The notes beneath the pieces are model-generated. The model had not been told where the DNA came from and made no database searches. It saw nothing but the letters and a program-made list of their open reading frames with translations. From the NCBI GenBank assembly GCA_003169975.1, contig PNAA01000049.1:1-57275 (forward strand): 57,275 bases of DNA, given 5' to 3'. This stretch comes from Spartobacteria bacterium. GTDB taxonomy: Bacteria > Verrucomicrobiota > Verrucomicrobiia > Chthoniobacterales > UBA10450. Position numbers and translations under genes: made by a program. The first letter of the stretch is position 1. The number at the start of each line of letters is the position of its first letter. Of this stretch, positions 1-57,275 are shown piece after piece.

Positions 1-1638
1 GGCACCGACAACACCGCGCGCCAGCAGGTCGAAGAAGAGCGGAAGAAGCTCGATCAGCGTTTGCGCGACCAGCAATTCTACACGCGCTCGCTCATCGAAG
101 CCAACATTGACGCAATCATGACGACCGATTCGCTCGGCATCATCACCGACGTCAACAAGCAGATGGGGGCGCTCACCGGCTGCACGCGCGACGAGTTGAT
201 CGGCGCGCCGTTCAAGAACTACTTCACCGATCCGGAGCGGGCCGAGGCAGGCATCAAACTGGCGCTGAGCGAAAGGAAGGTCACCGACTACGAGCTTACC
301 GCGTGCGCCCGGGACGGCAAGAACACCGTGGTGTCTTACAACGCGACCACCTTCTACGACCGGGACCGGAAGCTGCAAGGCGTGTTCGCCGCCGCGCGTG
401 ACGTCACGGACCGAAAACGCTTCGAGCTGGCGCTCCAGGAATCGAACGTCGAGCTGGAGAGCGCCAAGTCTGCGGCGGAGAAGGCCAACCTCGCCAAATC
501 GGATTTCCTCTCCAGCATGAGCCATGAGTTGCGTAGCCCACTCAATGCGATCCTGGGCTTCGCTCAACTGATGGAGTCAGCTTCCCCGTTACCGACGGCC
601 CCCCAGGCGGCCCGCATTGCCCAGATTCTCCAGGCGGGATGGTATCTGCTGAAGCTGATCAACGAAATCCTCGATCTCGCGGTAATTGAGTCCGGCAAAG
701 TGTCGCTGTCGCGGGAACCGGTGTCGCTGGCTGAGGTCATGTCCGAATGCCAGGCCATGATGGAGCCAGAGGCGCAACAGCGTGGCATCCGCATGACCTT
801 TCCCCAGTTCGACAACCCCATGTTTATTTTGGCCGATCGGACCCGCTTGAAGCAGATTGTCATCAACCTGCTTTCCAACGCGATCAAATACAACAAGGAG
901 CAGGGAACGGTGGTCGTGGACTGCACCGTGATCACCCCGGAACGAACTCGCATCAGCGTCCAGGACACCGGCGCAGGATTGACTCCGGAAAAACTGGCGC
1001 AACTATTCCAGCCGTTCAATCGTCTCGGACAAGAGGCCGGCGGCGTGGCCGGCACAGGCATCGGCCTCGTGGTGACCAAACAACTGGCAGAACTGATGCA
1101 GGGCGCCCTCGGAGTGAAAAGCACGGTTGGGGTGGGAAGCGTGTTCTGGATCGAACTGCTCTCGACCGTGGCGCCAGAAATTGACCTTGGAGGGGCCGAA
1201 ACTGCAGCACATGCCCACCCGCGACGGTCGACCGGCGAGCGACTGTGCACCCTGCTCTATGTCGAGGACAATCCGGCGAACATGGATCTGGTCGAGCAAC
1301 TCACCGCGCGGCGCTCTGACATCAGGCTGTTGACTGCGGCGAACGGGACTCTCGGCATCGAGATGGCGCGAGCCTCTAAGCCGGAGGTGATTCTGATGGA
1401 CATCAATCTGCCAGGCATCAGCGGTGTCGAAGCCTTGAAAATCCTGCGCGAAGACCCCGCCACGGCGCACATCCCCGTCGTTGCCCTCAGCGCCAATGCG
1501 ATGCCACGCGATATCGAATTGGGCATCGAGGTCGGATTTTTCCGCTACCTCACCAAACCCATCAAGGTCAAAGAGTTCATGGAAACGCTGGAAGACGCAC
1601 TGGAATTTTCGGAGAAAACGGTTGGTCGGAGCACATGA
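1..1638 (+). CDS. Hybrid sensor histidine kinase (PAS-HisKA-HATPase-REC), 5' truncated
   Basis: The reading frame is open from base 1, so the true start lies outside the window. Counting from base 1 (545 codons), a coiled lead-in precedes a PAS domain (about residues 30-135). The phosphoacceptor helix has SHELRSP with His near residue 175. The ATPase domain shows the N-box (NLLSNAIKYN), DTGAG and GTGIGL. A C-terminal receiver has acidic residues in VEDN, the phosphoacceptor Asp in LMDINLPG and the conserved Lys in TKP. No membrane segment is visible in the part present. It is the first gene of a four-gene relay operon; the next gene starts 15 bases downstream. The internal REC suggests phosphate passes on to the later response regulators. 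The signal sensed is unknown. Confidence 0.93.
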   Translation, partial: GTDNTARQQVEEERKKLDQRLRDQQFYTRSLIEANIDAIMTTDSLGIITDVNKQMGALTGCTRDELIGAPFKNYFTDPERAEAGIKLALSERKVTDYELTACARDGKNTVVSYNATTFYDRDRKLQGVFAAARDVTDRKRFELALQESNVELESAKSAAEKANLAKSDFLSSMSHELRSPLNAILGFAQLMESASPLPTAPQAARIAQILQAGWYLLKLINEILDLAVIESGKVSLSREPVSLAEVMSECQAMMEPEAQQRGIRMTFPQFDNPMFILADRTRLKQIVINLLSNAIKYNKEQGTVVVDCTVITPERTRISVQDTGAGLTPEKLAQLFQPFNRLGQEAGGVAGTGIGLVVTKQLAELMQGALGVKSTVGVGSVFWIELLSTVAPEIDLGGAETAAHAHPRRSTGERLCTLLYVEDNPANMDLVEQLTARRSDIRLLTAANGTLGIEMARASKPEVILMDINLPGISGVEALKILREDPATAHIPVVALSANAMPRDIELGIEVGFFRYLTKPIKVKEFMETLEDALEFSEKTVGRST

Positions 1639-1653
1639 CGCGGGACGAATGCT

Positions 1654-2775
1654 ATGATCAGTTCATCGGACATTCTCAAGGCCAGCATCCTGATAGTTGA
1701 CGATCAGGATGCCAATGTCTCGCTGCTGGAGCAACTGCTGCGCGGTGCCGGCTACGTTTCCATCGCGTCCACGATGGATCCGCACGAGGTCTGCGAACTT
1801 CACCGCAAGAACCGCTACGACTTGATCCTGCTCGATCTTCAGATGCCCGGCATGGACGGATTTCAGGTGATGGAACGCCTGAAGGAAATAGAAACGGGCG
1901 GCTATCTTCCAGTCCTCGTAATTACCGCCAAACCGGATCACAAGCTGCGCGCGCTGAAAGTCGGGGCGAAGGATTTCGTCAGCAAACCGCTCGATCTCTC
2001 AGAGGTATTGATCCGGGTTTACAACATGCTCGAAGTCCGCCTGCTGCACACGGAAGCTAAGAAACTCTACGATCAACTGCAAACGGCCAACAAGGAACTG
2101 CAGGCGTTCAGTTACTCCGTCTCCCACGATTTGCGCGCGCCGTTGCGCCATGTCCTGGGCTTCGTGGGCCTGTTGCAACAAGACGCCGGGCCATCACTTT
2201 CTGAGAAAAATCTTCGCCATCTGACGACGATTTCCCAAGCGGCGAAGCGAATGGGGATTTTGATTGATGACCTGCTGGCCTTTTCGCGCGTCGGGCGTGC
2301 GGAATTGAAGAAGACGGACGTCAATCTCGACGAGTTGGTCCAGGAGACGTTGAGAGATTTTCAGGGGGAGACGAAGGAGCGAAACATCGTCTGGGAAATC
2401 CACCCGCTGCCACCGGTGCGAGCCGACCCTGCCTTGTTGCGAATGGTGCTGGTCAATCTGATTTCCAATGCGGTGAAGTTCACCGGAGCTCGGGCCGAGG
2501 CCAAAATCGAAATCGGTTGTGCTCCCAACGGAAACGACGAAACCGTGACCTTCATTCGCGACAACGGCGCCGGTTTTGACCCGAAGTACACTGAGAAACT
2601 ATTTGGTGTGTTTGAACGCCTGCACAGCCAGGACGAGTTCGAGGGCACGGGCATCGGCCTGGCCAATGTCCAGCGCATCATTCACCGGCACGGTGGCCGG
2701 ACATGGGCGGATAGCGTCGTGGATGGCGGCGCGACCTTTTACTTTTCCATCCCAAAGAAAATGGAGCCTAAATGA
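1654..2775 (+). CDS. Receiver-histidine kinase (REC-HisKA-HATPase)
   Basis: 373 aa, cytoplasmic. An N-terminal receiver (about 10-130) shows VDDQD, phosphoacceptor Asp in LLDLQMPG and the SKP lysine. It is followed by a helix and a HisKA domain with SHDLRAPL, then a HATPase with NLISNAVKF, DNGAG and GTGIGL. The order REC then kinase, and SHDLRAP, resemble kinases paired with small Rcp1-type regulators. Just such a regulator follows, overlapping by 4 bases (ATGA), which implies translational coupling. The kinase may be controlled by phosphorylation of its own receiver and then phosphorylate the next gene product; that direction is inference. Confidence 0.93.
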   Translation: MISSSDILKASILIVDDQDANVSLLEQLLRGAGYVSIASTMDPHEVCELHRKNRYDLILLDLQMPGMDGFQVMERLKEIETGGYLPVLVITAKPDHKLRALKVGAKDFVSKPLDLSEVLIRVYNMLEVRLLHTEAKKLYDQLQTANKELQAFSYSVSHDLRAPLRHVLGFVGLLQQDAGPSLSEKNLRHLTTISQAAKRMGILIDDLLAFSRVGRAELKKTDVNLDELVQETLRDFQGETKERNIVWEIHPLPPVRADPALLRMVLVNLISNAVKFTGARAEAKIEIGCAPNGNDETVTFIRDNGAGFDPKYTEKLFGVFERLHSQDEFEGTGIGLANVQRIIHRHGGRTWADSVVDGGATFYFSIPKKMEPK

Positions 2776-3275
2776 ATGTAAAACACATCCTGCTTGTTGA
2801 AGACGATCCCCGCGACGAGCAACTGACACTGGCCGCGCTGGAGGGGCATAATCTGGCAAACAACGTTTTTGTCGTCCGCGACGGCGAGGAGGCGCTGGAT
2901 TATCTCTACTGCTGGGGAAAATTCAAAACTCGTGCGACCGGCAAGCCTGTCGTGGTGCTGCTTGATCTCAAGATGCCGAAGGTCAACGGGCTGGCAGTAT
3001 TGAAAATCATCAAAGGCGACGAATACTTGAAGACAATACCTATCGTGGTGCTTACCTCCTCGCGCGAAACGCCGGACGTGAAGGAGTGTTACAGGCACGG
3101 CGTCAACGCCTACGTGGTGAAGCCGGTGGATTTTAGCGATTTCGTGAAAGCGGTCAAACAGCTCGGCGTTTTTTGGGCGGCAGTCAATGAGCCGCCGCCG
3201 CAGACATGGAGCGAAGAAACTTTGCTCCCAAACGCGGAAGTCTTGTCCTCGGCATCGAAGGAGGTTTTTAAATGA
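2772..3275 (+). CDS. Single-domain response regulator, Rcp1-like
   Basis: 167 aa, essentially one receiver domain with no DNA-binding output. VEDD near the N terminus, phosphoacceptor Asp in LLDLKMPK, TSS and the VKP lysine are all present. The long insertion between beta-2 and beta-3 and the segment after the VKP lysine are typical of the Rcp1/CheY-like family that partners phytochrome-type kinases. It overlaps the upstream kinase and the downstream hybrid kinase by 4 bases each, so the three genes are probably translationally coupled. It is likely a phosphate shuttle between the two kinases. Confidence 0.92.
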   Translation: MNVKHILLVEDDPRDEQLTLAALEGHNLANNVFVVRDGEEALDYLYCWGKFKTRATGKPVVVLLDLKMPKVNGLAVLKIIKGDEYLKTIPIVVLTSSRETPDVKECYRHGVNAYVVKPVDFSDFVKAVKQLGVFWAAVNEPPPQTWSEETLLPNAEVLSSASKEVFK

Positions 3276-4882
3276 AATCCCCACTCTGCATCCTGCACTT
3301 GGAAGACGATCCAAACGATGCCGCCCTCGTCCAATCCACCCTGGAAGCCGGAGGCATCACTTGCACGACAACCTGCGTGCAAACCCGCGCTGATTTTATG
3401 GCGGCACTCGAAGACGGCGGCTTTGATTTGATCCTGTCGGATTACTCGATGCCCGCGTTTGATGGGTTATCGGCATTGAAAATCGTGCACGCCGACCATC
3501 CTGATGTGCCTGTCATCTTCGTCTCAGGGAAATTGGGTGAGGAACTCGCCATTGATTCGCTCAAGAACGGCGCGACGGATTATGTCCTGAAGGAACGTCT
3601 CGCCCGGCTCACGCCGGCGGTGCACCGCGCGATGGAGGAAGTCGAAGCGCGTGCCGAACGGCAACGGCTGGAGGCGCTGTTTATCGAAGCGCAAAAAATG
3701 GATGTGATCGGCCAGCTCGCCGGCGGCGTGGCCCATGATTTCAACAATATTCTAGGCGTCATCATTGGCTACAATGACCTGATGCTGCCGGAGCTTGATC
3801 CCGAAGGCCTTCCCTTCAAATGCGCCGAAGAAATCCGGCACGCGTCGGAGCGTGCCGCCGGGTTGACACGGCAACTCCTTGTCTTCAGCCGCAAACAAAC
3901 AGTGCAACCCATCGTGCTCAACCTCGATGACGAGGTGCAAGGCCTGGACAAAATGCTAAGGCGACTCATTGGCGAGAACATCGAAATGACGATTGTTCCA
4001 GGAAAACAAAACGGATGGATCAAGGCCGACTCCGGCTACGTAGGGCAAGTGCTGCTGAATCTGGTCGTCAATGCCCGCGATGCCATGCCCGACGGTGGTA
4101 AGCTCACCATTGCAACAAACAATGTCACGCTCGATGAAAACCACTCGAACGCGCACCCCGGCGAAACTCCCGGCAGCTTTGTGATGCTCAGTGTCAGTGA
4201 CACTGGGACGGGCATGACAGACGAAGTCAAGGCGCATTTGTTTGAGACGTTTTTCACGACAAAGCCAGTGGGCAAGGGCACCGGTTTGGGGCTGGCGACC
4301 TGCCAGAGCATCGTCCGACAATCTGGCGGCCAAATCGCTGTTTGCAGTGAGCTTGGCAAGGGCACGACCTTCAAGATTTATTTTCCGCTAGTCGAACGAC
4401 CGCTCGATGCCGCGAGCAGACCGATCCAAACCGGTCCATTGCCGCGCGGGACGGAAACGGTGATGATTGTGGAAGACTATCCATCCTTGAGGAATCTGGT
4501 TCGCCGTGTCTTGGAAGCGCAGGGTTATGAAGTGCTCGCGGCTTCGAACGGCCAGGAAGCGTTGGATCTGGCGCGTGAGCACAAAGGATCACCGATTAGT
4601 TTGGTGGTCAGCGACGTTATCATGCCGCTGATGGGCGGCAAAGAGATGGCGGATTGGCTGAAAGCAACTTATCCCGATCTAAAAATTCTCTTCACGTCGG
4701 GTTACACAGACGACGCCATCGCGCACCACGGCGCGCTTGACGCCGGAGTCGAGCTCCTCTCCAAACCTTATACAGCGGCGGCTCTCGCCCGCAGAGTGCG
4801 CGCGTTACTGGATAACCGAAATGTTGGTCGGGGCGACACGGAAAAAGAGAACTCCGATAGCACCCGTGCGGCATGCTGCTGA
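3272..4882 (+). CDS. Hybrid histidine kinase (REC-HisKA-HATPase-REC)
   Basis: 536 aa. The N-terminal receiver has LEDDP, Asp in LILSDYSMP and the VLKE lysine region. HisKA carries GGVAHDFNN, the version found in NtrB-like PAS kinases. HATPase has NLVVNARDAMP, DTGTGM and GTGLGL. The C-terminal receiver (from about residue 400) shows IVEDYP, Asp in LVVSDVIMP and the SKP lysine. With two receivers and one kinase core it can receive and redistribute phosphate. It is the last gene of the operon; a candidate Rho-independent terminator lies about 160 bases downstream. No membrane segments are seen in any of the four proteins, pointing to a cytosolic relay. Confidence 0.93.
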   Translation: MKSPLCILHLEDDPNDAALVQSTLEAGGITCTTTCVQTRADFMAALEDGGFDLILSDYSMPAFDGLSALKIVHADHPDVPVIFVSGKLGEELAIDSLKNGATDYVLKERLARLTPAVHRAMEEVEARAERQRLEALFIEAQKMDVIGQLAGGVAHDFNNILGVIIGYNDLMLPELDPEGLPFKCAEEIRHASERAAGLTRQLLVFSRKQTVQPIVLNLDDEVQGLDKMLRRLIGENIEMTIVPGKQNGWIKADSGYVGQVLLNLVVNARDAMPDGGKLTIATNNVTLDENHSNAHPGETPGSFVMLSVSDTGTGMTDEVKAHLFETFFTTKPVGKGTGLGLATCQSIVRQSGGQIAVCSELGKGTTFKIYFPLVERPLDAASRPIQTGPLPRGTETVMIVEDYPSLRNLVRRVLEAQGYEVLAASNGQEALDLAREHKGSPISLVVSDVIMPLMGGKEMADWLKATYPDLKILFTSGYTDDAIAHHGALDAGVELLSKPYTAAALARRVRALLDNRNVGRGDTEKENSDSTRAACC

Positions 4883-5041
4883 AGAAGAGCGACTGAACCT
4901 CGGGCCGTCGATGAAGTAGGTTCCATCTCTCGCGGAGGCGAAACCGGCGTTGTCGCTGGCGGCGATCACGCCCAATGGCAACTCGAATGGTAGTCATGCC
5001 GTGGGCCGGACCAGCCAGGCCGCAACGGCTTCTCAACAATC

Positions 5042-5075
5042 AGCCCGCGTCGCCGCAAGGTGGAGCGGGCTTTTT
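5042..5075 (+). terminator. Candidate Rho-independent terminator
   Basis: AGCCCGC (5042-5048) pairs with GCGGGCT (5065-5071) and is followed by a run of T. It sits in the 334-base gap between the phosphorelay operon and the convergent BNR-like gene; no other feature was recognised in that gap. Confidence 0.6.
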
Positions 5076-5216
5076 GCGCCCGGCCGCACGGCGATGGGGG
5101 TCTTGCGGTTCTCTTTGTAACGCGAGCAGTGCTAAGGTGCCTTCATAACGACGCGAGAGCGGCCATCGTCTGGTTGCGAGAGGGCGCAAATAGAGTGAGC
5201 CGTCTTTGTGAGCGGC

Positions 5217-6638
5217 TCAGCGGGACGTGAGCGGAGCGACGTAGAGGTCGAAGGTGTGGAGGGTCCCATCGGGGTTATCGCCGGTGGAGTTCGAGTTATC
5301 GGCGGCGGAGAAATACATCACGTTATTGAAGAAGGCGAAGCCGCTGTAGTCGCCATAGTCGACACCGCTCCGGGCATCGACAGCATTGGACGCGCCCCTC
5401 GAGAGGCGCTGATTTTTCGAGAAGGTGACGCCGCCGTCCTTGCTCACGGTGGAGTAGATCATGATATCATCGTTAGGTATGCCGTTCGTATCGCCGTGTC
5501 CGTGGTTGCCGAGGTCGTTGCGTGCATCGTACCAGGCGAGCGCGATATTGCCGGTAGTGGGATCGAGCGCGATCTTGGGATTAAACTGGCTGTTCGTCCC
5601 GGTGTCGTCGTTCACCCGCATGGAATTGCTCCAGGTAGTGCCGCTGTCATCGGAGTAGCGGAGCTGGACGTCCATATCGTTGCTTTCCTGGGGCTCCTCG
5701 GAGACGTAAATGAAATAGAGCCGGCCATTGTGCGGGCCGCCGGTGCGATCCCAGGCAAGTCCAGCCTCGGCATCGATCGAGCGTCCGGATTGCGCCGGGA
5801 TGTAATCGAATCCACCGACGTTGGTCGTCTGGATGACCTTGGCCGCTCCGAAACCCTGCGGCCCGAGACCATCCGGGTCGAGCGCGCCATAGATCGTGGA
5901 TGGGCCCTCGCCGCCGGTCGGGTTTTGATAGACAACGAATACCTCTCCGTTGGGGCCGATCGCGGTGTCGCCGTAATCGCCGAAGCGGTTTCCGCTCGTG
6001 ATGCCTTGCGCGGGTGTGAAGGTTCCCACCTGACCGAGGCCAGTCACGGGTGCGCCGCTGGCCTGGATACTGCCGTCGAAGCCAGTCCAGGAAATCCAAA
6101 CGCTGCCAGCGGCCGCCGCGATCGAGGGCTGGTCACCACTGACCGTCTGGCCTATTTTGGCCAGACTTTTCCAAGGGAATACCGGCAAACCCGTGGGCAG
6201 GTTGGCGAGGAACACGAGCGGCTGAAACGTCGCGCCACCATCGGTCGAGATCGCCATCTTGACCGCGATGTTCGACGACAGGTAGGTGAGGAAAATGTTA
6301 CCGAAATCATCGGAAGCGAGCTGGGCGTCGCAGCAGGCGTAGCCGAGCGCGTCGCCGTTGGCAATCACATTATTCTGCCAGGTGTGGCCGCCATCCGTGC
6401 TCCAGCTGTGAAAGGTGCCGTTGATCTCCAGGTTTGAGACCGTGGTGATGAGCCGGGGATTGGTGTGACTGACAGCCACGGCGGTCTCGGCCTCGTTCCC
6501 CGGTCTCTTGCTCATGTTGACGTTCTTGGGCACCTTTGCGCTCGCAACGTCCGGGAGTAACTCGGGCAGCGACTGACCAAGGACGCTACCGAGCGCGATT
6601 TGGGTGCAGATGAGCAGGATTGACGCAAATGTTTTCAT
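5217..6638 (-). CDS. Secreted BNR/sialidase-fold protein
   Basis: About 473 aa from the ATG at 6636-6638, chosen because it opens a clear signal peptide (hydrophobic SILLICTQIALGSVLG ending in GQ). The upstream extension to 6770 has no signal-like character. The mature part repeatedly shows Asp-box-like turns (STDGGHTW, STDGGATF, YSDDSGTTW, SKDGGVTF), the hallmark of BNR/sialidase beta-propellers, and acidic loops. The substrate cannot be told; many such proteins are not sialidases. The gene is convergent with the phosphorelay operon. A long rightward frame lying over it is its antisense shadow. Confidence 0.88.
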   Translation of the reverse strand: MKTFASILLICTQIALGSVLGQSLPELLPDVASAKVPKNVNMSKRPGNEAETAVAVSHTNPRLITTVSNLEINGTFHSWSTDGGHTWQNNVIANGDALGYACCDAQLASDDFGNIFLTYLSSNIAVKMAISTDGGATFQPLVFLANLPTGLPVFPWKSLAKIGQTVSGDQPSIAAAAGSVWISWTGFDGSIQASGAPVTGLGQVGTFTPAQGITSGNRFGDYGDTAIGPNGEVFVVYQNPTGGEGPSTIYGALDPDGLGPQGFGAAKVIQTTNVGGFDYIPAQSGRSIDAEAGLAWDRTGGPHNGRLYFIYVSEEPQESNDMDVQLRYSDDSGTTWSNSMRVNDDTGTNSQFNPKIALDPTTGNIALAWYDARNDLGNHGHGDTNGIPNDDIMIYSTVSKDGGVTFSKNQRLSRGASNAVDARSGVDYGDYSGFAFFNNVMYFSAADNSNSTGDNPDGTLHTFDLYVAPLTSR

Positions 6639-6729
6639 AACCCGCGATGCTGAACAGGTCGGCTCCAGGACGCAAGCTAAATCTGATGCGCGTCGCTGGC
6701 GCGGGCCGGGCAGTCGTAGCGGGAGGTTA

Positions 6730-6941
6730 TTATCGCGCAAGGGGCGGTTGCCGCCGGCGGCGAAAGACATGGATAAGGCCGGTCAGCAGGACAATCGCGC
6801 CGCCAAGGCCCCCGGCATAGAAGGGAAGGATGCCCGCCATCTCCGGAAAAGTGGATTGTCCTGACGCCGTAAACATCCCGCACCAGCAGAACCCGAGCAA
6901 TGCCAGGCCAATCAAAAGAAGAAAATGAGGAACGCTTTCAT
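6730..6941 (-). pseudogene. Small two-helix membrane protein, apparent 1-base frameshift
   Basis: A leftward ATG (6939-6941) opens MKAFLIFFF and then meets TGA in a T-run. The frame one base over continues as a hydrophobic protein to 6730: a helix starting IGLALLGFCW, a loop, a second helix ending in VLLTGLIHVF, then an Arg-rich tail. Adding one T to the run would join the two into one 70-residue membrane protein. Otherwise the downstream part must start at TTG (6913-6915). It could be a sequencing error, a recent mutation or slippage. Confidence 0.45.
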
Positions 6942-6950
6942 AATCAGGAC

Positions 6951-7631
6951 TTAAAGATTACTATTTTCATAAATAGTGTGAACTCTTGCAGAAGCCGGGA
7001 CATAATACTCGCGACCACGGGCGGTGGTACACTTGTAGCGCGTCCGGCTTAGCTCTCGCCTGGTCAACACGCGCACCCCATCGAGCGAAAAACGTTGGCC
7101 ACGCGGCAGCTCGGCCACCATCGGGCGATGATCGAGGGTGTCGTATTCCCGCAGGGCGATCGCCAGCTTGAGGTCCGCGCAGGTCGAGTAGCGCGGTTTC
7201 ATCGCATGTCGTCGAATGAGTGGAGTCAACGACTCAGGGAACAAGTCCTGTCCGGCGAAATCGAGTAATAGCCGGCTAAAGATCGTCTTCCATTGGATGC
7301 CGTGCGGCCGTGTTCTCGCTCCGTGATGGATGTGCACCTCGGCGTGAGCCAACTCATGGAGCAATGTGAACAGGAACTGCCAGGGATTACCGAACGCGTT
7401 GACCGTGACGATGCCGTAGGTGCGGCAGGGGCTGGGGCGATAATCGCCATGCTTGGAACGACGATTCTTCGTGACGTGGATGAGAACGGTAAGCCCGTCC
7501 AAACGCCGCCTGAGGGCAGGAAGCGCGGATTCGGGAGCGTGGGCGCGAATATTTGCGAGCGACTGTTCCCGAATCTCCAACTCGACCGGGCGGGCGCGAG
7601 TTCGGCGGAAGAGGGCGGTGATGTGATGCAC
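6951..7631 (-). CDS. SprT-like zinc metalloprotease domain protein
   Basis: About 226 aa. The core shows LLHELAHAEVHIHHG, an HExxH zinc site, followed by the RPHGIQWK segment typical of SprT/Spartan-type domains. The C-terminal region (YKCTTARGREYYVP) could be a degenerate metal-binding ribbon, having only one Cys. The frame stays open far upstream, but that part overlaps purE in antisense and looks like a shadow. I chose the GTG at 7629-7631 as a plausible start; it is not proven. SprT-family members bind or cut DNA-linked proteins in eukaryotes; the bacterial role is poorly known. Confidence 0.75.
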   Translation of the reverse strand: MHHITALFRRTRARPVELEIREQSLANIRAHAPESALPALRRRLDGLTVLIHVTKNRRSKHGDYRPSPCRTYGIVTVNAFGNPWQFLFTLLHELAHAEVHIHHGARTRPHGIQWKTIFSRLLLDFAGQDLFPESLTPLIRRHAMKPRYSTCADLKLAIALREYDTLDHRPMVAELPRGQRFSLDGVRVLTRRELSRTRYKCTTARGREYYVPASARVHTIYENSNL

Positions 7632-7847
7632 GGGATTGAAGCTAGCAAGAATTTTTCGCAAAGGTGACCCGAGCCGTGTTGCGTTCACCGTTTCAGCGCG
7701 CTCCCGTGCAGGCAAGAACGATTTGACGATCGACTCGCTGCGTTCTCGGCCGGACTCGGGCTCTCTCGACTGCGCTCGGATGACAAAAAGGGCGTTGCAA
7801 TTTAGCTGCTTCGGGAGAAGGGAAGGGCGTTCCGCGAATCCGCTTTT

Positions 7848-8348
7848 ATGGCTAAAAAGACGTCCGTCACTGCTCTCGTCAGCGTCGTGATAGGGAGTGC
7901 CTCGGATTGGGAAACGATGCAGCACTGCGTGGCGCTGCTCGAGCAATTGGGCGTGCCTAACGAACACCGAATCGTTTCCGCGCACCGGACACCGGACCTG
8001 ATGGCGACGTTCGCGCGCGAAGCGGCGGAGCGCGGCGTGCAGGTGATCGTGGCGGGCGCGGGCGGCGCGGCGCATCTGCCCGGCATGATCGCGGCGCAAA
8101 CCTGGCTGCCGGTGCTCGGCGTGCCGGTGGAATCGCGCGCCCTGAAGGGGCTCGATTCGCTGCTTTCGATCGCGCAGATGCCGGCCGGGGTCGCGGTCGG
8201 AACACTCGCCATCGGTGTGGCCGGCGCCAAAAATGCGGGGCTGCTCGCCGCCAGCATCGTTGGGTTGCACGACGCCAAGGTGCGCGCTGCCGTGCAGAAA
8301 TTTCGGCAGCGCCAGACGAAAAAAGTGCTCGCGCAAAAGCTGCCATGA
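7848..8348 (+). CDS. purE: N5-carboxyaminoimidazole ribonucleotide mutase
   Basis: 166 aa, usual length for class I PurE. It converts N5-CAIR to CAIR in purine synthesis. The start of the fold shows [11 protein letters not shown] (phosphate-binding SDW), then SAHRTPD and the [11 protein letters not shown] loop, all conserved active-site segments. The stop overlaps the purK start by 4 bases, so the pair is translationally coupled, and the two enzymes act in consecutive steps. Confidence 0.97.
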
Positions 8349-9487
8349 CGCAGGAAAAGCCGCTGCTTCCCGGGGCGACGATTGGGGTGATAGGCGGCGG
8401 TCAACTCGGCCGCATGTTTGCCATGGCGGCACGGAGGATGGGTTACCGTGTCCACATTTTTTCGCCGGATAAGGATGGGCCGGCGGCGCAGTTTTCCGAT
8501 CACGCCACGGTCGCCAGTTATGACGACGAAGCGGAGGTCACACAGTTCGCGCAGGCGGTCGATGTGCTGACCTTCGAGTTTGAGAATATTCCGGCGGCAA
8601 CGATCGAGTGGGCTTCGCGCGATCAAATCGTCAGGCCGCGGGGGGAGATCCTGCTCATTGCGCAAAATCGTCTGCGCGAAAAAGAGTTTCTTTCCGGCGC
8701 CGGATTCCCGGTGGCGCCGTTCCGCCGGGTTGGGAGCGATGCTAACCTAACGAATGCGCTCGAGGCGATCCGTCGGCCGGCGATCTTGAAGGGCGGCGCC
8801 TTCGGCTACGATGGGAAAGGACAACAACGGATCGACCCTGGGACCGACCTCACGGCGGTCTGGGCGGCGCGGCAGGATGACGAATGCATCCTGGAAAGCG
8901 TGATCGATTTCGAGAAAGAAATCTCGGTCATCGTCGCGCGCGGCCTTGACGGCGCAATGGCCGTCTTTCCGGTCTGCGAGAACATTCATCGCGAGCACAT
9001 CCTTGATGTGACCCTCGCGCCGGCCAGAATAGACGATCGGGTGGCCGCCGCGGCCCGCGAACTCGCGTGCGCCGTTGCCGGAAGCCTCGATCTCGTTGGA
9101 CTCCTGGCGGTCGAAATGTTCCTGAAAAGCGACGGCGAGATCATCATCAACGAGCTGGCGCCGCGCCCGCACAATTCCGGGCACTGGACGATCGAAGGCT
9201 GCGTCACGAGCCAGTTTGAGCAGCATGTCCGTGCGGTCTGCGGGCTGCCGTTAGGCGCGACTGAGCTGCTCCGCCCGGCGGCGATGGTGAATCTGCTTGG
9301 CAGCGTCTGGCACGGAGGTGAACCGCACTGGGCCGCCGCACTGGCCGAGACCAACGTGCGGCTGCATCTTTACGGCAAGCGCGAGCCGCGACCGGGCCGC
9401 AAGATGGGACATCTGACCTCCCTCGCGGGGACGGTGGAAGCGGCGGCAACGAGCGCGTTGCGTGCGCGCGAACGACTCCGGGCGTGA
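8345..9487 (+). CDS. purK: N5-carboxyaminoimidazole ribonucleotide synthase
   Basis: 380 aa, an ATP-grasp enzyme that carboxylates AIR with bicarbonate and ATP. The N terminus has [17 protein letters not shown]. The ATP-grasp region shows [14 protein letters not shown] and a metal-binding [13 protein letters not shown]-like segment ([14 protein letters not shown]). It overlaps purE upstream and tsaC downstream (GTGA). It contains the dispersed word CCTAACGA at 8746 and its complement at 9249. Confidence 0.97.
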
Positions 9488-10470
9488 CGACAGAAATCCA
9501 GCCAACCGCCACGCCTAACGAACGGGCGCAGGCCGTGGCCCGCGCCGTGTCTTTGCTGCAAGCCGGCGAAATCGTCGCCCTGCCGACCGAGACGGTTTAC
9601 GGTCTCGCGGCTGACGCGCTTTCCGCCGAAGCGGTGGTGAAGATTTTCGAGACGAAGGGACGGCCGCGGTTCGATCCGCTGATTGTTCATCTGCCGGATT
9701 TGAGCTGGCTGGAGAAGGTGGCGGTCGTCGAGGGCGACGCGCGCGCGCACATCGAAAAACTCATCGCAGCTTTCTGGCCCGGCCCCCTAACGATTGTCCT
9801 GCCGCGAACGGAGCTGGTCCCGCCGATTGTGACCGCGGGCCTCGCCACGATCGCCATTCGGATGAGTGCGCATCCGCTTTTCGCGGAAGTGGTGCGTGCG
9901 TTTGGCCGGCCGCTGGCGGCGCCGAGCGCGAACCGCTTTGGGCGCATCAGCCCGACTGCAGCGTCGCATGTGGCGGAGGAATTGTCGGGCCGCATCCCGC
10001 TCATCGTGGATGGCGGCGCGACCGAACACGGCATCGAATCGACCGTGATCGCGGTGCGCGACGGCGGAATGGCGATGCTGCGCGCGGGGCCGATCACGCG
10101 GGAAGAGCTGGCGAAGTTTGGCGAAATTCGGAGTCGCGCCACGAAACTGCCGGAAGCTCCGGGGCAGTTGCCGGCGCATTACCGCCCGCAAACACCGCTC
10201 GTCATCGTGAACGAACTTTCGGAAATTCCCGTGCCCGAAGGGAGTCGTTACGGCGCCTTGCTCTGGAGCAGCGCTCCTTTTTCCGAGGCGTTTATCGAGT
10301 CGCGCCGGCTCAGCACGACGGGCGATCTGCGCGAAGCCGCGGCGAATCTGTTCCGCTACCTGCGCGAGCTCGATGCCGCCGGGCTGGATTTCATCGTCGT
10401 CGAAGCTGTTCCCGAAGAGGGTCTCGGCGCCGCGATCATGGATCGGCTTCGGCGCGCCGCGCATCTGTAG
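9484..10470 (+). CDS. tsaC: L-threonylcarbamoyladenylate synthase (Sua5 type)
   Basis: 328 aa. The YrdC/Sua5 core (about 1-205) shows LPTETVYGLAADA, the KGRPRFDPL loop and SANRFGRISPT. It makes threonylcarbamoyl-AMP for tRNA t6A37. The C-terminal extension (PGQLPAHYRPQTPL onward) is the Sua5 domain, so this is the long form rather than short YrdC/TsaC. The GTG start lies inside the purK stop. Its stop codon falls inside a palindromic repeat. Two copies of the GCCTAACGA-type word occur near its start (9513, 9786). Confidence 0.95.
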   Translation: MTTEIQPTATPNERAQAVARAVSLLQAGEIVALPTETVYGLAADALSAEAVVKIFETKGRPRFDPLIVHLPDLSWLEKVAVVEGDARAHIEKLIAAFWPGPLTIVLPRTELVPPIVTAGLATIAIRMSAHPLFAEVVRAFGRPLAAPSANRFGRISPTAASHVAEELSGRIPLIVDGGATEHGIESTVIAVRDGGMAMLRAGPITREELAKFGEIRSRATKLPEAPGQLPAHYRPQTPLVIVNELSEIPVPEGSRYGALLWSSAPFSEAFIESRRLSTTGDLREAAANLFRYLRELDAAGLDFIVVEAVPEEGLGAAIMDRLRRAAHL

Positions 10471-10558
10471 ACGTTTCGCTCTGCGAAACGCGGGTGTGAA
10501 GGCCGGCTGCTATTCCAGGCGCGACTCCGCTCGCGCCTCCCAGAGGGAGGCGTCTACA
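10466..10558. repeat. Long palindromic intergenic repeat, TAGACG family, copy 1
   Basis: TGTAGACG at 10466 is matched by CGTCTACA ending at 10558. Inside are the hairpins TTTCGCTCTGCGAAA and GCGACTCCGCTCGC. Related copies lie at 20857, 26741 and 34137. It overlaps the tsaC stop and separates tsaC from convergent pyrG, so it could end transcription both ways. Confidence 0.8.
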
Positions 10559-10590
10559 ACGAGACGCGAACGCGCCATCCTCGTTAGGCG

Positions 10591-12185
<1,595 letters not shown>

Positions 12186-12189
<4 letters not shown>

Positions 12190-12950
12190 CGGGAACGAAC
12201 CTGGCGCGGTCGCGGCGGCGGCGCCAGCAGCTGGCATTCGATCGCCCGGGCATCGTCCGGCGTATCCACTCCGGGCGAGCCGCTTTTGGCCACGACCACG
12301 TGAATGATTACGCCATTCTCCAGTGCGCGCAATTGCTCGAGCGCCTCCGCCTTTTCCAGCGGCGCCGGTTTCCAGCGGACGAAGCGGAGGAGAAGGTCGC
12401 GGCGGTAACCATAGATCCCTTGGTGCCGGTAATAAGAGATCGTCGCGCTCGCATCGCGGTGAAACGGGATCGCGCTCCGCGAAAAATAAAGCGCGCGCCC
12501 TTTGCGATCGAGGACGGCTTTGACCTGGTGCGGCGACTGCGCGTCGGCGGAATTTTCGAGGGGATGCACCGCGGTGATCATCTCAATCTTCGGGTCGCGC
12601 TGCATTTTGCGCGCGAGCTGATTAATCAAGTTCGGATCAACCCGCGGCTCGTCGCCCTGGATGTTGATGATGTGGGAGACGCCGCGCAGTTTCGCCGCGA
12701 CTTCCGCGATCCGATCCGTCCCGCTGGCGTGGCGCGCGCTCGTTAGGCTAACTTCCGCGCCCCAGGCGAAGGCGGCTGCGGCGATGCGCATATCGTCCGT
12801 CGCGATGATGACCGAGTCGAGGGCCCGCGCGCGCCGGCAACGTTCCCAAACGTGTTGCAGCAATGGTCTTCCGGCGATGAGGTACAGCGGCTTGCCGGGG
12901 AAGCGCGTCGAACCCCAGCGGGCGGGGATGATGCCGACAATTTTTGTCAT
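12186..12950 (-). CDS. kdsB: 3-deoxy-manno-octulosonate cytidylyltransferase
   Basis: 254 aa. The N terminus [16 protein letters not shown] is the nucleotide-binding signature of Kds[14 protein letters not shown] and INIQGDEP are also present, as is the later HQGIYGYRR. It activates Kdo as CMP-Kdo for lipid A/core assembly, which argues for a Gram-negative envelope. It is followed by coupled pyrG. The C-terminal tail is Arg/Pro-rich and slightly longer than usual. Confidence 0.96.
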
Positions 12951-13011
12951 GAATGCTCGGAGCCTAACAGCGGCTGGAAGTGCCTTGCAACTTTGCTGGT
13001 CTCTCCGGATC

Positions 13012-13149
13012 GCGCACGCCTCTCGCGTGCTGGCGGCGGTGTCTCACCGCAACGAACTTTTGCAAGGCACCGGGCCGATCACTCTATTGCCGAGGATTGG
13101 GAAGTTCGCGACGGCGGAAGGCCGTCGCCAGCACGCGAGACGCGTGCGC
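13012..13149. repeat. Long imperfect inverted repeat between kdsB and gmhB
   Basis: A 28-base arm at 13012-13039 matches the complement of 13122-13149 with two mismatches. Inside, TGCCTTGCAA (just left, 12981) and TTGCAAGGCA also pair around the left arm. The right arm touches the gmhB stop codon. It could be a transcription terminator for gmhB or a dispersed palindromic repeat of the class seen elsewhere in the window. Confidence 0.7.
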
Positions 13150-13718
13150 TACCCGGCAGGGGAATCTCCGCGCGAAGCCTCATTGAGATTCAAAATGATG
13201 TCGACGGCGGCCGACAAATCTTCCGCGATCCAATCGGGCGCGGCCCGCGTTTCACCCGCACCATAACCGGTTTTCACGAGGATCGTCCGGACACCGGCAT
13301 TGCGCCCGCATTCGATATCGATCGCCTTGTCGCCGATGAAAAACGAGCGGGCGAGATCGATCTTGTGGTCGCGTCGTGCTTCGAAAACCATGCCCGGCGC
13401 GGGCTTGCGCCGATCGGTCGCCAGGTCGGGCCGGTCGGGACAAAAATAAACTCCGTCGAAGTTGGCCGGGAGAACGGCGCGCTCTACTTCCGCTTCGACC
13501 GCGCGATATTGCTCCTCGGTAAAATAGCCGCGCCCGATGCCGGCCTGATTGGAAATGACGATGAGTTTGTAACCGGCCGCTTGCAAGCGCCGGAGCGCCT
13601 CTGGGACGCCCGGGAAAATTTCCACCTGCTTCGGATCAGCACAGTAATTGACCTCGCGCATCAACGTTCCGTCGCGGTCGAGGAAAACAGCCGCCGATTC
13701 GTTAGGCGCCGTTGTCAT
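13149..13718 (-). CDS. gmhB: D-glycero-beta-D-manno-heptose 1,7-bisphosphate 7-phosphatase
   Basis: 189 aa from the ATG at 13716-13718, chosen because the HAD motif I follows at once (AVFLDRDGTL). Other GmhB features are visible: VISNQAGIGRG, a Cys-containing zinc loop region around YFCPDRPD, RKPAPGM and IGDKAIDI. The open frame upstream runs antisense-like into the kinase gene and is not used. The start overlaps the end of the kinase gene by 17 bases. The two encode consecutive steps of ADP-heptose synthesis. Confidence 0.93.
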   Translation of the reverse strand: MTTAPNESAAVFLDRDGTLMREVNYCADPKQVEIFPGVPEALRRLQAAGYKLIVISNQAGIGRGYFTEEQYRAVEAEVERAVLPANFDGVYFCPDRPDLATDRRKPAPGMVFEARRDHKIDLARSFFIGDKAIDIECGRNAGVRTILVKTGYGAGETRAAPDWIAEDLSAAVDIILNLNEASRGDSPAG

Positions 13719-14712
13719 CCTCGAAGCTGGCGACCAACTCCGCCGGCGTGACCGTGGCCGTTCCCAGTTTTGCGACGACGACGGCGCTGGCGTGATTGGC
13801 GATCTCCGCCGCCTCGACCGGCGAGGCATCGCAACACAGGGCGAGGGTAAAGAGCGCGATCGCGGTGTCGCCGGCGCCCGAAACGTCGAACACCTGGCGC
13901 GCCTTCGTCGGGATATGATGCGGCGGCCGCGCGCGCTCCAGCAGCATCATGCCCTGCTCGCCTAACGTGATCAGGAGCATCTGCGTGTCCCAGGCGGTCA
14001 GCAGTTTCGCCCCCGCCGCGAGCAACGCGGCGTCCTCCATCGGCGGGTCGACCGGATCGGTCGCGGGGAAGCCCGCAGCGAGCAACGCTTCGCTCCGGTT
14101 TGGTTTCACCGCCGTGACCTTGCCCCAATCAACCACCCGGCGCGGGTTCGGATCCGCCGTGGCGATTTTTCCGGCGGCCCGAAGGTCGCGGGAAATTTGC
14201 CTAACGAGATCGGCGCTGAGAAAACCTTTGCCGTAATCCTCGAAAATGAAGGCGTCTAGTTCCGGCAGGATTTTTCGCAGCCCGGCCGTGACCTGGGCGA
14301 CCTGCTGAGCCGCCGGTTCGCGAATCTGTTCACGATCGACGCGGACGACCTGCTGATGGCGCGCGACGATGCGCGTTTTCACGATTGTCCGGAAATCGGG
14401 ATCGGTGACGACGAGATCAGTGTCGATTTTCTGCGCGTGTAACAAATCCAGCAGTTGCCGGCCGCCGCCATCCGTCCCGACCGTCCCGATGACCGCAACC
14501 CCGTTGGTGAACTCGCGCAGGTTGCGGGCCACGTTGGCCGCGCCCCCGGGGTAAAATGATTCGCCGGTGACCTCGACCACGGGCACGGGCGCTTCGGGCG
14601 AGATGCGGCCGACTTTTCCCCAGACAAACTCGTCGAGCATGAGATCGCCGGCGACGGCGAGGCGCTTGCCGGCAGCCCGGGCCAGAATCTCCCGCAGACG
14701 TTCCAGTTTCAT
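13702..14712 (-). CDS. D-glycero-beta-D-manno-heptose 7-phosphate kinase (HldE/RfaE kinase domain)
   Basis: 336 aa, a PfkB-family sugar kinase with GGAANVARNL near the N terminus and the anion-hole/catalytic SGAGDTAIALF near the C terminus. The length fits the kinase domain alone, so the nucleotidyltransferase half of E. coli HldE must be encoded elsewhere. Its stop codon TAA lies inside a TCGTTAGGC word (13699-13707). Further copies of the word lie within the gene at 13960 and 14199. It is the first gene of the leftward gmhB cluster. Confidence 0.92.
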   Translation of the reverse strand: MKLERLREILARAAGKRLAVAGDLMLDEFVWGKVGRISPEAPVPVVEVTGESFYPGGAANVARNLREFTNGVAVIGTVGTDGGGRQLLDLLHAQKIDTDLVVTDPDFRTIVKTRIVARHQQVVRVDREQIREPAAQQVAQVTAGLRKILPELDAFIFEDYGKGFLSADLVRQISRDLRAAGKIATADPNPRRVVDWGKVTAVKPNRSEALLAAGFPATDPVDPPMEDAALLAAGAKLLTAWDTQMLLITLGEQGMMLLERARPPHHIPTKARQVFDVSGAGDTAIALFTLALCCDASPVEAAEIANHASAVVVAKLGTATVTPAELVASFEDDNGA

Positions 14713-14874
14713 GAGAAGAGAACCGGGTTAATTCGCGCCCGATGCCGCCGCCGAAATGGGTTGCTCCGATTTAATAACACTGGATCGTATCGCGATTTGT
14801 GCCGCCTCGCGGTTCTGCATAAAGTGCCCAACTAATCCTGAATACCTTCCCGAAATCAATAGTCGAAGCTGCGG

Positions 14875-15675
14875 ATGAGATCTTTCTTTAAAATACTTCT
14901 ATTGGCTGGCTGCGTGCTGGCTGTCCTGCGCTTTGATGCCACGGCGGCGGAACCGGCGCGGCGGATCGACGTCAAACGCCTCTCGAAAAACATCGACGAC
15001 GTGGTCGTTCCGCTGCCCAACGAAATCTTCGGCGCGCTCAACAAGCTCGATAGCGTGAACTGGAAGGAATTCGTGCGCACGAACAAAGGCACGAATTTCA
15101 CCGAGCGCCCACGGATCGCCCTGCTCCTCGGGACGGTGATCGCCGACGGCTTCATCGCGGTGCAGGCGGAGGACGCTCCGAGTGTGAAGGAGATCGGCCA
15201 GCGCGTCGTTAGTCTGGCCAAGGGCATCGGGGTGGGCAGCTCGATCGTGCCGCATGCCAAGGCGATCACGGAGGCGGCCGACCACCGCAATTGGCCGGCC
15301 GTGCGGCAGGAACTCGACCGCACCCAGAACAGCGTGCAACAGGCGATGAACGAAGTGCACGACGAGAAGCTTTCGCAACTCGTTAGTCTCGGTGGCTGGC
15401 TGCGCGGCACCGAGGTTTTGACCGCGGTCGTCAACCGGCATTTTTCCGCGGACGGCGCGGAGTTGTTGCACCAGCCCGACCTGCTCGACTATTTCCAACG
15501 CAAACTCCATGGAATGCCGGAATTCAACCTTCCGTTGCTCGGCAAAATCCAAAGCTCCCTGGTCGAAGTAAAGCCCTTGATCGATATCGACAGCCCGATC
15601 TCGGCGGCGTCGGTGAAAAAGATCAACGAGATCACGACCCGCCTCGACGAGGGAATCGTCACCCGGACTCCATAA
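14875..15675 (+). CDS. Secreted protein of unknown function
   Basis: 266 aa. A signal peptide (MRSFFKILLLAGCVLAVL, cleavage near DATAA/EP) precedes a largely helical domain with no motif I recognise. Two TCGTTAGTC words lie in it (15206, 15380). The next gene, also secreted, starts 7 bases after the stop, so the two are probably co-transcribed and both act outside the cytoplasm. I do not assign a function. Confidence 0.85.
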   Translation: MRSFFKILLLAGCVLAVLRFDATAAEPARRIDVKRLSKNIDDVVVPLPNEIFGALNKLDSVNWKEFVRTNKGTNFTERPRIALLLGTVIADGFIAVQAEDAPSVKEIGQRVVSLAKGIGVGSSIVPHAKAITEAADHRNWPAVRQELDRTQNSVQQAMNEVHDEKLSQLVSLGGWLRGTEVLTAVVNRHFSADGAELLHQPDLLDYFQRKLHGMPEFNLPLLGKIQSSLVEVKPLIDIDSPISAASVKKINEITTRLDEGIVTRTP

Positions 15676-15681
15676 CCCCCG

Positions 15682-16134
15682 ATGCGTTCGCCTTCTCCAA
15701 CCGCACGTCGCACAGCTCTCTTCCTTGGGGCGTTGCTCGTCCTGCAGGTCGCCGCGTCGCGTGCCACGGTCGATGATGCGCATTCCTTCGCCCTCCAGTC
15801 GGCCGAGCCCTACGTCAGGCAAGGCTATCAGGTGCGGGAAGATTATTGGGGCGGTGACCTCGGGGTGGGGGAGAAAAAAGCTGTCCGGCAGCAACTTTTC
15901 AAAGGCAACGATTACTGGTTCTGGATGGGAACCGAGGTGGAGCAGGCGAAGGTTTCCGTCCATGTTTATGACGCCGACGGGCGGCTGAGCGAGCAGCCCG
16001 ATAGCTGGCAGAAGGGGCACTTCGCCGCGGCGCACCTCATTCCGAAAACCACCGGCAGCTATTTCATTATCGTGGCCGTGGAGAGTTCGCCCGAAGACCG
16101 CACGCACTGGGCGCTGGTTTACGGTTTCAAGTAG
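15682..16134 (+). CDS. Small secreted protein of unknown function
   Basis: 150 aa. An N-terminal hydrophobic segment (ALFLGALLVLQVAA) after Arg residues is a signal peptide. The mature part is rich in aromatic residues and looks beta-rich (DYWFWMGTEV, VSVHVYDADG, GSYFIIVAVE), like a small beta-sandwich of the pre-peptidase C-terminal or C2-like sort; that fold is a guess. It is tightly linked to the secreted gene upstream. The following phoH gene starts 78 bases later. Confidence 0.82.
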   Translation: MRSPSPTARRTALFLGALLVLQVAASRATVDDAHSFALQSAEPYVRQGYQVREDYWGGDLGVGEKKAVRQQLFKGNDYWFWMGTEVEQAKVSVHVYDADGRLSEQPDSWQKGHFAAAHLIPKTTGSYFIIVAVESSPEDRTHWALVYGFK

Positions 16135-16212
16135 GCGGTCCGCTTCGTCACCGAGGTTTGACACCTCTCTTCCCGGCACGGTATTCTCAGCCCCTGATGT
16201 TCCGGCCACGAG

Positions 16213-17196
16213 ATGACTGAAACGCGCACGCTGCAGTTTGAGAATGCGCGGGCCGTCCAGTCGCTCTACGCCAATGACCTGAAGTTGATCAAAAATCTCG
16301 AGGAATCGCTCGGCGTGAAAGTCACGACTCGTGAAGGCTGGATCAAGATGGAAGGCGACCCGGCGCAGGTCGCGAAAGCCGAGCGTGTCTTCACCCAGCT
16401 GGAAAGCGCGCGGCAACGCGGCGTCGATATCCAGCGGCACGAATTTAACTACGCCCTCAACTCGGTGAACGAAGCCCGCGAAGATAAGCTGGACGATCTC
16501 GTCGCGATCAAGATCGTGACCTCGGCGCGCAAGCCGCCGATCGTCGCGCGCACCCTGGGCCAGCGCAATTATCTCGAGGCGATCCAGAAACAGGACGTCG
16601 TCTTCGGCATCGGACCAGCCGGGACCGGCAAGACCTACCTCGCGGTGGCGATGGCCGTTTCCGCCCTGAAAAAGGAACAGGTCGATCGCATTGTCCTGAC
16701 GCGTCCGGCGGTCGAGGCGGGCGAAGCGCTCGGATTTTTGCCCGGTGATTTGCAGCAAAAAATCACGCCTTATCTGCGCCCTCTCTACGACGCGCTGCGC
16801 GACATGCTCGAGCCGGACGAGATCGAGCGCTACGTGGCGCGCGAGACGATCGAGATCGCGCCGCTCGCCTACATGCGGGGGCGCACCCTGAGCAACGCGT
16901 TCGTCATTCTGGATGAAGCGCAAAACACCACCACCGAGCAAATGTTCATGCTCCTGACGCGGATCGGGCCGCGCTCGAAATGCGTCGTGACCGGCGACGG
17001 CACGCAGATCGATCTGCCCCTGAACAAACGCTCGGGATTGCTCGAGGCGCTCCAGGCGCTGAAGAACGTGCCCGGGATCGGCTTCGTTTATTTTAGCGAC
17101 AAAGATGTCGTTAGGCACGAGCTTGTCCGCGCGATCATCAATGCCTACCAGCAGCACCGCTCGCCGGCGAATACCGGCGGCGCGGCCCGGAAATAG
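16213..17196 (+). CDS. phoH: PhoH-like ATPase
   Basis: 327 aa. An N-terminal KH-like segment (VKVTTREGWIKMEGD) is followed by the P-loop GPAGTGKT (134-141), Walker B ILDEAQN and a sensor-type VVTGDGTQIDLP. PhoH proteins are RNA-associated ATPases usually found beside ybeY and membrane HD-domain genes. Here the HD gene follows after 11 bases, but no ybeY is seen in the window. A TCGTTAGGC word lies in the coding sequence (17108). Confidence 0.95.
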   Translation: MTETRTLQFENARAVQSLYANDLKLIKNLEESLGVKVTTREGWIKMEGDPAQVAKAERVFTQLESARQRGVDIQRHEFNYALNSVNEAREDKLDDLVAIKIVTSARKPPIVARTLGQRNYLEAIQKQDVVFGIGPAGTGKTYLAVAMAVSALKKEQVDRIVLTRPAVEAGEALGFLPGDLQQKITPYLRPLYDALRDMLEPDEIERYVARETIEIAPLAYMRGRTLSNAFVILDEAQNTTTEQMFMLLTRIGPRSKCVVTGDGTQIDLPLNKRSGLLEALQALKNVPGIGFVYFSDKDVVRHELVRAIINAYQQHRSPANTGGAARK

Positions 17197-17207
17197 CGCC
17201 TCACCTC

Positions 17208-18845
17208 ATGTTTGAGTTCCTGCACAGAACACGCCTCGTGAAACGAGGGCTCGCCTCGGGCAAGACCCGACGGCGCCGCCCCTCCAACGAAATGTTGCGC
17301 AGCCTGGAGAACGCGCCCTGGCTCAAGGTCACGATTTTCGCCGCCTTCGTCGCCGGGCTGGCGCTCCTCGTCTTCAGCGGCCAGCAGCAGGAGCCGACGC
17401 GCAATTTTGTCTTCGCGCTGCTCTTGCTCGCCACCGCCGTGGCGCAGCTTTGGGTCAATCAACCAAAAACCTTCGGGCGAAACTCCCGCGTCTTCCTCGT
17501 TTTCGGAATCATCTATTTGCAGCTCGGCATGACAAAGCTCCTTTTCGCGCTCTGCAACAGCGGCGTGGTGGCTTCTTTGAAACCGGAGGCCGCCTGGCTG
17601 ATCGCTCCCTACGCCTTTGCTCCACTCGTCCTCTGCGTCTTGCTCGGCCGTAACCATGGCCTCTACGGCGCTGTGTTCGTTAGTCTTTGGAGCAGCATTC
17701 TCGTCGGCAAGATCGACGCGCCGATTCTGGTTATCGGCCTGATCAGCGGTTTCACCGCCGTCCTGCTCACCCAGCAAGTCCGCCGCCGCAGCCGGCTCAT
17801 TCGGGCCGGCCTTTTCGTCGGTCTCGCCATCTGGCTCCTCTCGCTCACTTTCGGATTGATCGGCCCGATCAATCTCTTTAATCCGGTTGCGACCGACTGG
17901 TCGATGATCGGAATCCAGAGCGCGCTCGCCATCGGCAACGGCATCGTGACGGCGATGGTGGTGGGCGGCGCCCTGCCGATCCTCGAGCAGGTCTTCCGCA
18001 TCACGACCGATATCTCCTGGCTCGAAGCGTCCGATTTGAATCACCCGCTCTTGCGCCGGATGACGATCGAAGCGCCGGGCACTTATCATCACAGCCTGGT
18101 CGTCGCGAATCTCGCCGAATCAGCGGCCGAAGCGATTGGCGCGAACGCCACCCTTTGCCGTGTCTGCTCCTATTTTCACGATGTCGGGAAACTTGTGAAA
18201 CCGGATTATTTCACCGAGAACATGAACTTCGAGCGCAACCCGCACGACGACCTGGCCCCGACGATGAGCGCGCTCATTATCATCGCGCACGTCAAAGAAG
18301 GCGTCGACTTGGCGCTCAAGCACGGGCTCAATCAGCAGGTGATCGACGTCATCCAGCAGCATCACGGCACATCGTTAGTCTTCTACTTCTACAACCGCGC
18401 GCTGCAGCAGCACGAGGACGCGCGGGCCGGCGGGAAGATCATGAAGATGCGCGAGGAGGATATCCCCGAGGTGTCGGAGGAAAGTTTTCGCTACAGCGGC
18501 CCGAAACCGCAGACCCGCGAGAGCGCGATTATCAGCCTCGCCGACATGGTGGAAAGCGCGTCGCGCTCGCTGGAAAAACCAACGCCCCAGAAAATCGAGC
18601 AACTCGTCACCGAGCTGATCGATCAACGCCTCGCCGACCATCAACTGGACGAATGCGAACTGACCCTGCGGGAACTGAGGACGATCGCGGAGCGCTTCCG
18701 CTTCACCTTGATGAACATGCTGCACACGCGCATCGCCTATCCGAAGGAAGGAAAAGGCTCGACTACCCGCGAAGACGGCGCGCGTCCCGATGTGATGGCG
18801 GCAACGAACCGACCGGCCTCCGCTCCCCCGGTCTCGGCAGCCTGA
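17208..18845 (+). CDS. Membrane HD-domain phosphohydrolase (PgpH/YqfF-like)
   Basis: 545 aa. The N-terminal half holds about six or seven hydrophobic helices. The C-terminal half is an HD domain with TYHHSLVVANLAESA, YFHDVGK (the HD pair near residues 324-325), HVKEG and QQHHGT. This is the arrangement of PgpH, a cyclic-di-AMP phosphodiesterase. The extracellular domain of Firmicute PgpH between helix 1 and the rest is missing, so the protein is short for that family. Adjacency to phoH supports the assignment. The substrate is inferred, not shown. Confidence 0.88.
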   Translation: MFEFLHRTRLVKRGLASGKTRRRRPSNEMLRSLENAPWLKVTIFAAFVAGLALLVFSGQQQEPTRNFVFALLLLATAVAQLWVNQPKTFGRNSRVFLVFGIIYLQLGMTKLLFALCNSGVVASLKPEAAWLIAPYAFAPLVLCVLLGRNHGLYGAVFVSLWSSILVGKIDAPILVIGLISGFTAVLLTQQVRRRSRLIRAGLFVGLAIWLLSLTFGLIGPINLFNPVATDWSMIGIQSALAIGNGIVTAMVVGGALPILEQVFRITTDISWLEASDLNHPLLRRMTIEAPGTYHHSLVVANLAESAAEAIGANATLCRVCSYFHDVGKLVKPDYFTENMNFERNPHDDLAPTMSALIIIAHVKEGVDLALKHGLNQQVIDVIQQHHGTSLVFYFYNRALQQHEDARAGGKIMKMREEDIPEVSEESFRYSGPKPQTRESAIISLADMVESASRSLEKPTPQKIEQLVTELIDQRLADHQLDECELTLRELRTIAERFRFTLMNMLHTRIAYPKEGKGSTTREDGARPDVMAATNRPASAPPVSAA

Positions 18846-18848
18846 CGA

Positions 18849-19616
18849 GTGGATAGTTTCGCGATCGAGCGGGTGCGCGAATTTGGAGCGCAGATTGCGA
18901 TCGTTCTCGGCTCGGGGCTCAACTCGTTAGTCCGGGATCCGGCGCCCAAGCGCATCATCCCTTACCGTGAGATTGGCGGCCTGCCAGGCTCGGCGGTGAA
19001 AGGTCATCACAGTCGCTTCGTGCTCGACGAGATGAGTGGTACGCGGATCGTCTTCGCCCAGGGACGGGCCCATCTTTACGAAGGCTACAGCGCACCCGAC
19101 GTCACTGCCGGGGTGCGCTTTCTCGCGCGGGCTGGAATCAAAAAGTTGGTCCTGACCAACGCCGCGGGTTCGGTCAATCCGGATTTCGCGCCGGGCTCGT
19201 GGATGATGATCACCGACCACCTTAACCTGACGGGAACCACACCATTGTTAGGCAAGAGGGACTTCGTCGACCTGACGGATGCTTACTCGCCGGGCTGGCG
19301 CGGACGTTTCGCGGAAGCGGCCCGGGCGAAGGGCCTCAAACTGCACGAGGGGGTCTATGCCGGGGTGCTCGGTCCGCAATACGAGACGCCCGCCGAAGTC
19401 AGGATGCTGCGGCTCCTGGGGGCGGACGCGATCGGGATGTCAACGGTGTGCGAAACCATCCAGGCTCGCGCGCTCGGGCTGGAGGTCGCCGCCTTTTCCT
19501 GCCTAACGAATTGGGCCGCCGGCTTGAACCCGGGGCCGCTTTCGCACCGCGAGGTGCTGGCCGCGGGCGAAGCGAGTGGAGCCGAGTTCATGCGCCTGTT
19601 CGGCGCGGCGCTCTAG
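18849..19616 (+). CDS. punA: Purine-nucleoside phosphorylase, family I
   Basis: 255 aa with a GTG start 3 bases after the HD gene stop. IVLGSGLNSL (phosphate loop), KGHHSRFVL, QGRAHLYEG, LTNAAGSVN, GPQYETPAE and GMSTVCE are signature segments of the trimeric PNP family. It splits purine nucleosides into base and ribose-1-phosphate. It is the last gene of the phoH operon and converges on nuoC, with only 13 bases between the stops. Confidence 0.96.
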   Translation: MDSFAIERVREFGAQIAIVLGSGLNSLVRDPAPKRIIPYREIGGLPGSAVKGHHSRFVLDEMSGTRIVFAQGRAHLYEGYSAPDVTAGVRFLARAGIKKLVLTNAAGSVNPDFAPGSWMMITDHLNLTGTTPLLGKRDFVDLTDAYSPGWRGRFAEAARAKGLKLHEGVYAGVLGPQYETPAEVRMLRLLGADAIGMSTVCETIQARALGLEVAAFSCLTNWAAGLNPGPLSHREVLAAGEASGAEFMRLFGAAL

Positions 19617-19629
19617 TCGGCGCCGGCTG

Positions 19630-20205
19630 TTAATCGAGCGGCGGGTGAGCGCGTGGCTCGCGGTCCTTCGTCGTCGCGGTGCTCGGCTGGGTGACGAAGG
19701 GGCCGCCCTCCATCGGCGCGGCGGAAGTGAAGGCGACATCCGGCATGTCGCTCGGTTTCCCTTCGAGCGGGAATTCTTTGCGCAGCGGAAAATAGGGATA
19801 GCCGTCCCACATCAGGATTCGGCGCAGGTCGGGATGACCATTGAAACGCAGACCCATCATGTCGTAAATCTCGCGCTCATGCCAGTTCGCGGTTGGCCAA
19901 ATATCCGAGATGGTGTCCACCGCCGGATCGTCCTCCGAAACCCGCAACTTGAGACGCAGATGAACCGAGAGCGTCATTGAGTAGAGCTCGTAGACGACTT
20001 CGAAACGCGGCTCATTGCCGAAATGATCGACGCTCGAAATATCGAGCAGATAATCGAAGGATAGCTCTTCTTTGCAGAACTTGGCCACCTCGCGGATGTC
20101 GAGCGCCGCGATCACGAAAGTGGTCTCACCGCGAAATTCGATCTGCTCCTGGATCTTTGCTCCGAAGAGCTTTGCAAGCGAGGCGAGCAGCTCAGGACCG
20201 GTCAT
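19630..20205 (-). CDS. nuoC: NADH-quinone oxidoreductase subunit C
   Basis: 191 aa. It carries the 30-kDa subunit signature: DISSVDHFG, ANWHEREIYDMMGLRFNGHPDLRRIL and the YPLRKEFPL-type end (FPLRKEFPLEG). It is part of the peripheral arm of complex I. It has a Pro/Thr-rich C-terminal tail. Together with nuoB it forms an isolated pair: nuoA is not upstream and nuoD not downstream. Confidence 0.96.
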   Translation of the reverse strand: MTGPELLASLAKLFGAKIQEQIEFRGETTFVIAALDIREVAKFCKEELSFDYLLDISSVDHFGNEPRFEVVYELYSMTLSVHLRLKLRVSEDDPAVDTISDIWPTANWHEREIYDMMGLRFNGHPDLRRILMWDGYPYFPLRKEFPLEGKPSDMPDVAFTSAAPMEGGPFVTQPSTATTKDREPRAHPPLD

Positions 20206-20259
20206 TTGGGAAGGGATGAGTGACGATTGACGAGCGACAGGTTTAAAGCGACGAAACCG

Positions 20260-20817
20260 CTAGACTAACGACTCGATCTTGTCGAGCAGCCCGCGCTTTT
20301 GCGACGTGAACGAGCGCTCGCCACTGATCTTGTCCTGCAACTTCATCAGGCCCTCGAGCAGCGCCTCCGGCCGGGGCGGGCAACCCGAAACATAAACATC
20401 CACCGGCAAGAGTTGGTCGATGCCCTGAAGCACGGCGTAAGAGCGATACATGCCACCAGTCGAGGCGCAGGCGCCCATCGCGATGACCCATTTCGGCTCG
20501 GGCATTTGGTCGTAGATCCGCTTGACGGCGAGCGCCATTTTGTAGGTGACGGTGCCGGCCACGATCATCACGTCGCATTGCCGCGGCGAGAAGCGCATCA
20601 CTTCGGCGCCAAAGCGGGCGATGTCGAAACGCGCCGAGGCGGTCGCCATTAATTCGATCGCACAACAGGCCAGACCCATCGGCATCGGCCAGAGTGAGTT
20701 CTTGCGCATCCAGTTCATCGCCGCGTCGAGCTGCGTGAAAATGACGTTGCCCTCGATCTTGGAATCGTAGGCGGCAGGGAGCGTTTGGGGATTCGTCCGT
20801 GCAAGCGCGGCATCCAT
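20260..20817 (-). CDS. nuoB: NADH-quinone oxidoreductase subunit B
   Basis: 185 aa from the ATG at 20815-20817; the open frame upstream overlaps a palindromic repeat and is not used. The N2 cluster cysteines are visible as the adjacent pair in GLACCAIE, the Cys of [11 protein letters not shown] and that of VSGCPPRPE. The quinone-reducing 20-kDa subunit of complex I. It is followed by nuoC after 54 bases. Confidence 0.96.
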
Positions 20818-20856
20818 TCTGGGAAATAAGCTAGGGGGCGAGGGCGGCTGCGCAAG

Positions 20857-20962
20857 CTTGTAGACGCTTCGCTCCGCGAAGCGCCGGGGAAATTGGCGCC
20901 GACAGAAGGGGCTGGAGCTTGCAACCATCGCTCCCGCGCTTCGCAGAGCGAAGCGTCTAACA
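20857..20962. repeat. Long palindromic intergenic repeat, TAGACG family, copy 2
   Basis: TTGTAGACGCTTCGC near the left end is matched in inverted form by GCGAAGCGTCTAACA at the right end. It lies between the dead hybrid-kinase gene and nuoB, where a nuo promoter would otherwise be expected. Confidence 0.8.
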
Positions 20963-20976
20963 TCCCCGAGGCGCTG

Positions 20977-23966
20977 CTAGGCGAAAGCCGACGCGTAGCC
21001 GTTGCGGCTCGCGGCGATGGCTTCGTGCACTGTGCGGCCAAGCTCCGCCGCTTCGTAGGGCTTCGCAATCACGCCGCGGAAACCAAAGTCCTCGTAGCGA
21101 CTCATGGTCGCGTCCATCGCATAGCCGCTGGAGACGACAGCGTTCACCATCGAATCAATCTCGATCAATTTCTTGAGCGCATCTTTTCCTCCCATCCCAC
21201 CCGGCAGCGTGAGATCGAGGATCACCAGGTCGAAGCGCTGGCCCCGCCCGAGCGCCTCGCGGTAAAGCTCTATCCCACGCACCGCGGTCTCCGCCGCGAA
21301 GACTTCGTAACCGAGGCGGGAAAGCGTGAATTCAACCAGCGCGCGGATCGCTTCCTCATCGGGAGATAGATGGTGAAGGTGGAACCGCAATGCTGCTCTG
21401 ATTCGACGGTAATCAGGCCGTTGTGATTCTTGATCACGGAATAGGTCGTCGCCAGCCCGAGGCCGTTGCCTTTGGGTTTGGTGGTGAAGTAGGGATCGAA
21501 AATTTGTTTCAGGTATTGCTCCGGAATCCCGACGCCTTCGTCGCGCAAGCCGATGCGAATGTAATCCCCCGGAGGCAGATCGGGGATGGGTGGCGTCGCA
21601 TCCGCCGTGTAGGAAAAGTTATCGCAAGTGACGTGCAGGATGCCGCCATCGGGCATGGCTTGGTCCGCATTCACCACCAAGTTGGCGATGACCTGGCTGA
21701 TTTGTCCCGGATCAAATTCCGCCGACCAGAGATTGGGCTCGATGGCCAGTTCGCCCCGGCTGTGCGAACCGCGGAGCGAGAAGCTGACCGTTTCTTCGAT
21801 CAGCTTGGCAATGGAGGCCGTTTTTTTAATCGGAGCGCCGCCCCGGGCAAAAGTGAGAAGTTGTTGCGCCAGATCGCGCGCCCGAAGCGAAGCATTCTTG
21901 GCGTCTTCGAGGCGGCTGACCATCTCGTCGTTAGGCGGGAGGAGAACGGTGACGAGCGAGATGTTGCCGATGATGGCGGTGAGCAGATTGTTGAAGTCGT
22001 GCGCGATGCCGCCGGCGAGGAGACCGAGCTGCTCGAGCGTGTCGGCTTTGCGGCGCTCCGCTTCGTCGCGCTGCCTTTCGGTGATGTCGCGAAAGACGAG
22101 GACCACGCCGCAGAGTTCATTTTTCCCGTCGCGGATCGGGGAGGCGACTTGCTCGATCATGCGTTTCGCCCCCTGACGGGAGGTAAGGGTCGATCTTTCC
22201 GGCGTGTTCCGCAGGATGCCTTCGGCCTCGCTTCGGTAACCGGCGCCTCCAGTGCGCTTCTTTTTCTCCCCGCTATCGGCCGAAAGGTCGAAGACGGCTT
22301 TGAGCGGTTGCCCGACGGCTTCGCTGGCCGGCCAACCGGTCATGGTTTCGCCAGCGGCATTGCAAATCACCACCCGGCCGGCGAGATCGGTCGTGATCAC
22401 GCCGTCGCCGATCGAGGCGAGAGTCACGGCGAGGCTTTTCTTTTCGGCCGCCAGCTCCTCCTCGAAACGTTGCCGCTCCGTGATATCGCGGATCATCGCG
22501 ACATAAAACTTCTGTTGATCCACGATCATTTCGCTGAGCGAAATTTCGACCGGAAAGGTCGCTTCCTCGCGAGTCTGAGCGAGCGCGAGAACCGTTCCAC
22601 CGGTGCGCGGGACAAGGTGCGCCCAATCACAGGCGGTCGGTGAATCATCAATCTCTCCGGCGAAACATTTCGGCACCAGTTGGATGAATTCGTCCTCGAA
22701 ACTTTCGTTCGCGGCATAACCAAACATTCGTTTCGCCGCCGGATTCATCGAAGAGACCGCTCCCTTCTCATCGATCGTGATCATGCCATCGAGGATGTGG
22801 TCGATGACCGATCGAATCCGGGCGTCGGCGCTTTCCTGCTTTTTGAGCTGGCGCCGGCAAAGGAGGAAACTGTAGCTGCTGGAGGCAATCATCAGCCCGG
22901 CGGCGATCACGCAAACCAGATCAACCCCGAACGTGCTCAGGATGCGCGCCCGGGCCGCGGCGGCGGAGCGCACCTGGTAAATATCCATTTGCTCCTTCTC
23001 GAACTGCTCCATCGAACGGCGCACGACATTCATCAGAGATTCGCTCCGTTCCGCCCGCGCCGCGTCGGCGAAATCCTGGCCCCCTCGTTTCGCCGCGATG
23101 TCGGGTGTGGCGCTCTGGCTAATCCAACTCTCCAGTCGTTGGCGGATGCGGGTCAATTGGTCCGCTTCAGAGGGCCTGCTGACAACCAGCACCGTCAAGT
23201 AGCCATGGAAGGTGTAGAAATCGGACGACGCCCGCTTGTAGGCATCGACAAAGGCCGGATCGCCGGTCAAAAGGTAGCCGCGCTCTTCCTTCTGCATCCG
23301 GAGGCGGCGCGTTCCATCTTGGAAATGAAATTGAGCACCTGGGTGGACTGGCTCGTCCATCCCTGCTCGCCCACCAGTTGGTTCAAGACGATCTGCTCCT
23401 CGCGCTGAATCGCCTGCATGATTTCGCGTACTTCGTCCAAAACCGACGCGCCAAGCGCTTCCTTTACCCGGTCCGCGTCGAGCGGTGTCCGAAGCTCATC
23501 AGTCATGGCTAATGAACTGTTTTTAACCAATTCGGAATGATCTTACGCAATTGAAGGACACGCCTTTTCTGCTCCACATTGTCCCCTATGAGGCCCGTGA
23601 ACTCTTCGCTGTCCTTAAGAAAAAGCGTCTGCAGTCGGTTGAAAGTCTCAACGTAAGCCCCGTCCTTGGTGAGCAAACGGCCGCGGTAGGCATTATCGAG
23701 GGCCGCGATGTCGTTTTCGACCGCGCTGCTTACCTCAACACCTCGACCGTCCGGGCGCGAAGATGGTCTCCTTCCTGATTGCGGAACGTCCATACCACGC
23801 AGGACACCACGAGGACCACGATCACGAGCACACCGACCGCCGTGCCAAGGAGTAGTTCGAAATGGAAATTATCCCGGCTCAGGAGTCGATCGATCCGGTT
23901 GCGGAAGTAACCGCGTTTTTTCTCTGGAACGCTCCTGACGACGGCAACGGTTGGCACAGGAGGCAT
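20977..23966 (-). pseudogene. Decayed CHASE3-type hybrid sensor kinase
   Basis: One ancestral leftward gene is now spread over five frames. The N-terminal transmembrane part (23966-23730) and the first CHASE3-like helices (23793-23509) are joined by a frameshift near 23740. A further helical piece (23530-23267) follows a shift near 23520. Another shift near 23320 leads to ERGYLLTGD, a second membrane helix, two PAS domains, HisKA (GGIAHDFNN) and HATPase (NLVVNADQAMP, GNGLGL). At about 21370 the frame TIYLP runs directly into DEEAIRAL of the C-terminal receiver out of frame, so a deletion has removed the linker and first receiver strand. With at least four lesions this is very unlikely to be functional. 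Confidence 0.85.
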
Positions 23967-24037
23967 ATACGGGCATCATCCAAAAGCAATTCTTTGCCAT
24001 GTGGCAGGATGGATATTTCGCCTTTTAAATGCGGGTC

Positions 24038-24811
24038 TTAGTAGCGTACGCGAACGAGGGTCAGGCCGTTCGCGGGTGCGACCAGGCGGGGGGATTCCAA
24101 GGCGGCGCCGTGGAGTCGCTCCCGCACTTCACCGACGCTCGTTTTGCCCAGGCCGCAGCGGACGATGGCTCCCACCATCAATCGCACCTGCTTATAGAGA
24201 AAACCCTCGCCGTCGAACTCCATGACCGTGCTCGAAGGGGTGCGGTGCACCCGCAAAGCGCGAATCGTACGGATGGTCGATGTGACCGCATGCCCACGAT
24301 TCGCGGCGAAGCCGGCAAAATCGTGCCGGCCGACAAATTCCCTGGCGCAGGCCCGCAATAATCCGTCATCGAGCGAGCCCGCCACATGCCACGCGTGGCC
24401 GAATTCAAAGGGCGAAAGTACCGGGGTGGTGGCAAGGCGATAGCGGTAGATCTTTCCGCGGGCTGAGAACCGGGCATGAAACGTCCGCGGCACAAATCGA
24501 CAGCGCAGGAGGCGAATCTGCTGCGGGAGCGACGCGTTTAAGGCTGCCACGAGGACAGCGGGCTCGAGTTTTGTGGGTAGATCAACGTGCGCGCACTGTC
24601 CGAGTGCATGCACTCCGGCGTCGGTCCGTCCGGCGCCGTGCACGCGAATTTTTTGCCCGACCACCTGGGTGAAGGCTGCCTCGAGCCGATCCTGGATGGT
24701 GCCGCCCTTCGCCTGGCTTTGCCAACCAGAGGAACCGAAGCCGTCATAGGCGACAATCAGTTTCAGCCGCCGCCACGCGCCGGTGCCGGGCGCCGCTTCG
24801 TCGTTAGGCAA
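24038..24811 (-). CDS. truA: tRNA pseudouridine(38-40) synthase
   Basis: About 257 aa. The core shows LIVAYDGFGSSGWQ, the catalytic Asp in GAGRTDAGVHA, the ASLPQQIRL segment, and FLYKQVRLMVG. There is no ATG before the core; the TTG at 24809-24811 is the best start and lies 8 bases inside the ruvX stop. The remaining upstream frame overlaps ruvX and is rejected. A TCGTTAGGC word spans the truA start and the ruvX stop. Confidence 0.94.
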   Translation of the reverse strand: MPNDEAAPGTGAWRRLKLIVAYDGFGSSGWQSQAKGGTIQDRLEAAFTQVVGQKIRVHGAGRTDAGVHALGQCAHVDLPTKLEPAVLVAALNASLPQQIRLLRCRFVPRTFHARFSARGKIYRYRLATTPVLSPFEFGHAWHVAGSLDDGLLRACAREFVGRHDFAGFAANRGHAVTSTIRTIRALRVHRTPSSTVMEFDGEGFLYKQVRLMVGAIVRCGLGKTSVGEVRERLHGAALESPRLVAPANGLTLVRVRY

Positions 24812-25253
24812 AGGGCTCCGGCTCCGCGCCGCCCTGGTTTGGCTGCCGGCGATCGAGATAGCTTTGCAGGATAAACTGCGCGGCCACCTGATCGACATAA
24901 TCGCGGGTCTGGCGGGTCGATTTCCCCGCAGCGCGCAGGGCACGGTGTGCGGCCGCGGTTGAGAGCCGCTCGTCCCAGGTGCACACCTCGCACTGGACGA
25001 CGGTCCTTAGTTTTTCGGCGAACCCGTTCGCTTCGTTCGCGGACTCGCCCGCGCTTCCGTTCATGTGCCGGGGCAGTCCCACGACGATCCGTTCGACGTT
25101 TTTCTCGAGCACGATGGCCGCGACCCGCGCCGCCGGATCGGCGCTCCTCGCCACCACGATGGTCTCGGCCGGATGGGCCAGCATCTGCAGCTCGTCGGAG
25201 AGCGCGATGCCGATCCGTGCCGTCCCGTAATCGATTCCCATCAATCTTTTCAT
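24804..25253 (-). CDS. ruvX: Putative pre-16S rRNA nuclease / Holliday junction resolvase-like (YqgF)
   Basis: 149 aa, normal length. The RNase H-like fold is marked by MGIDYGTARIGIALSD, VVGLPRHMNGS, WDERLSTAAA and DQVAAQFILQSYL. It processes the 16S rRNA 5' end in E. coli. The TAA stop is provided by the dispersed word TCGTTAGGC (24801-24809). It is coupled to truA; manC lies 19 bases upstream. Confidence 0.94.
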   Translation of the reverse strand: MKRLMGIDYGTARIGIALSDELQMLAHPAETIVVARSADPAARVAAIVLEKNVERIVVGLPRHMNGSAGESANEANGFAEKLRTVVQCEVCTWDERLSTAAAHRALRAAGKSTRQTRDYVDQVAAQFILQSYLDRRQPNQGGAEPEPFA

Positions 25254-25272
25254 TCGTTAGGCACGCGCCCGC

Positions 25273-26346
25273 TCATTGCAACTCCAGCGGAAGTTTGGCC
25301 ACGAGATCCTTGATCTTTTCCGCGTCGCGCCGGTTGCAGACCAGGATGGAATCATCCGTCCGCACGATGATGAGATTGTGCACCCCAAGGAGAGCGATCT
25401 TGGTCGGCCCTTCGCTAAAGACAATGTTGTCGCTCGCCTGCAAAGTGGCGAGGTCGCAATTGGCGGCGTTCTTGTTCTCGTCCTTTGCGAGGTAGGCCGA
25501 GACCGCGCGCCAGCCGCCGACGTCGTCCCAGTCGAAATTCGCCTCCACCATCAGCACGCGATCAGCCTTCTCCATGATCGCGTAATCGAAAGAGATGATC
25601 GGCAGGTTGCTGAAACGTTGCCGCAAGGCGCACTCCCAGTTGCCGGGCGCGCGAACCTGCGAAATGAAATCAGCCAGCTCCGGCGCGTGGCGATTGAACT
25701 CGCTCAGGACGGTCGGCACCGACCAGACGAACATTCCGGCGTTCCAGCGAAAATTCCCCTTCCGCACGAAGGTATCCGCCAGCTCAGCGTTCGGTTTTTC
25801 GCGAAAGCGAACCACCCGAAAGATGTCGTTAGGCGTGGAGCCGCTCGGCAGCGGTGCCGGCGCTCCCTGCTCGATGTAGCCAAACCCCGGGCACGGCCAG
25901 GTCGGCTTGATCCCGATCGTAACGAGCGCACCCGTCGCCTCTGCGGCGCGCGCGGCGGTGCTCATGGTTTTCTGGAAAGCGGCCTGGTCTTTGATGATGT
26001 GATCCGCGGGCAGGACCAGCATCGTGGCCCGATGATCGCGTGCCGCGACCCACGCCGTGGCGAGCGCGACCGCCGCAGCGGTGTCGCGTTTCGAAGGTTC
26101 GGCCACGATGTTTTCGGGTGGGAGACCGGGAAGCAATTTCCGCACGGCAGCCTCCTGCTCGACGTTCGTCAGGATGAGGATTCGTTCGTTAGGCACGAGC
26201 CCTTCGAGCCGATCGACCGTTTCTTCGAGCAAGGTCTTTTCCGAGACCAGTTTCAACAACTGCTTGGGCCGCGCCCGCCGGCTGAGCGGCCAAAAACGTT
26301 CGCCGCTACCTCCCGCCAGGATGAGCGCGTAAAGCGGATTCGTCAT
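25273..26346 (-). CDS. manC: Mannose-1-phosphate guanylyltransferase
   Basis: 357 aa, a single nucleotidyltransferase domain without the C-terminal phosphomannose isomerase found in long ManC. ILAGGSGERFWPLSR is the GTP-binding signature. ILTNVEQ, EPSKRDTAAAVALA, LPADH, FREKP and NAGMFVW follow in order. It makes GDP-mannose for surface polysaccharides. It probably heads the manC-ruvX-truA transcript. Two TCGTTAGGC words lie inside the gene (25826, 26186) and one between manC and ruvX (25254). Confidence 0.95.
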   Translation of the reverse strand: MTNPLYALILAGGSGERFWPLSRRARPKQLLKLVSEKTLLEETVDRLEGLVPNERILILTNVEQEAAVRKLLPGLPPENIVAEPSKRDTAAAVALATAWVAARDHRATMLVLPADHIIKDQAAFQKTMSTAARAAEATGALVTIGIKPTWPCPGFGYIEQGAPAPLPSGSTPNDIFRVVRFREKPNAELADTFVRKGNFRWNAGMFVWSVPTVLSEFNRHAPELADFISQVRAPGNWECALRQRFSNLPIISFDYAIMEKADRVLMVEANFDWDDVGGWRAVSAYLAKDENKNAANCDLATLQASDNIVFSEGPTKIALLGVHNLIIVRTDDSILVCNRRDAEKIKDLVAKLPLELQ

Positions 26347-26428
26347 AGGGAAAAAATGAGCGAGCGAGGATCTGACCGAAGATTTTTCCCGTTTCTTTTT
26401 TCAGTGACGGGCGCTATAAGGTTAGGCG

Positions 26429-26731
26429 ATGTCCATTTCGTTATCCATTCCAAAAACGGCGGAAGCGCTGCCGTTGGACGGACTGTTAACCCTGACACAG
26501 GCGGCCTTCGGTCTCGGCGTCGGGTTGCTCATGGCCGAACGCATGAACCGGCCCGCCCGGCAGGCCACGGCGATCGCGCTCGTCTCCCTCGGCACGCTCG
26601 CGGTCATCCCGCTTCTCGTAAAAAAGGCGATGGAACGGATTAATCACCCCGCATCCGATCGCGTCATGCGACGGCGCCTGCGGTCGATCCGCGGAGATTC
26701 GGGCTACGGATCCGAGCGCGACATCTACTGA
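26429..26731 (+). CDS. Small membrane protein of unknown function
   Basis: 100 aa with two hydrophobic stretches (LTLTQAAFGLGVGLLMA and ATAIALVSLGTLAVIPLLV) joined by a basic loop with MNRPARQ. The C terminus is charged and Arg-rich. The topology suggests a hairpin in the inner membrane with both ends on one side. No family is recognised. It is divergent from manC, with 82 bases between the starts. Confidence 0.7.
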   Translation: MSISLSIPKTAEALPLDGLLTLTQAAFGLGVGLLMAERMNRPARQATAIALVSLGTLAVIPLLVKKAMERINHPASDRVMRRRLRSIRGDSGYGSERDIY

Positions 26732-26740
26732 AAATTGCGG

Positions 26741-26834
26741 TGGACGTTTCGCTCTGCGAAACGCGGCCCTGCGGGTGGATCGCAAATTGACAGCGACATT
26801 TTTTCCCCGCGCTTCGTGGAGCGAAGCGTCGACA
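26741..26834. repeat. Long palindromic intergenic repeat, TAGACG family, copy 3
   Basis: TGGACGTTTCGCTCTGCG at the left is inverted as CGCTTCGTGGAGCGAAGCG and GTCGACA at the right. It is more diverged than copies 1, 2 and 4. It sits between a small membrane-protein gene and the carboxylase gene. Confidence 0.75.
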
Positions 26835-26894
26835 ACATGCGGCGCGACAGTTCCCTTGCTTGATCGATTGGCTTCGCCGAAGTAAGTCCACCCG

Positions 26895-28529
26895 ATGACT
26901 GCGCGCGCCGACTCCGCTACTCGCAACGCCCTGCGCGAGAGGTGCGAAGCCATTCTCCAGGAGGAAGAAATCCTGCGCGAAGGCGGGGGCAAAGTGGGCC
27001 AGGATCGGCAACGCAAGATGGGACGGCTCCCGGCCCGCGAGCGCATCGCGCACCTGCTCGATCGCGGTGCGACCTTTTTCGAGATCGGGTTATGGGCCGC
27101 CTACAAGATGTACGATCAGTGGGGCAGCGTGCCCGCGGCCGGCGCGGTCGCCGGCATCGGCAACGTCGCCGGCATCCCGTGCATGATCATAGCGAACGAT
27201 GCCACGGTGAAAGCCGGCGCTTTTTTTCCCCAGACCGCGAAGAAGCTCATCCGCGCGCAACGGATCGCCTTCGAATGCGCGCTGCCGATCATCTACCTGG
27301 TCGATTCCTCGGGCGTTTTCCTCCCGATGCAGGACGAAATTTTCCCGGATGAAGACGACTTCGGCCGGATCTTTCGCAATAACTCTGTCATCTCCGCGGC
27401 GGGCCTTCCGCAGTTCGCGGCGATCATGGGAAACTGTGTCGCTGGCGGCGCCTATCTACCCGTGCTCTGCGACAAGGTGCTCATGACCGAAGGCAGCGGC
27501 CTCTACCTCGCCGGGCCGTCGTTAGTCAAAGCCGCCATCGGCCAGATCGTCGACGCGGAGGAGCTCGGAGGCGCCCTGATGCATGCGGAAGTCAGCGGCA
27601 CGGTCGACTTCCATGAGAAAGATGATCCAGCCTGCTTGAAACGTTTGCGCTCGCTCGTCGCGCATCTGCCGGAAGCCGAGGCCGCGAAGAAGAATGGCGC
27701 GGAGAAAAAGACCACCGCTCCGGCCAACGACCCAAATGCGGTTTACGATTTGATCGATCTCGAAGGCCAGAAGCAATACGACGCCCGCGATCTACTCGCG
27801 TCGATCATCGATGCGGATTCGCTCGATGAATACAAAGCCGATTATGGTAAGACGCTCGTCACCACTTATGCCCGCATCGGCGGACATTCGGTCGGCATCG
27901 TGGCCAATCAGCGCCACCAGGTCCGCACCAAAAAAGCCGGGATTCAGATGGGTGGGGTGATTTACGCCGATAGCGCCGACAAGACCGCGCGCTTCGTCAT
28001 GGATTGCAACCAAACTGGATTGCCGATTATTTTTTTCCAAGACGTGACCGGCTTCATGGTCGGGCGCGACGCGGAGCAGAGCGGCATCATCCGCAGCGGC
28101 GCGAAGCTGGTCAACGCGGTCAGCAATTCGATTGTGCCGAAGATCACGGTGGTGGTCGGCGGCTCGTTCGGTGCCGGCAACTACGCGCTCTGCGGCAAGG
28201 CGTATGATCCGCGTTTTCTGCTCGCTTGGCCGAATGCGCGTTATGCCGTGATGGGCGCGGCGCAGGCTTCCGACACCGTTTTCTCCGTCCTCGCGCGCTC
28301 CCGCTCGCGCGGCGACCAGAAGGCGTCACCCGAGGAGCTCGAACAACTCCGCGCCAAAGTGAAGGAAACCTACGAAGAGCAAACCGACATTCGTTACGGA
28401 GCGGCGCGTGGCTGGGTCGACGCCGTCATCCAGCCGCACGAGACGCGCGACGCGCTGCTGCGATTGTTAGGCTATGTCGCCCGTCCGATGCCCAAGGGCC
28501 GTTTCCACATGGGTGTGGTGCAAACCTGA
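26895..28529 (+). CDS. Acyl-CoA carboxylase carboxyltransferase subunit (methylcrotonyl-CoA type)
   Basis: 544 aa, full length for the beta subunit. Two crotonase-like halves are visible: GNCVAGGAYLPVL and GSGLYLAGPSLVKAA in the first, and FFQDVTGFMVG, GSFGAGNYALCGKAYDP and NARYAVMGAAQA in the second. The adjacent HMG-CoA lyase-like and enoyl-CoA hydratase genes favour 3-methylcrotonyl-CoA (leucine breakdown) over propionyl-CoA, but the sequence alone cannot settle this. The biotin-carrying alpha subunit is not in the window. It is convergent with the lyase gene, 13 bases apart. Confidence 0.9.
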   Translation: MTARADSATRNALRERCEAILQEEEILREGGGKVGQDRQRKMGRLPARERIAHLLDRGATFFEIGLWAAYKMYDQWGSVPAAGAVAGIGNVAGIPCMIIANDATVKAGAFFPQTAKKLIRAQRIAFECALPIIYLVDSSGVFLPMQDEIFPDEDDFGRIFRNNSVISAAGLPQFAAIMGNCVAGGAYLPVLCDKVLMTEGSGLYLAGPSLVKAAIGQIVDAEELGGALMHAEVSGTVDFHEKDDPACLKRLRSLVAHLPEAEAAKKNGAEKKTTAPANDPNAVYDLIDLEGQKQYDARDLLASIIDADSLDEYKADYGKTLVTTYARIGGHSVGIVANQRHQVRTKKAGIQMGGVIYADSADKTARFVMDCNQTGLPIIFFQDVTGFMVGRDAEQSGIIRSGAKLVNAVSNSIVPKITVVVGGSFGAGNYALCGKAYDPRFLLAWPNARYAVMGAAQASDTVFSVLARSRSRGDQKASPEELEQLRAKVKETYEEQTDIRYGAARGWVDAVIQPHETRDALLRLLGYVARPMPKGRFHMGVVQT

Positions 28530-28542
28530 TCCTCACTCATCG

Positions 28543-29409
28543 TTAGGCGGAAAAATCGCGGCCGATCGAGTCGTTTATCGCCATGACGTTCTCGAGCTGG
28601 CCTCGAATCGACAGTTTTGCGCCGCGCTGCTCGAGGGCCCGGAGAACTTCCTCTGTCGGGATGTTCCCAATGAGCTCATCCTGCGCGAATGGGCAACCAC
28701 CGAGGCCGCCGAGCGCCGCGTCGAAACGCCGGCATCCTGCGTCGTAGGCGGCCAACACTTTCGCCGCCGCTCCCGCGCGGCTGCTGTGCAGGTGAGCGCC
28801 CACTTCGCATTCCCCGCAGTCGTTAGCCGCCTCCCGCAAAACGCGCTGGATCAATTCCGGCTCGGCGAGCCCGACGGTATCCGCCAGCGAGATCGAATCG
28901 ACTCCCAAACGCGCGATCTCCCGCGCCGTTCGTCCCACGCTCTCCTCACTCCACGCCTCGCCATAGGGATTGCCAAAAGCCATCGAGACATAAGCGACCA
29001 TTTCCAGCCCGGCCTCGTCCGCGCGGCGCTTGATCCTTTCCAGGACGGTACGATTTTCCTCCGGCGACTGATTCTGGTTCCGGCGGAGAAAAGTCTCTGA
29101 GGTGGAACAAGGATAGCCCAGGGTGCGGACGACCCCCGTCGCAATCGCGCGCTCCGCCCCTTTTTCGTTTACGACGATTCCAATGATCTCCACGCCATCC
29201 GGCGGCGCGAGTTGTTTGAGCACTTCCTCGCTGTCCGCCATCTGGGGAACCGCTTTCGGCGAAACGAAACTCACCGCATCGATGTGCCGGAATCCGGCCT
29301 CAATCAGCGCGCGCAGGTATCGGACTTTAAGTTCCGTCGGAATCTGCCGTAGAAGGCCCTGCCACGCGTCGCGCGGACACTCGATCAGTTTCACGTTCTG
29401 GTCTGCCAT
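28543..29409 (-). CDS. Hydroxymethylglutaryl-CoA lyase-like enzyme
   Basis: 288 aa from the ATG at 29407-29409. It is a TIM-barrel member of the HMGL family: ECPRDAWQ (the family has PRDG.Q), HIDAVSFVSPKAVPQMAD, YVSMAFGNPYG, SLADTVGLA, HLHSSRAG (metal-binding HxH) and GGLGGCPFA. The Asp-Ala-Trp in place of Asp-Gly at the metal loop is unusual. It would split HMG-CoA into acetyl-CoA and acetoacetate, the last step of leucine degradation. The TAA stop lies in a TCGTTAGGC word (28540-28548). Confidence 0.88.
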   Translation of the reverse strand: MADQNVKLIECPRDAWQGLLRQIPTELKVRYLRALIEAGFRHIDAVSFVSPKAVPQMADSEEVLKQLAPPDGVEIIGIVVNEKGAERAIATGVVRTLGYPCSTSETFLRRNQNQSPEENRTVLERIKRRADEAGLEMVAYVSMAFGNPYGEAWSEESVGRTAREIARLGVDSISLADTVGLAEPELIQRVLREAANDCGECEVGAHLHSSRAGAAAKVLAAYDAGCRRFDAALGGLGGCPFAQDELIGNIPTEEVLRALEQRGAKLSIRGQLENVMAINDSIGRDFSA

Positions 29410-29552
29410 GATCAAAAATTCGCACCGGTCGAGAGAGCGTCATTGCGATCGCGATCCCTGCAAGCCCTGTTTTGCCGTTGCGTTTGTTCGGCGGCCGGCT
29501 TTCGATCTCGTGGGCCCGGCGGATGCCGCTTAAGCTCGAAAAGTAATTCGTT

Positions 29553-30314
29553 ATGCCAAACATCCTCGTTGAAGAAAAAGATTCCCGCACCACGATCCTC
29601 ACCCTCAACCGTCCGGAGCGGCGCAACGCCCTAACGATCGAGTTGATGACCGAACTGGCCACCGCCGTCGAAGCCGCCGCGGCCGATGAAAAGCGACGCA
29701 TCCTCATTTTGCGCGGCGCGGGCAAGGCCTTCTGCGCCGGACTCGATCTGCAGGAAACCACCGAGATGGAAAAAGCGCATCGCTCCGCCGAGATGGTGGC
29801 GAGAACCTTGCGCACGATCAGCGAGACGCGCCTTATCACGATCGCGCAGATCCACGGGGCCGCCGTCGCGGGCGGCGCCGGTCTGATGTCGGCCTGCGAT
29901 TTTGTCCTCGCCGTCGCGCACACCAAGATCGGCTATCCCGAAGCCAAACGCGGTCTGGTCGCCGGTCTGGTGATGACCTTTCTCCGCCGCCAACTGCGCG
30001 AGCGCGATCTTCGCGAACTGCTCTTCACCGGCGATTTGATCGGCGCGGAACGCGCCCGGGAGATGGGCCTGGTCAATCGGGTCGTCGCCCCTAACGAGTT
30101 GGAAAACGAAACGCAAAAGCTGACGACCGCCATTTTGCAGGGCGCTCCCGGGGCGATCTCCAATAGCAAACGTCTCATCGAGGAACTCTGGTCTTCCTCG
30201 GTAGGCGAGGACATCGATCTGGCGCTGCGTCATCACATGGAAGCGCGCGAGTCGGCCGAAGCCAGGGAAGGCATCGCCGCCTTCCTCGAAAAACGCCCGC
30301 CAAACTGGACATGA
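29553..30314 (+). CDS. Enoyl-CoA hydratase/isomerase family protein
   Basis: 253 aa with the crotonase fold. LNRPERRNALT, GKAFCAGLDLQET (oxyanion hole), IHGAAVAGGAGLMSACD and the C-terminal VNRVV segment are clear. The position next to the lyase and carboxylase suggests a methylglutaconyl-CoA hydratase role. The first catalytic Glu position is occupied within GGAGLMSACDF, so hydratase activity needs care. It is divergent from the lyase. The stop overlaps the next gene start (ATGA). Confidence 0.87.
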   Translation: MPNILVEEKDSRTTILTLNRPERRNALTIELMTELATAVEAAAADEKRRILILRGAGKAFCAGLDLQETTEMEKAHRSAEMVARTLRTISETRLITIAQIHGAAVAGGAGLMSACDFVLAVAHTKIGYPEAKRGLVAGLVMTFLRRQLRERDLRELLFTGDLIGAERAREMGLVNRVVAPNELENETQKLTTAILQGAPGAISNSKRLIEELWSSSVGEDIDLALRHHMEARESAEAREGIAAFLEKRPPNWT

Positions 30315-32011
30315 AAAACATTCTCCTTCCGCTCGTCCTCGTTCTCGTCCTTGCCCTTCGCGCCAGGTCCGAGACTCCGCAGCCGGCCGACACGATTTTT
30401 GTAAACGGCAACATTTACACCGTAAACGCTGCCGCGCCGCACGCCGCCGCGATCGCCATCAAGAGCGAGCGGATTCTTTTTGTCGGTTCGAATGAAGAAG
30501 CGAAAAAATATTCCGGCCCGACCACCCGTACGATCGATCTCGCCGGGAAAACAGTCGTGCCGGGACTGACCGATTCGCACTACCACATCCTGGGGGTGGG
30601 CGAGCGTTTGACCCATCTGAATCTCGAAGACGCGACGAGCCGCGAAATCCTTCTCAACAAGGTGAAGCAAGAGGCCCAGGAGATTACCCGTGGCCGCTGG
30701 CTCACCGGCCGCGGCTGGATCGAGACGTTTTGGAAACCGCCGGTCTTTCCGACCCGCGAAGACCTCGACAAAATCTCGCCCGCCAATCCGGTCTTCCTCG
30801 TGCGCGCCGACGGCCACGGCGCGGTCGCGAATAGCGCGGCGCTGAAAGCGGCGGGGATCGACGCCAAAATGCCCGATCCGTTCGGCGGACAAATCCTGCG
30901 CGACAAAAAGACCGGTGAACCGACCGGCATGTTGCTCGACAACGCGATGGAGTTGGTCGAAAAAAAAATCCCACCGTCGTCACCGGAAGATAACGAGAAA
31001 GCGATTTTCCTGGGCGCGCTCCGCACGGTCAACCTCGGCTGGTGCGAAATTCAAAATGCCGGCAGTTACCTTTCGCAACTGGAGCTGATGCAGAAACTTT
31101 ATGGCGAAGGGAAAATCAAGCTGCGCATTTACAATGCGGTCTACGGTCCGGGTGCAGCGGCCGACAAAATCCTGACGGACGGTCCGATCCTCGACGCTTA
31201 CGATTATCATTTCACGACGCGAACGATCAAGGTCGTGTTCGACGGCTCGCTCGGTTCGCGCAGCGCCGCGCTCCTGGAACCATACTCCGATGCCGACACC
31301 TCCGGTTTTCTCACCCAGAAAGAAGCGGACCTGCGCCCGATGTTGCGCGAAGCGTTGCGCCGCGGCATCCAGGTCGAGACGCATGCCATTGGCGATCGTG
31401 CCAACCGCATCATCCTCGACCTTTACGAGGAGGCGTTCCGAGCCGTCCAGCCTAACGAACGCAAAGTGAAAGAACCGCGCTGGCGCGTCGAACACGCGCA
31501 GATCCTCAGCCCGTCCGATATCCCGCGCTTCGCGAAGTTAGGCGTGATCGCCTCGATGCAGCCGTCGCATGCAATCAGCGATCTTTTCTTCGCGCCCAGC
31601 CGGCTCGGCGAGAAACGGCTCGCCGGCGCCTATGCGTGGCAGAGTTTGCTCAAGAGCGGCGCGATTGTCACCGCGGGCTCTGATGCGCCGGTCGAGCAGG
31701 GCAACCCGATGATCGAATTCTACGCCGCGGTCGCGCGGAAAAGTCAAAGCGGATTCAGTGGCCCGGGCTGGCATCCAGAGCAGGCCGTTTCGCGCCCACA
31801 AGCGCTCGCGATGCTGACCCGCTGGCCGGCCTACGCCGCCTTTCAGGAAAATGAGAAGGGCTCGATCGCGACGGGGAAGCTGGCTGACCTGACGATTCTC
31901 TCGGACGACATCATGAAAATCCCCGAGCCCGATATTCTGCGCACCCATTGTCTGATGACGGTGATTGGCGGTGAGATCGCCTATGACGCGGGCGAGTTAG
32001 CTCGCCCGTAA
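30311..32011 (+). CDS. Secreted metal-dependent amidohydrolase (YtcJ-like)
   Basis: 566 aa with a signal peptide (NILLPLVLVLVLALRARS). The amidohydrolase 3 family is indicated by FVNGNIYTV, GKTVVPGLTDSHYHILG (HxH metal site), GHGAVANSAAL, VETHAIGDRAN, RVEHAQIL and TAGSDAPVEQGNP. It is translationally coupled to the upstream hydratase, though no metabolic link is obvious. The substrate is unknown; relatives act on N-substituted amides or lactams. Confidence 0.92.
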   Translation: MKNILLPLVLVLVLALRARSETPQPADTIFVNGNIYTVNAAAPHAAAIAIKSERILFVGSNEEAKKYSGPTTRTIDLAGKTVVPGLTDSHYHILGVGERLTHLNLEDATSREILLNKVKQEAQEITRGRWLTGRGWIETFWKPPVFPTREDLDKISPANPVFLVRADGHGAVANSAALKAAGIDAKMPDPFGGQILRDKKTGEPTGMLLDNAMELVEKKIPPSSPEDNEKAIFLGALRTVNLGWCEIQNAGSYLSQLELMQKLYGEGKIKLRIYNAVYGPGAAADKILTDGPILDAYDYHFTTRTIKVVFDGSLGSRSAALLEPYSDADTSGFLTQKEADLRPMLREALRRGIQVETHAIGDRANRIILDLYEEAFRAVQPNERKVKEPRWRVEHAQILSPSDIPRFAKLGVIASMQPSHAISDLFFAPSRLGEKRLAGAYAWQSLLKSGAIVTAGSDAPVEQGNPMIEFYAAVARKSQSGFSGPGWHPEQAVSRPQALAMLTRWPAYAAFQENEKGSIATGKLADLTILSDDIMKIPEPDILRTHCLMTVIGGEIAYDAGELARP

Positions 32012-32065
32012 ACACCGGCGCTCCATCTCGCAGCCCTCATTCGGAACGTGTAACGTCATCGGCGG

Positions 32066-34114
32066 ATGCGCGGTTTTCTTCGCGAACTAAAACAACGGCG
32101 GGTCTATCGCGTGGCCCTGGGCTATGGCGTGGTGGCTTCGGGTCTCGTGCAAATCGGCGGCACGATTCTGCCGATCTTTCATGCTGCGGAATGGGTGCAG
32201 CAACTTTTCGTCGTTTTGATCGCGGTTGGTTTTCCGTTTGCGCTCGTCCTGGCCTGGGCTTTCGACATCACGAGCACCGGCATTCAGCGGACGCCGAATG
32301 TGTCGGGTCTCTACGTCTCGAGCCGACGGCAAATTTGGGTGCTGGCATTGGTCGGGACGGCGGTCGCCGCCCTCGCCCTGTCCGGCTACTGGTTTTGGCA
32401 TCCCTGGCGCATCGCGCCGGCCCCTGGCCTAACGAGACAGCCGGTGAGCGAAAAAAGCATCGCGGTCCTCCCGTTCGAAAATCTGAGCACGGAAAAAGAA
32501 AACGCCTTTTTCACCGACGGCGTGCAGGACCAGATCCTGACCGATCTCGCGAAAGTGGCGGACTTGAAAGTGATCGGCCACACCAGCGTGGAGCAATACC
32601 GGAGCGGCCTCGCGCGTAACCTCGCGCAGATCGGCGAGCAGCTGGGCGTCGCCTACATCCTGGAGGGTTCCGTGCAGCGGGCCGGAAAGCGGCTCCGCGT
32701 TTCGGCGCAATTGCAGGACGCGCGCAACGGCGCCCAGCTTTGGGCCGAGACCTACGACCGCGATCTGTCGGATGTTTTCGCCATTCAAAGCGAGATCGCG
32801 CAGATCATCGTGAGGCGATTGCAGGCGACTATTTCACCGCAGGAAAAAGCGCGGATCGAAGAGCGCCCGACCAAAGACCTCCCGGCGTATGACCTTTATT
32901 TGCAGGCGAAGGAGTTGCTCGACGCCTATACCAACGCGCAGGATCCCAGGGAATCATTCCTGAAGGCGATTCGGCTGCTGGAGGAAGCGACCGCGCGCGA
33001 TCCCGCTTTCGTCCTCGCCTATTGTTACGCCGCCCGCGCGCACGACCTGCTCTATTTTTTCGACCTCGATCCAACCCCGGCGCGTGCCGTCCGGGGACGA
33101 GTCGCCGCCGAGACCGCGCTGCGTCTCGCGCCTGATTCGGCCGAAGCGCATCTCACGATGGCCGATTATTATTTTCGTTGCCAGCGCGACTACGAGCGGG
33201 CGGAGAAGGAGCTTGGCCTGGCCCGGCCGGCGCTCCCGAACAGCGTCGCGTTTCTTACCCTTTCCGGATACCTGCATCGGCGCGAAGGAAAATGGGAGGA
33301 GGGCAAGCGCGATTTCGCTCGCGCGGTGGAATTGGATCCGCGCAACATCAATGCCAGCAACCTGCTCGCCGACACCTGCGTGCTGCTGCGGCAGTTCGAC
33401 GAGGCGATCGCAACCGCCGATCGCTCGATTGCCGCCGGGCTCGATCTTCCGATCACGCGATTGCGCCGCGAATTCATTCGTTTCGCCGCCACGGGCGACG
33501 TCGAGATCCTGCGCCGCGCCCTTGCCCAGGCACCGGCCGATATCGATATCGGCGGGGGCGAGACGCCGGTGCGGATCCTGATCGCGCTCGTTAGGCGCGA
33601 CTACGCTGGAGCCGCCCGGACCCTGGCGGAGTCCCCGCGCGACACCTTCCAGGAAGTCGATTTCAGCTTCTACTATCCCCGCGTTTGGTACGAGGCCATC
33701 ATCGCGCGCGCGGCCGGCGATCAAGAGAAGGCCCGTGCCGCCTTTGCCGCGGCCCGGAAAATTCTGGAGCAGCGCCTGACGATCAAACCCGAGGATGCGC
33801 GCACGATTGCCGTCCTCGCGCAGGTGGACGCCGGGCTCAGGCAAAAAGATCAGGCGATCACGGAAGGACGCCGCGCGGTCGGGCTCATGCCGTTGACCCG
33901 CGATGCCTACGACGGCGTGCTCGTCTTGCAGGGACTGGCGCAGGTTTACACCTGGACCGGCGAAACGAAGGAGGCGCTCGAAATCGTGCGTCAGCTCATG
34001 AAGATGCCGGGCTATCTGACATACGGGTATCTAAAGGTCGATCCAAGCTGGGACCCGCTGCACGGCGATCCGCGCTTCCAGCAGTTCGTCGCATCGCTCG
34101 CGCCGCAGAAATAG
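32066..34114 (+). CDS. Membrane protein with TolB-like N-terminal and TPR domains
   Basis: 682 aa. Three or so hydrophobic helices near the N terminus (GYGVVASGLVQIGGTILPIF, LFVVLIAVGFPFALVLAWAF and VGTAVAALALSGYWFW) are followed by a FlgO/TolB-N-like domain (KSIAVLPFENLS through LWAETYDRDL). The rest is Ala-rich helical repeats consistent with TPRs up to the C terminus. Many such proteins carry an adenylate cyclase or winged-helix domain in front; here only the membrane part is present. The role is unknown, perhaps scaffolding or signalling. Confidence 0.88.
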   Translation: MRGFLRELKQRRVYRVALGYGVVASGLVQIGGTILPIFHAAEWVQQLFVVLIAVGFPFALVLAWAFDITSTGIQRTPNVSGLYVSSRRQIWVLALVGTAVAALALSGYWFWHPWRIAPAPGLTRQPVSEKSIAVLPFENLSTEKENAFFTDGVQDQILTDLAKVADLKVIGHTSVEQYRSGLARNLAQIGEQLGVAYILEGSVQRAGKRLRVSAQLQDARNGAQLWAETYDRDLSDVFAIQSEIAQIIVRRLQATISPQEKARIEERPTKDLPAYDLYLQAKELLDAYTNAQDPRESFLKAIRLLEEATARDPAFVLAYCYAARAHDLLYFFDLDPTPARAVRGRVAAETALRLAPDSAEAHLTMADYYFRCQRDYERAEKELGLARPALPNSVAFLTLSGYLHRREGKWEEGKRDFARAVELDPRNINASNLLADTCVLLRQFDEAIATADRSIAAGLDLPITRLRREFIRFAATGDVEILRRALAQAPADIDIGGGETPVRILIALVRRDYAGAARTLAESPRDTFQEVDFSFYYPRVWYEAIIARAAGDQEKARAAFAAARKILEQRLTIKPEDARTIAVLAQVDAGLRQKDQAITEGRRAVGLMPLTRDAYDGVLVLQGLAQVYTWTGETKEALEIVRQLMKMPGYLTYGYLKVDPSWDPLHGDPRFQQFVASLAPQK

Positions 34115-34136
34115 CCTGCGGCGTGCTCCGGCGAAG

Positions 34137-34234
34137 TTGTAGACGCTTCGCTCTGCGAAGCGGGGGCGACGATTCCGCTCGCTCCATGCGATCGACGCCC
34201 CAAAACCCGCGTTTCGCAGAGCGAAACGTCTACA
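34137..34234. repeat. Long palindromic intergenic repeat, TAGACG family, copy 4
   Basis: TTGTAGACGCTTCGCTCTGC at the left is mirrored by GCAGAGCGAAACGTCTACA at the right, the best preserved pair of arms in the family. It lies between two convergent genes and reaches the end of dinB, consistent with two-way termination. Confidence 0.82.
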
Positions 34235-35291
34235 GGAGCGCCAATTGCGCCGCGTCAGGTGGATCGACATCCGCAAATCGAAGGCCGAGGCCAAGCAGGC
34301 GCACGCTTTTCCCCGTGCGCGCGAATGCTTCCGCCAGGAGGCTGCGATATTCGCCTAACGACGGCGCCAGCCCCGCTCGTTCCACCGTCGTCCGGGTGAA
34401 ATCGGCAAACTTCAGTTTGACGAAGATCTTGGTCACGACCCGCGTGTTTTCCTTCTGCGCGAGATCGGCCATGAGCTCGGCGAACAGCTCTTCGAGCTTT
34501 TCCTCGCAGGCCGCGAGCGTCTCGAGATTGATCGCGAACGTCTCTTCGGTGCTGAGCGATTTGCGCTCGCGCTGCGGCTCGACCGGTCGCTCGTCGATCC
34601 CGCGGCAGAGATCGTAGAGTTCGAGACCAAATCTGCCGAACTGCTTCTGCAGCTCGAGGCGCGAATAGCGCTGCAACTCGCTGCAGGTCTTGATTCCAAG
34701 CTGAACGAGTTTCTGTTCCGTGACCGCGCCGATGCCCCAGATCTTGCGCACCGGCAGCGCCGCCATGAACTCCGGCACCTCGTTAGGCTTGACTTCGAAC
34801 TGCCCATTCGGTTTCTTCAAATCGCTCGCGATCTTGGCCACGAGTTTGTTCGGCCCGATCCCGGCAGAAGCCGTTAGTTTTGTCTTTTGAAAAATGAGAT
34901 TGCGAATCACCTCGGCGAGCGCGCCCGGCGCGCCGGGATGCGCCGTGACATCGAGGTAGGCTTCATCGAGCGAGAGCGGCTCGACCAGTGGCGTGAAGCG
35001 ATGCAGAATTCCTCGAATCACCGCCGACTCCCGCCGATAGACATCGAAGCGTGTCGGGAGCACGATCAATTTCGGGCAACGCTGCAGCGCCATGAAGGTC
35101 GGCATGGCGGAGCGCACCCCAAATTTGCGCGCTTCATAGTTGCAGGTCGTGAGTACGCCGCGGCGATCGCGCGCGCCGCCCACGCCGACCGGTTTGCCGC
35201 GCAGCTCCGGTCGATCGCGCACTTCGATCGCGGCGTAAAAGCAATCCATGTCGAGATGGATGATGGCGCGGCAAGGCGCGTCTCCGGTCAC
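34230..35291 (-). CDS. dinB: DNA polymerase IV
   Basis: 353 aa, near the usual length. The catalytic core begins IIHLDMDCFYAAIEV, with YEARKFGVRSAMP, SLDEAYLD and ASAGIGPNKLVAKIASD (palm and fingers). The little-finger region with LSTEETFA follows. I take the GTG at 35289-35291, a few residues before the core; the open frame further upstream shows no conserved features. It is an error-prone Y-family lesion-bypass polymerase. Three dispersed words occur within it. Confidence 0.95.
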   Translation of the reverse strand: MTGDAPCRAIIHLDMDCFYAAIEVRDRPELRGKPVGVGGARDRRGVLTTCNYEARKFGVRSAMPTFMALQRCPKLIVLPTRFDVYRRESAVIRGILHRFTPLVEPLSLDEAYLDVTAHPGAPGALAEVIRNLIFQKTKLTASAGIGPNKLVAKIASDLKKPNGQFEVKPNEVPEFMAALPVRKIWGIGAVTEQKLVQLGIKTCSELQRYSRLELQKQFGRFGLELYDLCRGIDERPVEPQRERKSLSTEETFAINLETLAACEEKLEELFAELMADLAQKENTRVVTKIFVKLKFADFTRTTVERAGLAPSLGEYRSLLAEAFARTGKSVRLLGLGLRFADVDPPDAAQLALL

Positions 35292-35391
35292 AGCGCAAAC
35301 TATCGCGCCTCTTTTCGCCGGGTAAACAGCGGGCGCATCTGGTGCAGTGAGTCGTTGAGTTCTGAGCTGGGCGAGCGACGCGCTCCGGCGA

Positions 35392-35422
35392 GTCCCTCCG
35401 GAGGACGAGCTTCCGCTCGTCC
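35392..35422. repeat. Hairpin repeat upstream of dinB
   Basis: GGACGAGC (35403) pairs with GCTCGTCC (35415) around CTTC, next to a TCCCTCCGGAGGA palindrome. It has the same style as the 39480-39528 repeat. Confidence 0.55.
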
Positions 35423-35544
35423 AAGGTGGTGCCTCTCGCCGGGCTTGGTTTAATGCCGTCATTTTCCTTCTACTCGCCGCCCTGGCGGTCCGGATTATGG
35501 TTGGAAGGCGCCGCGCTCGGCACGACATTCGGGCTGGTAATATT

Positions 35545-36252
35545 ATGGTCTTGGACGCGAGAGTCCTTCTGGCGGCGGCGATGGCGATGCACTCAATACC
35601 AGCGGAGGCGGGCAAGGTGATTCGTTATGCCGTCGTGGGCGATTCCTACTCGATCGGCGAGGGGGCGAGCGAAGCGGAGTCCTGGCCGGCGCTGCTCGCG
35701 CGTCACCTCACGGCGGCCGGCCATCCGGTGGAACTCGTCTCCAATCCGTCGCGCACCGGTTGGACGACCGCCGATGCGATCGAAAAGGAGTTGCCGGTCT
35801 TTCGCGCGGCCCGGCCGGATTTTGCGACCCTCATGATCGGGGTGAATGATTGGGTGCAGGGCGTCGAGCCAGCCATCTTTCGCCAGCGGCTGGGGCATCT
35901 GATGGATCAGATGAGAGCGGTCTTGCCTAACGACAAGCAACTTCTGGTGGTAAACATTCCGGATTTCTCGGTCACGCCGGACGGACCAACCTACGCCCGC
36001 GGCCGCGACATCAGCGCCGGACTGACGAGCTTCAATAAAATCATCGCGGAGGAAGCGGCGCGTCGTGAGCTGTCCGTGGTGGACGTATTCCCGCTCAGTC
36101 GGGAGATGCGTGGCCGTCCGGAGTTGATCTCATCGGACAGGTTGCATCCGTCCGCCAAAACCTACTCGCACTGGGAGGAGCTGATTTTCCCCACGGCGCG
36201 TGCCGTGCTCGGAAGTCAGCCGTCCCGCCTGACTCGGCCGACGGCCTTCTAG
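35545..36252 (+). CDS. SGNH/GDSL-family hydrolase
   Basis: About 235 aa from the ATG at 35545, with a hydrophobic lead (VLLAAAMAMHSIPAEAG) that may be a weak signal peptide. Block I is GDSYSIGEG (catalytic Ser), block III is GVNDW (Asn) and block V is SSDRLHPS (Asp and His). It is an esterase/lipase-type hydrolase; the substrate cannot be told. The 3' end is embedded in a perfect 28-base inverted repeat shared with the convergent dehydrogenase gene. Confidence 0.92.
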   Translation: MVLDARVLLAAAMAMHSIPAEAGKVIRYAVVGDSYSIGEGASEAESWPALLARHLTAAGHPVELVSNPSRTGWTTADAIEKELPVFRAARPDFATLMIGVNDWVQGVEPAIFRQRLGHLMDQMRAVLPNDKQLLVVNIPDFSVTPDGPTYARGRDISAGLTSFNKIIAEEAARRELSVVDVFPLSREMRGRPELISSDRLHPSAKTYSHWEELIFPTARAVLGSQPSRLTRPTAF

Positions 36253-36315
36253 CCCGTCGGCTCTTGGGGCAGGCTGGAAGGCTGCCCGCCGAGTCAGGCG
36301 GGACGGCTGACTTCC
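36211..36315. repeat. Perfect 28-base inverted repeat at convergent gene ends
   Basis: Bases 36211-36238 are the exact reverse complement of 36288-36315. Between them are two smaller hairpins (CCGACGG with CCGTCGG, and GGGGCAG with CTGCCC). The arms encode the last residues of both the SGNH hydrolase and the E1-E2 fusion, so the repeat is partly coding. It is probably a bidirectional terminator. Confidence 0.9.
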
Positions 36316-39300
36316 GGGGAAGCGACCGCGCGCTGTTCGGGAATCGCGAAGCTCTCGATCAGCTCTTTGATCTTGTGCACGAAGTTCGCCGCCCCGGCGC
36401 CGTTCACGACCCGGTGATCGAAAGTGAGCGAAAGTGTAATCACTTCCACGCTCTGCGCCTTCTTTCCGTTAGGCGAAAGTTCGTGGTGCGCCGCGCCCAC
36501 AAACAGCGTCCCCACCGAAGGCGGAACGACGATCGGCGCCGCTGCCTTGACGCCAAACGCCCCCAGGCTGCTGATCACCACCGGCGCGTTCATCGCGTCG
36601 ACCCGCCCGGCGCGCGTCGCCTCCACGGTCTCGTGGTAGCGCCTGACGAAATCCGGCCAGTCGAGTTTGTTTGCTTCCGTGATGACCGCGGTCGACAGCC
36701 GGTCGTCGTCGAGGGAAACCGCCACGCCCAGATCGAAGTCTTCGTTCTCGACAATCCGATCGTCGTCCAGCATGAGGCTGCGAAAAGCGGCATGTTTTTC
36801 CATTGCCCTAACGACCGCCCACGCGACCATGACCGAAGGTGATGGCGCGTTTTTGTCCCTGGATTTCTTGGCCGCTTCCCGCGCCTTTTTGATTGCGTCC
36901 CAGCGCGCATCGATCTGCAGATTCGCGGGCACAACCCGTCCCAGTTTGCGCGTGATGGTGGGCGAGAGCGCGGGCTCTCGCGCGATCGTCATCCTGCTTT
37001 CGGCGACGGGCACAGCGGGAACCCTTTCGCGCATTGAAACCTCGGCGGCGGCTTCCATTTGATCATCGAGCGCGGCGCCTTCGGTCTCAATCGTGCCCAG
37101 CTCCTGTCCGATCTCGACCGTGTCGTCGATCTTGGTTTTCCATTCGCCCATCGTGCCGGCGAACGAAGACTCGATCGGGTAAACGGCCTTGTCGGTTTCG
37201 ACTTCGCATAAGGCATCGTCGAGCTCGATGCGGTCGCCGGGCTTCTTCAAAAGAGCCACCACCTTGGCGGAGCGAATGCCTTCGCCCATGATTGGGACGA
37301 CGATCTTTTGTGTGCGCGCCGCCGTCTTCGTTGTGGCCGGGGGCGTTGACCCCGGCTTCGCCTGCAGTTCGACTTTGGGTCGGCCGGGTTCGGCGCCCCC
37401 AGTTACAACGCGCTCGCTCCGCATCTCAATCGAGCGCTCGATCGCCCTAACGATTCGCTTCACATCCGGCAGCGCGGCATATTCGTAGATCGGGTTGTAG
37501 CCGATCATGACGTTGCCTTTGCTGACCAAAATCGGCGGGCTGATCATCGCCTCCCAGAGTTCCGCCTGGCCGGTGACATGCGAGATGATCATCTGGCCGA
37601 CGCTGCAATTCTCGGTGTCCTCCTGCACGACGACGAGCCGGCCGGTTTTGCGCACCGATTCCTCAATCGTTGCGTGATCCCACGGCGCGATCGAACGCAG
37701 ATCGATCAGCTCGACGCGCGCTTTGTCGCCCAGCTTTGCCAGGGCCTCGATCGATTTCTCCATCGTGTTGCCCCACGCGACCACCGTCACATCGGAGCCC
37801 GGGCGGTGGACCCGTGCTTTGCCTAACGACACCGCGCGAATCGGTTTGGCGGATTCGTGTTCCGCCCAAAGGAGGTGCTTCGGGATGAGAACAAAAGTCG
37901 GATCCTCGCAATGCATCGCGGTCCAGAGCAGGCCAGCGGCGTCCTCGGGGTTGCTCGGGATGGCGATGTTGATCCCGGGATAATGGGCGAGGGGAGCTTC
38001 ATTCGCCTGACTGTGCCAGAGGCTGCCGCCCGGGAGATAGGCGCCATAAGGGGCGTAGATCACGAGCGGGCAGGTCCAGGTGCCAAACGAGCGCCAGCGC
38101 AGGTTACAGAGATTGGTGACGAGCTGATTCCAGGCCGGGCCGATGAAGTCGATGAATTGCAATTCAAAGACGGGGCGTTTCCCATAGGAAGCAAGCCCGC
38201 AGGCGACGCCGAGAATGGTCGACTCCGCCAGCGGCGAATTGAATACCTGCTCCGGGAATTCGGTCGAAAGTCTTTGGGTAAGACGAAAAACGCCGCCTTT
38301 GGGATCCTCGATGTCTTCGCCGAAGAGGATGCGGCCCGCATCCTTGGCGAGGCCGGCGCGCAACGTCTGGTTCACGACATCGCCGATGCGGTATTTGCCC
38401 GCCGGCAATACCTCGTCGGCGAGCCGCGGAAGTGCGCCCGTGACCTGCAACTCCAGTTCGCTAGCGGCGGGATCCTGCTCGCGCTCAGCGTCGATGAATT
38501 CCTGCCGGATGCGCTCTTTGATTTCCTGATCGAGTTTTGCGTACTCGTCGGCGCTGAGCACACCTTCCTCGATCAGGCGATCTTTCCATTTCGTCAGGGG
38601 ATCGCCCTCCGGGAGATTTTCGATCTCTTCGGCGGACCGATAAAGCTTGTGATCATCGGAGCTGGTGTGGCTCGAGAGGCGCTCCATTGTGACCCAGAAA
38701 AAGACAGGGCCCCGGCCCGCGCGGAGGTGCGCCATCGCCTCCTGGCCGGCCTCGTAGACCGCCGGCACGTCGGATCCGTCGATCTGCCGCCAGTCGTTAG
38801 GCTGAAGAACGTCGAGCGCGAGCGGATTGGTTCGTCGCGTCGGACTGCTGATCCCGTAGCCGTTGTCCTCGACGATGAAGAGAACCGGAAGTTGTCTCTC
38901 CTTGGCAAAGCAAACGGCCTCGAAAAAATCGCCCTGCCGCGTCGCGGCATCGCCGACCGTGGCGATGACGAGATTGGGTTTCGCGTCGAGCTTGATGCCC
39001 CAGGCGATTCCGCAGGCGGGGAGAAGTTGCGCGCCGGTCGGGGTCGGGACGCTCCAGATGTGGCGCGCAGCGTAGCTGTAATGCGACGGCATTTGCCGGC
39101 CGTGGCTTTGCCCTTTGCTCTTGGCAAAATAATCGAGCGCCAGCTCCCGCGAGGTGACGCCGCGCCCGAGGATCAGCGCGCGGTCGCGATAGTAGCCGCA
39201 GACGTAATCATCCGGCTCGCTCGCAAACGAGATTGCGGCGAGCGCTTCATGCCCCATGCCCGAAACGTGAAAGTGGCCCTTTCCCTGGCGATTGAGGTTT

Positions 39301-39377
39301 TGCTCACGCAAGTCGCCGTGCCGGCTCTCGAGCAGAATCGTCAGGAGGCGAAGTTGATCTTTCTTGCTCAGAGCCAT
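36294..39377 (-). CDS. Fused 2-oxoacid dehydrogenase E1-alpha/E1-beta/E2
   Basis: 1027 aa, three normally separate proteins in one chain. Residues 1-300 are E1-alpha (GHFHVSGMGHEA; thiamine diphosphate site GDAATRQGD at 142-150 with EDNGYGIS). Residues 325-655 are E1-beta (FGEDIEDPKGGVF, FNSPLAESTILG). Residues 690-763 are a lipoyl domain with the lipoylated Lys730 in ETDKA. Residues 800-1010 are the E2 acyltransferase core. I see no peripheral subunit-binding domain between lipoyl and core, as if fusion made it unnecessary for E1. At the active site H988 is present (DHRVVNG), but position 992, usually Asp, is Asn. Substrate may be branched-chain 2-oxoacids, fitting the leucine genes nearby; pyruvate is possible. 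E3 is not in the window. Confidence 0.93.
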   Translation of the reverse strand: MALSKKDQLRLLTILLESRHGDLREQNLNRQGKGHFHVSGMGHEALAAISFASEPDDYVCGYYRDRALILGRGVTSRELALDYFAKSKGQSHGRQMPSHYSYAARHIWSVPTPTGAQLLPACGIAWGIKLDAKPNLVIATVGDAATRQGDFFEAVCFAKERQLPVLFIVEDNGYGISSPTRRTNPLALDVLQPNDWRQIDGSDVPAVYEAGQEAMAHLRAGRGPVFFWVTMERLSSHTSSDDHKLYRSAEEIENLPEGDPLTKWKDRLIEEGVLSADEYAKLDQEIKERIRQEFIDAEREQDPAASELELQVTGALPRLADEVLPAGKYRIGDVVNQTLRAGLAKDAGRILFGEDIEDPKGGVFRLTQRLSTEFPEQVFNSPLAESTILGVACGLASYGKRPVFELQFIDFIGPAWNQLVTNLCNLRWRSFGTWTCPLVIYAPYGAYLPGGSLWHSQANEAPLAHYPGINIAIPSNPEDAAGLLWTAMHCEDPTFVLIPKHLLWAEHESAKPIRAVSLGKARVHRPGSDVTVVAWGNTMEKSIEALAKLGDKARVELIDLRSIAPWDHATIEESVRKTGRLVVVQEDTENCSVGQMIISHVTGQAELWEAMISPPILVSKGNVMIGYNPIYEYAALPDVKRIVRAIERSIEMRSERVVTGGAEPGRPKVELQAKPGSTPPATTKTAARTQKIVVPIMGEGIRSAKVVALLKKPGDRIELDDALCEVETDKAVYPIESSFAGTMGEWKTKIDDTVEIGQELGTIETEGAALDDQMEAAAEVSMRERVPAVPVAESRMTIAREPALSPTITRKLGRVVPANLQIDARWDAIKKAREAAKKSRDKNAPSPSVMVAWAVVRAMEKHAAFRSLMLDDDRIVENEDFDLGVAVSLDDDRLSTAVITEANKLDWPDFVRRYHETVEATRAGRVDAMNAPVVISSLGAFGVKAAAPIVVPPSVGTLFVGAAHHELSPNGKKAQSVEVITLSLTFDHRVVNGAGAANFVHKIKELIESFAIPEQRAVASPEVSRPA

Positions 39378-39479
39378 CGTCAGGTGTTGCGAGTTAAGGG
39401 TCGCGTTAGTTGAGAGAGCGAACCGGAACCGCGTCCATTCTCTACTCTCCGCGCTGAAGTCTCAACTTCCGTTCTACCC

Positions 39480-39528
39480 GGAGGGACGCGCTTCAGCGCG
39501 TCCAGGACATGCGGAAGCATGTCCCTCC
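39480..39528. repeat. Nested hairpin repeat upstream of the dehydrogenase fusion
   Basis: The outer arms GGAGGGAC and GTCCCTCC enclose two perfect hairpins, GGACGCGCTTCAGCGCGTCC and GGACATGC...GCATGTCC. It sits in the 5' region of the E1-E2 gene. Confidence 0.7.
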
Positions 39529-39553
39529 GAGTCGTCGCCTCGAGTTTCCGGGG

Positions 39554-39817
39554 TCACCGCCCCGGGCTATAGCGGGCGACGACGGCGTCGGCCGGTTTTT
39601 TGAATTTCGACGCGTCCGGCGCCTGCGCGCTGAAGTGGACGTTCGACTATTCCAGCTGCCCGAGCGGTTCGCCCTCGATGTCGCTTCCGGTCCCATTTAT
39701 AAAACGGCGTTCTTTTCGGAACGAGCACGCGGCCAGCCAATGATCGAGTTGTCCGAAGACCGGGGTCGCGAGGCCGAGGAGGAAGAGAAAAAGAAGCGGG
39801 CGGAAATGGCGTTTCAT
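39554..39817 (-). pseudogene. Small secreted protein interrupted by in-frame TAG
   Basis: The ATG at 39815-39817 opens a good signal peptide (FRPLLFLFLLGLATPVFG) and 56 residues up to TAG at 39647-39649. The same frame then continues for about 30 sense codons to TGA at 39554-39556. The mature part before the stop is short (QLDHWLAACSFRKERRF...). Either the short form is the real protein, or a longer secreted protein has gained a nonsense codon. No family is recognised. Confidence 0.4.
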
Positions 39818-39897
39818 GAAATTGGATAAAGGCAATTGCGTGATCTGCAAGCCTCCCGCGATTTGACGGGCGCGCGGGATGCGCTCACGTCGTAGGC

Positions 39898-41688
39898 GTG
39901 TCGACCGACCATGCGCCCAGCGGCGCGCCGCCACTCCGCCTCGGTTTTCTGCGACGGCTGAAGTGGTGGGTTTGGTTTACCGAAATCATCCGGCCAAGCG
40001 ACCTGCAAGGCACGCTGGTCTGGGCGGGGATCATCGGATTCTGCGGCGCGCTCACCTCGATCGGCTTTCGTTATGCGACGAGCCTCCTGCACAAGTTGCT
40101 CACCCGGAGCAATGAGCCGGGGCTGGCGGAAAGCTTCATCGCTCTTCCCTGGTGGGCCCGCCTAACGATTCCTGCGCTCGGCGGATTGCTCGCCGGGACC
40201 GTGCTCTTTATCGGCATGCGCTGGCACGGGGGCGTGACGACCGCCGACTACATGGAGGCGGTCGCGCTCGGGGATGGAAAAATCTCCACCCGCCGCAGCG
40301 TGGTGAAATGTCTCTCGGCCATGTTCACGATCGCCTCGGGCGGTTCGATCGGGCGCGAAGGTCCGCTCGTGCAGTTGTCATCGCTCGTCGCCTCGATCGC
40401 CGGCCGCATGCGGCACTGGTCGACACCGCGGCTGCGCCTGCTGGTCGGCTGCGGAGCGGCCGCCGGGATCGCGTCGGCCTACAACGCGCCCATCGCGGGC
40501 GCGCTCTTTGTCGCCGAAATCGTGCTCGGCTCGGTCGCGATGGAAATTTTCGGGCCGCTCGTTTTCGCGTCGGTCATCGCGACGCTCACGGTGCGCGGTT
40601 TTATCGGGCCCGACCCGATCTACGCGATTCCGCATTTCCAGCTACACTCGGACTGGGAAATTGTGCCGCATTTTTTCCTCGGCCTCTTTGCCGGCCTGGT
40701 GGCGCCGTGGTTTCTCCGACTGCTCCACGCCAGCGAGAATTTGGCCGGCCGGGTGCACGTGCCGGTTTTTCTCAAGATGTTTGTCGGCGGATTGGTCGTC
40801 GGTGCGCTCGCCATTTTCCGTCCGGAGGTCTGCGGGAATGGCTATAGCGCGGTGAACACGATTCTCGCCGGCCATTGGGCCTGGCAGCTCGTGGCGGCAA
40901 TCCTGATTTTCAAAGTGCTCGCCACCGCCGCGACGTTCGGCTCCGGCGCGGTCGGCGGCGTCTTTACGCCGACGCTCTTCGTCGGCGCGAGTCTCGGTTA
41001 TTTGTTCGGGATCGCCGCCGGCCATTTCCCCGGCGGCCTAACGACCAACCCGAATGCCTTCGCGCTCGTCGGGATGGGCGCATTCCTCGCCGCCACGACG
41101 CACGCGCCGATCATGGCCATCATCATGATCTTCGAGCTGACGCTGGATTACCAAATCATCCTGCCACTCATGCTGGCCTGCGTGGTGGGTTACTATACTT
41201 CGGTCAGCATCGAGAAGCGCTCGATCTACAGCGAGTCGCTCAAACGCAAGGGCGCGGGCGATTACCGGCGGCAGCTGGCGGAACTGCATGTGCGCGATTT
41301 GCTCAAGCCCGATCCGTTAACCGTCTCGCCGACGGCGCGCTTCGCCGAGATCGGAGAAAAGTTCATCGCGAACCGGTTCAATTATCTTTACGTCGCGGAA
41401 GGTCACCGTTTCGTTGGCGCCATCTCGCTGCACGACATCAAGAATTACCTGAATGCGCCGGAGCTGGCCGAGTTGGTCATCGCAGGCGACATCCTGCGCG
41501 AGGATTTTCCGACTATTCCCCCCTCCGCCACACTAAGCGAAGCGCTCGAGCGCTTCGCCCGCCATCAAGGGGAGCGCCTGCCGGTCGTGAGCGAACAGGA
41601 GGGGCACCGGCTGGTCGGTAGTCTTTCAAAAACAGATGTCATCCTGGCCCTCGCCGGCAGCGCCCGGCAGACCACGCCGGCGGTGTGA
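39898..41688 (+). CDS. ClC-family chloride channel/transporter with CBS domains
   Basis: 596 aa with a GTG start. The membrane part (about 35-450) has the ClC filter segments GSIGREGPLVQ and GAVGGVFTP plus many hydrophobic helices. The C-terminal part contains two CBS motifs (DLLKPDPLTVSP... and DILREDFPTIPP...) followed by SLSKTDVILAL. In exchanger-type ClCs a Glu follows the first filter motif as in GREGP, which is present. It is followed by thrC after 17 bases. Confidence 0.95.
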   Translation: MSTDHAPSGAPPLRLGFLRRLKWWVWFTEIIRPSDLQGTLVWAGIIGFCGALTSIGFRYATSLLHKLLTRSNEPGLAESFIALPWWARLTIPALGGLLAGTVLFIGMRWHGGVTTADYMEAVALGDGKISTRRSVVKCLSAMFTIASGGSIGREGPLVQLSSLVASIAGRMRHWSTPRLRLLVGCGAAAGIASAYNAPIAGALFVAEIVLGSVAMEIFGPLVFASVIATLTVRGFIGPDPIYAIPHFQLHSDWEIVPHFFLGLFAGLVAPWFLRLLHASENLAGRVHVPVFLKMFVGGLVVGALAIFRPEVCGNGYSAVNTILAGHWAWQLVAAILIFKVLATAATFGSGAVGGVFTPTLFVGASLGYLFGIAAGHFPGGLTTNPNAFALVGMGAFLAATTHAPIMAIIMIFELTLDYQIILPLMLACVVGYYTSVSIEKRSIYSESLKRKGAGDYRRQLAELHVRDLLKPDPLTVSPTARFAEIGEKFIANRFNYLYVAEGHRFVGAISLHDIKNYLNAPELAELVIAGDILREDFPTIPPSATLSEALERFARHQGERLPVVSEQEGHRLVGSLSKTDVILALAGSARQTTPAV

Positions 41689-41705
41689 CCAACGACGCCT
41701 AACGA

Positions 41706-42827
41706 ATGGACAGGAACCCTCAGCCAGGGAAAGCCGCAGTGCAGGGCAGGGGAGTGATCGCCCGTTACGGGGCGTTTCTTCCCGTGACGGCCGCGACTCC
41801 AGTTGTCTCGTTAGGCGAGGGGAATACTCCGCTGATTTTTTCTCCGCGCCTGAGCGCCGCGGTCGGCCGCGGGTGCGAGGTGTTCGTGAAATGCGAAGGA
41901 CTCAATCCGAGCGGGTCGTTCAAGGATCGCGGCATGACGGTGGCCGTTTCCAAGGCGCTGGCGCGTGGCGCGCAAGCGCTCATCTGCGCCTCGACTGGCA
42001 ACACGTCCGCCTCCGCCGCCGCCTATGCGGCGCGGGCCGGCATGCGCTGCGCGGTTGTCCTGCCCGCGGGCAAAATCGCGAGCGGGAAGATGGTCCAGGC
42101 GTTCATCTATGGCGCACGGATCGTCGCGATCGACGGAAATTTCGACCAGGCGCTGGAGATCGTTAGGGCGCTCGGCGCGCGGGATGATTTTGCGATTGTC
42201 AACTCGATCAATCCCGATCGCATCGCCGGGCAAAAAACGGCCGCCTTCGAGATCGTGGACGAGTTGGGCGACGCGCCGGATCTCCATCTGTTGCCGGTCG
42301 GCAACGCCGGCAACATCACCGCCTATTGGGCGGGGTATCAGGAATACTGCGCGGCCGGAAAAGCTACGCGACATCCGCGCATGATCGGTTTCCAGGCCGC
42401 CGGGGCCGCGCCGATTTATCGCGGTGAAGTCGTCACCAAACCGGAGACCGTTGCCACTGCGATCCGGATCGGGAATCCCGCGAGCTGGGCGCAGGCGACT
42501 CGCGCCATCGAAGAATCACGCGGCCTGATCGACATCGTGACCGATGAGGAAATTCTCGACGCGCAACGCTGGCTGGCCAGCGCGGAAGGAATCTTCGTCG
42601 AGCCCGCGAGCGCGGCTCCGATCGCCGGGCTCCTGCGCGCCGGCGCGGCGGGACACGCATCCTGTTTTTCTGCTTCCTCGATCCCAGATGGGAGCCGGAT
42701 CGTTTGCACGGTGACCGGACATGGATTGAAAGATCCCGAAGTAGTCTCCGCCGCCATCCCGCCGCCGCAGCCCGTTTCGCCTAACGAGTCGGCCGTTTGG
42801 CGCGCGCTGGAAAACGGCCGGAGTTGA
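41706..42827 (+). CDS. thrC: Threonine synthase
   Basis: 373 aa, short (plant/archaeal-like) type. The PLP lysine lies in [20 protein letters not shown], the [17 protein letters not shown] loop and the [13 protein letters not shown] phosphate-binding loop are clear. It converts O-phosphohomoserine to threonine. It is followed after 42 bases by the aspartate kinase gene, the first enzyme of the same pathway. Copies of the dispersed word occur before it (41697) and inside it (41808, 42779). Confidence 0.95.
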
Positions 42828-42869
42828 CAGCCCCGCCAGAATGGAGAAAACGGGGCGGCGCTCTTCATC

Positions 42870-44114
42870 ATGAGTTTGATCGTTCAAAAATACGGCGGCA
42901 CATCGGTCGGCAACGCGGAACGCATCCGGCGGGTGGCGGAGCGTTTGATCGCGACCAAGAAAGCCGGGCATGACGTGGTCGCGGTCATCTCGGCCATGGC
43001 CGGCGTGACCGATGGGCTGATCAAACTGGCGCGCGAAATGTCAGCGCAGCCGAGTGAGCGCGAGATGGATGTGCTTCTCGCGACCGGCGAGCAAAGCGCC
43101 AGCGCGCTCACCGCCATGGCCGTGAACGCGCTCGGCGGCAAAGCGATCTCGTTAACCGGCGCCGCCGCCGGGATCGTGACCGACGGCGTCCACACCAAGG
43201 CGAAGATCGCGCACATTTCTCCACGGCAAATAAACGAGCTCTTGGCCGAGGATTACATCGTCATTGTCGCGGGCTTCCAGGGGCAGAGTCCGCAGGGCGC
43301 GATCACCACGTTAGGCCGGGGCGGGTCCGACCTGACCGCGATCGCGCTCGCGGCGGCGTTGAAGGCGGATGATTGCCAGATCTTCACCGATGTCGATGGC
43401 GTCCACACCTGCGACCCGCGCGTCGTTCCGGACGCGAGCAAGATTGACGAGATCGCCTACGACGAATTGCTCGAGATGGCGGGCGCCGGTTCCAAGGTGA
43501 TGCAATCGCGCGCGGTCGAATTTGCGAAGAAATTCGGCGTCGGTTTTGAAGTTCGCTCCAGCCAGAAGGACGTGCCCGGGACCAAGGCACGGGAAGTGAC
43601 CCCCAACATGGAGGACGTCGTGGTGCGCGGCGTCAGCCTCGAGCGTAACCAGGCGAAAATCACCATCTGCGGCGTGCCGGACCGGCCCGGATCCGCCGGC
43701 GCGATCTTCGCCGCGATCGCGGCCGCGAATCTGAGCGTCGACATGATCGTGCAAAACGCCTCGGGCACCGGGACGGCCGACTTGTCCTTCACCCTGCAGA
43801 AGGACGATTTGGTGCCCGCCGAAATAATGCTGACGCGGCTCGTGCCGAAACTCGGCGCGGCCGCGATGACGGCGACCACCGGGGTGGCGAAACTCAGCGT
43901 CGTCGGCATCGGGATGCGCTCGCATGCCGGCGTTGCTTCGCGCCTTTTTGAGTGTCTCGGCGCCGCCGGGGTGAACATTCAATTGATCTCGACCTCCGAA
44001 ATCAAGATCGCGGTCGTGATCGACGAAACAGAGCTTGACCGCGCCGCGCAAGCGACGCACGCGGCCTTCGGGCTCGCACAGCCACGACCGCCATCGAACA
44101 CCGCGCCGACTTAG
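42870..44114 (+). CDS. lysC: Aspartate kinase
   Basis: 414 aa. The kinase domain opens with IVQKYGGTSVGN. FQGQSPQGAITTLGRGGSDLTA and VDGVHTCDPRV are conserved active-site segments. Two ACT domains follow (about 265-400: ITICGVPDRPGSAGAIF and LSVVGIGMRSHAGVASRLF), so feedback inhibition by lysine and/or threonine is expected. It is a monofunctional enzyme without homoserine dehydrogenase and likely shares a transcript with thrC. Confidence 0.96.
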   Translation: MSLIVQKYGGTSVGNAERIRRVAERLIATKKAGHDVVAVISAMAGVTDGLIKLAREMSAQPSEREMDVLLATGEQSASALTAMAVNALGGKAISLTGAAAGIVTDGVHTKAKIAHISPRQINELLAEDYIVIVAGFQGQSPQGAITTLGRGGSDLTAIALAAALKADDCQIFTDVDGVHTCDPRVVPDASKIDEIAYDELLEMAGAGSKVMQSRAVEFAKKFGVGFEVRSSQKDVPGTKAREVTPNMEDVVVRGVSLERNQAKITICGVPDRPGSAGAIFAAIAAANLSVDMIVQNASGTGTADLSFTLQKDDLVPAEIMLTRLVPKLGAAAMTATTGVAKLSVVGIGMRSHAGVASRLFECLGAAGVNIQLISTSEIKIAVVIDETELDRAAQATHAAFGLAQPRPPSNTAPT

Positions 44115-44269
44115 CGGTGCCGCTTCGCCTAACGACCACCGGGCGGGATTCGCTTGTAGGAATCACGCGAGTGCCGCAGTCGTATCAAGCCGCCGTGGCC
44201 CGCCGAGCGCGCAGCGTCCGATGCTTCGCTGGGGGCCCGCCTGAGGCGGGTTACCCCGGCCGCCTGGCG

Positions 44270-44746
44270 TCAGCCCTGGCCACGACTACCGCCGGCTGCC
44301 GGACGCTCCAACTTCTTACGCATCCGGACATGTTTCACGGCATCAAAAATCGTCGGCGCCGGCCCGACGACGACGAACCCATGCTTTTGGTAAAATCGCT
44401 GGGCGTCATCGCGCGCGTTGAGCACGATCGACGTGGCGCCTGCGGCCCGCGCGCGGCGCGCGAATTCCCGCAGGATCGTGCTGCCCAGCCCGCGTCCTTG
44501 CGCCTCGGGGGCGACCGCCATGAAACGAACCTGAGCCTCGGCCGGTGTATTGAAATGCAAACGTCCGACGGCCAGAGCGCGTGAATCGGGCCCAACGATC
44601 ATGAGATGCTCGCTGTCCGCTTCGCGATCATCTTTTTCCGAGCCGCGCGGCTGATGCCAGGCCGCGCGCAGAACGCGCCAGCGAAGATCAAAATAATCGT
44701 CCCACTCGGCAGGTGTCCGGGGAACAACCGGCGAGGTCGATGTCAT
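44270..44746 (-). CDS. GNAT-family N-acetyltransferase
   Basis: 158 aa from the ATG at 44744-44746; the frame extends 14 residues further upstream. The acetyl-CoA-binding motif A is MAVAPEAQGRGLGSTIL (Q/RxxGxG/A), followed by NARDDAQRFYQKHGFVV, typical of ElaA-like and related small-molecule acetyltransferases. The substrate is unknown. It is the last gene of the core-like region before the mobile elements; a GCCTAACGA word lies just past its 3' end (44127). Confidence 0.87.
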   Translation of the reverse strand: MTSTSPVVPRTPAEWDDYFDLRWRVLRAAWHQPRGSEKDDREADSEHLMIVGPDSRALAVGRLHFNTPAEAQVRFMAVAPEAQGRGLGSTILREFARRARAAGATSIVLNARDDAQRFYQKHGFVVVGPAPTIFDAVKHVRMRKKLERPAAGGSRGQG

Positions 44747-44889
44747 ACCGGCGTCGAGTTCTCGATCCACGAGCAAATATATCAACACATCCGGCGATTG
44801 AAACGAATCTTGAAGCTCCTGGAGCGGGGAGACACCAGAACGTCGAGTCGCTATCGATTTTCATTGCCTAGGCCAATAACATCATACAA

Positions 44890-44902
44890 TATATGTCATA
44901 TA
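44890..44902. repeat. 13-base palindrome TATATGTCATATA at insertion site A
   Basis: TATATGTCATATA is a perfect palindrome around its central base. It lies two bases upstream of the target duplication of element A. An identical copy occurs at 49839-49851 at the same offset from element B. Confidence 0.85.
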
Positions 44903-44985
44903 AAATAGCGTGGTGTTGGGGTGCATATCGTTATAGAGATTATAACCTTGCTTCGGCTCCCACTGTTCGACTGAAATCACGTCCG

Positions 44986-45450
44986 ATGCCGACGGACGAC
45001 GAAGCGAACAGATTTTACCGGGCAATGTCCGACGCAGAACTGGATAATTGGTTAGCTGGAGCTGCTGCGGATCACCATCATCGGGAACGAGCGCGCCTTG
45101 AAAAAGAACGTCGGCTGAAAGAGCGAGATGACCAGGCAGCTGAACGTCGCCACCTTGAAAATCTGCAAGCGATTGGAAAGACCGATCCGTGGACGAAGGC
45201 CCAAACACTCGCAACGATTGGATCGTTTGTTCTGGGCGTTTTAGCAACGCTTCTAGCCTTTGGGCTCTGCCACTCCATACCTCAGCGCGCAACGCCTGAA
45301 GCAGCATGGCCAACATCATCCCCGACCATCCAATTGCCCATTTCCGCCTCAGCGGCACCGGAGGCAAGTTCCAGCATTTCCACACCATCACCGCAGCCAA
45401 CGGCAACAGAATCACCGCTTGCGTCAGCGTCACCAACCCCGAAGCCGTAA
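44986..45450 (+). CDS. Transposon cargo: coiled-coil membrane-anchored protein
   Basis: 154 aa from the ATG at 44986; the open frame upstream crosses the element terminus and is not likely coding. A charged coiled-coil (RERARLEKERRLKERD...) is followed by one membrane segment (TIGSFVLGVLATLLAFGLC) and a Pro/Ser/Thr-rich tail. The stop abuts the transposase stop (45451), tail to tail. An opposite-strand frame covers the same bases but looks less protein-like. No family is recognised. Confidence 0.6.
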   Translation: MPTDDEANRFYRAMSDAELDNWLAGAAADHHHRERARLEKERRLKERDDQAAERRHLENLQAIGKTDPWTKAQTLATIGSFVLGVLATLLAFGLCHSIPQRATPEAAWPTSSPTIQLPISASAAPEASSSISTPSPQPTATESPLASASPTPKP

Positions 45451-46359
45451 TCATATTCCCGCTGTCGCGAAAGCCTGCTCGAATTTCGCGTCCTCTTTGC
45501 GCCGCATGAAAGCGGCAGTTATTTCAACTACATGGCGCAAATCCCACCGTTCAATCTCAACGCCTGCGGCTATGGCTGGCGTAGTTCCGAGCGTGGTATG
45601 CTTGCGGACAAAGTTGTAAACGCCTAGGTGCAGCGCGACCGCCAGCTTGTGCGTCGCCAAGTCCTTGCTGTAGCCAAGTCCCTTCCGCTGAAACCGCTTT
45701 AGTTCCTGCCGCACAGTCAGGAATGCGCGCTCAATATGGCTCGTGGTTAGGTTTTGAAGGTTTGGCGAGCCTACTACCGCCTTGCGCTCCGACGTAACCA
45801 GCTTACGAACGCCTTCATTCTTTCCATAACGCGCCAGCGTGCCATCTAGCAGGATCGGATCACCGAAAATCTTGGTTTCCGTTCCGTAGCTGTAGCCTTC
45901 GTAACCGAAGTGAGTTCGGATGTGCGCGGGATATGCGGGTAAGTTGTCGGTTGCGATCTGGACAGGGCCGCTCACCCGCTTACTCACGTCCTCGACGAAT
46001 GAATAACCAGTCCACCAGTCGCGCTTCCCGATCTTGTGGGAAAAGATAAGTTTGGTGTCAGAGTCGATGCAGGCCCAGAGCCAAAAGTCCCCGCGCTCGG
46101 GGTCTTTCCTGTTCGCCATACGGCCAGCGTGACAGCCGACGTATTGCCATTGCTCATCCATCTCGATTCGGTTGCAACGCAAGTCTCGAAACTCCGAATC
46201 CATGTAGTCCGCAAAGGCAGCGCCCGTCTCTCGGATGATGCGCGTAATGACATACTTTTCTGTCCTGAGCATTCGGGCGATTGCTCGAATCGGAGTTCCC
46301 TCGCAGAGTGCCGCTAGAACGTAAGCCTGTTTTTCTTTCGAGAGTCTTCGGTTGTCCAT
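45451..46359 (-). CDS. IS1-family DDE transposase (element A)
   Basis: 302 aa, single ORF. An N-terminal helix-turn-helix (residues 5-45) precedes a DDE core with D68 in IEMDEQWQYVG, D138 in ATDNLPAY and E210 in TSHIERAFLTVRQ. Then come KGLGYSKDL and YNFVRKHTTLGTTP. These match the IS1 InsB landmarks (DEQWGYVG, TDGWPLY, RIERHNLNLRQH). No frameshifted InsA/InsB arrangement is present. It is about 70 percent identical by eye to the transposase of element B, so the two are related but distinct elements. The promoter is in the divergent region at 46375-46436. Confidence 0.93.
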   Translation of the reverse strand: MDNRRLSKEKQAYVLAALCEGTPIRAIARMLRTEKYVITRIIRETGAAFADYMDSEFRDLRCNRIEMDEQWQYVGCHAGRMANRKDPERGDFWLWACIDSDTKLIFSHKIGKRDWWTGYSFVEDVSKRVSGPVQIATDNLPAYPAHIRTHFGYEGYSYGTETKIFGDPILLDGTLARYGKNEGVRKLVTSERKAVVGSPNLQNLTTSHIERAFLTVRQELKRFQRKGLGYSKDLATHKLAVALHLGVYNFVRKHTTLGTTPAIAAGVEIERWDLRHVVEITAAFMRRKEDAKFEQAFATAGI

Positions 46360-46374
46360 AATTTATGTTTGACT

Positions 46375-46436
46375 ACTTGAAAGAATATATATAACGTTAG
46401 TATAGGTCAAGATAAATAGTATATATATTTTCAAGT
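46375..46436. promoter_or_regulatory. Divergent promoter with palindromic operator (element A)
   Basis: Leftward, TTGACC (complement of 46405-46410) and TATTCT (complement of 46382-46387) are spaced 17 bases apart and end 22 bases before the transposase ATG. Inverted arms ACTTGAAAGAATATATATA and TATATATATTTTCAAGT flank this promoter; the right arm runs into the GTG of the divergent small gene. A regulator bound here would control both genes. Confidence 0.7.
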
Positions 46437-46605
46437 GGTTAAGACACAACACGGCGGGAAACGGAAAGGCGCTGGCCGAAAGCCACAGGGCAAAAAGCCG
46501 GTTCTGGTCACGCTGACAGAGACAAACGTGAAACGGGCAAAGAAGCGCGAAGATAACTTCTCCGGGCTGCTGGATCGGCTGCTGGCCGACTGGATAAACC
46601 GCTAG
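46435..46605 (+). CDS. Small AGRKP/ribbon-helix-helix-like protein (element A)
   Basis: 56 aa from the GTG at 46435; the upstream frame hits TAG at 46417, so no other start is available. It is Lys/Arg-rich with GGKRKGAGRKPQGKK, a predicted strand (VLVTLTETNV) and two helices ending NFSGLLDRLLADW, a layout like ribbon-helix-helix repressors. A clear relative (GGKRQGAGRKPMGK, NFSGLLDRLLAAW) is at the same place in element B. It is divergent from the transposase across a palindrome, so I infer a repressor or partner of transposition. The stop overlaps the convergent gene by 4 bases (CTAG). Confidence 0.75.
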   Translation: MVKTQHGGKRKGAGRKPQGKKPVLVTLTETNVKRAKKREDNFSGLLDRLLADWINR

Positions 46606-46781
46606 CTCTTCTTGATCGCGGCGCGCTTTTTGATGTCTCGAAATTCCTTTTTCATTCTCGGATCGGAAAGCAAATCCTCGCCTCGGACTTTCTTGCTTCC
46701 CGTTGCTTTGCGAACCATTACGGCGATGTCCGTATTGAAGTCGGCAGCATCCTCTTTCGAGGAGGGTTTTCGAGTTGCCAC
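46602..46781 (-). CDS. Small conserved transposon protein, MVRKAT family (element A)
   Basis: 59 aa from a GTG at 46779-46781. The sequence includes DFNTDIAVMVRKATGS, GEDLL and MKKEFRDIKKR. It aligns by eye with a 55-aa protein of element B (DFNQQTADMVRKATQS, GEELL, LKKQFREIKKQ), and in both elements it converges on the AGRKP gene. Conservation of sequence, size and position across two diverged elements argues it is a real gene. It is helical and charged. The function is unknown; it could modulate the transposase or act with the AGRKP protein. Confidence 0.72.
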   Translation of the reverse strand: MATRKPSSKEDAADFNTDIAVMVRKATGSKKVRGEDLLSDPRMKKEFRDIKKRAAIKKS

Positions 46782-46819
46782 GCTTCACTGTTTCAGATTT
46801 CCTTTGGTTCGCAAGTAAT

Positions 46820-47359
46820 ATGGCCGCAAGCCTGAAGAGTCGGATCGATAAGCTGCTGAACGATCTCGGGGCCAAGCCTGCTCCCGGCACCGTTGATATT
46901 CGCAACAGGTTGTCGATTTTCTCCCGACTCGCCGAGGACCTTGAGAGTGGCCAAAGCGCGATTGAGGCGGATCAGCAGATAGCGGTTATGCAGCAAACGA
47001 TAAGCGAGTTGCAGTCGAAGCTTCAGCTCGCGAACGCGCAGAGCGAGCAGCTTCAGAAAGTACTTGATGCCGCTAGAGACAAAATCCGGGAGATAGAGCA
47101 GCAGCAGGAACAGAACGAAGACCTCAGCACCATAGAGCGCCAGATTTTGTACTTCTTTGACAGAAACGGCGAAGCATTTGAGCCCGGAGTAGCACGACAC
47201 ATTGGCAAACCCGCAGGATCGCTCGACGATATGCTTGACAGGCTGGTTGCAGACAAATTTCTGCATTCCAAGATGGAATGGGAGGTGTCGGTTAAAATCT
47301 ACTTCCTCAGCAAGAAGGGGAAATCTTGGTTGGCTAGGGACAGGGAGCGCGGCCCCTGA
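46820..47359 (+). CDS. Transposon cargo: coiled-coil protein with winged-helix-like C terminus
   Basis: 179 aa from the ATG at 46820 (MAASLKSRIDKLL). The middle is a long coiled coil (IAVMQQTISELQSKLQLANA...IREIEQQQEQ). The C-terminal 60 residues (LSTIERQILYFFDRN...KPAGSLDDMLDRLVADKFL...VKIYFLSKKGKSWL) look like a winged helix: helices with a strand-turn-strand wing. It may bind DNA. It stops 40 bases before the right element end. Confidence 0.7.
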   Translation: MAASLKSRIDKLLNDLGAKPAPGTVDIRNRLSIFSRLAEDLESGQSAIEADQQIAVMQQTISELQSKLQLANAQSEQLQKVLDAARDKIREIEQQQEQNEDLSTIERQILYFFDRNGEAFEPGVARHIGKPAGSLDDMLDRLVADKFLHSKMEWEVSVKIYFLSKKGKSWLARDRERGP

Positions 47360-47557
47360 ATGATCATATAATTTCCAGAGGGATAGGCACCCCAACACCA
47401 ATAGCGTTGGTCAATGAAAAAGCTTGCACACCCGGTGGCGCCCCGTGCAAAAGAAGAATCGTCCGGGAGTTATCCGCCAACGACCACAGAGCGATGCCGC
47501 CAGAGAGCGAGCCGACCGACGAGTGCAGGAGCCGACGACGTGCAGTTGGAGGCTTTT

Positions 47558-47848
47558 ATGCGAACGATCCCGCCCGACAAATTTCCCGACCCCTGGCTCT
47601 ACGATACAACCGCGCTTCTGAAAGACCTCGATTCGATCCGTGAGCTCATTTTACGAATCCCCCTGACCCAAGAAAGCTTTGCACCCGTGAACGTAGCCGT
47701 AGGGGCCGTTTGGGAGTTGCGTGACCGGCTCCGGTACCTCATCGCGCTCCAAGTGGCAGGCCAGCGCGAATGGACCGCAGAGCACACCCCGAAAAAGGCA
47801 AAGCGGGTGCGGAAGATGGCGTCTATCAGCGGAGCCGGAGCGGCCTGA
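47558..47848 (+). CDS. Small protein of unknown function
   Basis: 96 aa. The start is set by GGAGG (47548-47552) at good spacing before the ATG at 47558; the frame is open further up but reaches the insertion point of element A. The protein is soluble and helical, with a hydrophobic core region (APVNVAVGAVWELRDRLRYLIAL) and a basic C terminus (KKAKRVRKM). No family is recognised. After it comes a 266-base stretch with no gene that I can support. Confidence 0.55.
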   Translation: MRTIPPDKFPDPWLYDTTALLKDLDSIRELILRIPLTQESFAPVNVAVGAVWELRDRLRYLIALQVAGQREWTAEHTPKKAKRVRKMASISGAGAA

Positions 47849-48114
47849 GAGCACCCTGCCCCGCCGGCGGACGCCCCTCTCCTAATGCCTCGGCGGGAAG
47901 CGGTTCCCACACATTGCAGGCGGCGTTTCTCCTTTACTTCCCAAAACAACTCTGGGAAACAACTCTGCAAAGGCATCCCAACGGGCGACCTCGCTGCGCT
48001 GGCTCCTGTGCTCCGTTACTTTGCCATGCGCCAGCCAGCTTTTGAAAGGCGAAGCGGGACCAATTTTTTTAGAACTTGCGCCCCGTCGCACCGAACAACA
48101 AAATCGGCGGCACT

Positions 48115-48816
48115 ATGGGAGAACTGCTTGCCGACTGCCCTCGCTGCAACGCCAAAAACATGACCTTCGATGTCAAATCCGCCTGCTTGGTTGGATGCCC
48201 CCGATACCATTGGGAGCAGTGGTTTGAGGCATTTTCCATTTGCCGACATTGCCAAGTTTCAACGGTTTTTGTGCTTGTTCAGGAACGAAGTGAGAGCGCG
48301 CAAGTGATCAGCGGCGGCACAGGAGTTCCGACCCTTTCACCAGTAAACAAATACTTCAGCGTAAACGGCTATATTAGCCTGAAGAACCTTGCTACGACAA
48401 AGCCGCCGGACCACGTGCCCATCAACATCGCGAATGCGTTCAACGAAGCCGCAACTTGCATGGCTGTCGACTGTTTCAACGCCGCAGCAGCGATGTTTCG
48501 TCTTTGTATCGATCACGCCACAACATCGGTTCTTCCGAGCGAAGATTCAGACGGCCTCAACACGAAGATTCGAAGAAGCCTAGGACTGCGACTACCTTGG
48601 TTGTTCGACCACAATTTGCTACCTCAGGGGCTTCGGGAGCTCTCTCACTGCATTAAAGAGGATGGGAATGACGCGGCCCATGCTGGCACCTTGTTAAAGA
48701 ACGATGCCGAAGACCTGCTCGACTTCACTCACGCTCTTCTCCAGCGTCTTTACACTGAACCAGAGCAGCTTCGTCTGGCGCAAGAACGCCGAGATAAACG
48801 CCGAGGCACACCTTAA
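48115..48816 (+). CDS. DUF4145-like protein with N-terminal zinc ribbon
   Basis: 233 aa from the ATG at 48115. CPRC near the N terminus and CRHC about 36 residues later form a probable zinc ribbon. The rest (INIANAFNEAATCMAVDCFNAAAAMFRLCIDHA ... HCIKEDGNDAAHAG) has the helical pattern of DUF4145, a domain seen in restriction-modification and other defence or mobile contexts. The role is not known. Codon use is less GC-rich than in the core genes. Confidence 0.7.
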   Translation: MGELLADCPRCNAKNMTFDVKSACLVGCPRYHWEQWFEAFSICRHCQVSTVFVLVQERSESAQVISGGTGVPTLSPVNKYFSVNGYISLKNLATTKPPDHVPINIANAFNEAATCMAVDCFNAAAAMFRLCIDHATTSVLPSEDSDGLNTKIRRSLGLRLPWLFDHNLLPQGLRELSHCIKEDGNDAAHAGTLLKNDAEDLLDFTHALLQRLYTEPEQLRLAQERRDKRRGTP

Positions 48817-48831
48817 GCAGCAGCCGCCGTT

Positions 48832-49038
48832 TCAAGCTGCGCGCGCCGCGAAGTAGCGATCACAGGCCGGGTTGACCGAGGCGAGATCCCGCTTTTCCCG
48901 CTGACATTTCGAGCAGACGAAGTTGTCAAGCGGAGTTTGCCTTGTTCTTGGATTCCAGTTCCCGCTCGGGAGATGCTCCCCGCGCTCGGTCCACTCTGCG
49001 CATAACCCACACTGATACGGCCTTTTAAGCGTGTTCAT
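48832..49038 (-). CDS. Small zinc-ribbon protein
   Basis: 68 aa with CGLC near residue 10 and CSKC near residue 42, plus a conserved-looking LDNFVCSKCQREK. The two CxxC pairs suggest a single zinc-binding ribbon. It lies on the same strand and 131 bases downstream of the HUH Rep-like gene, and ends next to the DUF4145-like gene (convergent). A role in the Rep unit is possible but unproven. Confidence 0.6.
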   Translation of the reverse strand: MNTLKRPYQCGLCAEWTERGEHLPSGNWNPRTRQTPLDNFVCSKCQREKRDLASVNPACDRYFAARAA

Positions 49039-49097
49039 CGGTTTTCTTCCATGCTGAGCTTTGCTTCATCGACACACCGCGTCCTCTAGCAACCCTG

Positions 49098-49127
49098 CCG
49101 GGGCGCGCGCTTCGCGCGCATCCCCGG
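49098..49127. other. Strong hairpin downstream of the Rep-like gene
   Basis: CCGGGGCGCGCGC (49098) pairs with GCGCGC and CCCCGG (to about 49127) around TTC. It could be a terminator, or a stem-loop nicking or replication site for the adjacent HUH protein. Confidence 0.45.
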
Positions 49128-49169
49128 GCATGGGCCCTTCGGGTCTGTCGTTCTGACTGCGATTGCCGG

Positions 49170-49802
49170 TCAGTTGGACAAAATCGAATCCAGCCTAGGC
49201 GACTCTCCAGTTCGGAGGTCATACGGGTGCGCCAATGCGTTTCCGCGCGGAATGCCCCTGAGATCGCGCTCAGACAGGCCGTGCCGCTCGCGGACGCCAT
49301 AAACCTTACCCTTGATGCCCAGCCCCCGCCTAGCCGCCAAGAACGACCAAACGGAGTGGCTGATTTCAATCCTGCAAGCCCGACTAAATTTTCCGCTCTC
49401 GTAGGCGTCTGCCCCGTAGAGGTCGTCCGGTTTAAGGATGTAGTCTGTGCTTTCGTTTCTCCCGAACGGTCTGACCCGAGCGAAACCGCCCGCTATCGCG
49501 CGCCACTTTGCCATCGCAATAAACCGAGCCGACTTCGTTAGGCCGCCGTCAGGAAGGCCTGCAAGTAAAGCGTGCAGGTGCCGTCGTCCGGTCTGTTCCC
49601 CCGACTCGAATCGCAGCGCCCACAGCAGTTTTTTTCGTGGCGTTTTCCATTGATCAGCTATTGCCCGCCACCAGACAAAGCCAATTTTACACAGTACGTC
49701 TTCGTTAGGCACGAAATGGGGCCGGCGCGCGTCGTAGTATGTCAGCGAGGCAAAAAGCTGCCACCGCACCTGACCTAATATGTAAGCGTTCGCGTCCTCC
49801 AT
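49170..49802 (-). CDS. HUH-type replication initiator/nickase-like protein
   Basis: 210 aa. The ATG at 49800-49802 follows a strong AGGAGG (complement of 49810-49815). Motif 1 is FASLTYY (17-23). Motif 2 is GRRHLHALLAG with H75 and H77 flanking a hydrophobic residue. Motif 3 is STDYILKPDD with Y121-x-x-K124. This order and the YxxK form match rolling-circle Rep proteins with one catalytic Tyr, such as those of ssDNA phages and small plasmids. The length is short, and no helicase domain follows. It may be a remnant of an integrated rolling-circle replicon or a domesticated nickase. Confidence 0.72.
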   Translation of the reverse strand: MEDANAYILGQVRWQLFASLTYYDARRPHFVPNEDVLCKIGFVWWRAIADQWKTPRKKLLWALRFESGEQTGRRHLHALLAGLPDGGLTKSARFIAMAKWRAIAGGFARVRPFGRNESTDYILKPDDLYGADAYESGKFSRACRIEISHSVWSFLAARRGLGIKGKVYGVRERHGLSERDLRGIPRGNALAHPYDLRTGESPRLDSILSN

Positions 49803-49838
49803 CCCCTACCCTCCTAGATCCAGACTCATGCTTGCAAC

Positions 49839-49851
49839 TATATGTCATATA
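49839..49851. repeat. 13-base palindrome TATATGTCATATA at insertion site B
   Basis: Identical to 44890-44902 (identity continues to 15 bases, TATATGTCATATAAA). It lies two bases before the target duplication of element B, as for element A. It is also upstream of the Rep-like gene. Confidence 0.85.
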
Positions 49852-49920
49852 AAGTCGGAGGGTGTTGGTGCCGCTCCTGTATGGAGATTATGGTGCGGGG
49901 CCGTTCTAGCCCTTTTTCTC

Positions 49921-50637
49921 CTATGTAGCGGTGTTGCCTGCGGGGCAAGCTGTAAACCTAACATCAGCTTCAAACGCCACGTTTTTGCCAACCAAATAAG
50001 CACAATAAGTGCTCTGGCGACTTTTCCCGAAAATATCCCGATATCGAATAGTTCCGCGAGCATACAGGACTTCGCCTTCATCTTTCGCGATAGAAGTCCA
50101 CTGTTGGGCCGAGATTTCCTTTTCTGCTTTGGCGGTAGCCGGAAGCCTAACTCCGGGAGCGACGACCATTTTGCCAGCCCGATCGTTTTCTGTGAATTGT
50201 TCGATAACTGCCATTTCCTCTCGCGTTATTGGGACCGACGCCCACACGTTGCCTGCGATTTCAACATCAAGTGCAGGAGTCGGACCAGAATTGAGCAAGA
50301 AAATCTCAGCCTCTGGTTGAGGGTGAACTTGCTTAAGTCTTATTTCGACGGCAGTAACCCAGGCCCGCTGGCCATTTTGCATCAAGGCTACCTGTCGGCG
50401 CAGAGAGAGGGTTTGGATAATGGCGGCAGTTGTGTAGCAAAATCCAACCAAGCCAATGGCACCGTTGATTATAAGACTATAAATCCAATACTGCTGTTCG
50501 TTTATACGACCATCATAATCATCCTTTGCATTGCTAATTTCGTTCTTCTCGCCTTGGGATTTTGGATGTTGCGCGAGTGAGTTATTTACGACGACGAAAA
50601 ACAAAAGGATGGCAAATAGCGATCTCATAAAAGGCAT
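49921..50637 (-). CDS. Transposon cargo: membrane protein of unknown function
   Basis: 238 aa from the ATG at 50635-50637, which has AGCAGG upstream and opens a signal peptide or helix (LFAILLFFVVVNNSLAQ). A second helix follows (YSLIINGAIGLVGFCYTTAAII). The C-terminal half is soluble and beta-rich, with NGQRAWVTA, LLNSGPTPALDV and GTIRYRDIFGKSRQSTYCAY. These are traits of a common family of uncharacterised membrane proteins. The gene starts 4 bases after the preceding gene on the same strand, forming a cargo operon. Confidence 0.75.
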   Translation of the reverse strand: MPFMRSLFAILLFFVVVNNSLAQHPKSQGEKNEISNAKDDYDGRINEQQYWIYSLIINGAIGLVGFCYTTAAIIQTLSLRRQVALMQNGQRAWVTAVEIRLKQVHPQPEAEIFLLNSGPTPALDVEIAGNVWASVPITREEMAVIEQFTENDRAGKMVVAPGVRLPATAKAEKEISAQQWTSIAKDEGEVLYARGTIRYRDIFGKSRQSTYCAYLVGKNVAFEADVRFTACPAGNTAT

Positions 50638-50641
50638 GAAA

Positions 50642-51211
50642 TCACCTGCTAAAAACGGGAAGCATCCTCTCAAAAAACTCCATTCTACCAAGAGCGCGGC
50701 AGAGCGAGTAATTGAAGCCCACGGGAAAGAATTCCGTAGGCTCGCACGGTTGATGGTCGTCCGGCGTGGCAGTAAGCGCGAAGTAAGCCTGATAAGTTCT
50801 CATGATAGGCGTTCGCCTGCCATAAATGAGGCCGAACGAGTCGATACAAGAAAACAAAGTGAGATCGTTGATGGCCTCGGGAAAATCCAAAAGCTCCTGC
50901 GGGTCACTGGTAGCGTGCCGAATGAAGTCGTAACCGAGCATGAAATCTAATCCCTTCGCGTGCTCCCCGACCGATGGAGCTTTCCCGCGCTCTTTGCCAA
51001 GAACTTCCAGGTTCTTATAGGAGGCGATAACGAGCAGATGAATAACCAGCGAATCAGCTTTAACGAACCAGAGCGAAGCAGCGGTTTCCAAGAGCCGTTG
51101 GAGCGCGCTTTCCCGGCTAATCGTGGTTACGATTCCGGCTTTTCGGGCGGCTGCTTGTTTGGGCGTGAGAGCAACTTTCTTTCGTCGCCCAAACTCGTGT
51201 TTTTTCCCCAC
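50642..51211 (-). CDS. Transposon cargo: unknown 189-aa protein
   Basis: 189 aa with a GTG start. A basic N terminus (GKKHEFGRRKKVALTPKQAAARKAG) is followed by a helical body (LQRLLETAASLWFVKADSLVIHLLVIASYKNLEVLG) and aromatic-rich segments. No motif that I recognise; it might bind nucleic acid through the basic start. It is co-directional and nearly contiguous with the membrane-protein gene, so they probably act together. Confidence 0.65.
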   Translation of the reverse strand: MGKKHEFGRRKKVALTPKQAAARKAGIVTTISRESALQRLLETAASLWFVKADSLVIHLLVIASYKNLEVLGKERGKAPSVGEHAKGLDFMLGYDFIRHATSDPQELLDFPEAINDLTLFSCIDSFGLIYGRRTPIMRTYQAYFALTATPDDHQPCEPTEFFPVGFNYSLCRALGRMEFFERMLPVFSR

Positions 51212-51303
51212 GACCGAAACGATAGGAAACCAAGCTTTTCAACCGCAAGCCAATTCGGTTTGCCATTTGCCGTCATCACAAACTAGGGAATAGTAGAGCC
51301 GCA

Positions 51304-51471
51304 ATGGCCGATCAAGACTTTAACCAGCAAACCGCCGACATGGTTCGGAAGGCAACGCAATCCCCTCCCGTTGACGGCGAAGAATTGCTCGAATCCGAGG
51401 AACTGAAAAAGCAGTTCCGCGAGATCAAAAAGCAATTACCCAAGCCAAGCGGCGAGCAGCCGGTCAAGTAG
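51304..51471 (+). CDS. Small conserved transposon protein, MVRKAT family (element B)
   Basis: 55 aa from the ATG at 51304 (MADQDFNQQTADMVRKA...). It is related to the 59-aa protein of element A: both have DFN, MVRKAT, GE(E/D)LL and KK(Q/E)FR(E/D)IKK at matching spacing. It is co-directional with the transposase and convergent with the AGRKP gene, overlapping it by 36 bases. The function is unknown. Confidence 0.72.
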   Translation: MADQDFNQQTADMVRKATQSPPVDGEELLESEELKKQFREIKKQLPKPSGEQPVK

Positions 51472-51597
51472 ACCGGAAAAGTTCCGCTCCCGCTCCCTCG
51501 CTCGCACCACGTTCGCTCTCGTGAGCGTGACGTTGTAGCGATATTTCCCCATTGGCTTTCGGCCTGCTCCCTGTCGTTTTCCGCCTCGATTATTCAT
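51436..51597 (-). CDS. Small AGRKP/ribbon-helix-helix-like protein (element B)
   Basis: 53 aa from the ATG at 51595-51597. GGKRQGAGRKPMGK is followed by YNVTLTRANV and NFSGLLDRLLAAW, closely matching the 56-aa protein of element A. It is divergent from the transposase (74 bases between starts) with a palindrome over the transposase promoter. The layout is the mirror image of element A, so the module is conserved as a unit. I infer an autoregulatory DNA-binding protein. Confidence 0.75.
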   Translation of the reverse strand: MNNRGGKRQGAGRKPMGKYRYNVTLTRANVVRARERERNFSGLLDRLLAAWLG

Positions 51598-51620
51598 TTG
51601 AAAAAATCTCCATCTTTTCT

Positions 51621-51664
51621 ATTGACGATCTTTGAATATATCGCCATAATATCAAATAGTCAAT
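51621..51664. promoter_or_regulatory. Transposase promoter inside a nested palindrome (element B)
   Basis: TTGACG (51622-51627) and CATAAT (51645-51650) are 17 bases apart and end 21 bases before the transposase ATG. ATTGAC (51621) pairs with GTCAAT (51659) and TTTGA (51631) with TCAAA (51652), so the promoter lies within a palindrome. Element A has the same spacing and TTGA half-sites. Confidence 0.72.
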
Positions 51665-51671
51665 TAAAAAT

Positions 51672-52568
51672 ATGAACACTCGCCTAACGAAAGAGAAAAG
51701 AGCTTTAGTATTGGCCGCGATTTCACAGGGTGCGCCGATCAATTCCGTCTGCCGGATTTTCAGCATCGGCAAGCACACCGTGCTTCGTTTGATCCGCGAC
51801 ACGGGCGAGATGTTCGCCGATTACATGGACAAGAATTTCCGCGATCTACCCTGCGAAAGAATCGAGATGGATGAACAATGGCAATACGTCGGCTGCCATG
51901 CGCGCAGGATGAATGCGCCTGAGCCGGAACGGGGCGATTTCTGGTTGTGGGCGGCGATTGACGCCGACACGAAACTAATCTTTTCCCACCGGATCGGGAA
52001 ACGGGATTGGATTACCGGCAATATGTTCGTCGAGGACGTGAGCGAGCGCGTCACCGGCCCCGTCCAGATCGCCACCGACAACCTCCCGGCTTACCCGTTC
52101 CATATCCGACAATACTTCGGATACGAGGGGTATTCTTACGGCACAGAAACCAAGATTTTCGGCGAGTCCAGACTACTGGACGGCACGCTGTCACGCATCG
52201 GACGCAACGAAGGCGTTGCCAAGATGCAGACAGCGGAGCGCAAGGCGGTAGTCGGCTCGCCGGACTTAGAAAGCCTTACCACTTCCCACATTGAACGGGC
52301 GTTTTTGACCGTCCGACAGGAACTAAAGCGGTTTCAACGGAAGGGACTCGGCTACTCGAAAGACTTGGAGATGCACAAAGCGGGCGTGGCGCTTCACTTT
52401 GGCATCTACAACTTCGTGCGGAAGCATCACACGCTCGGGACAACGCCCGCCGTGGCCGCAGGCGTTGAGGAAGGCCGTTGGAGTTTAGAACGGGTAGTTG
52501 AAATGACAGACGAATACCTGCGGGCGAAAGAGGACGCGAAGTTTGAAGCGGCTTTTGCTCAACTTTGA
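51672..52568 (+). CDS. IS1-family DDE transposase (element B)
   Basis: 298 aa. An N-terminal helix-turn-helix is followed by the DDE core: D67 (IEMDEQWQYVG), D137 (ATDNLPAY) and E209 (TSHIERAFLTVRQ). YSKDLEMHKAGVALHFG and YNFVRKHHTLGTTP follow. It is intact, with a good promoter, so the element may be active. One dispersed word GCCTAACGA occurs at codon 4-7 (51682). Confidence 0.93.
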   Translation: MNTRLTKEKRALVLAAISQGAPINSVCRIFSIGKHTVLRLIRDTGEMFADYMDKNFRDLPCERIEMDEQWQYVGCHARRMNAPEPERGDFWLWAAIDADTKLIFSHRIGKRDWITGNMFVEDVSERVTGPVQIATDNLPAYPFHIRQYFGYEGYSYGTETKIFGESRLLDGTLSRIGRNEGVAKMQTAERKAVVGSPDLESLTTSHIERAFLTVRQELKRFQRKGLGYSKDLEMHKAGVALHFGIYNFVRKHHTLGTTPAVAAGVEEGRWSLERVVEMTDEYLRAKEDAKFEAAFAQL

Positions 52569-52611
52569 GATTGTTCTGGATTCGCCGATTTCACGGCTTC
52601 ATAAGCTTCGT

Positions 52612-52977
52612 ATGACCAATCCAGAAACTTCTCAATCTCCAGACGAGGAATCGAATCCGGAAGGCGATCCCAATGCCATAGTGATAGAAGGTGCGCCCGC
52701 AGAATTGCGGGATGCGGGCGACCAAGTTGTTTCCACTGGGCGATACCTTTATTTCCACGATCGCTCAGGCGCAAAGTTTTATCCGAATGATCAAGCGTCC
52801 CTGAGCACGCTTCAAAGCCGTGCAAAAACTCTATTTCTGATTGAGGAAAAGGAATCGAGAACTGTTTCGGGTGTTTACGAGTGTACTCACCCAGGCTCGA
52901 ACGATCCATCCCACTTTCACGTAAAACTGACATCAGGGGGAGCATCGGATGCAACAGTCAGTGCGACCTTGGAATAA
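52612..52977 (+). CDS. Transposon cargo: hypothetical protein
   Basis: 121 aa from the ATG at 52612. An acidic, Pro/Glu-rich start is followed by a compact domain (GRYLYFHDRSGAKFYPND ... SGVYECTHPGSNDPSHFHVKL). An opposite-strand frame (52559-52954) is also open and reads fairly well, so the strand is not certain; I prefer the plus strand on composition. No family is recognised. Confidence 0.45.
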   Translation: MTNPETSQSPDEESNPEGDPNAIVIEGAPAELRDAGDQVVSTGRYLYFHDRSGAKFYPNDQASLSTLQSRAKTLFLIEEKESRTVSGVYECTHPGSNDPSHFHVKLTSGGASDATVSATLE

Positions 52978-53066
52978 TCACAGGTGGCGGGATTATTACC
53001 GGCGCACTGTTGCCCGTTGATGGCGCTCCGGCGCGTCCGTAAGATTCGACCTTCCCGTTCACATTT

Positions 53067-53324
53067 TTACGGATAGGGCACGAACTGAACCTGGATGGGC
53101 GTAGGAAATGGCGTCGGCATTGGATTCGCTATTTGCTCTAGGGCTCGTGTTTGCCGCTCTTGGTCAATGTCGGCGATCTCTTGCTTTAATGCGGCGGTTT
53201 TAGCTGGACCATCCGGCATTTGTTGGATCATTTCAAAATTTCGCTGCATCATCTCGACGTATGGGTCCGTGGCACAACTGCTCAGAACGGTTGCTAGGAT
53301 GAGTGCCTGCATTATTGTTTTCAT
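53067..53324 (-). CDS. Transposon cargo: small lipoprotein
   Basis: 85 aa from the ATG at 53322-53324. MKTIMQALILATVLSSC is a lipoprotein signal peptide with lipobox LSSC. The mature part is a short helix-rich segment (MMQRNFEMIQQMPDGPAKTAALKQEI) and a Pro-rich C terminus. The longer upstream frame has no signal and is not used. Confidence 0.65.
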   Translation of the reverse strand: MKTIMQALILATVLSSCATDPYVEMMQRNFEMIQQMPDGPAKTAALKQEIADIDQERQTRALEQIANPMPTPFPTPIQVQFVPYP

Positions 53325-53433
53325 GCGGCCCCGGTGTATGGGATTCTGGGGGAAGTCGCAAGCTATTAGAATTTTGGGTTGGTTGATGCGGATTTTGCTC
53401 GACAAGGGCCTTAGTTGGCTACAAACCCAATAA

Positions 53434-53691
53434 ATGAGCTTCATTGATGTCGGTCATGGAGAAAATTTGAACTCGAATCTCGTCAAAGGATGGACGGATG
53501 GCTTCCGAACAGAGAAAGAGAAGATTACTGGACCCCGACTACCCAACGGCTCCTATCCGGTTCATTGGGAAAGGGTAACGAAGCGGTGGGTGCGAATCAA
53601 AACTAAGGATGAAAGCTCTTATCTTTTAGGGGATGAAGCAGAGAAAGCCCTCATAAAGCTTGAGAAGCTTGAAAATCTCAAATCAGATTAA
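53434..53691 (+). CDS. Transposon cargo: small hypothetical protein
   Basis: 85 aa, charged and soluble (GWTDGFRTEKEKITG, HWERVTKRWVRIKTKDE, LIKLEKLENL). No motif recognised. It is convergent with, and overlaps by 14 bases, a 58-aa gene on the other strand. Confidence 0.5.
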   Translation: MSFIDVGHGENLNSNLVKGWTDGFRTEKEKITGPRLPNGSYPVHWERVTKRWVRIKTKDESSYLLGDEAEKALIKLEKLENLKSD

Positions 53692-53854
53692 ACGTAAGAT
53701 GTTCCGGCAGCGTAAGAACATCCAATAGTCGGCGAACCCGATCCTCGGGCAGAGTGCAATACCAGTGCTCCTTTCCGCGACTAGCCTCGAAATAAACGCC
53801 TTTTTCGTCCCTGCCAAACCAGGCTGAAGTCCAAACAAATTCTTCTGGCGTCAC
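53678..53854 (-). CDS. Transposon cargo: small hypothetical protein
   Basis: 58 aa from a GTG at 53852-53854, the first start after an in-frame TGA. The sequence is rich in aromatic residues (EEFVWTSAWFGRDEKGVYFEA, then HWYCTLPEDRVRRLLDVL is helical). It is 87 bases from the right end of the element. No family known. Confidence 0.5.
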   Translation of the reverse strand: MTPEEFVWTSAWFGRDEKGVYFEASRGKEHWYCTLPEDRVRRLLDVLTLPEHLTFNLI

Positions 53855-53949
53855 GCTTCATAATATACACACTATATCGAAAAAGTCAAGTGAAATCTTT
53901 GCCTCGCCCATAATTTCAATAATCGAGTGGCACCAACACCAGTCGGAGG

Positions 53950-53983
53950 GTGTTGCCTCCGTTTGAGTATGGAAATTGCGGCT
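53950..53983. other. Possible third IS1-like end (remnant)
   Basis: GGTGTTGCCTCCG followed by GAGTATGGAAATTGCGG resembles the left end of element B (GGTGTTGGTGCCG, TATGGAGATTATGG). It begins directly after the target duplication of B, so B may have landed at the edge of an older related element. No matching right end is seen. Confidence 0.4.
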
Positions 53984-54005
53984 TCGCGGTTGAGTTGTCC
54001 AGAAA

Positions 54006-54032
54006 GCGGAACGAAGCGGAACGAAGCGGAAC
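54006..54032. repeat. Short tandem repeat
   Basis: GCGGAACGAA occurs twice in a row (54006-54025), followed by a partial third copy GCGGAACCGA. Confidence 0.7.
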
Positions 54033-54207
54033 CGATGCGAACGATGCTGATTTCACGGCACTTATAGAGGCAAAACCGAATCGCCGGCCGGGGGTGGAAC
54101 TTGTCCAGCTGGAATCGCGTCGCCAAGGCCATAGGTTCCACCCCCCCACGAGGGAAACCGATGTCCAAGTCGGCCGTAGCTATGAGTCCCGCCCGGCGTC
54201 ACCGCCC

Positions 54208-55353
54208 CTACCGAGCACCGAGTTCCGCGCTCGAGAAAACCTGGAAGCTGGCGTTAAGACCGCCGGCGACGAGCACCGTGCCGTTGCCCAACAGGGTCGA
54301 CGTGTGATTCTCGCGGGCGTTATTGAGGCTGCCGGTTCGCGTCCAGATTCCACTTGCCGGATCGTAAAGTTCCGCGCTCGCGAGAACGCCGTTCGGGTAG
54401 CTGTATCCTCCTGCAACGAGCACTCTGCCATTGGGCAGCAAGGTCGCAGAGTGGAAAGTTCGTCCCGTGGCGAGTCTGCCCGTAAACGTCCAGGTGCCGC
54501 TGGCCGGATCGTAGAGTTCCGCAGTGAAGACATCCTCGTTAGGGCGATACTGTCCCCCGGTAATCAGCACCTTACCACCGGGCAGCAAAGTCGCCGTATG
54601 GGAGCTGCGTTTGGTCGCAAGACTTCCGGTGGTGGCCCAGGTGCCGCTGGCCGGATCGTAGAGTTCTGCGCTCGCAATTGCAACACCTCTCTGATTCTGC
54701 CCCGCGGTGACGAGCACCTTGCCGTTTTGCAGCAACGTCGCCGTGTGCTCCACGCGTGCGCTGTTGAGACTTCCGGTCGCCGCCCAGGTCCCGCTCGCCG
54801 GATCGTAGAGTTCCGCGCTCGCGAGAAGGCCGCTATCGTTCGCTCCCCCTGCCACAAGCACCTTGCCGTTGGGCAGCAGCGTCGCCGTGTGAGCGAAGCG
54901 TGCCGTGGCGAGTCGACCGGTCGGCGTCCAGGTCCCGGTCGCCGGGTCGTAGAGCTGCGCGCTTGCGACAGAAGCGCCGCTGCCGTCCAGGCCTCCCGCG
55001 ACAAGCACTTCGCCGTTGGGCAGCAACGTCGCCGTATGAGCTGCGCGTGCGCCAGGGAGGCTGCCGGTCGCCGTCCAGGCTCCGCTGGCCGGATCATAGA
55101 GCTCCGCACTCGCGATTTCGCCCTCGTTGAGACCGCCCGCGACGAGGACCCTGCCGTCAGGCAACAACGTCGCTGTATGCGACGAGCGCGCCATGGTCAG
55201 GCTGCCAGTAGGCTGAAAAACAAAGGGCGCACCCGGGCAAGGCTGCACCAGCACCAGCCCCGCACCGAGAAAAAGCAGCGGGAACGCGATCCGCCGGGCA
55301 AGAAGGGAGCTAGCTGCTCGAAGGCCAAAGATCAGGGAATGCAACATCTTCAT
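54208..55353 (-). CDS. Secreted Kelch-type beta-propeller protein 1
   Basis: 381 aa from the ATG at 55351-55353, which opens a signal peptide (FPLLFLGAGLVLVQP, cleaved near GAP) in line with the paralogue next door. Seven Kelch-like blades follow, each about 48 residues. They are built on [16 protein letters not shown] ... [18 protein letters not shown] with small changes. Seven blades suit a closed propeller. The C terminus ends SAELGAR, as in the other copies. Function could be surface binding or galactose-oxidase-like scaffold; no catalytic residues are apparent. Confidence 0.9.
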   Translation of the reverse strand: MKMLHSLIFGLRAASSLLARRIAFPLLFLGAGLVLVQPCPGAPFVFQPTGSLTMARSSHTATLLPDGRVLVAGGLNEGEIASAELYDPASGAWTATGSLPGARAAHTATLLPNGEVLVAGGLDGSGASVASAQLYDPATGTWTPTGRLATARFAHTATLLPNGKVLVAGGANDSGLLASAELYDPASGTWAATGSLNSARVEHTATLLQNGKVLVTAGQNQRGVAIASAELYDPASGTWATTGSLATKRSSHTATLLPGGKVLITGGQYRPNEDVFTAELYDPASGTWTFTGRLATGRTFHSATLLPNGRVLVAGGYSYPNGVLASAELYDPASGIWTRTGSLNNARENHTSTLLGNGTVLVAGGLNASFQVFSSAELGAR

Positions 55354-55639
55354 AGTTTTAGTCCGGATATCCCAACAGCGCGGAGGGTAACAACCATTGA
55401 ATGACGGCGTCAAGCAAGAAATTGCGGGGCTTGTCCCGAATGCGAATGAAAGGGTCAGTTGCAGAATTTCGCTCTATAGAACGCAGCGAAGCGAAGGCAA
55501 AATAAACAGTTGATATATGTCAGCTAAAGCAACCCTGGCCGAATCTAACACTGCTGCAGAAATCAGGACACGTTGGAAACGCCGGCTACTTGGCCCGGAT
55601 CGTTGATCGCTCGGCCATAGCTATTAGTCCCGCCAGGCG
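55354..55639. repeat. Spacer between Kelch genes 1 and 2
   Basis: It is highly similar to 56736-57032: shared ATTGAATGACGGCGTCAAGC, GCAGAATTTCGCTCTAT, TATATGTCAGCTAAAGCAAC and TCGGCC.TAGCTATTA. It marks a unit of about 1.4 kb that was duplicated in tandem. It presumably holds the promoter of gene 1 (leftward). No gene is seen in it. Confidence 0.75.
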
Positions 55640-56735
55640 TCACGGCCCCCGGCGAGCGCCGAGTTCCGCGCTCGCGAGAGCGTGGAAGCTGGCGTCAAGC
55701 CCGCCAGCGACGAGCACCTTGCCGTTGCCCAGCAATGCCGCCGTGTGAATATAGCGCCCAGTGATAAGGCTGCCGGCTTGCATCCATGTGCCGCTCGGCG
55801 AATCGTAGAGTTCCGCGCTCGCGAGAACTAAGCCCGTCCCAGCGCCGCCGGCGACGAGCACCTTGCCGTTGGGTAGCAACGTCGCCGTGTGCGCTTCGCG
55901 TGCGGTCTTGAGGTTGCGGGTCGGCGTCCAGCTTCCGCTCGCCGGGTCGTAGAGTTCCGCGCTCGCGAGAGCGCTGTTCTTTAGACCGCCGGCGACGAGC
56001 ACCGTGCCGTTGGGCAGCAAGGTCGCCGTATGGGAGTCGCGTGCGGTCTTAAGGCTGCCGGTCGTCGTCCAGCTTCCACTCGCCGGATCATAGAGTTCCG
56101 CGCTCGCGAGAGCGACGCTGGTCCCAAAACCGCCAGCGACGAGCACCTTGCCGTTGGGCAACAAGGTGGCGGTGTGCGCGTTGCGTGCAATGCTAAGGCT
56201 GCCGGTACGCCGTCCAGGTCCCCGTCGCCGGATCGTAGAGTTCCGCGCTCGCCAGAATGCTACCGGGGGCGCTACCGCCGGCGACGAGCACCTTGCCGTT
56301 GAGTAGCAACGTCGCCGTGGGACCAATGCGGGCAGTGACGAGGCGGCCGGTGCCGGCGCCGCCGTAACCGCAAGCGACCAGCACCTGTCCGTTGGGCAGC
56401 AAGGTCGCCGTGTGAGCGGCACGTGCGATGTTGAGGCTACCGGTCGCTGTCCAAGTCCCGCTCGCCGGGTCGTAGAGTTCCGCACTCGCCAAAAAAACTT
56501 CGGCGTCGTTCACACCCCCTGCCACGAGCACCTTGCCGTTGGGCAGCAACGTCTCCGTGTGACGATAACGTGCGTTAGCGAGGCTACCGGTGGCCTCAAA
56601 AACAAAGGGCGCGGCCGCGCTCGGCTGCGCCAGCACCAACCCCGCACCGAGAAAAAGGAGAGGGAACGCGAGGCGCTGGGCGAGAACCGAGTTAGCTGCT
56701 CGAAGGCCAAAGATCAGGGAATGCAACACCTTCAT
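55640..56735 (-). pseudogene. Secreted Kelch-type protein 2, frameshifted
   Basis: It starts at the ATG 56733-56735 with nearly the same signal peptide as gene 1. It reads well until about 56207, where one extra A in GGTACGCC (GGTCGCC in the paralogue) shifts the frame and brings a stop after [10 protein letters not shown]. The next frame continues the propeller to 55640. Seven blades can be counted across both parts, but the second is shortened ([11 protein letters not shown] runs straight into the next blade). It may be a sequencing error or a recent pseudogene. Confidence 0.82.
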
Positions 56736-57032
56736 AGTTTATAGTCCGGATAACCAACAGCGCAGAGCGTAACGAGCATTGAATGACGGCGTCAAGCAAG
56801 AAATCGCGGGCGGTTGGCCCGGAATTTGGATGAAAGGGTCCGCCGCAGAATTTCGCTCTATCGAAGGCACCGAAGCGAAGGCAAAAATGACAGTTGCTAT
56901 ATGTCAGCTAAAGCAACCCTGACAGGATCTAACCATGGATTACGCGCGTGCAGAAATCAAGGCACGTCTGAAACGTCGGCTACTTGGCCGGATTGTTGAT
57001 CGCTCGGCCGTAGCTATTACTCCCGCCAGGCG
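56736..57032. repeat. Spacer between Kelch genes 2 and 3
   Basis: Second copy of the conserved Kelch spacer described at 55354-55639. It includes TATATGTCAGCTAAAGCAAC, which shares TATATGTCA and TAAA with the palindromic insertion sites of the two transposons. Confidence 0.75.
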
Positions 57033-57275
57033 TCACCGCCCCCGGCGAGCACCGAGTTCCGCGCTCGCGATAGCGCGGTTGTCGACGCCATTACCGGCTG
57101 CGACGAGCACCTTGCCGTTGGGCAGCAATGTCGCCGTGTGAAGCCAGCGTGGGGCGGCGAGGCTGCCGGTGGCCGTCCAGGTCCCGCTCGCCGGATTGTA
57201 GAGCTCCGCGCTCGCGAGAGAGACGCCGTAGTGAATACCGCCTGCGACGAGCACTTGGCCGTTAGGCAGCAACGT
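57033..57275 (-). CDS. Secreted Kelch-type protein 3, partial (C-terminal end)
   Basis: The last 80 residues or so of a third tandem Kelch protein; the 5' part lies beyond the window. [30 protein letters not shown] and a final blade ending [10 protein letters not shown] match genes 1 and 2. The true start is not in the window. Confidence 0.88.
   Translation of the reverse strand, partial: TLLPNGQVLVAGGIHYGVSLASAELYNPASGTWTATGSLAAPRWLHTATLLPNGKVLVAAGNGVDNRAIASAELGARRGR

Follow-up and report, generated by a model that had tools for sequence, protein, structure and literature searches.

The window analysed here (57,275 nucleotides of Spartobacteria bacterium contig PNAA01000049.1) encodes a real and conserved E1/E2 dehydrogenase in which E1-alpha, E1-beta, a lipoyl domain and the E2 core form a single chain, and which lacks the peripheral subunit-binding domain (PSBD) that docks E3. 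We consider it probable, at roughly two chances in three, that this fusion is a 2-oxoacid dehydrogenase of branched-chain type in one chain and that a shared E3 re-oxidises its lipoyl arm in trans. With every part but E3 fused and the dock lost, this bacterial complex makes it testable whether 2-oxoacid dehydrogenases need E3 docking, and it suggests that a free, shared E3 can suffice.

Organization of the fusion gene

The gene and its parts are as follows.

36294..39377, minus strand: full-length fusion gene encoding 1027 aa, with the stop codon at 36294-36296; ORF and Pfam
38448..39365, minus strand: E1-alpha, residues 5-310, the ThDP-binding half; Pfam E1_dh, nearest PDB chain Thermus branched-chain E1-alpha 1um9
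37422..38399, minus strand: E1-beta, residues 327-652; Pfam Transket_pyr and Transketolase_C, nearest PDB chain 1um9_B
37317..37421, minus strand: linker 1, residues 653-687, disordered; AF2 and alignment
37080..37316, minus strand: lipoyl domain, residues 688-766; Pfam Biotin_lipoyl and AF2 strands
37188..37190, minus strand: Lys730, expected lipoylation site, invariant; alignment
36987..37079, minus strand: linker 2, residues 767-797, the place where a PSBD would be; profile searches, AF2 and alignment
36342..36986, minus strand: E2 catalytic core, residues 798-1012; Pfam 2-oxoacid_dh and AF2
36414..36416, minus strand: His988, catalytic His of the DHR motif, invariant (46/46)
36402..36404, minus strand: Asn992, equivalent of A. 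vinelandii Asn614, invariant (46/46)

The open reading frame starts with ATG, and its product matches five Pfam families, all scoring far over cut-off and in the order E1-alpha, E1-beta, lipoyl, E2: E1_dh (residues 22-304, 5e-53), Transket_pyr (332-503, 5e-24), Transketolase_C (519-603, 5e-24), Biotin_lipoyl (691-763, 2e-14) and 2-oxoacid_dh, the E2 catalytic domain (816-1010, 1e-34). The single 1027-residue E1-alpha/E1-beta/lipoyl (Lys730)/E2 chain described in an earlier sequence-only reading is thus borne out, and it is encoded on the minus strand. None of the curated cut-offs of the 25 NCBIfam models listed is reached, so the fusion is a divergent member. Its E1-alpha part has the loop SSHTSSDDHKLYR around His237, and Lys730, which sits in an ETDKA motif, is invariant in 46/46 clade-A homologues (see below). 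An AF2 model of the protein, built with 56 sequences, has a mean pLDDT of 78 and a pTM of 0.63; Foldseek against the PDB groups it with E1 and E2 structures, the best 50 rows including branched-chain E1-beta of Thermus and of human and the core of E. coli E2p.

Two other frames in the window are worth mention. A 518-codon open frame at 37857-39413 (+) lies on the strand opposite the fusion's E1 part and probably represents a shadow frame in coding DNA rich in G+C, and an ORF at 45451-46359 (-) resembles an IS1-type transposase by eye.

Conservation and distribution

A match to the fusion at E <=1e-100 is present in 52 of 61 genomes of the same family, a few of these being pieces on short contigs, and in all 28 same-family genomes with completeness of at least 90% and contamination of at most 5%. 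Across a sample of the phylum, 64 of 387 genomes match at E <=1e-100, and these fall into 28 with the same architecture (clade A, identity at least 47%) and 36 that are more distant (clade B, 34-41%). At least 80 loci in a named genome collection match as well, the best 80 bearing the titles Chthoniobacterales, Spartobacteria, Opitutaceae, Opitutia, Opitutus, Didemnitutus, Lacunisphaera, Udaeobacter and unclassified Verrucomicrobia. Two alignments were used: A1, with 46 of 55 extracted clade-A proteins, and A3, with 56 sequences (55 of 64 full-length proteins from the best 80 loci, plus the window's own). All five expected Pfam families listed above are found in 46/46 clade-A homologues, and the survey of homologues that had been suggested as a check therefore finds the architecture recurring. 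An assembly artefact is ruled out by full-length homologues in many independent genomes; matches lie also on contigs of about 4 Mb (G187, G289 and G438). Among the open-access papers listed, no title or abstract opening describes the triple fusion or an E1-lipoyl-KASIII fusion (see below), and either may still have appeared in print.

Absence of a PSBD and supply of E3

The E3_binding profile (PF02817) has no match at E up to 1 in the fusion protein or in any of the 46 clade-A homologues, and in a genome-wide scan its three matches over cut-off are three other E2s. In the AF2 model the stretch from the lipoyl domain to the E2 core contains no helix, and residues 655-686 and 768-796 have pLDDT <50. 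Both linkers are unconserved: at the 90% level none of the 35 columns of linker 1 and none of the 31 of linker 2 are conserved in A1 (together 0/66), and the values in A3 are 1/35 and 0/31. A hidden PSBD is ruled out by these searches, the model and the linkers together, and the absence of a binding domain, previously noted by inspection, is upheld.

Lipoamide dehydrogenase scores over the TIGR01350 cut-off in 24/24 genomes examined. Two of the eight clade-A genomes (G011 and G013) contain exactly one E3 match at E <=1e-30, which adjoins an E2, so that a single E3 there would serve all complexes. The window genome has two full-scoring E3 frames of 477 and 479 aa, leaving no room for an extra domain, and it is these, together with the lone E3 of G011 and G013, that lead us to propose E3 in trans. 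The other six clade-A genomes have at least three TIGR01350 matches, some under cut-off, which would allow for a dedicated E3. Neither an E3 nor an adaptor was recognised beside the fusion among the neighbour clusters of the best 80 loci (ORFs of at least 100 aa, some clusters annotated).

The E2 core and Asn992

The E2 motif of the fusion reads FDHRVVNG and includes His988 and Asn992. D987, H988, N992 and G993 are invariant in 46/46 sequences of A1, Asn992 is present in 56/56 of A3, and the residue following the catalytic His is Arg in 41 and Lys in five of the 46. Canonical E2s of clade-A genomes, three from the window genome and ten from five others, have Asp at the Asn992 position in 13/13 cases, and Asn is thus a mark of clade A. 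The same residue is found in Azotobacter vinelandii E2p (1eaa), which reads DHRVINGAAAARF with Asn four residues past the catalytic His; PDB 1dpc differs from 1eaa in the searched stretch solely by Asn to Asp. A 1995 report by Hendle gives Ser558, His610 and Asn614 in its title as catalytic residues studied. The Ser558 position is occupied in clade A by Ser or Thr, with the pairs SS, TS and ST in 24, 19 and 3 of 46 sequences, and a passage in a paper on bovine complexes refers to Asn614 as the aspartate equivalent (PMC9681731).

The sequence-only reading had asked whether the E2 step is normal, and a doubt on account of Asn is not supported: Asn as a sign, by itself, of an inactive E2 is ruled out by its invariance in clade A and by the wild-type Asn614 of the crystallised A. 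vinelandii E2p. As to whether Asn is standard in active members, it does occur in one of them, with Asp being commoner. Judged by sequence, the core as a whole diverges at many positions that are otherwise fixed in canonical E2s; those fixed differently in clade A include Trp853 (Lys in canonical E2s), Ala897 (Pro), Val951 (Asn) and Thr957 (Ile).

Which keto acid is used

Five of the eight clade-A genomes (G187, G289, G207, G337 and G375, all outside the window's family) have three E2s each, namely the fusion, a SucB-type and a PDH-type. The SucB-type E2 is over cut-off in 5/5, and the PDH-type E2 is over the TIGR01349 cut-off of 445 in 2/5 and scores 427-444 in the others. With the other E2s being only of these two types, the fusion there would by elimination serve another keto acid. 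In the window genome, contig 58 carries a PDH set whose E2 and E1-alpha are over equivalog cut-offs, and contig 13 a SucB with an adjoining lipoamide dehydrogenase.

A further E1a/E1b/E2 set, mostly under NCBIfam cut-offs, is present on contig 22 of the window genome (G000, L089:4546-7925 (+)); its E2 has a weaker PSBD match, and genes upstream resemble succinate dehydrogenase by eye. This set, rather than the fusion, could be the branched-chain enzyme of the window genome.

Three genes within the window recall leucine breakdown and support, without proving, a branched-chain role.

26895..28529, plus strand: acyl-CoA carboxyltransferase-like gene, under curated cut-off
28543..29415, minus strand: HMG-CoA lyase-like gene, 214.9 bits, cut-off 246
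29553..30314, plus strand: enoyl-CoA hydratase family gene

Among the best 80 loci, carboxyltransferase and enoyl-CoA hydratase homologues lie near the fusion at 15 loci each, as do FadJ-like genes at 15; across the fusion from these are two genes read by eye as threonine synthase (32 loci) and aspartokinase (26). The PDB scores of the E1-alpha part separate only weakly, with 129 bits for the Thermus branched-chain enzyme versus 120 bits for a Gram-positive PDH; the loop HTSSDD of the fusion aligns with HSSADD of the Thermus branched-chain E1.

Proposed mechanism and relation to known complexes

We infer the substrate, the role of CoA as acceptor, the action of E3 in trans and the assembly from E1 dimers and E2 trimers as follows. 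The E1-alpha/E1-beta part would decarboxylate the keto acid with ThDP and acylate the lipoyl-Lys730 arm, which would swing on the two disordered linkers to an E2 core in the same assembly; there His988, together with Asn992 and the Ser/Thr pair, would hand the acyl group to CoA. Because E1 is covalently joined to a lipoyl domain and an E2 of its own, no PSBD is needed to dock E1. E3 docking would then have been given up, the cell-wide E3 common to PDH and OGDH re-oxidising the arm in trans through only brief contact with the lipoyl domain. The assembly may consist of E1 dimers linked via E2 trimers, as in OdhA, and is possibly a hexamer.

The branched-chain 2-oxoacid dehydrogenase complex (Thermus 1um9, Pseudomonas putida 1qs0) matches the fusion in its E1 folds, in the lipoyl domain and in the core and catalytic motif of E2, but its E1-alpha, E1-beta, E2b and E3 are separate chains, whereas in the fusion E1-alpha, E1-beta and E2 share one chain with one lipoyl domain. 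A. vinelandii E2p has a PSBD. Like the fusion it has the Asn described above, and unlike the fusion it is a separate E2. Two-in-one E1 proteins, for example the 695-aa frame of G378, have their E1-alpha and E1-beta halves fused as in clades A and B, but the length of this frame leaves no room for a lipoyl or acceptor domain; it lies nearest to these clades in the tree, on a long branch. The actinobacterial two-in-one 2-oxoglutarate dehydrogenase OdhA/KGD also carries E1 and an E2 core on one polypeptide, and a passage in PMC10415282 describes dimeric E1 and trimeric E2 as setting its assembly, which closes into a hexamer. In OdhA the E2 core precedes a one-piece E1o and there is no lipoyl domain, the lipoyl group being supplied in trans, whereas the fusion begins with an alpha/beta-type E1 and has its lipoyl domain in cis. 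A missing dock is also seen in the eukaryotic OGDH E2o, which according to passages in PMC9974300 has a disordered, Ala/Pro-rich loop instead of a PSBD, with an adaptor (MRPS36) proposed to recruit E3; that complex has separate subunits, whereas the fusion is one chain, with no adaptor recognised among its neighbours at the best 80 loci.

Alternative interpretations

The eukaryotic example makes it conceivable that E3 docks stably on the fusion too, via a surface of E1 or E2 other than a PSBD, or via a small adaptor like MRPS36: E2o likewise does without a PSBD and has an adaptor proposed for E3 (as passages in PMC9974300 put it), and linker 2 of the fusion is similarly disordered. We nonetheless regard stable docking as rather unlikely, since the neighbourhood of the fusion shows no conspicuous small gene (best 80 loci; linked ORFs of at least 100 aa) and the 66 linker columns include none that is conserved. 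Less likely still is that the fusion is a pyruvate or 2-oxoglutarate dehydrogenase and not a branched-chain enzyme; its best NCBIfam matches are indeed PDH E1 models, all far under their cut-offs, but separate PDH and SucB-type sets are present in the window genome, and PDH-type (two over cut-off, three just under) and SucB E2s in 5/5 other clade-A genomes.

It is also very improbable that the E2 core is impaired, or that it uses an acceptor other than CoA so that the product is not an acyl-CoA. The divergence of the core from canonical E2s is in keeping with such a change, as is the presence of a KASIII domain, which has a different acceptor, at the same place in clade B, and Ala at the Asn992 equivalent of E. 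coli E2o leaves 9.5% activity according to a passage in PMC5986005. Against this, D987, H988, G993 and the Arg/Lys after the His are kept in 46/46 sequences, Asn is the natural residue of a crystallised E2p that has been studied as an active enzyme, and genes beside the fusion handle acyl-CoAs.

A sister clade ending in KASIII

In clade B all 12 aligned proteins have E1_dh, Transket_pyr, Transketolase_C, Biotin_lipoyl, ACP_syn_III and ACP_syn_III_C (clade-B loci are L066:4635-7961 (-), L067-L074, L076-L078, L226-L235 and L237). The KASIII C-terminal family lies within the fusion frame in 16/16 clade-B genomes examined, each of which encodes a separate KASIII as well. In a tree built from the E1 part (35 rows, 677 columns), clades A and B each form one group (100/100) and separate jointly from the other rows (100/98), of which five are half-length and one forms a long branch. 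No genome among 115 (11 with A, 16 with B) has both fusions.

Twenty-three clade-B KASIII sequences were put forward for alignment, and with L068 left out for want of the PHQAN anchor, the Cys, His and Asn of the triad are all kept in 22/22. Trp at the position of E. coli Trp32 and Arg at that of Arg151 are each found in 0/22; a passage in PMC4606726 places the adenine ring of CoA stacked between these two residues, with E. coli FabH superposed. The ordinary FabHs of clade-B genomes (eight loci fetched, one without a frame, n=7) keep Arg in 7/7 and Trp in 6/6, one frame starting too late. Retention of the triad with loss of the residues that stack CoA adenine suggests direct lipoyl-to-KASIII transfer. 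The lipoyl arm would be the acyl donor, delivering an acyl group, probably a branched one, directly to the cysteine of KASIII, and fatty-acid or polyketide synthesis would thereby begin without acyl-CoA. If so, clade B would start fatty-acid synthesis from a keto acid by a swap of the acceptor at the end of the lipoyl arm. We give even odds to the more general idea of E1-alpha/E1-beta/lipoyl as a chassis that donates acyl groups and whose acceptor domain can be exchanged, being a PSBD-less E2 yielding acyl-CoA in clade A or KASIII in clade B, with E3 in trans for both.

The clade-A genome G227 carries a second, distant chain (L218:3236-6388 (-), 31% identity), which by eye consists of E1-alpha/E1-beta followed by a C-terminal lipoyl domain with no acceptor domain.

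Follow-up and report, generated by a model that had tools for sequence, protein, structure and literature searches.

An IS1-related transposon with passenger genes that probably targets a position beside dif and adds to a stack at the chromosome terminus in Chthoniobacterales

The window (the whole stretch of 57,275 nucleotides that was analysed) contains at 49861-53940 a complete, transposon-like element of 4,080 bp, here called element B. Its ends, GGTGTTGGTGCC.../...GGCACCAACACC, form a 33-bp imperfect inverted repeat (82% complementary), the arms of which are separated by 4,014 bp. An earlier note on this DNA had described ends like those of a neighbouring element, A, and an 8-base duplication around B; both were borne out, the inverted ends being matched over 33 bp on both sides. 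The GC content is 49-54% inside B vs 61-65% across most of the window. The features of B are listed below.

49853-49860, plus strand: left 8-bp duplication of B, AGTCGGAG
49861-49893, plus strand: left terminal inverted repeat (inverted-repeat search)
49921-50691, minus strand: cargo, membrane protein, in no other genome with the family (ORF and homology search)
50642-51211, minus strand: cargo, 189-aa protein, recurrent passenger of the family (homology search)
51304-51471, plus strand: core small protein of 55 aa, VRKAT type, shared with A
51436-51597, minus strand: core small protein of 53 aa, resembling ribbon-helix-helix proteins and transcribed divergently to the transposase gene (18.3 bits with the CcdA model, under its cut-off)
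51672-52568, plus strand: transposase of B, 298 aa, IS1-type DDE with D67, D136 and E208 (Pfam, NCBIfam, alignment)
52543-52977, plus strand: cargo, small protein (start probably the ATG at 52612)
53067-53444, minus strand: cargo, putative lipoprotein with the lipobox LSSC (start probably the ATG at 53324)
53434-53691, plus strand: cargo, 85-aa protein
53678-53854, minus strand: cargo, 58-aa protein
53908-53940, minus strand: right terminal inverted repeat (inverted-repeat search)
53941-53948, plus strand: right 8-bp duplication of B, AGTCGGAG

The transposase is encoded by one unbroken ORF and not by insA/insB with a programmed frameshift; single-ORF members are also accepted in the IS1 family by ISfinder. 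The three catalytic-type residues D67, D136 and E208 are invariant in 18/18 aligned transposases. The protein passes the Pfam model PF03400 (DDE_Tnp_IS1; 46.7 bits, cut-off 24.1) and fails the NCBIfam IS1 equivalog NF033558 (67.3 bits, cut-off 100), and is therefore, on this one curated model, related to IS1 but outside IS1 proper. The similarity between the transposases of A and B was confirmed at 74% identity over 296 aa, the previous figure of about 70% being slightly low. A core composed of the transposase, the 53-aa ribbon-helix-helix-like ORF and the 55-aa 'VRKAT' ORF is common to A, B and several relatives.

The cargo genes of B have no tblastn match in A, as expected from the claim that the two cargoes are unrelated. 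Cargo differs among A, B and the family elements at loci L044, L046 (DUF3800), L049 and L045 (P63C), and the complete elements at dif, with differing passengers, measure between 1,278 bp (without transposase) and 4,080 bp. The proposal of the earlier note that new genes are repeatedly gained between fixed ends and a fixed core stands for the constant ends and core and the variable passengers, but the cargo is not always new, as the 189-aa gene recurs. Relatives of this gene, 23-37% identical, were found in 7 further genomes, at a total of 8 places, all of them near an end of the transposon family; in the corresponding control, 740 kb were searched and no end scoring at least 21 was found. Judging from these surroundings, the 189-aa protein is a recurrent passenger of the family. 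The membrane-protein gene has no relative in the 82 other genomes that carry the transposon family, and PADLOC returned no match that would suggest a defence role for the cargo of B, the 189-aa protein included. Separately, a candidate HUH-type replication protein at 49170-49802 (HxH motif) was dropped, with no Pfam or PHROG match and a structure model of pLDDT 34.

The organising feature of the locus, overlooked in the earlier note, is insertion at dif. The corresponding sites and the surrounding zone are as follows.

44879-44906, plus strand: putative chromosomal dif site, ACATCATACAA (XerC arm) TATATG (spacer) TCATATAAAAT (XerD arm), intact, adjoining A
44904-44911, plus strand: left 8-bp duplication of A, AATAGCGT, comprising the final 3 nt of dif and the next 5
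44907-57275, no strand, extending past the end of the window as far as about 58306, the point at which conserved synteny returns: DNA added at the XerD side of dif (synteny)
44912-47399, no strand: element A, 2,488 bp, the family member at dif itself
45451-46359, minus strand: transposase of A
47400-47407, plus strand: right 8-bp duplication of A, AATAGCGT
49828-49855, plus strand: dif half-site used by B, with foreign XerC arm ATGCTTGCAAC, spacer TATATG and XerD arm TCATATAAAGT
53949-53977, plus strand: third family end, GGTGTTGCCTCCGTTTGAGTATGGAAATT, putative remnant of an element C (end search)
55503-55530, plus strand: dif-like site without element, between tandem Kelch-like genes
56887-56914, plus strand: dif-like site without element, between tandem Kelch-like genes

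The 28-bp motif at 44879 has the 11+6+11 layout of dif and is identical to B. subtilis dif at 21/28 positions. With at most 3 mismatches it is found in 81/213 genomes of the order, once each with few exceptions, and the control gave 0. On a 3.76-Mb contig of one relative (G086:C2), the GC skew is mostly positive until the motif at 2.715 Mb and mostly negative from about 2.80 Mb; a clear skew change was not found on the window's own contig. The genome encodes XerD (over the cut-off) and a XerC-like recombinase. The motif is taken here as the chromosomal dif, a function suggested by its pattern, its copy number and the skew in one relative.

Both A and B abut TATATG-TCATATAA, and the 14 bases left of their duplications are identical (TATATGTCATATAA). 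Exactly 4 copies of this 14-mer are present in the 4.47-Mb genome, 3 of them followed after 8 nt by GGTGTTG. The combination of TATATGTCATATAA, an 8-nt gap and GGTGTTG (at most 2 mismatches) occurs at 38 junctions in 30/213 genomes of the order, compared to 0 for the reversed control. Counted by distinct dif sites, 26/62 (at most 1 mismatch in GGTGTTG) or 27/62 (two mismatches) have a family end at a distance of exactly 5 bp from the XerD arm, on its outer side; among the others, a few show a spacing one base longer or shorter or are truncated at a contig end, and the majority are empty. The 8-bp duplication was confirmed in A, B, L044, L046 and L049; it is made up of 3 nt from the end of dif and the 5 nt beside them. 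Elements are found at dif in both orientations. In the consensus of 40 occupied sites, conservation reaches 80% or more in the spacer and at almost every position of the XerD arm, but not in the XerC arm. At least one remnant (L103, 33 bp) is inserted in an array site having a foreign XerC arm; thus, the native XerC arm is not required. Most of the genomes are draft and metagenomic, so that single chimeric contigs are possible, yet the pattern recurs in many.

In the transposase tree, a close clade and a sister clade are split at 100/100 support, with 8/9 and 0/9 rows in the dif zone, respectively. Considering all close transposase loci (at least 57% identical), 12/13 are in the dif zone; they were assigned to it from the dif site, except for L047, which was placed by its synteny with the adjoining conserved gene. 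The exception is L045, an element of 3,190 bp with the duplication CTTCTTTA; a 566-bp element at G000:C26 is likewise located away from dif. A dif-independent end search in 12 genomes yielded 17 ends, 11 in dif zones and 6 elsewhere. Targeting is thus strong but not exclusive. Many dif-adjacent ends lack a partner bearing a matching duplication, and hence only five full-size elements and three remnants of 31-33 bp are complete at dif or dif-like sites. The sister clade (about 35% identical) comprises 9 complete elements, four of them in the genome of B, with targets other than dif.

In many relatives, dif is bordered by the genes that are found here to the left of about 44080 and to the right of about 58307. 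The distance from dif to the right-hand conserved gene is 0.2-0.5 kb in three of these relatives (G139, G137 and G123) vs 13.4 kb here. Within this zone, the GGTGTTGCCTCCGTTTGAGTATGGAAATT end at 53949 is found directly right of the second duplication of B and has no partner within the window. If B and one AGTCGGAG are left out, it lies at the same distance from the half-site as B; judged by this position, it is an older insertion (C) at the insertion point of B. A similar arrangement is seen at L044, where two elements reuse one duplication in tandem and the dif-proximal one (1,278 bp) is the element without transposase. The dif-like sites repeat in direct orientation about 1 kb apart. A further site at 58186, just before conserved synteny, combines the dif spacer and the native XerD arm with a foreign XerC arm. 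This order, with a native XerC arm at 44879, then foreign arms and finally a native flank on the XerD side at 58186, would be expected from XerCD-mediated integration of modules into dif.

Taken together, B is very probably a passenger-carrying, IS1-related DDE transposon with a sequence-chosen target 5 bp outside the XerD arm of dif or a dif-like site, the reuse of which produced the stack at the terminus. The ends, the duplications, the 5-bp distance, the recurrence in many genomes and the empty site in relatives are established at the sequence level. According to the proposed mechanism, a B-type element would insert 5 bp outside the XerD arm of dif, or of a site retaining the dif spacer and XerD arm, and would duplicate 8 bp while leaving dif intact. 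An intact dif makes the site safe and reusable, which would explain both the tolerance of the insertions and their repeated use, and the same target would also be present in related hosts. Successive insertions at a single site, combined with XerCD-type integration of further modules, would lead to a stack in which A, B and the end at 53949 represent three layers; we infer that this integration displaced the old dif halves. The transposase, perhaps with the ribbon-helix-helix-like protein, may recognise XerD bound to dif or the same 17-bp DNA directly.

Whether the element is guided by protein contact with XerD (or XerCD) on dif, with Xer as targeting factor, or by DNA reading alone is a question within this interpretation. 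Contact is a realistic option, though we rate it somewhat below even: the insertion point is constant beyond the XerD arm, the spacer and this arm but not the XerC arm are kept at occupied sites, as the L103 remnant illustrates, and the analogous ISAjo2 group has been proposed to touch XerC (PMC10132070). The same data are accounted for by direct reading of the 17 bp by the transposase or a small core protein. It is improbable that the flanking motif belongs to the mobile unit itself, i.e. that B is an IMEX-like module moved by XerCD and its inverted ends and duplications are relics. The directly oriented dif-like sites and the native XerD and foreign XerC arms at the site of B and at 58186, as Xer integration would leave them, are consistent with such a module, but a separate 8-bp duplication directly adjoins the matched inverted ends of A and of B, a dif-like site is present on one side only and the elements are oriented both ways. 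Xer integration seems to affect the surrounding modules rather than B.

An ordinary IS1-family insertion into AT-rich DNA, with a dif link due to chance or host-site preference, can hardly be sustained. Some members are indeed located elsewhere, and AT-rich targets are favoured by IS1-type transposons; against this stand the identical motif distance at 26 dif sites in different genomes, the reversed pattern without a match in 213 genomes and the sister clade, which lacks a dif association in the same genome. The notion that the cargo is resident chromosomal DNA merely flanked by the element is likewise extremely unlikely. No point in its support was found; the check for ordinary chromosomal genes in element-free relatives, suggested earlier, was carried out, and their empty dif loci are short and lack the cargo, while the membrane-protein gene is missing from the other family genomes. 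For the inter-unit sites, a reading as integron attC sites would fit the R-box-like sequences that border dif-like sites in one genome (G143), but their constant part is the spacer plus XerD arm even where no R boxes are seen.

Dif hunting by a DDE element is established for the ISAjo2 group of the IS1202 family, the 'dif site hunters' of Acinetobacter, which target dif, pdif and dif-like sites (PMC10132070). ISAjo2-type elements of 1.5 kb, with a Tn7-like transposase, insert 5 bp from the XerC arm in a fixed orientation and with a 5-bp duplication (PMC10132070). B resembles them as a DDE element with imperfect inverted repeats that lies 5 bp from a Xer arm and leaves the site intact. In contrast, its family uses the XerD arm, occurs in both orientations, reaches 4.1 kb with passengers and resides in Verrucomicrobia (Chthoniobacterales). 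B therefore behaves as a dif hunter, but its IS1-type transposase (about 298 aa vs Tn7/TnsB-like, 441-457 aa) and its 8-bp duplication (vs 5 bp; IS1202/ISAjo2 criterion 3-5 bp) place it outside IS1202/ISAjo2. A broader scenario is offered tentatively: dif hunting might have arisen in the IS1-related clade separately from IS1202, at the other arm and with XerD on dif as beacon, and this clade, together with Xer-integrating modules, might have turned the terminus of Chthoniobacterales into a XerD-side accretion zone of transposons and dif-bounded cassettes.

Site-specific DDE transposons are few. By landing beside dif, where chromosome copies separate, the group of this 4.1-kb element would reach a harmless position available in all related hosts. 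That the spacing of 5 bp recurs, at the opposite Xer arm, in another and apparently independent family of dif hunters suggests a general route to a safe target, and would make the role of bound Xer proteins testable by comparison. Insertion at dif would explain why foreign genes build up at the terminus in these soil bacteria, which have been little studied, and the rule of dif plus 5 bp provides a simple handle for the discovery of new passenger genes. Among the openly accessible papers searched, none was found that joins the IS1 family with dif and XerD, and none on ISMhu11.

Compared to IS1 of E. coli, the ends of B are 10/12 identical (GGTGTTGGTGCC vs GGTGATGCTGCC, the latter checked against annotated IS1A), and its 8-bp direct repeats resemble the roughly 8-10 bp of the IS1 family. 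Unlike E. coli IS1, B has a single long ORF, several cargo genes, two extra core proteins and a sequence-specific target. The Tn5053/Tn402 family, known as 'res site hunters' (PMC7765201), also consists of transposons with cargo that home in on a site of site-specific recombination. It is associated with plasmid res sites and serine resolvases, whereas the family of B targets dif. The transposition machinery of Tn5053/Tn402 differs as well. Tn7 at attTn7 shares with the B family a safe, conserved chromosomal target and the carriage of cargo, but it depends on a machinery of four proteins and on TnsD, which is dedicated to the target. IMEX elements are moved by XerCD recombination and are devoid of inverted ends and duplications. 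Like the zone described here, IMEX and the Acinetobacter dif modules build arrays at dif-like sites; they are bounded by such sites on both sides, whereas B has one on one side only, together with inverted ends and a duplication. Elements of the dif-module type seem to surround B rather than constitute it.

Direct-orientation dif-like sites, which retain the spacer and XerD arm of dif, are found on the XerD side of dif, often at a spacing of about 1 kb. A foreign, ATGACGATTGA-like XerC arm recurs among these sites, and the arrangement resembles Xer modules arrayed on the chromosome. They are located as follows:

L043 2922-6532; L048; L046; window 55503-56914: dif-like site arrays

Kelch-like repeat genes stand in tandem, about 1.3 kb apart, and each is preceded by a dif-like site. 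A comparable pair of sites is found on contig C18 (L100).

Window 54208-57275 and beyond it, up to position 58195 on contig C30: Kelch-like gene tract

In locus L121 (position 8324, genome G164), dif appears inverted relative to the conserved flanking genes.

The stretch between the cargo transposons A and B encodes:

Window 48076-48816: DUF4145 protein with a match to PHROG 1305
Window 49170-49802: 210-aa protein with HLH motif

The IS1-like cargo transposons of a sister clade (L054-L062) are 2.6-4.2 kb long. They end in GGTAGTGGGTCAGTTTGA and are flanked by 8-bp duplications; none of L054-L062 is sited at dif. Their cargo includes proteins of the RmrA-like (M78/HTH), SoFic-like Fic, Clp-protease-like, P63C and NYN types. 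In L059 (8858), here too, a further end-like sequence (GATGGTGGGTCAGTTTGACTTC) directly follows the duplication of the element. In the family of A and B, remnants at dif or dif-like sites consist of two fused ends with the 8-bp duplication still on both sides.

C23, C20, C13, C15 (own genome, G000): sister-clade loci L054-L057
L103 2202; L105 7173; L108 7455: 31-33 bp remnant elements

Three tyrosine recombinases are encoded in G000, one of them on the window's contig:

C33:916-1539: integron integrase (479 bits, cut-off 265)
C30:104492-105091 and C43:30316-30900: recombinases that look alike, as judged by eye

In genome G143, segments of about 150 bp that hold dif-like sites stand between single-gene units and are bordered on either side by integron-like R boxes (RYYYAAC...GTTRRRY):

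L102 7569-11654; L103 235-4309: dif-like sites with integron-like R boxes
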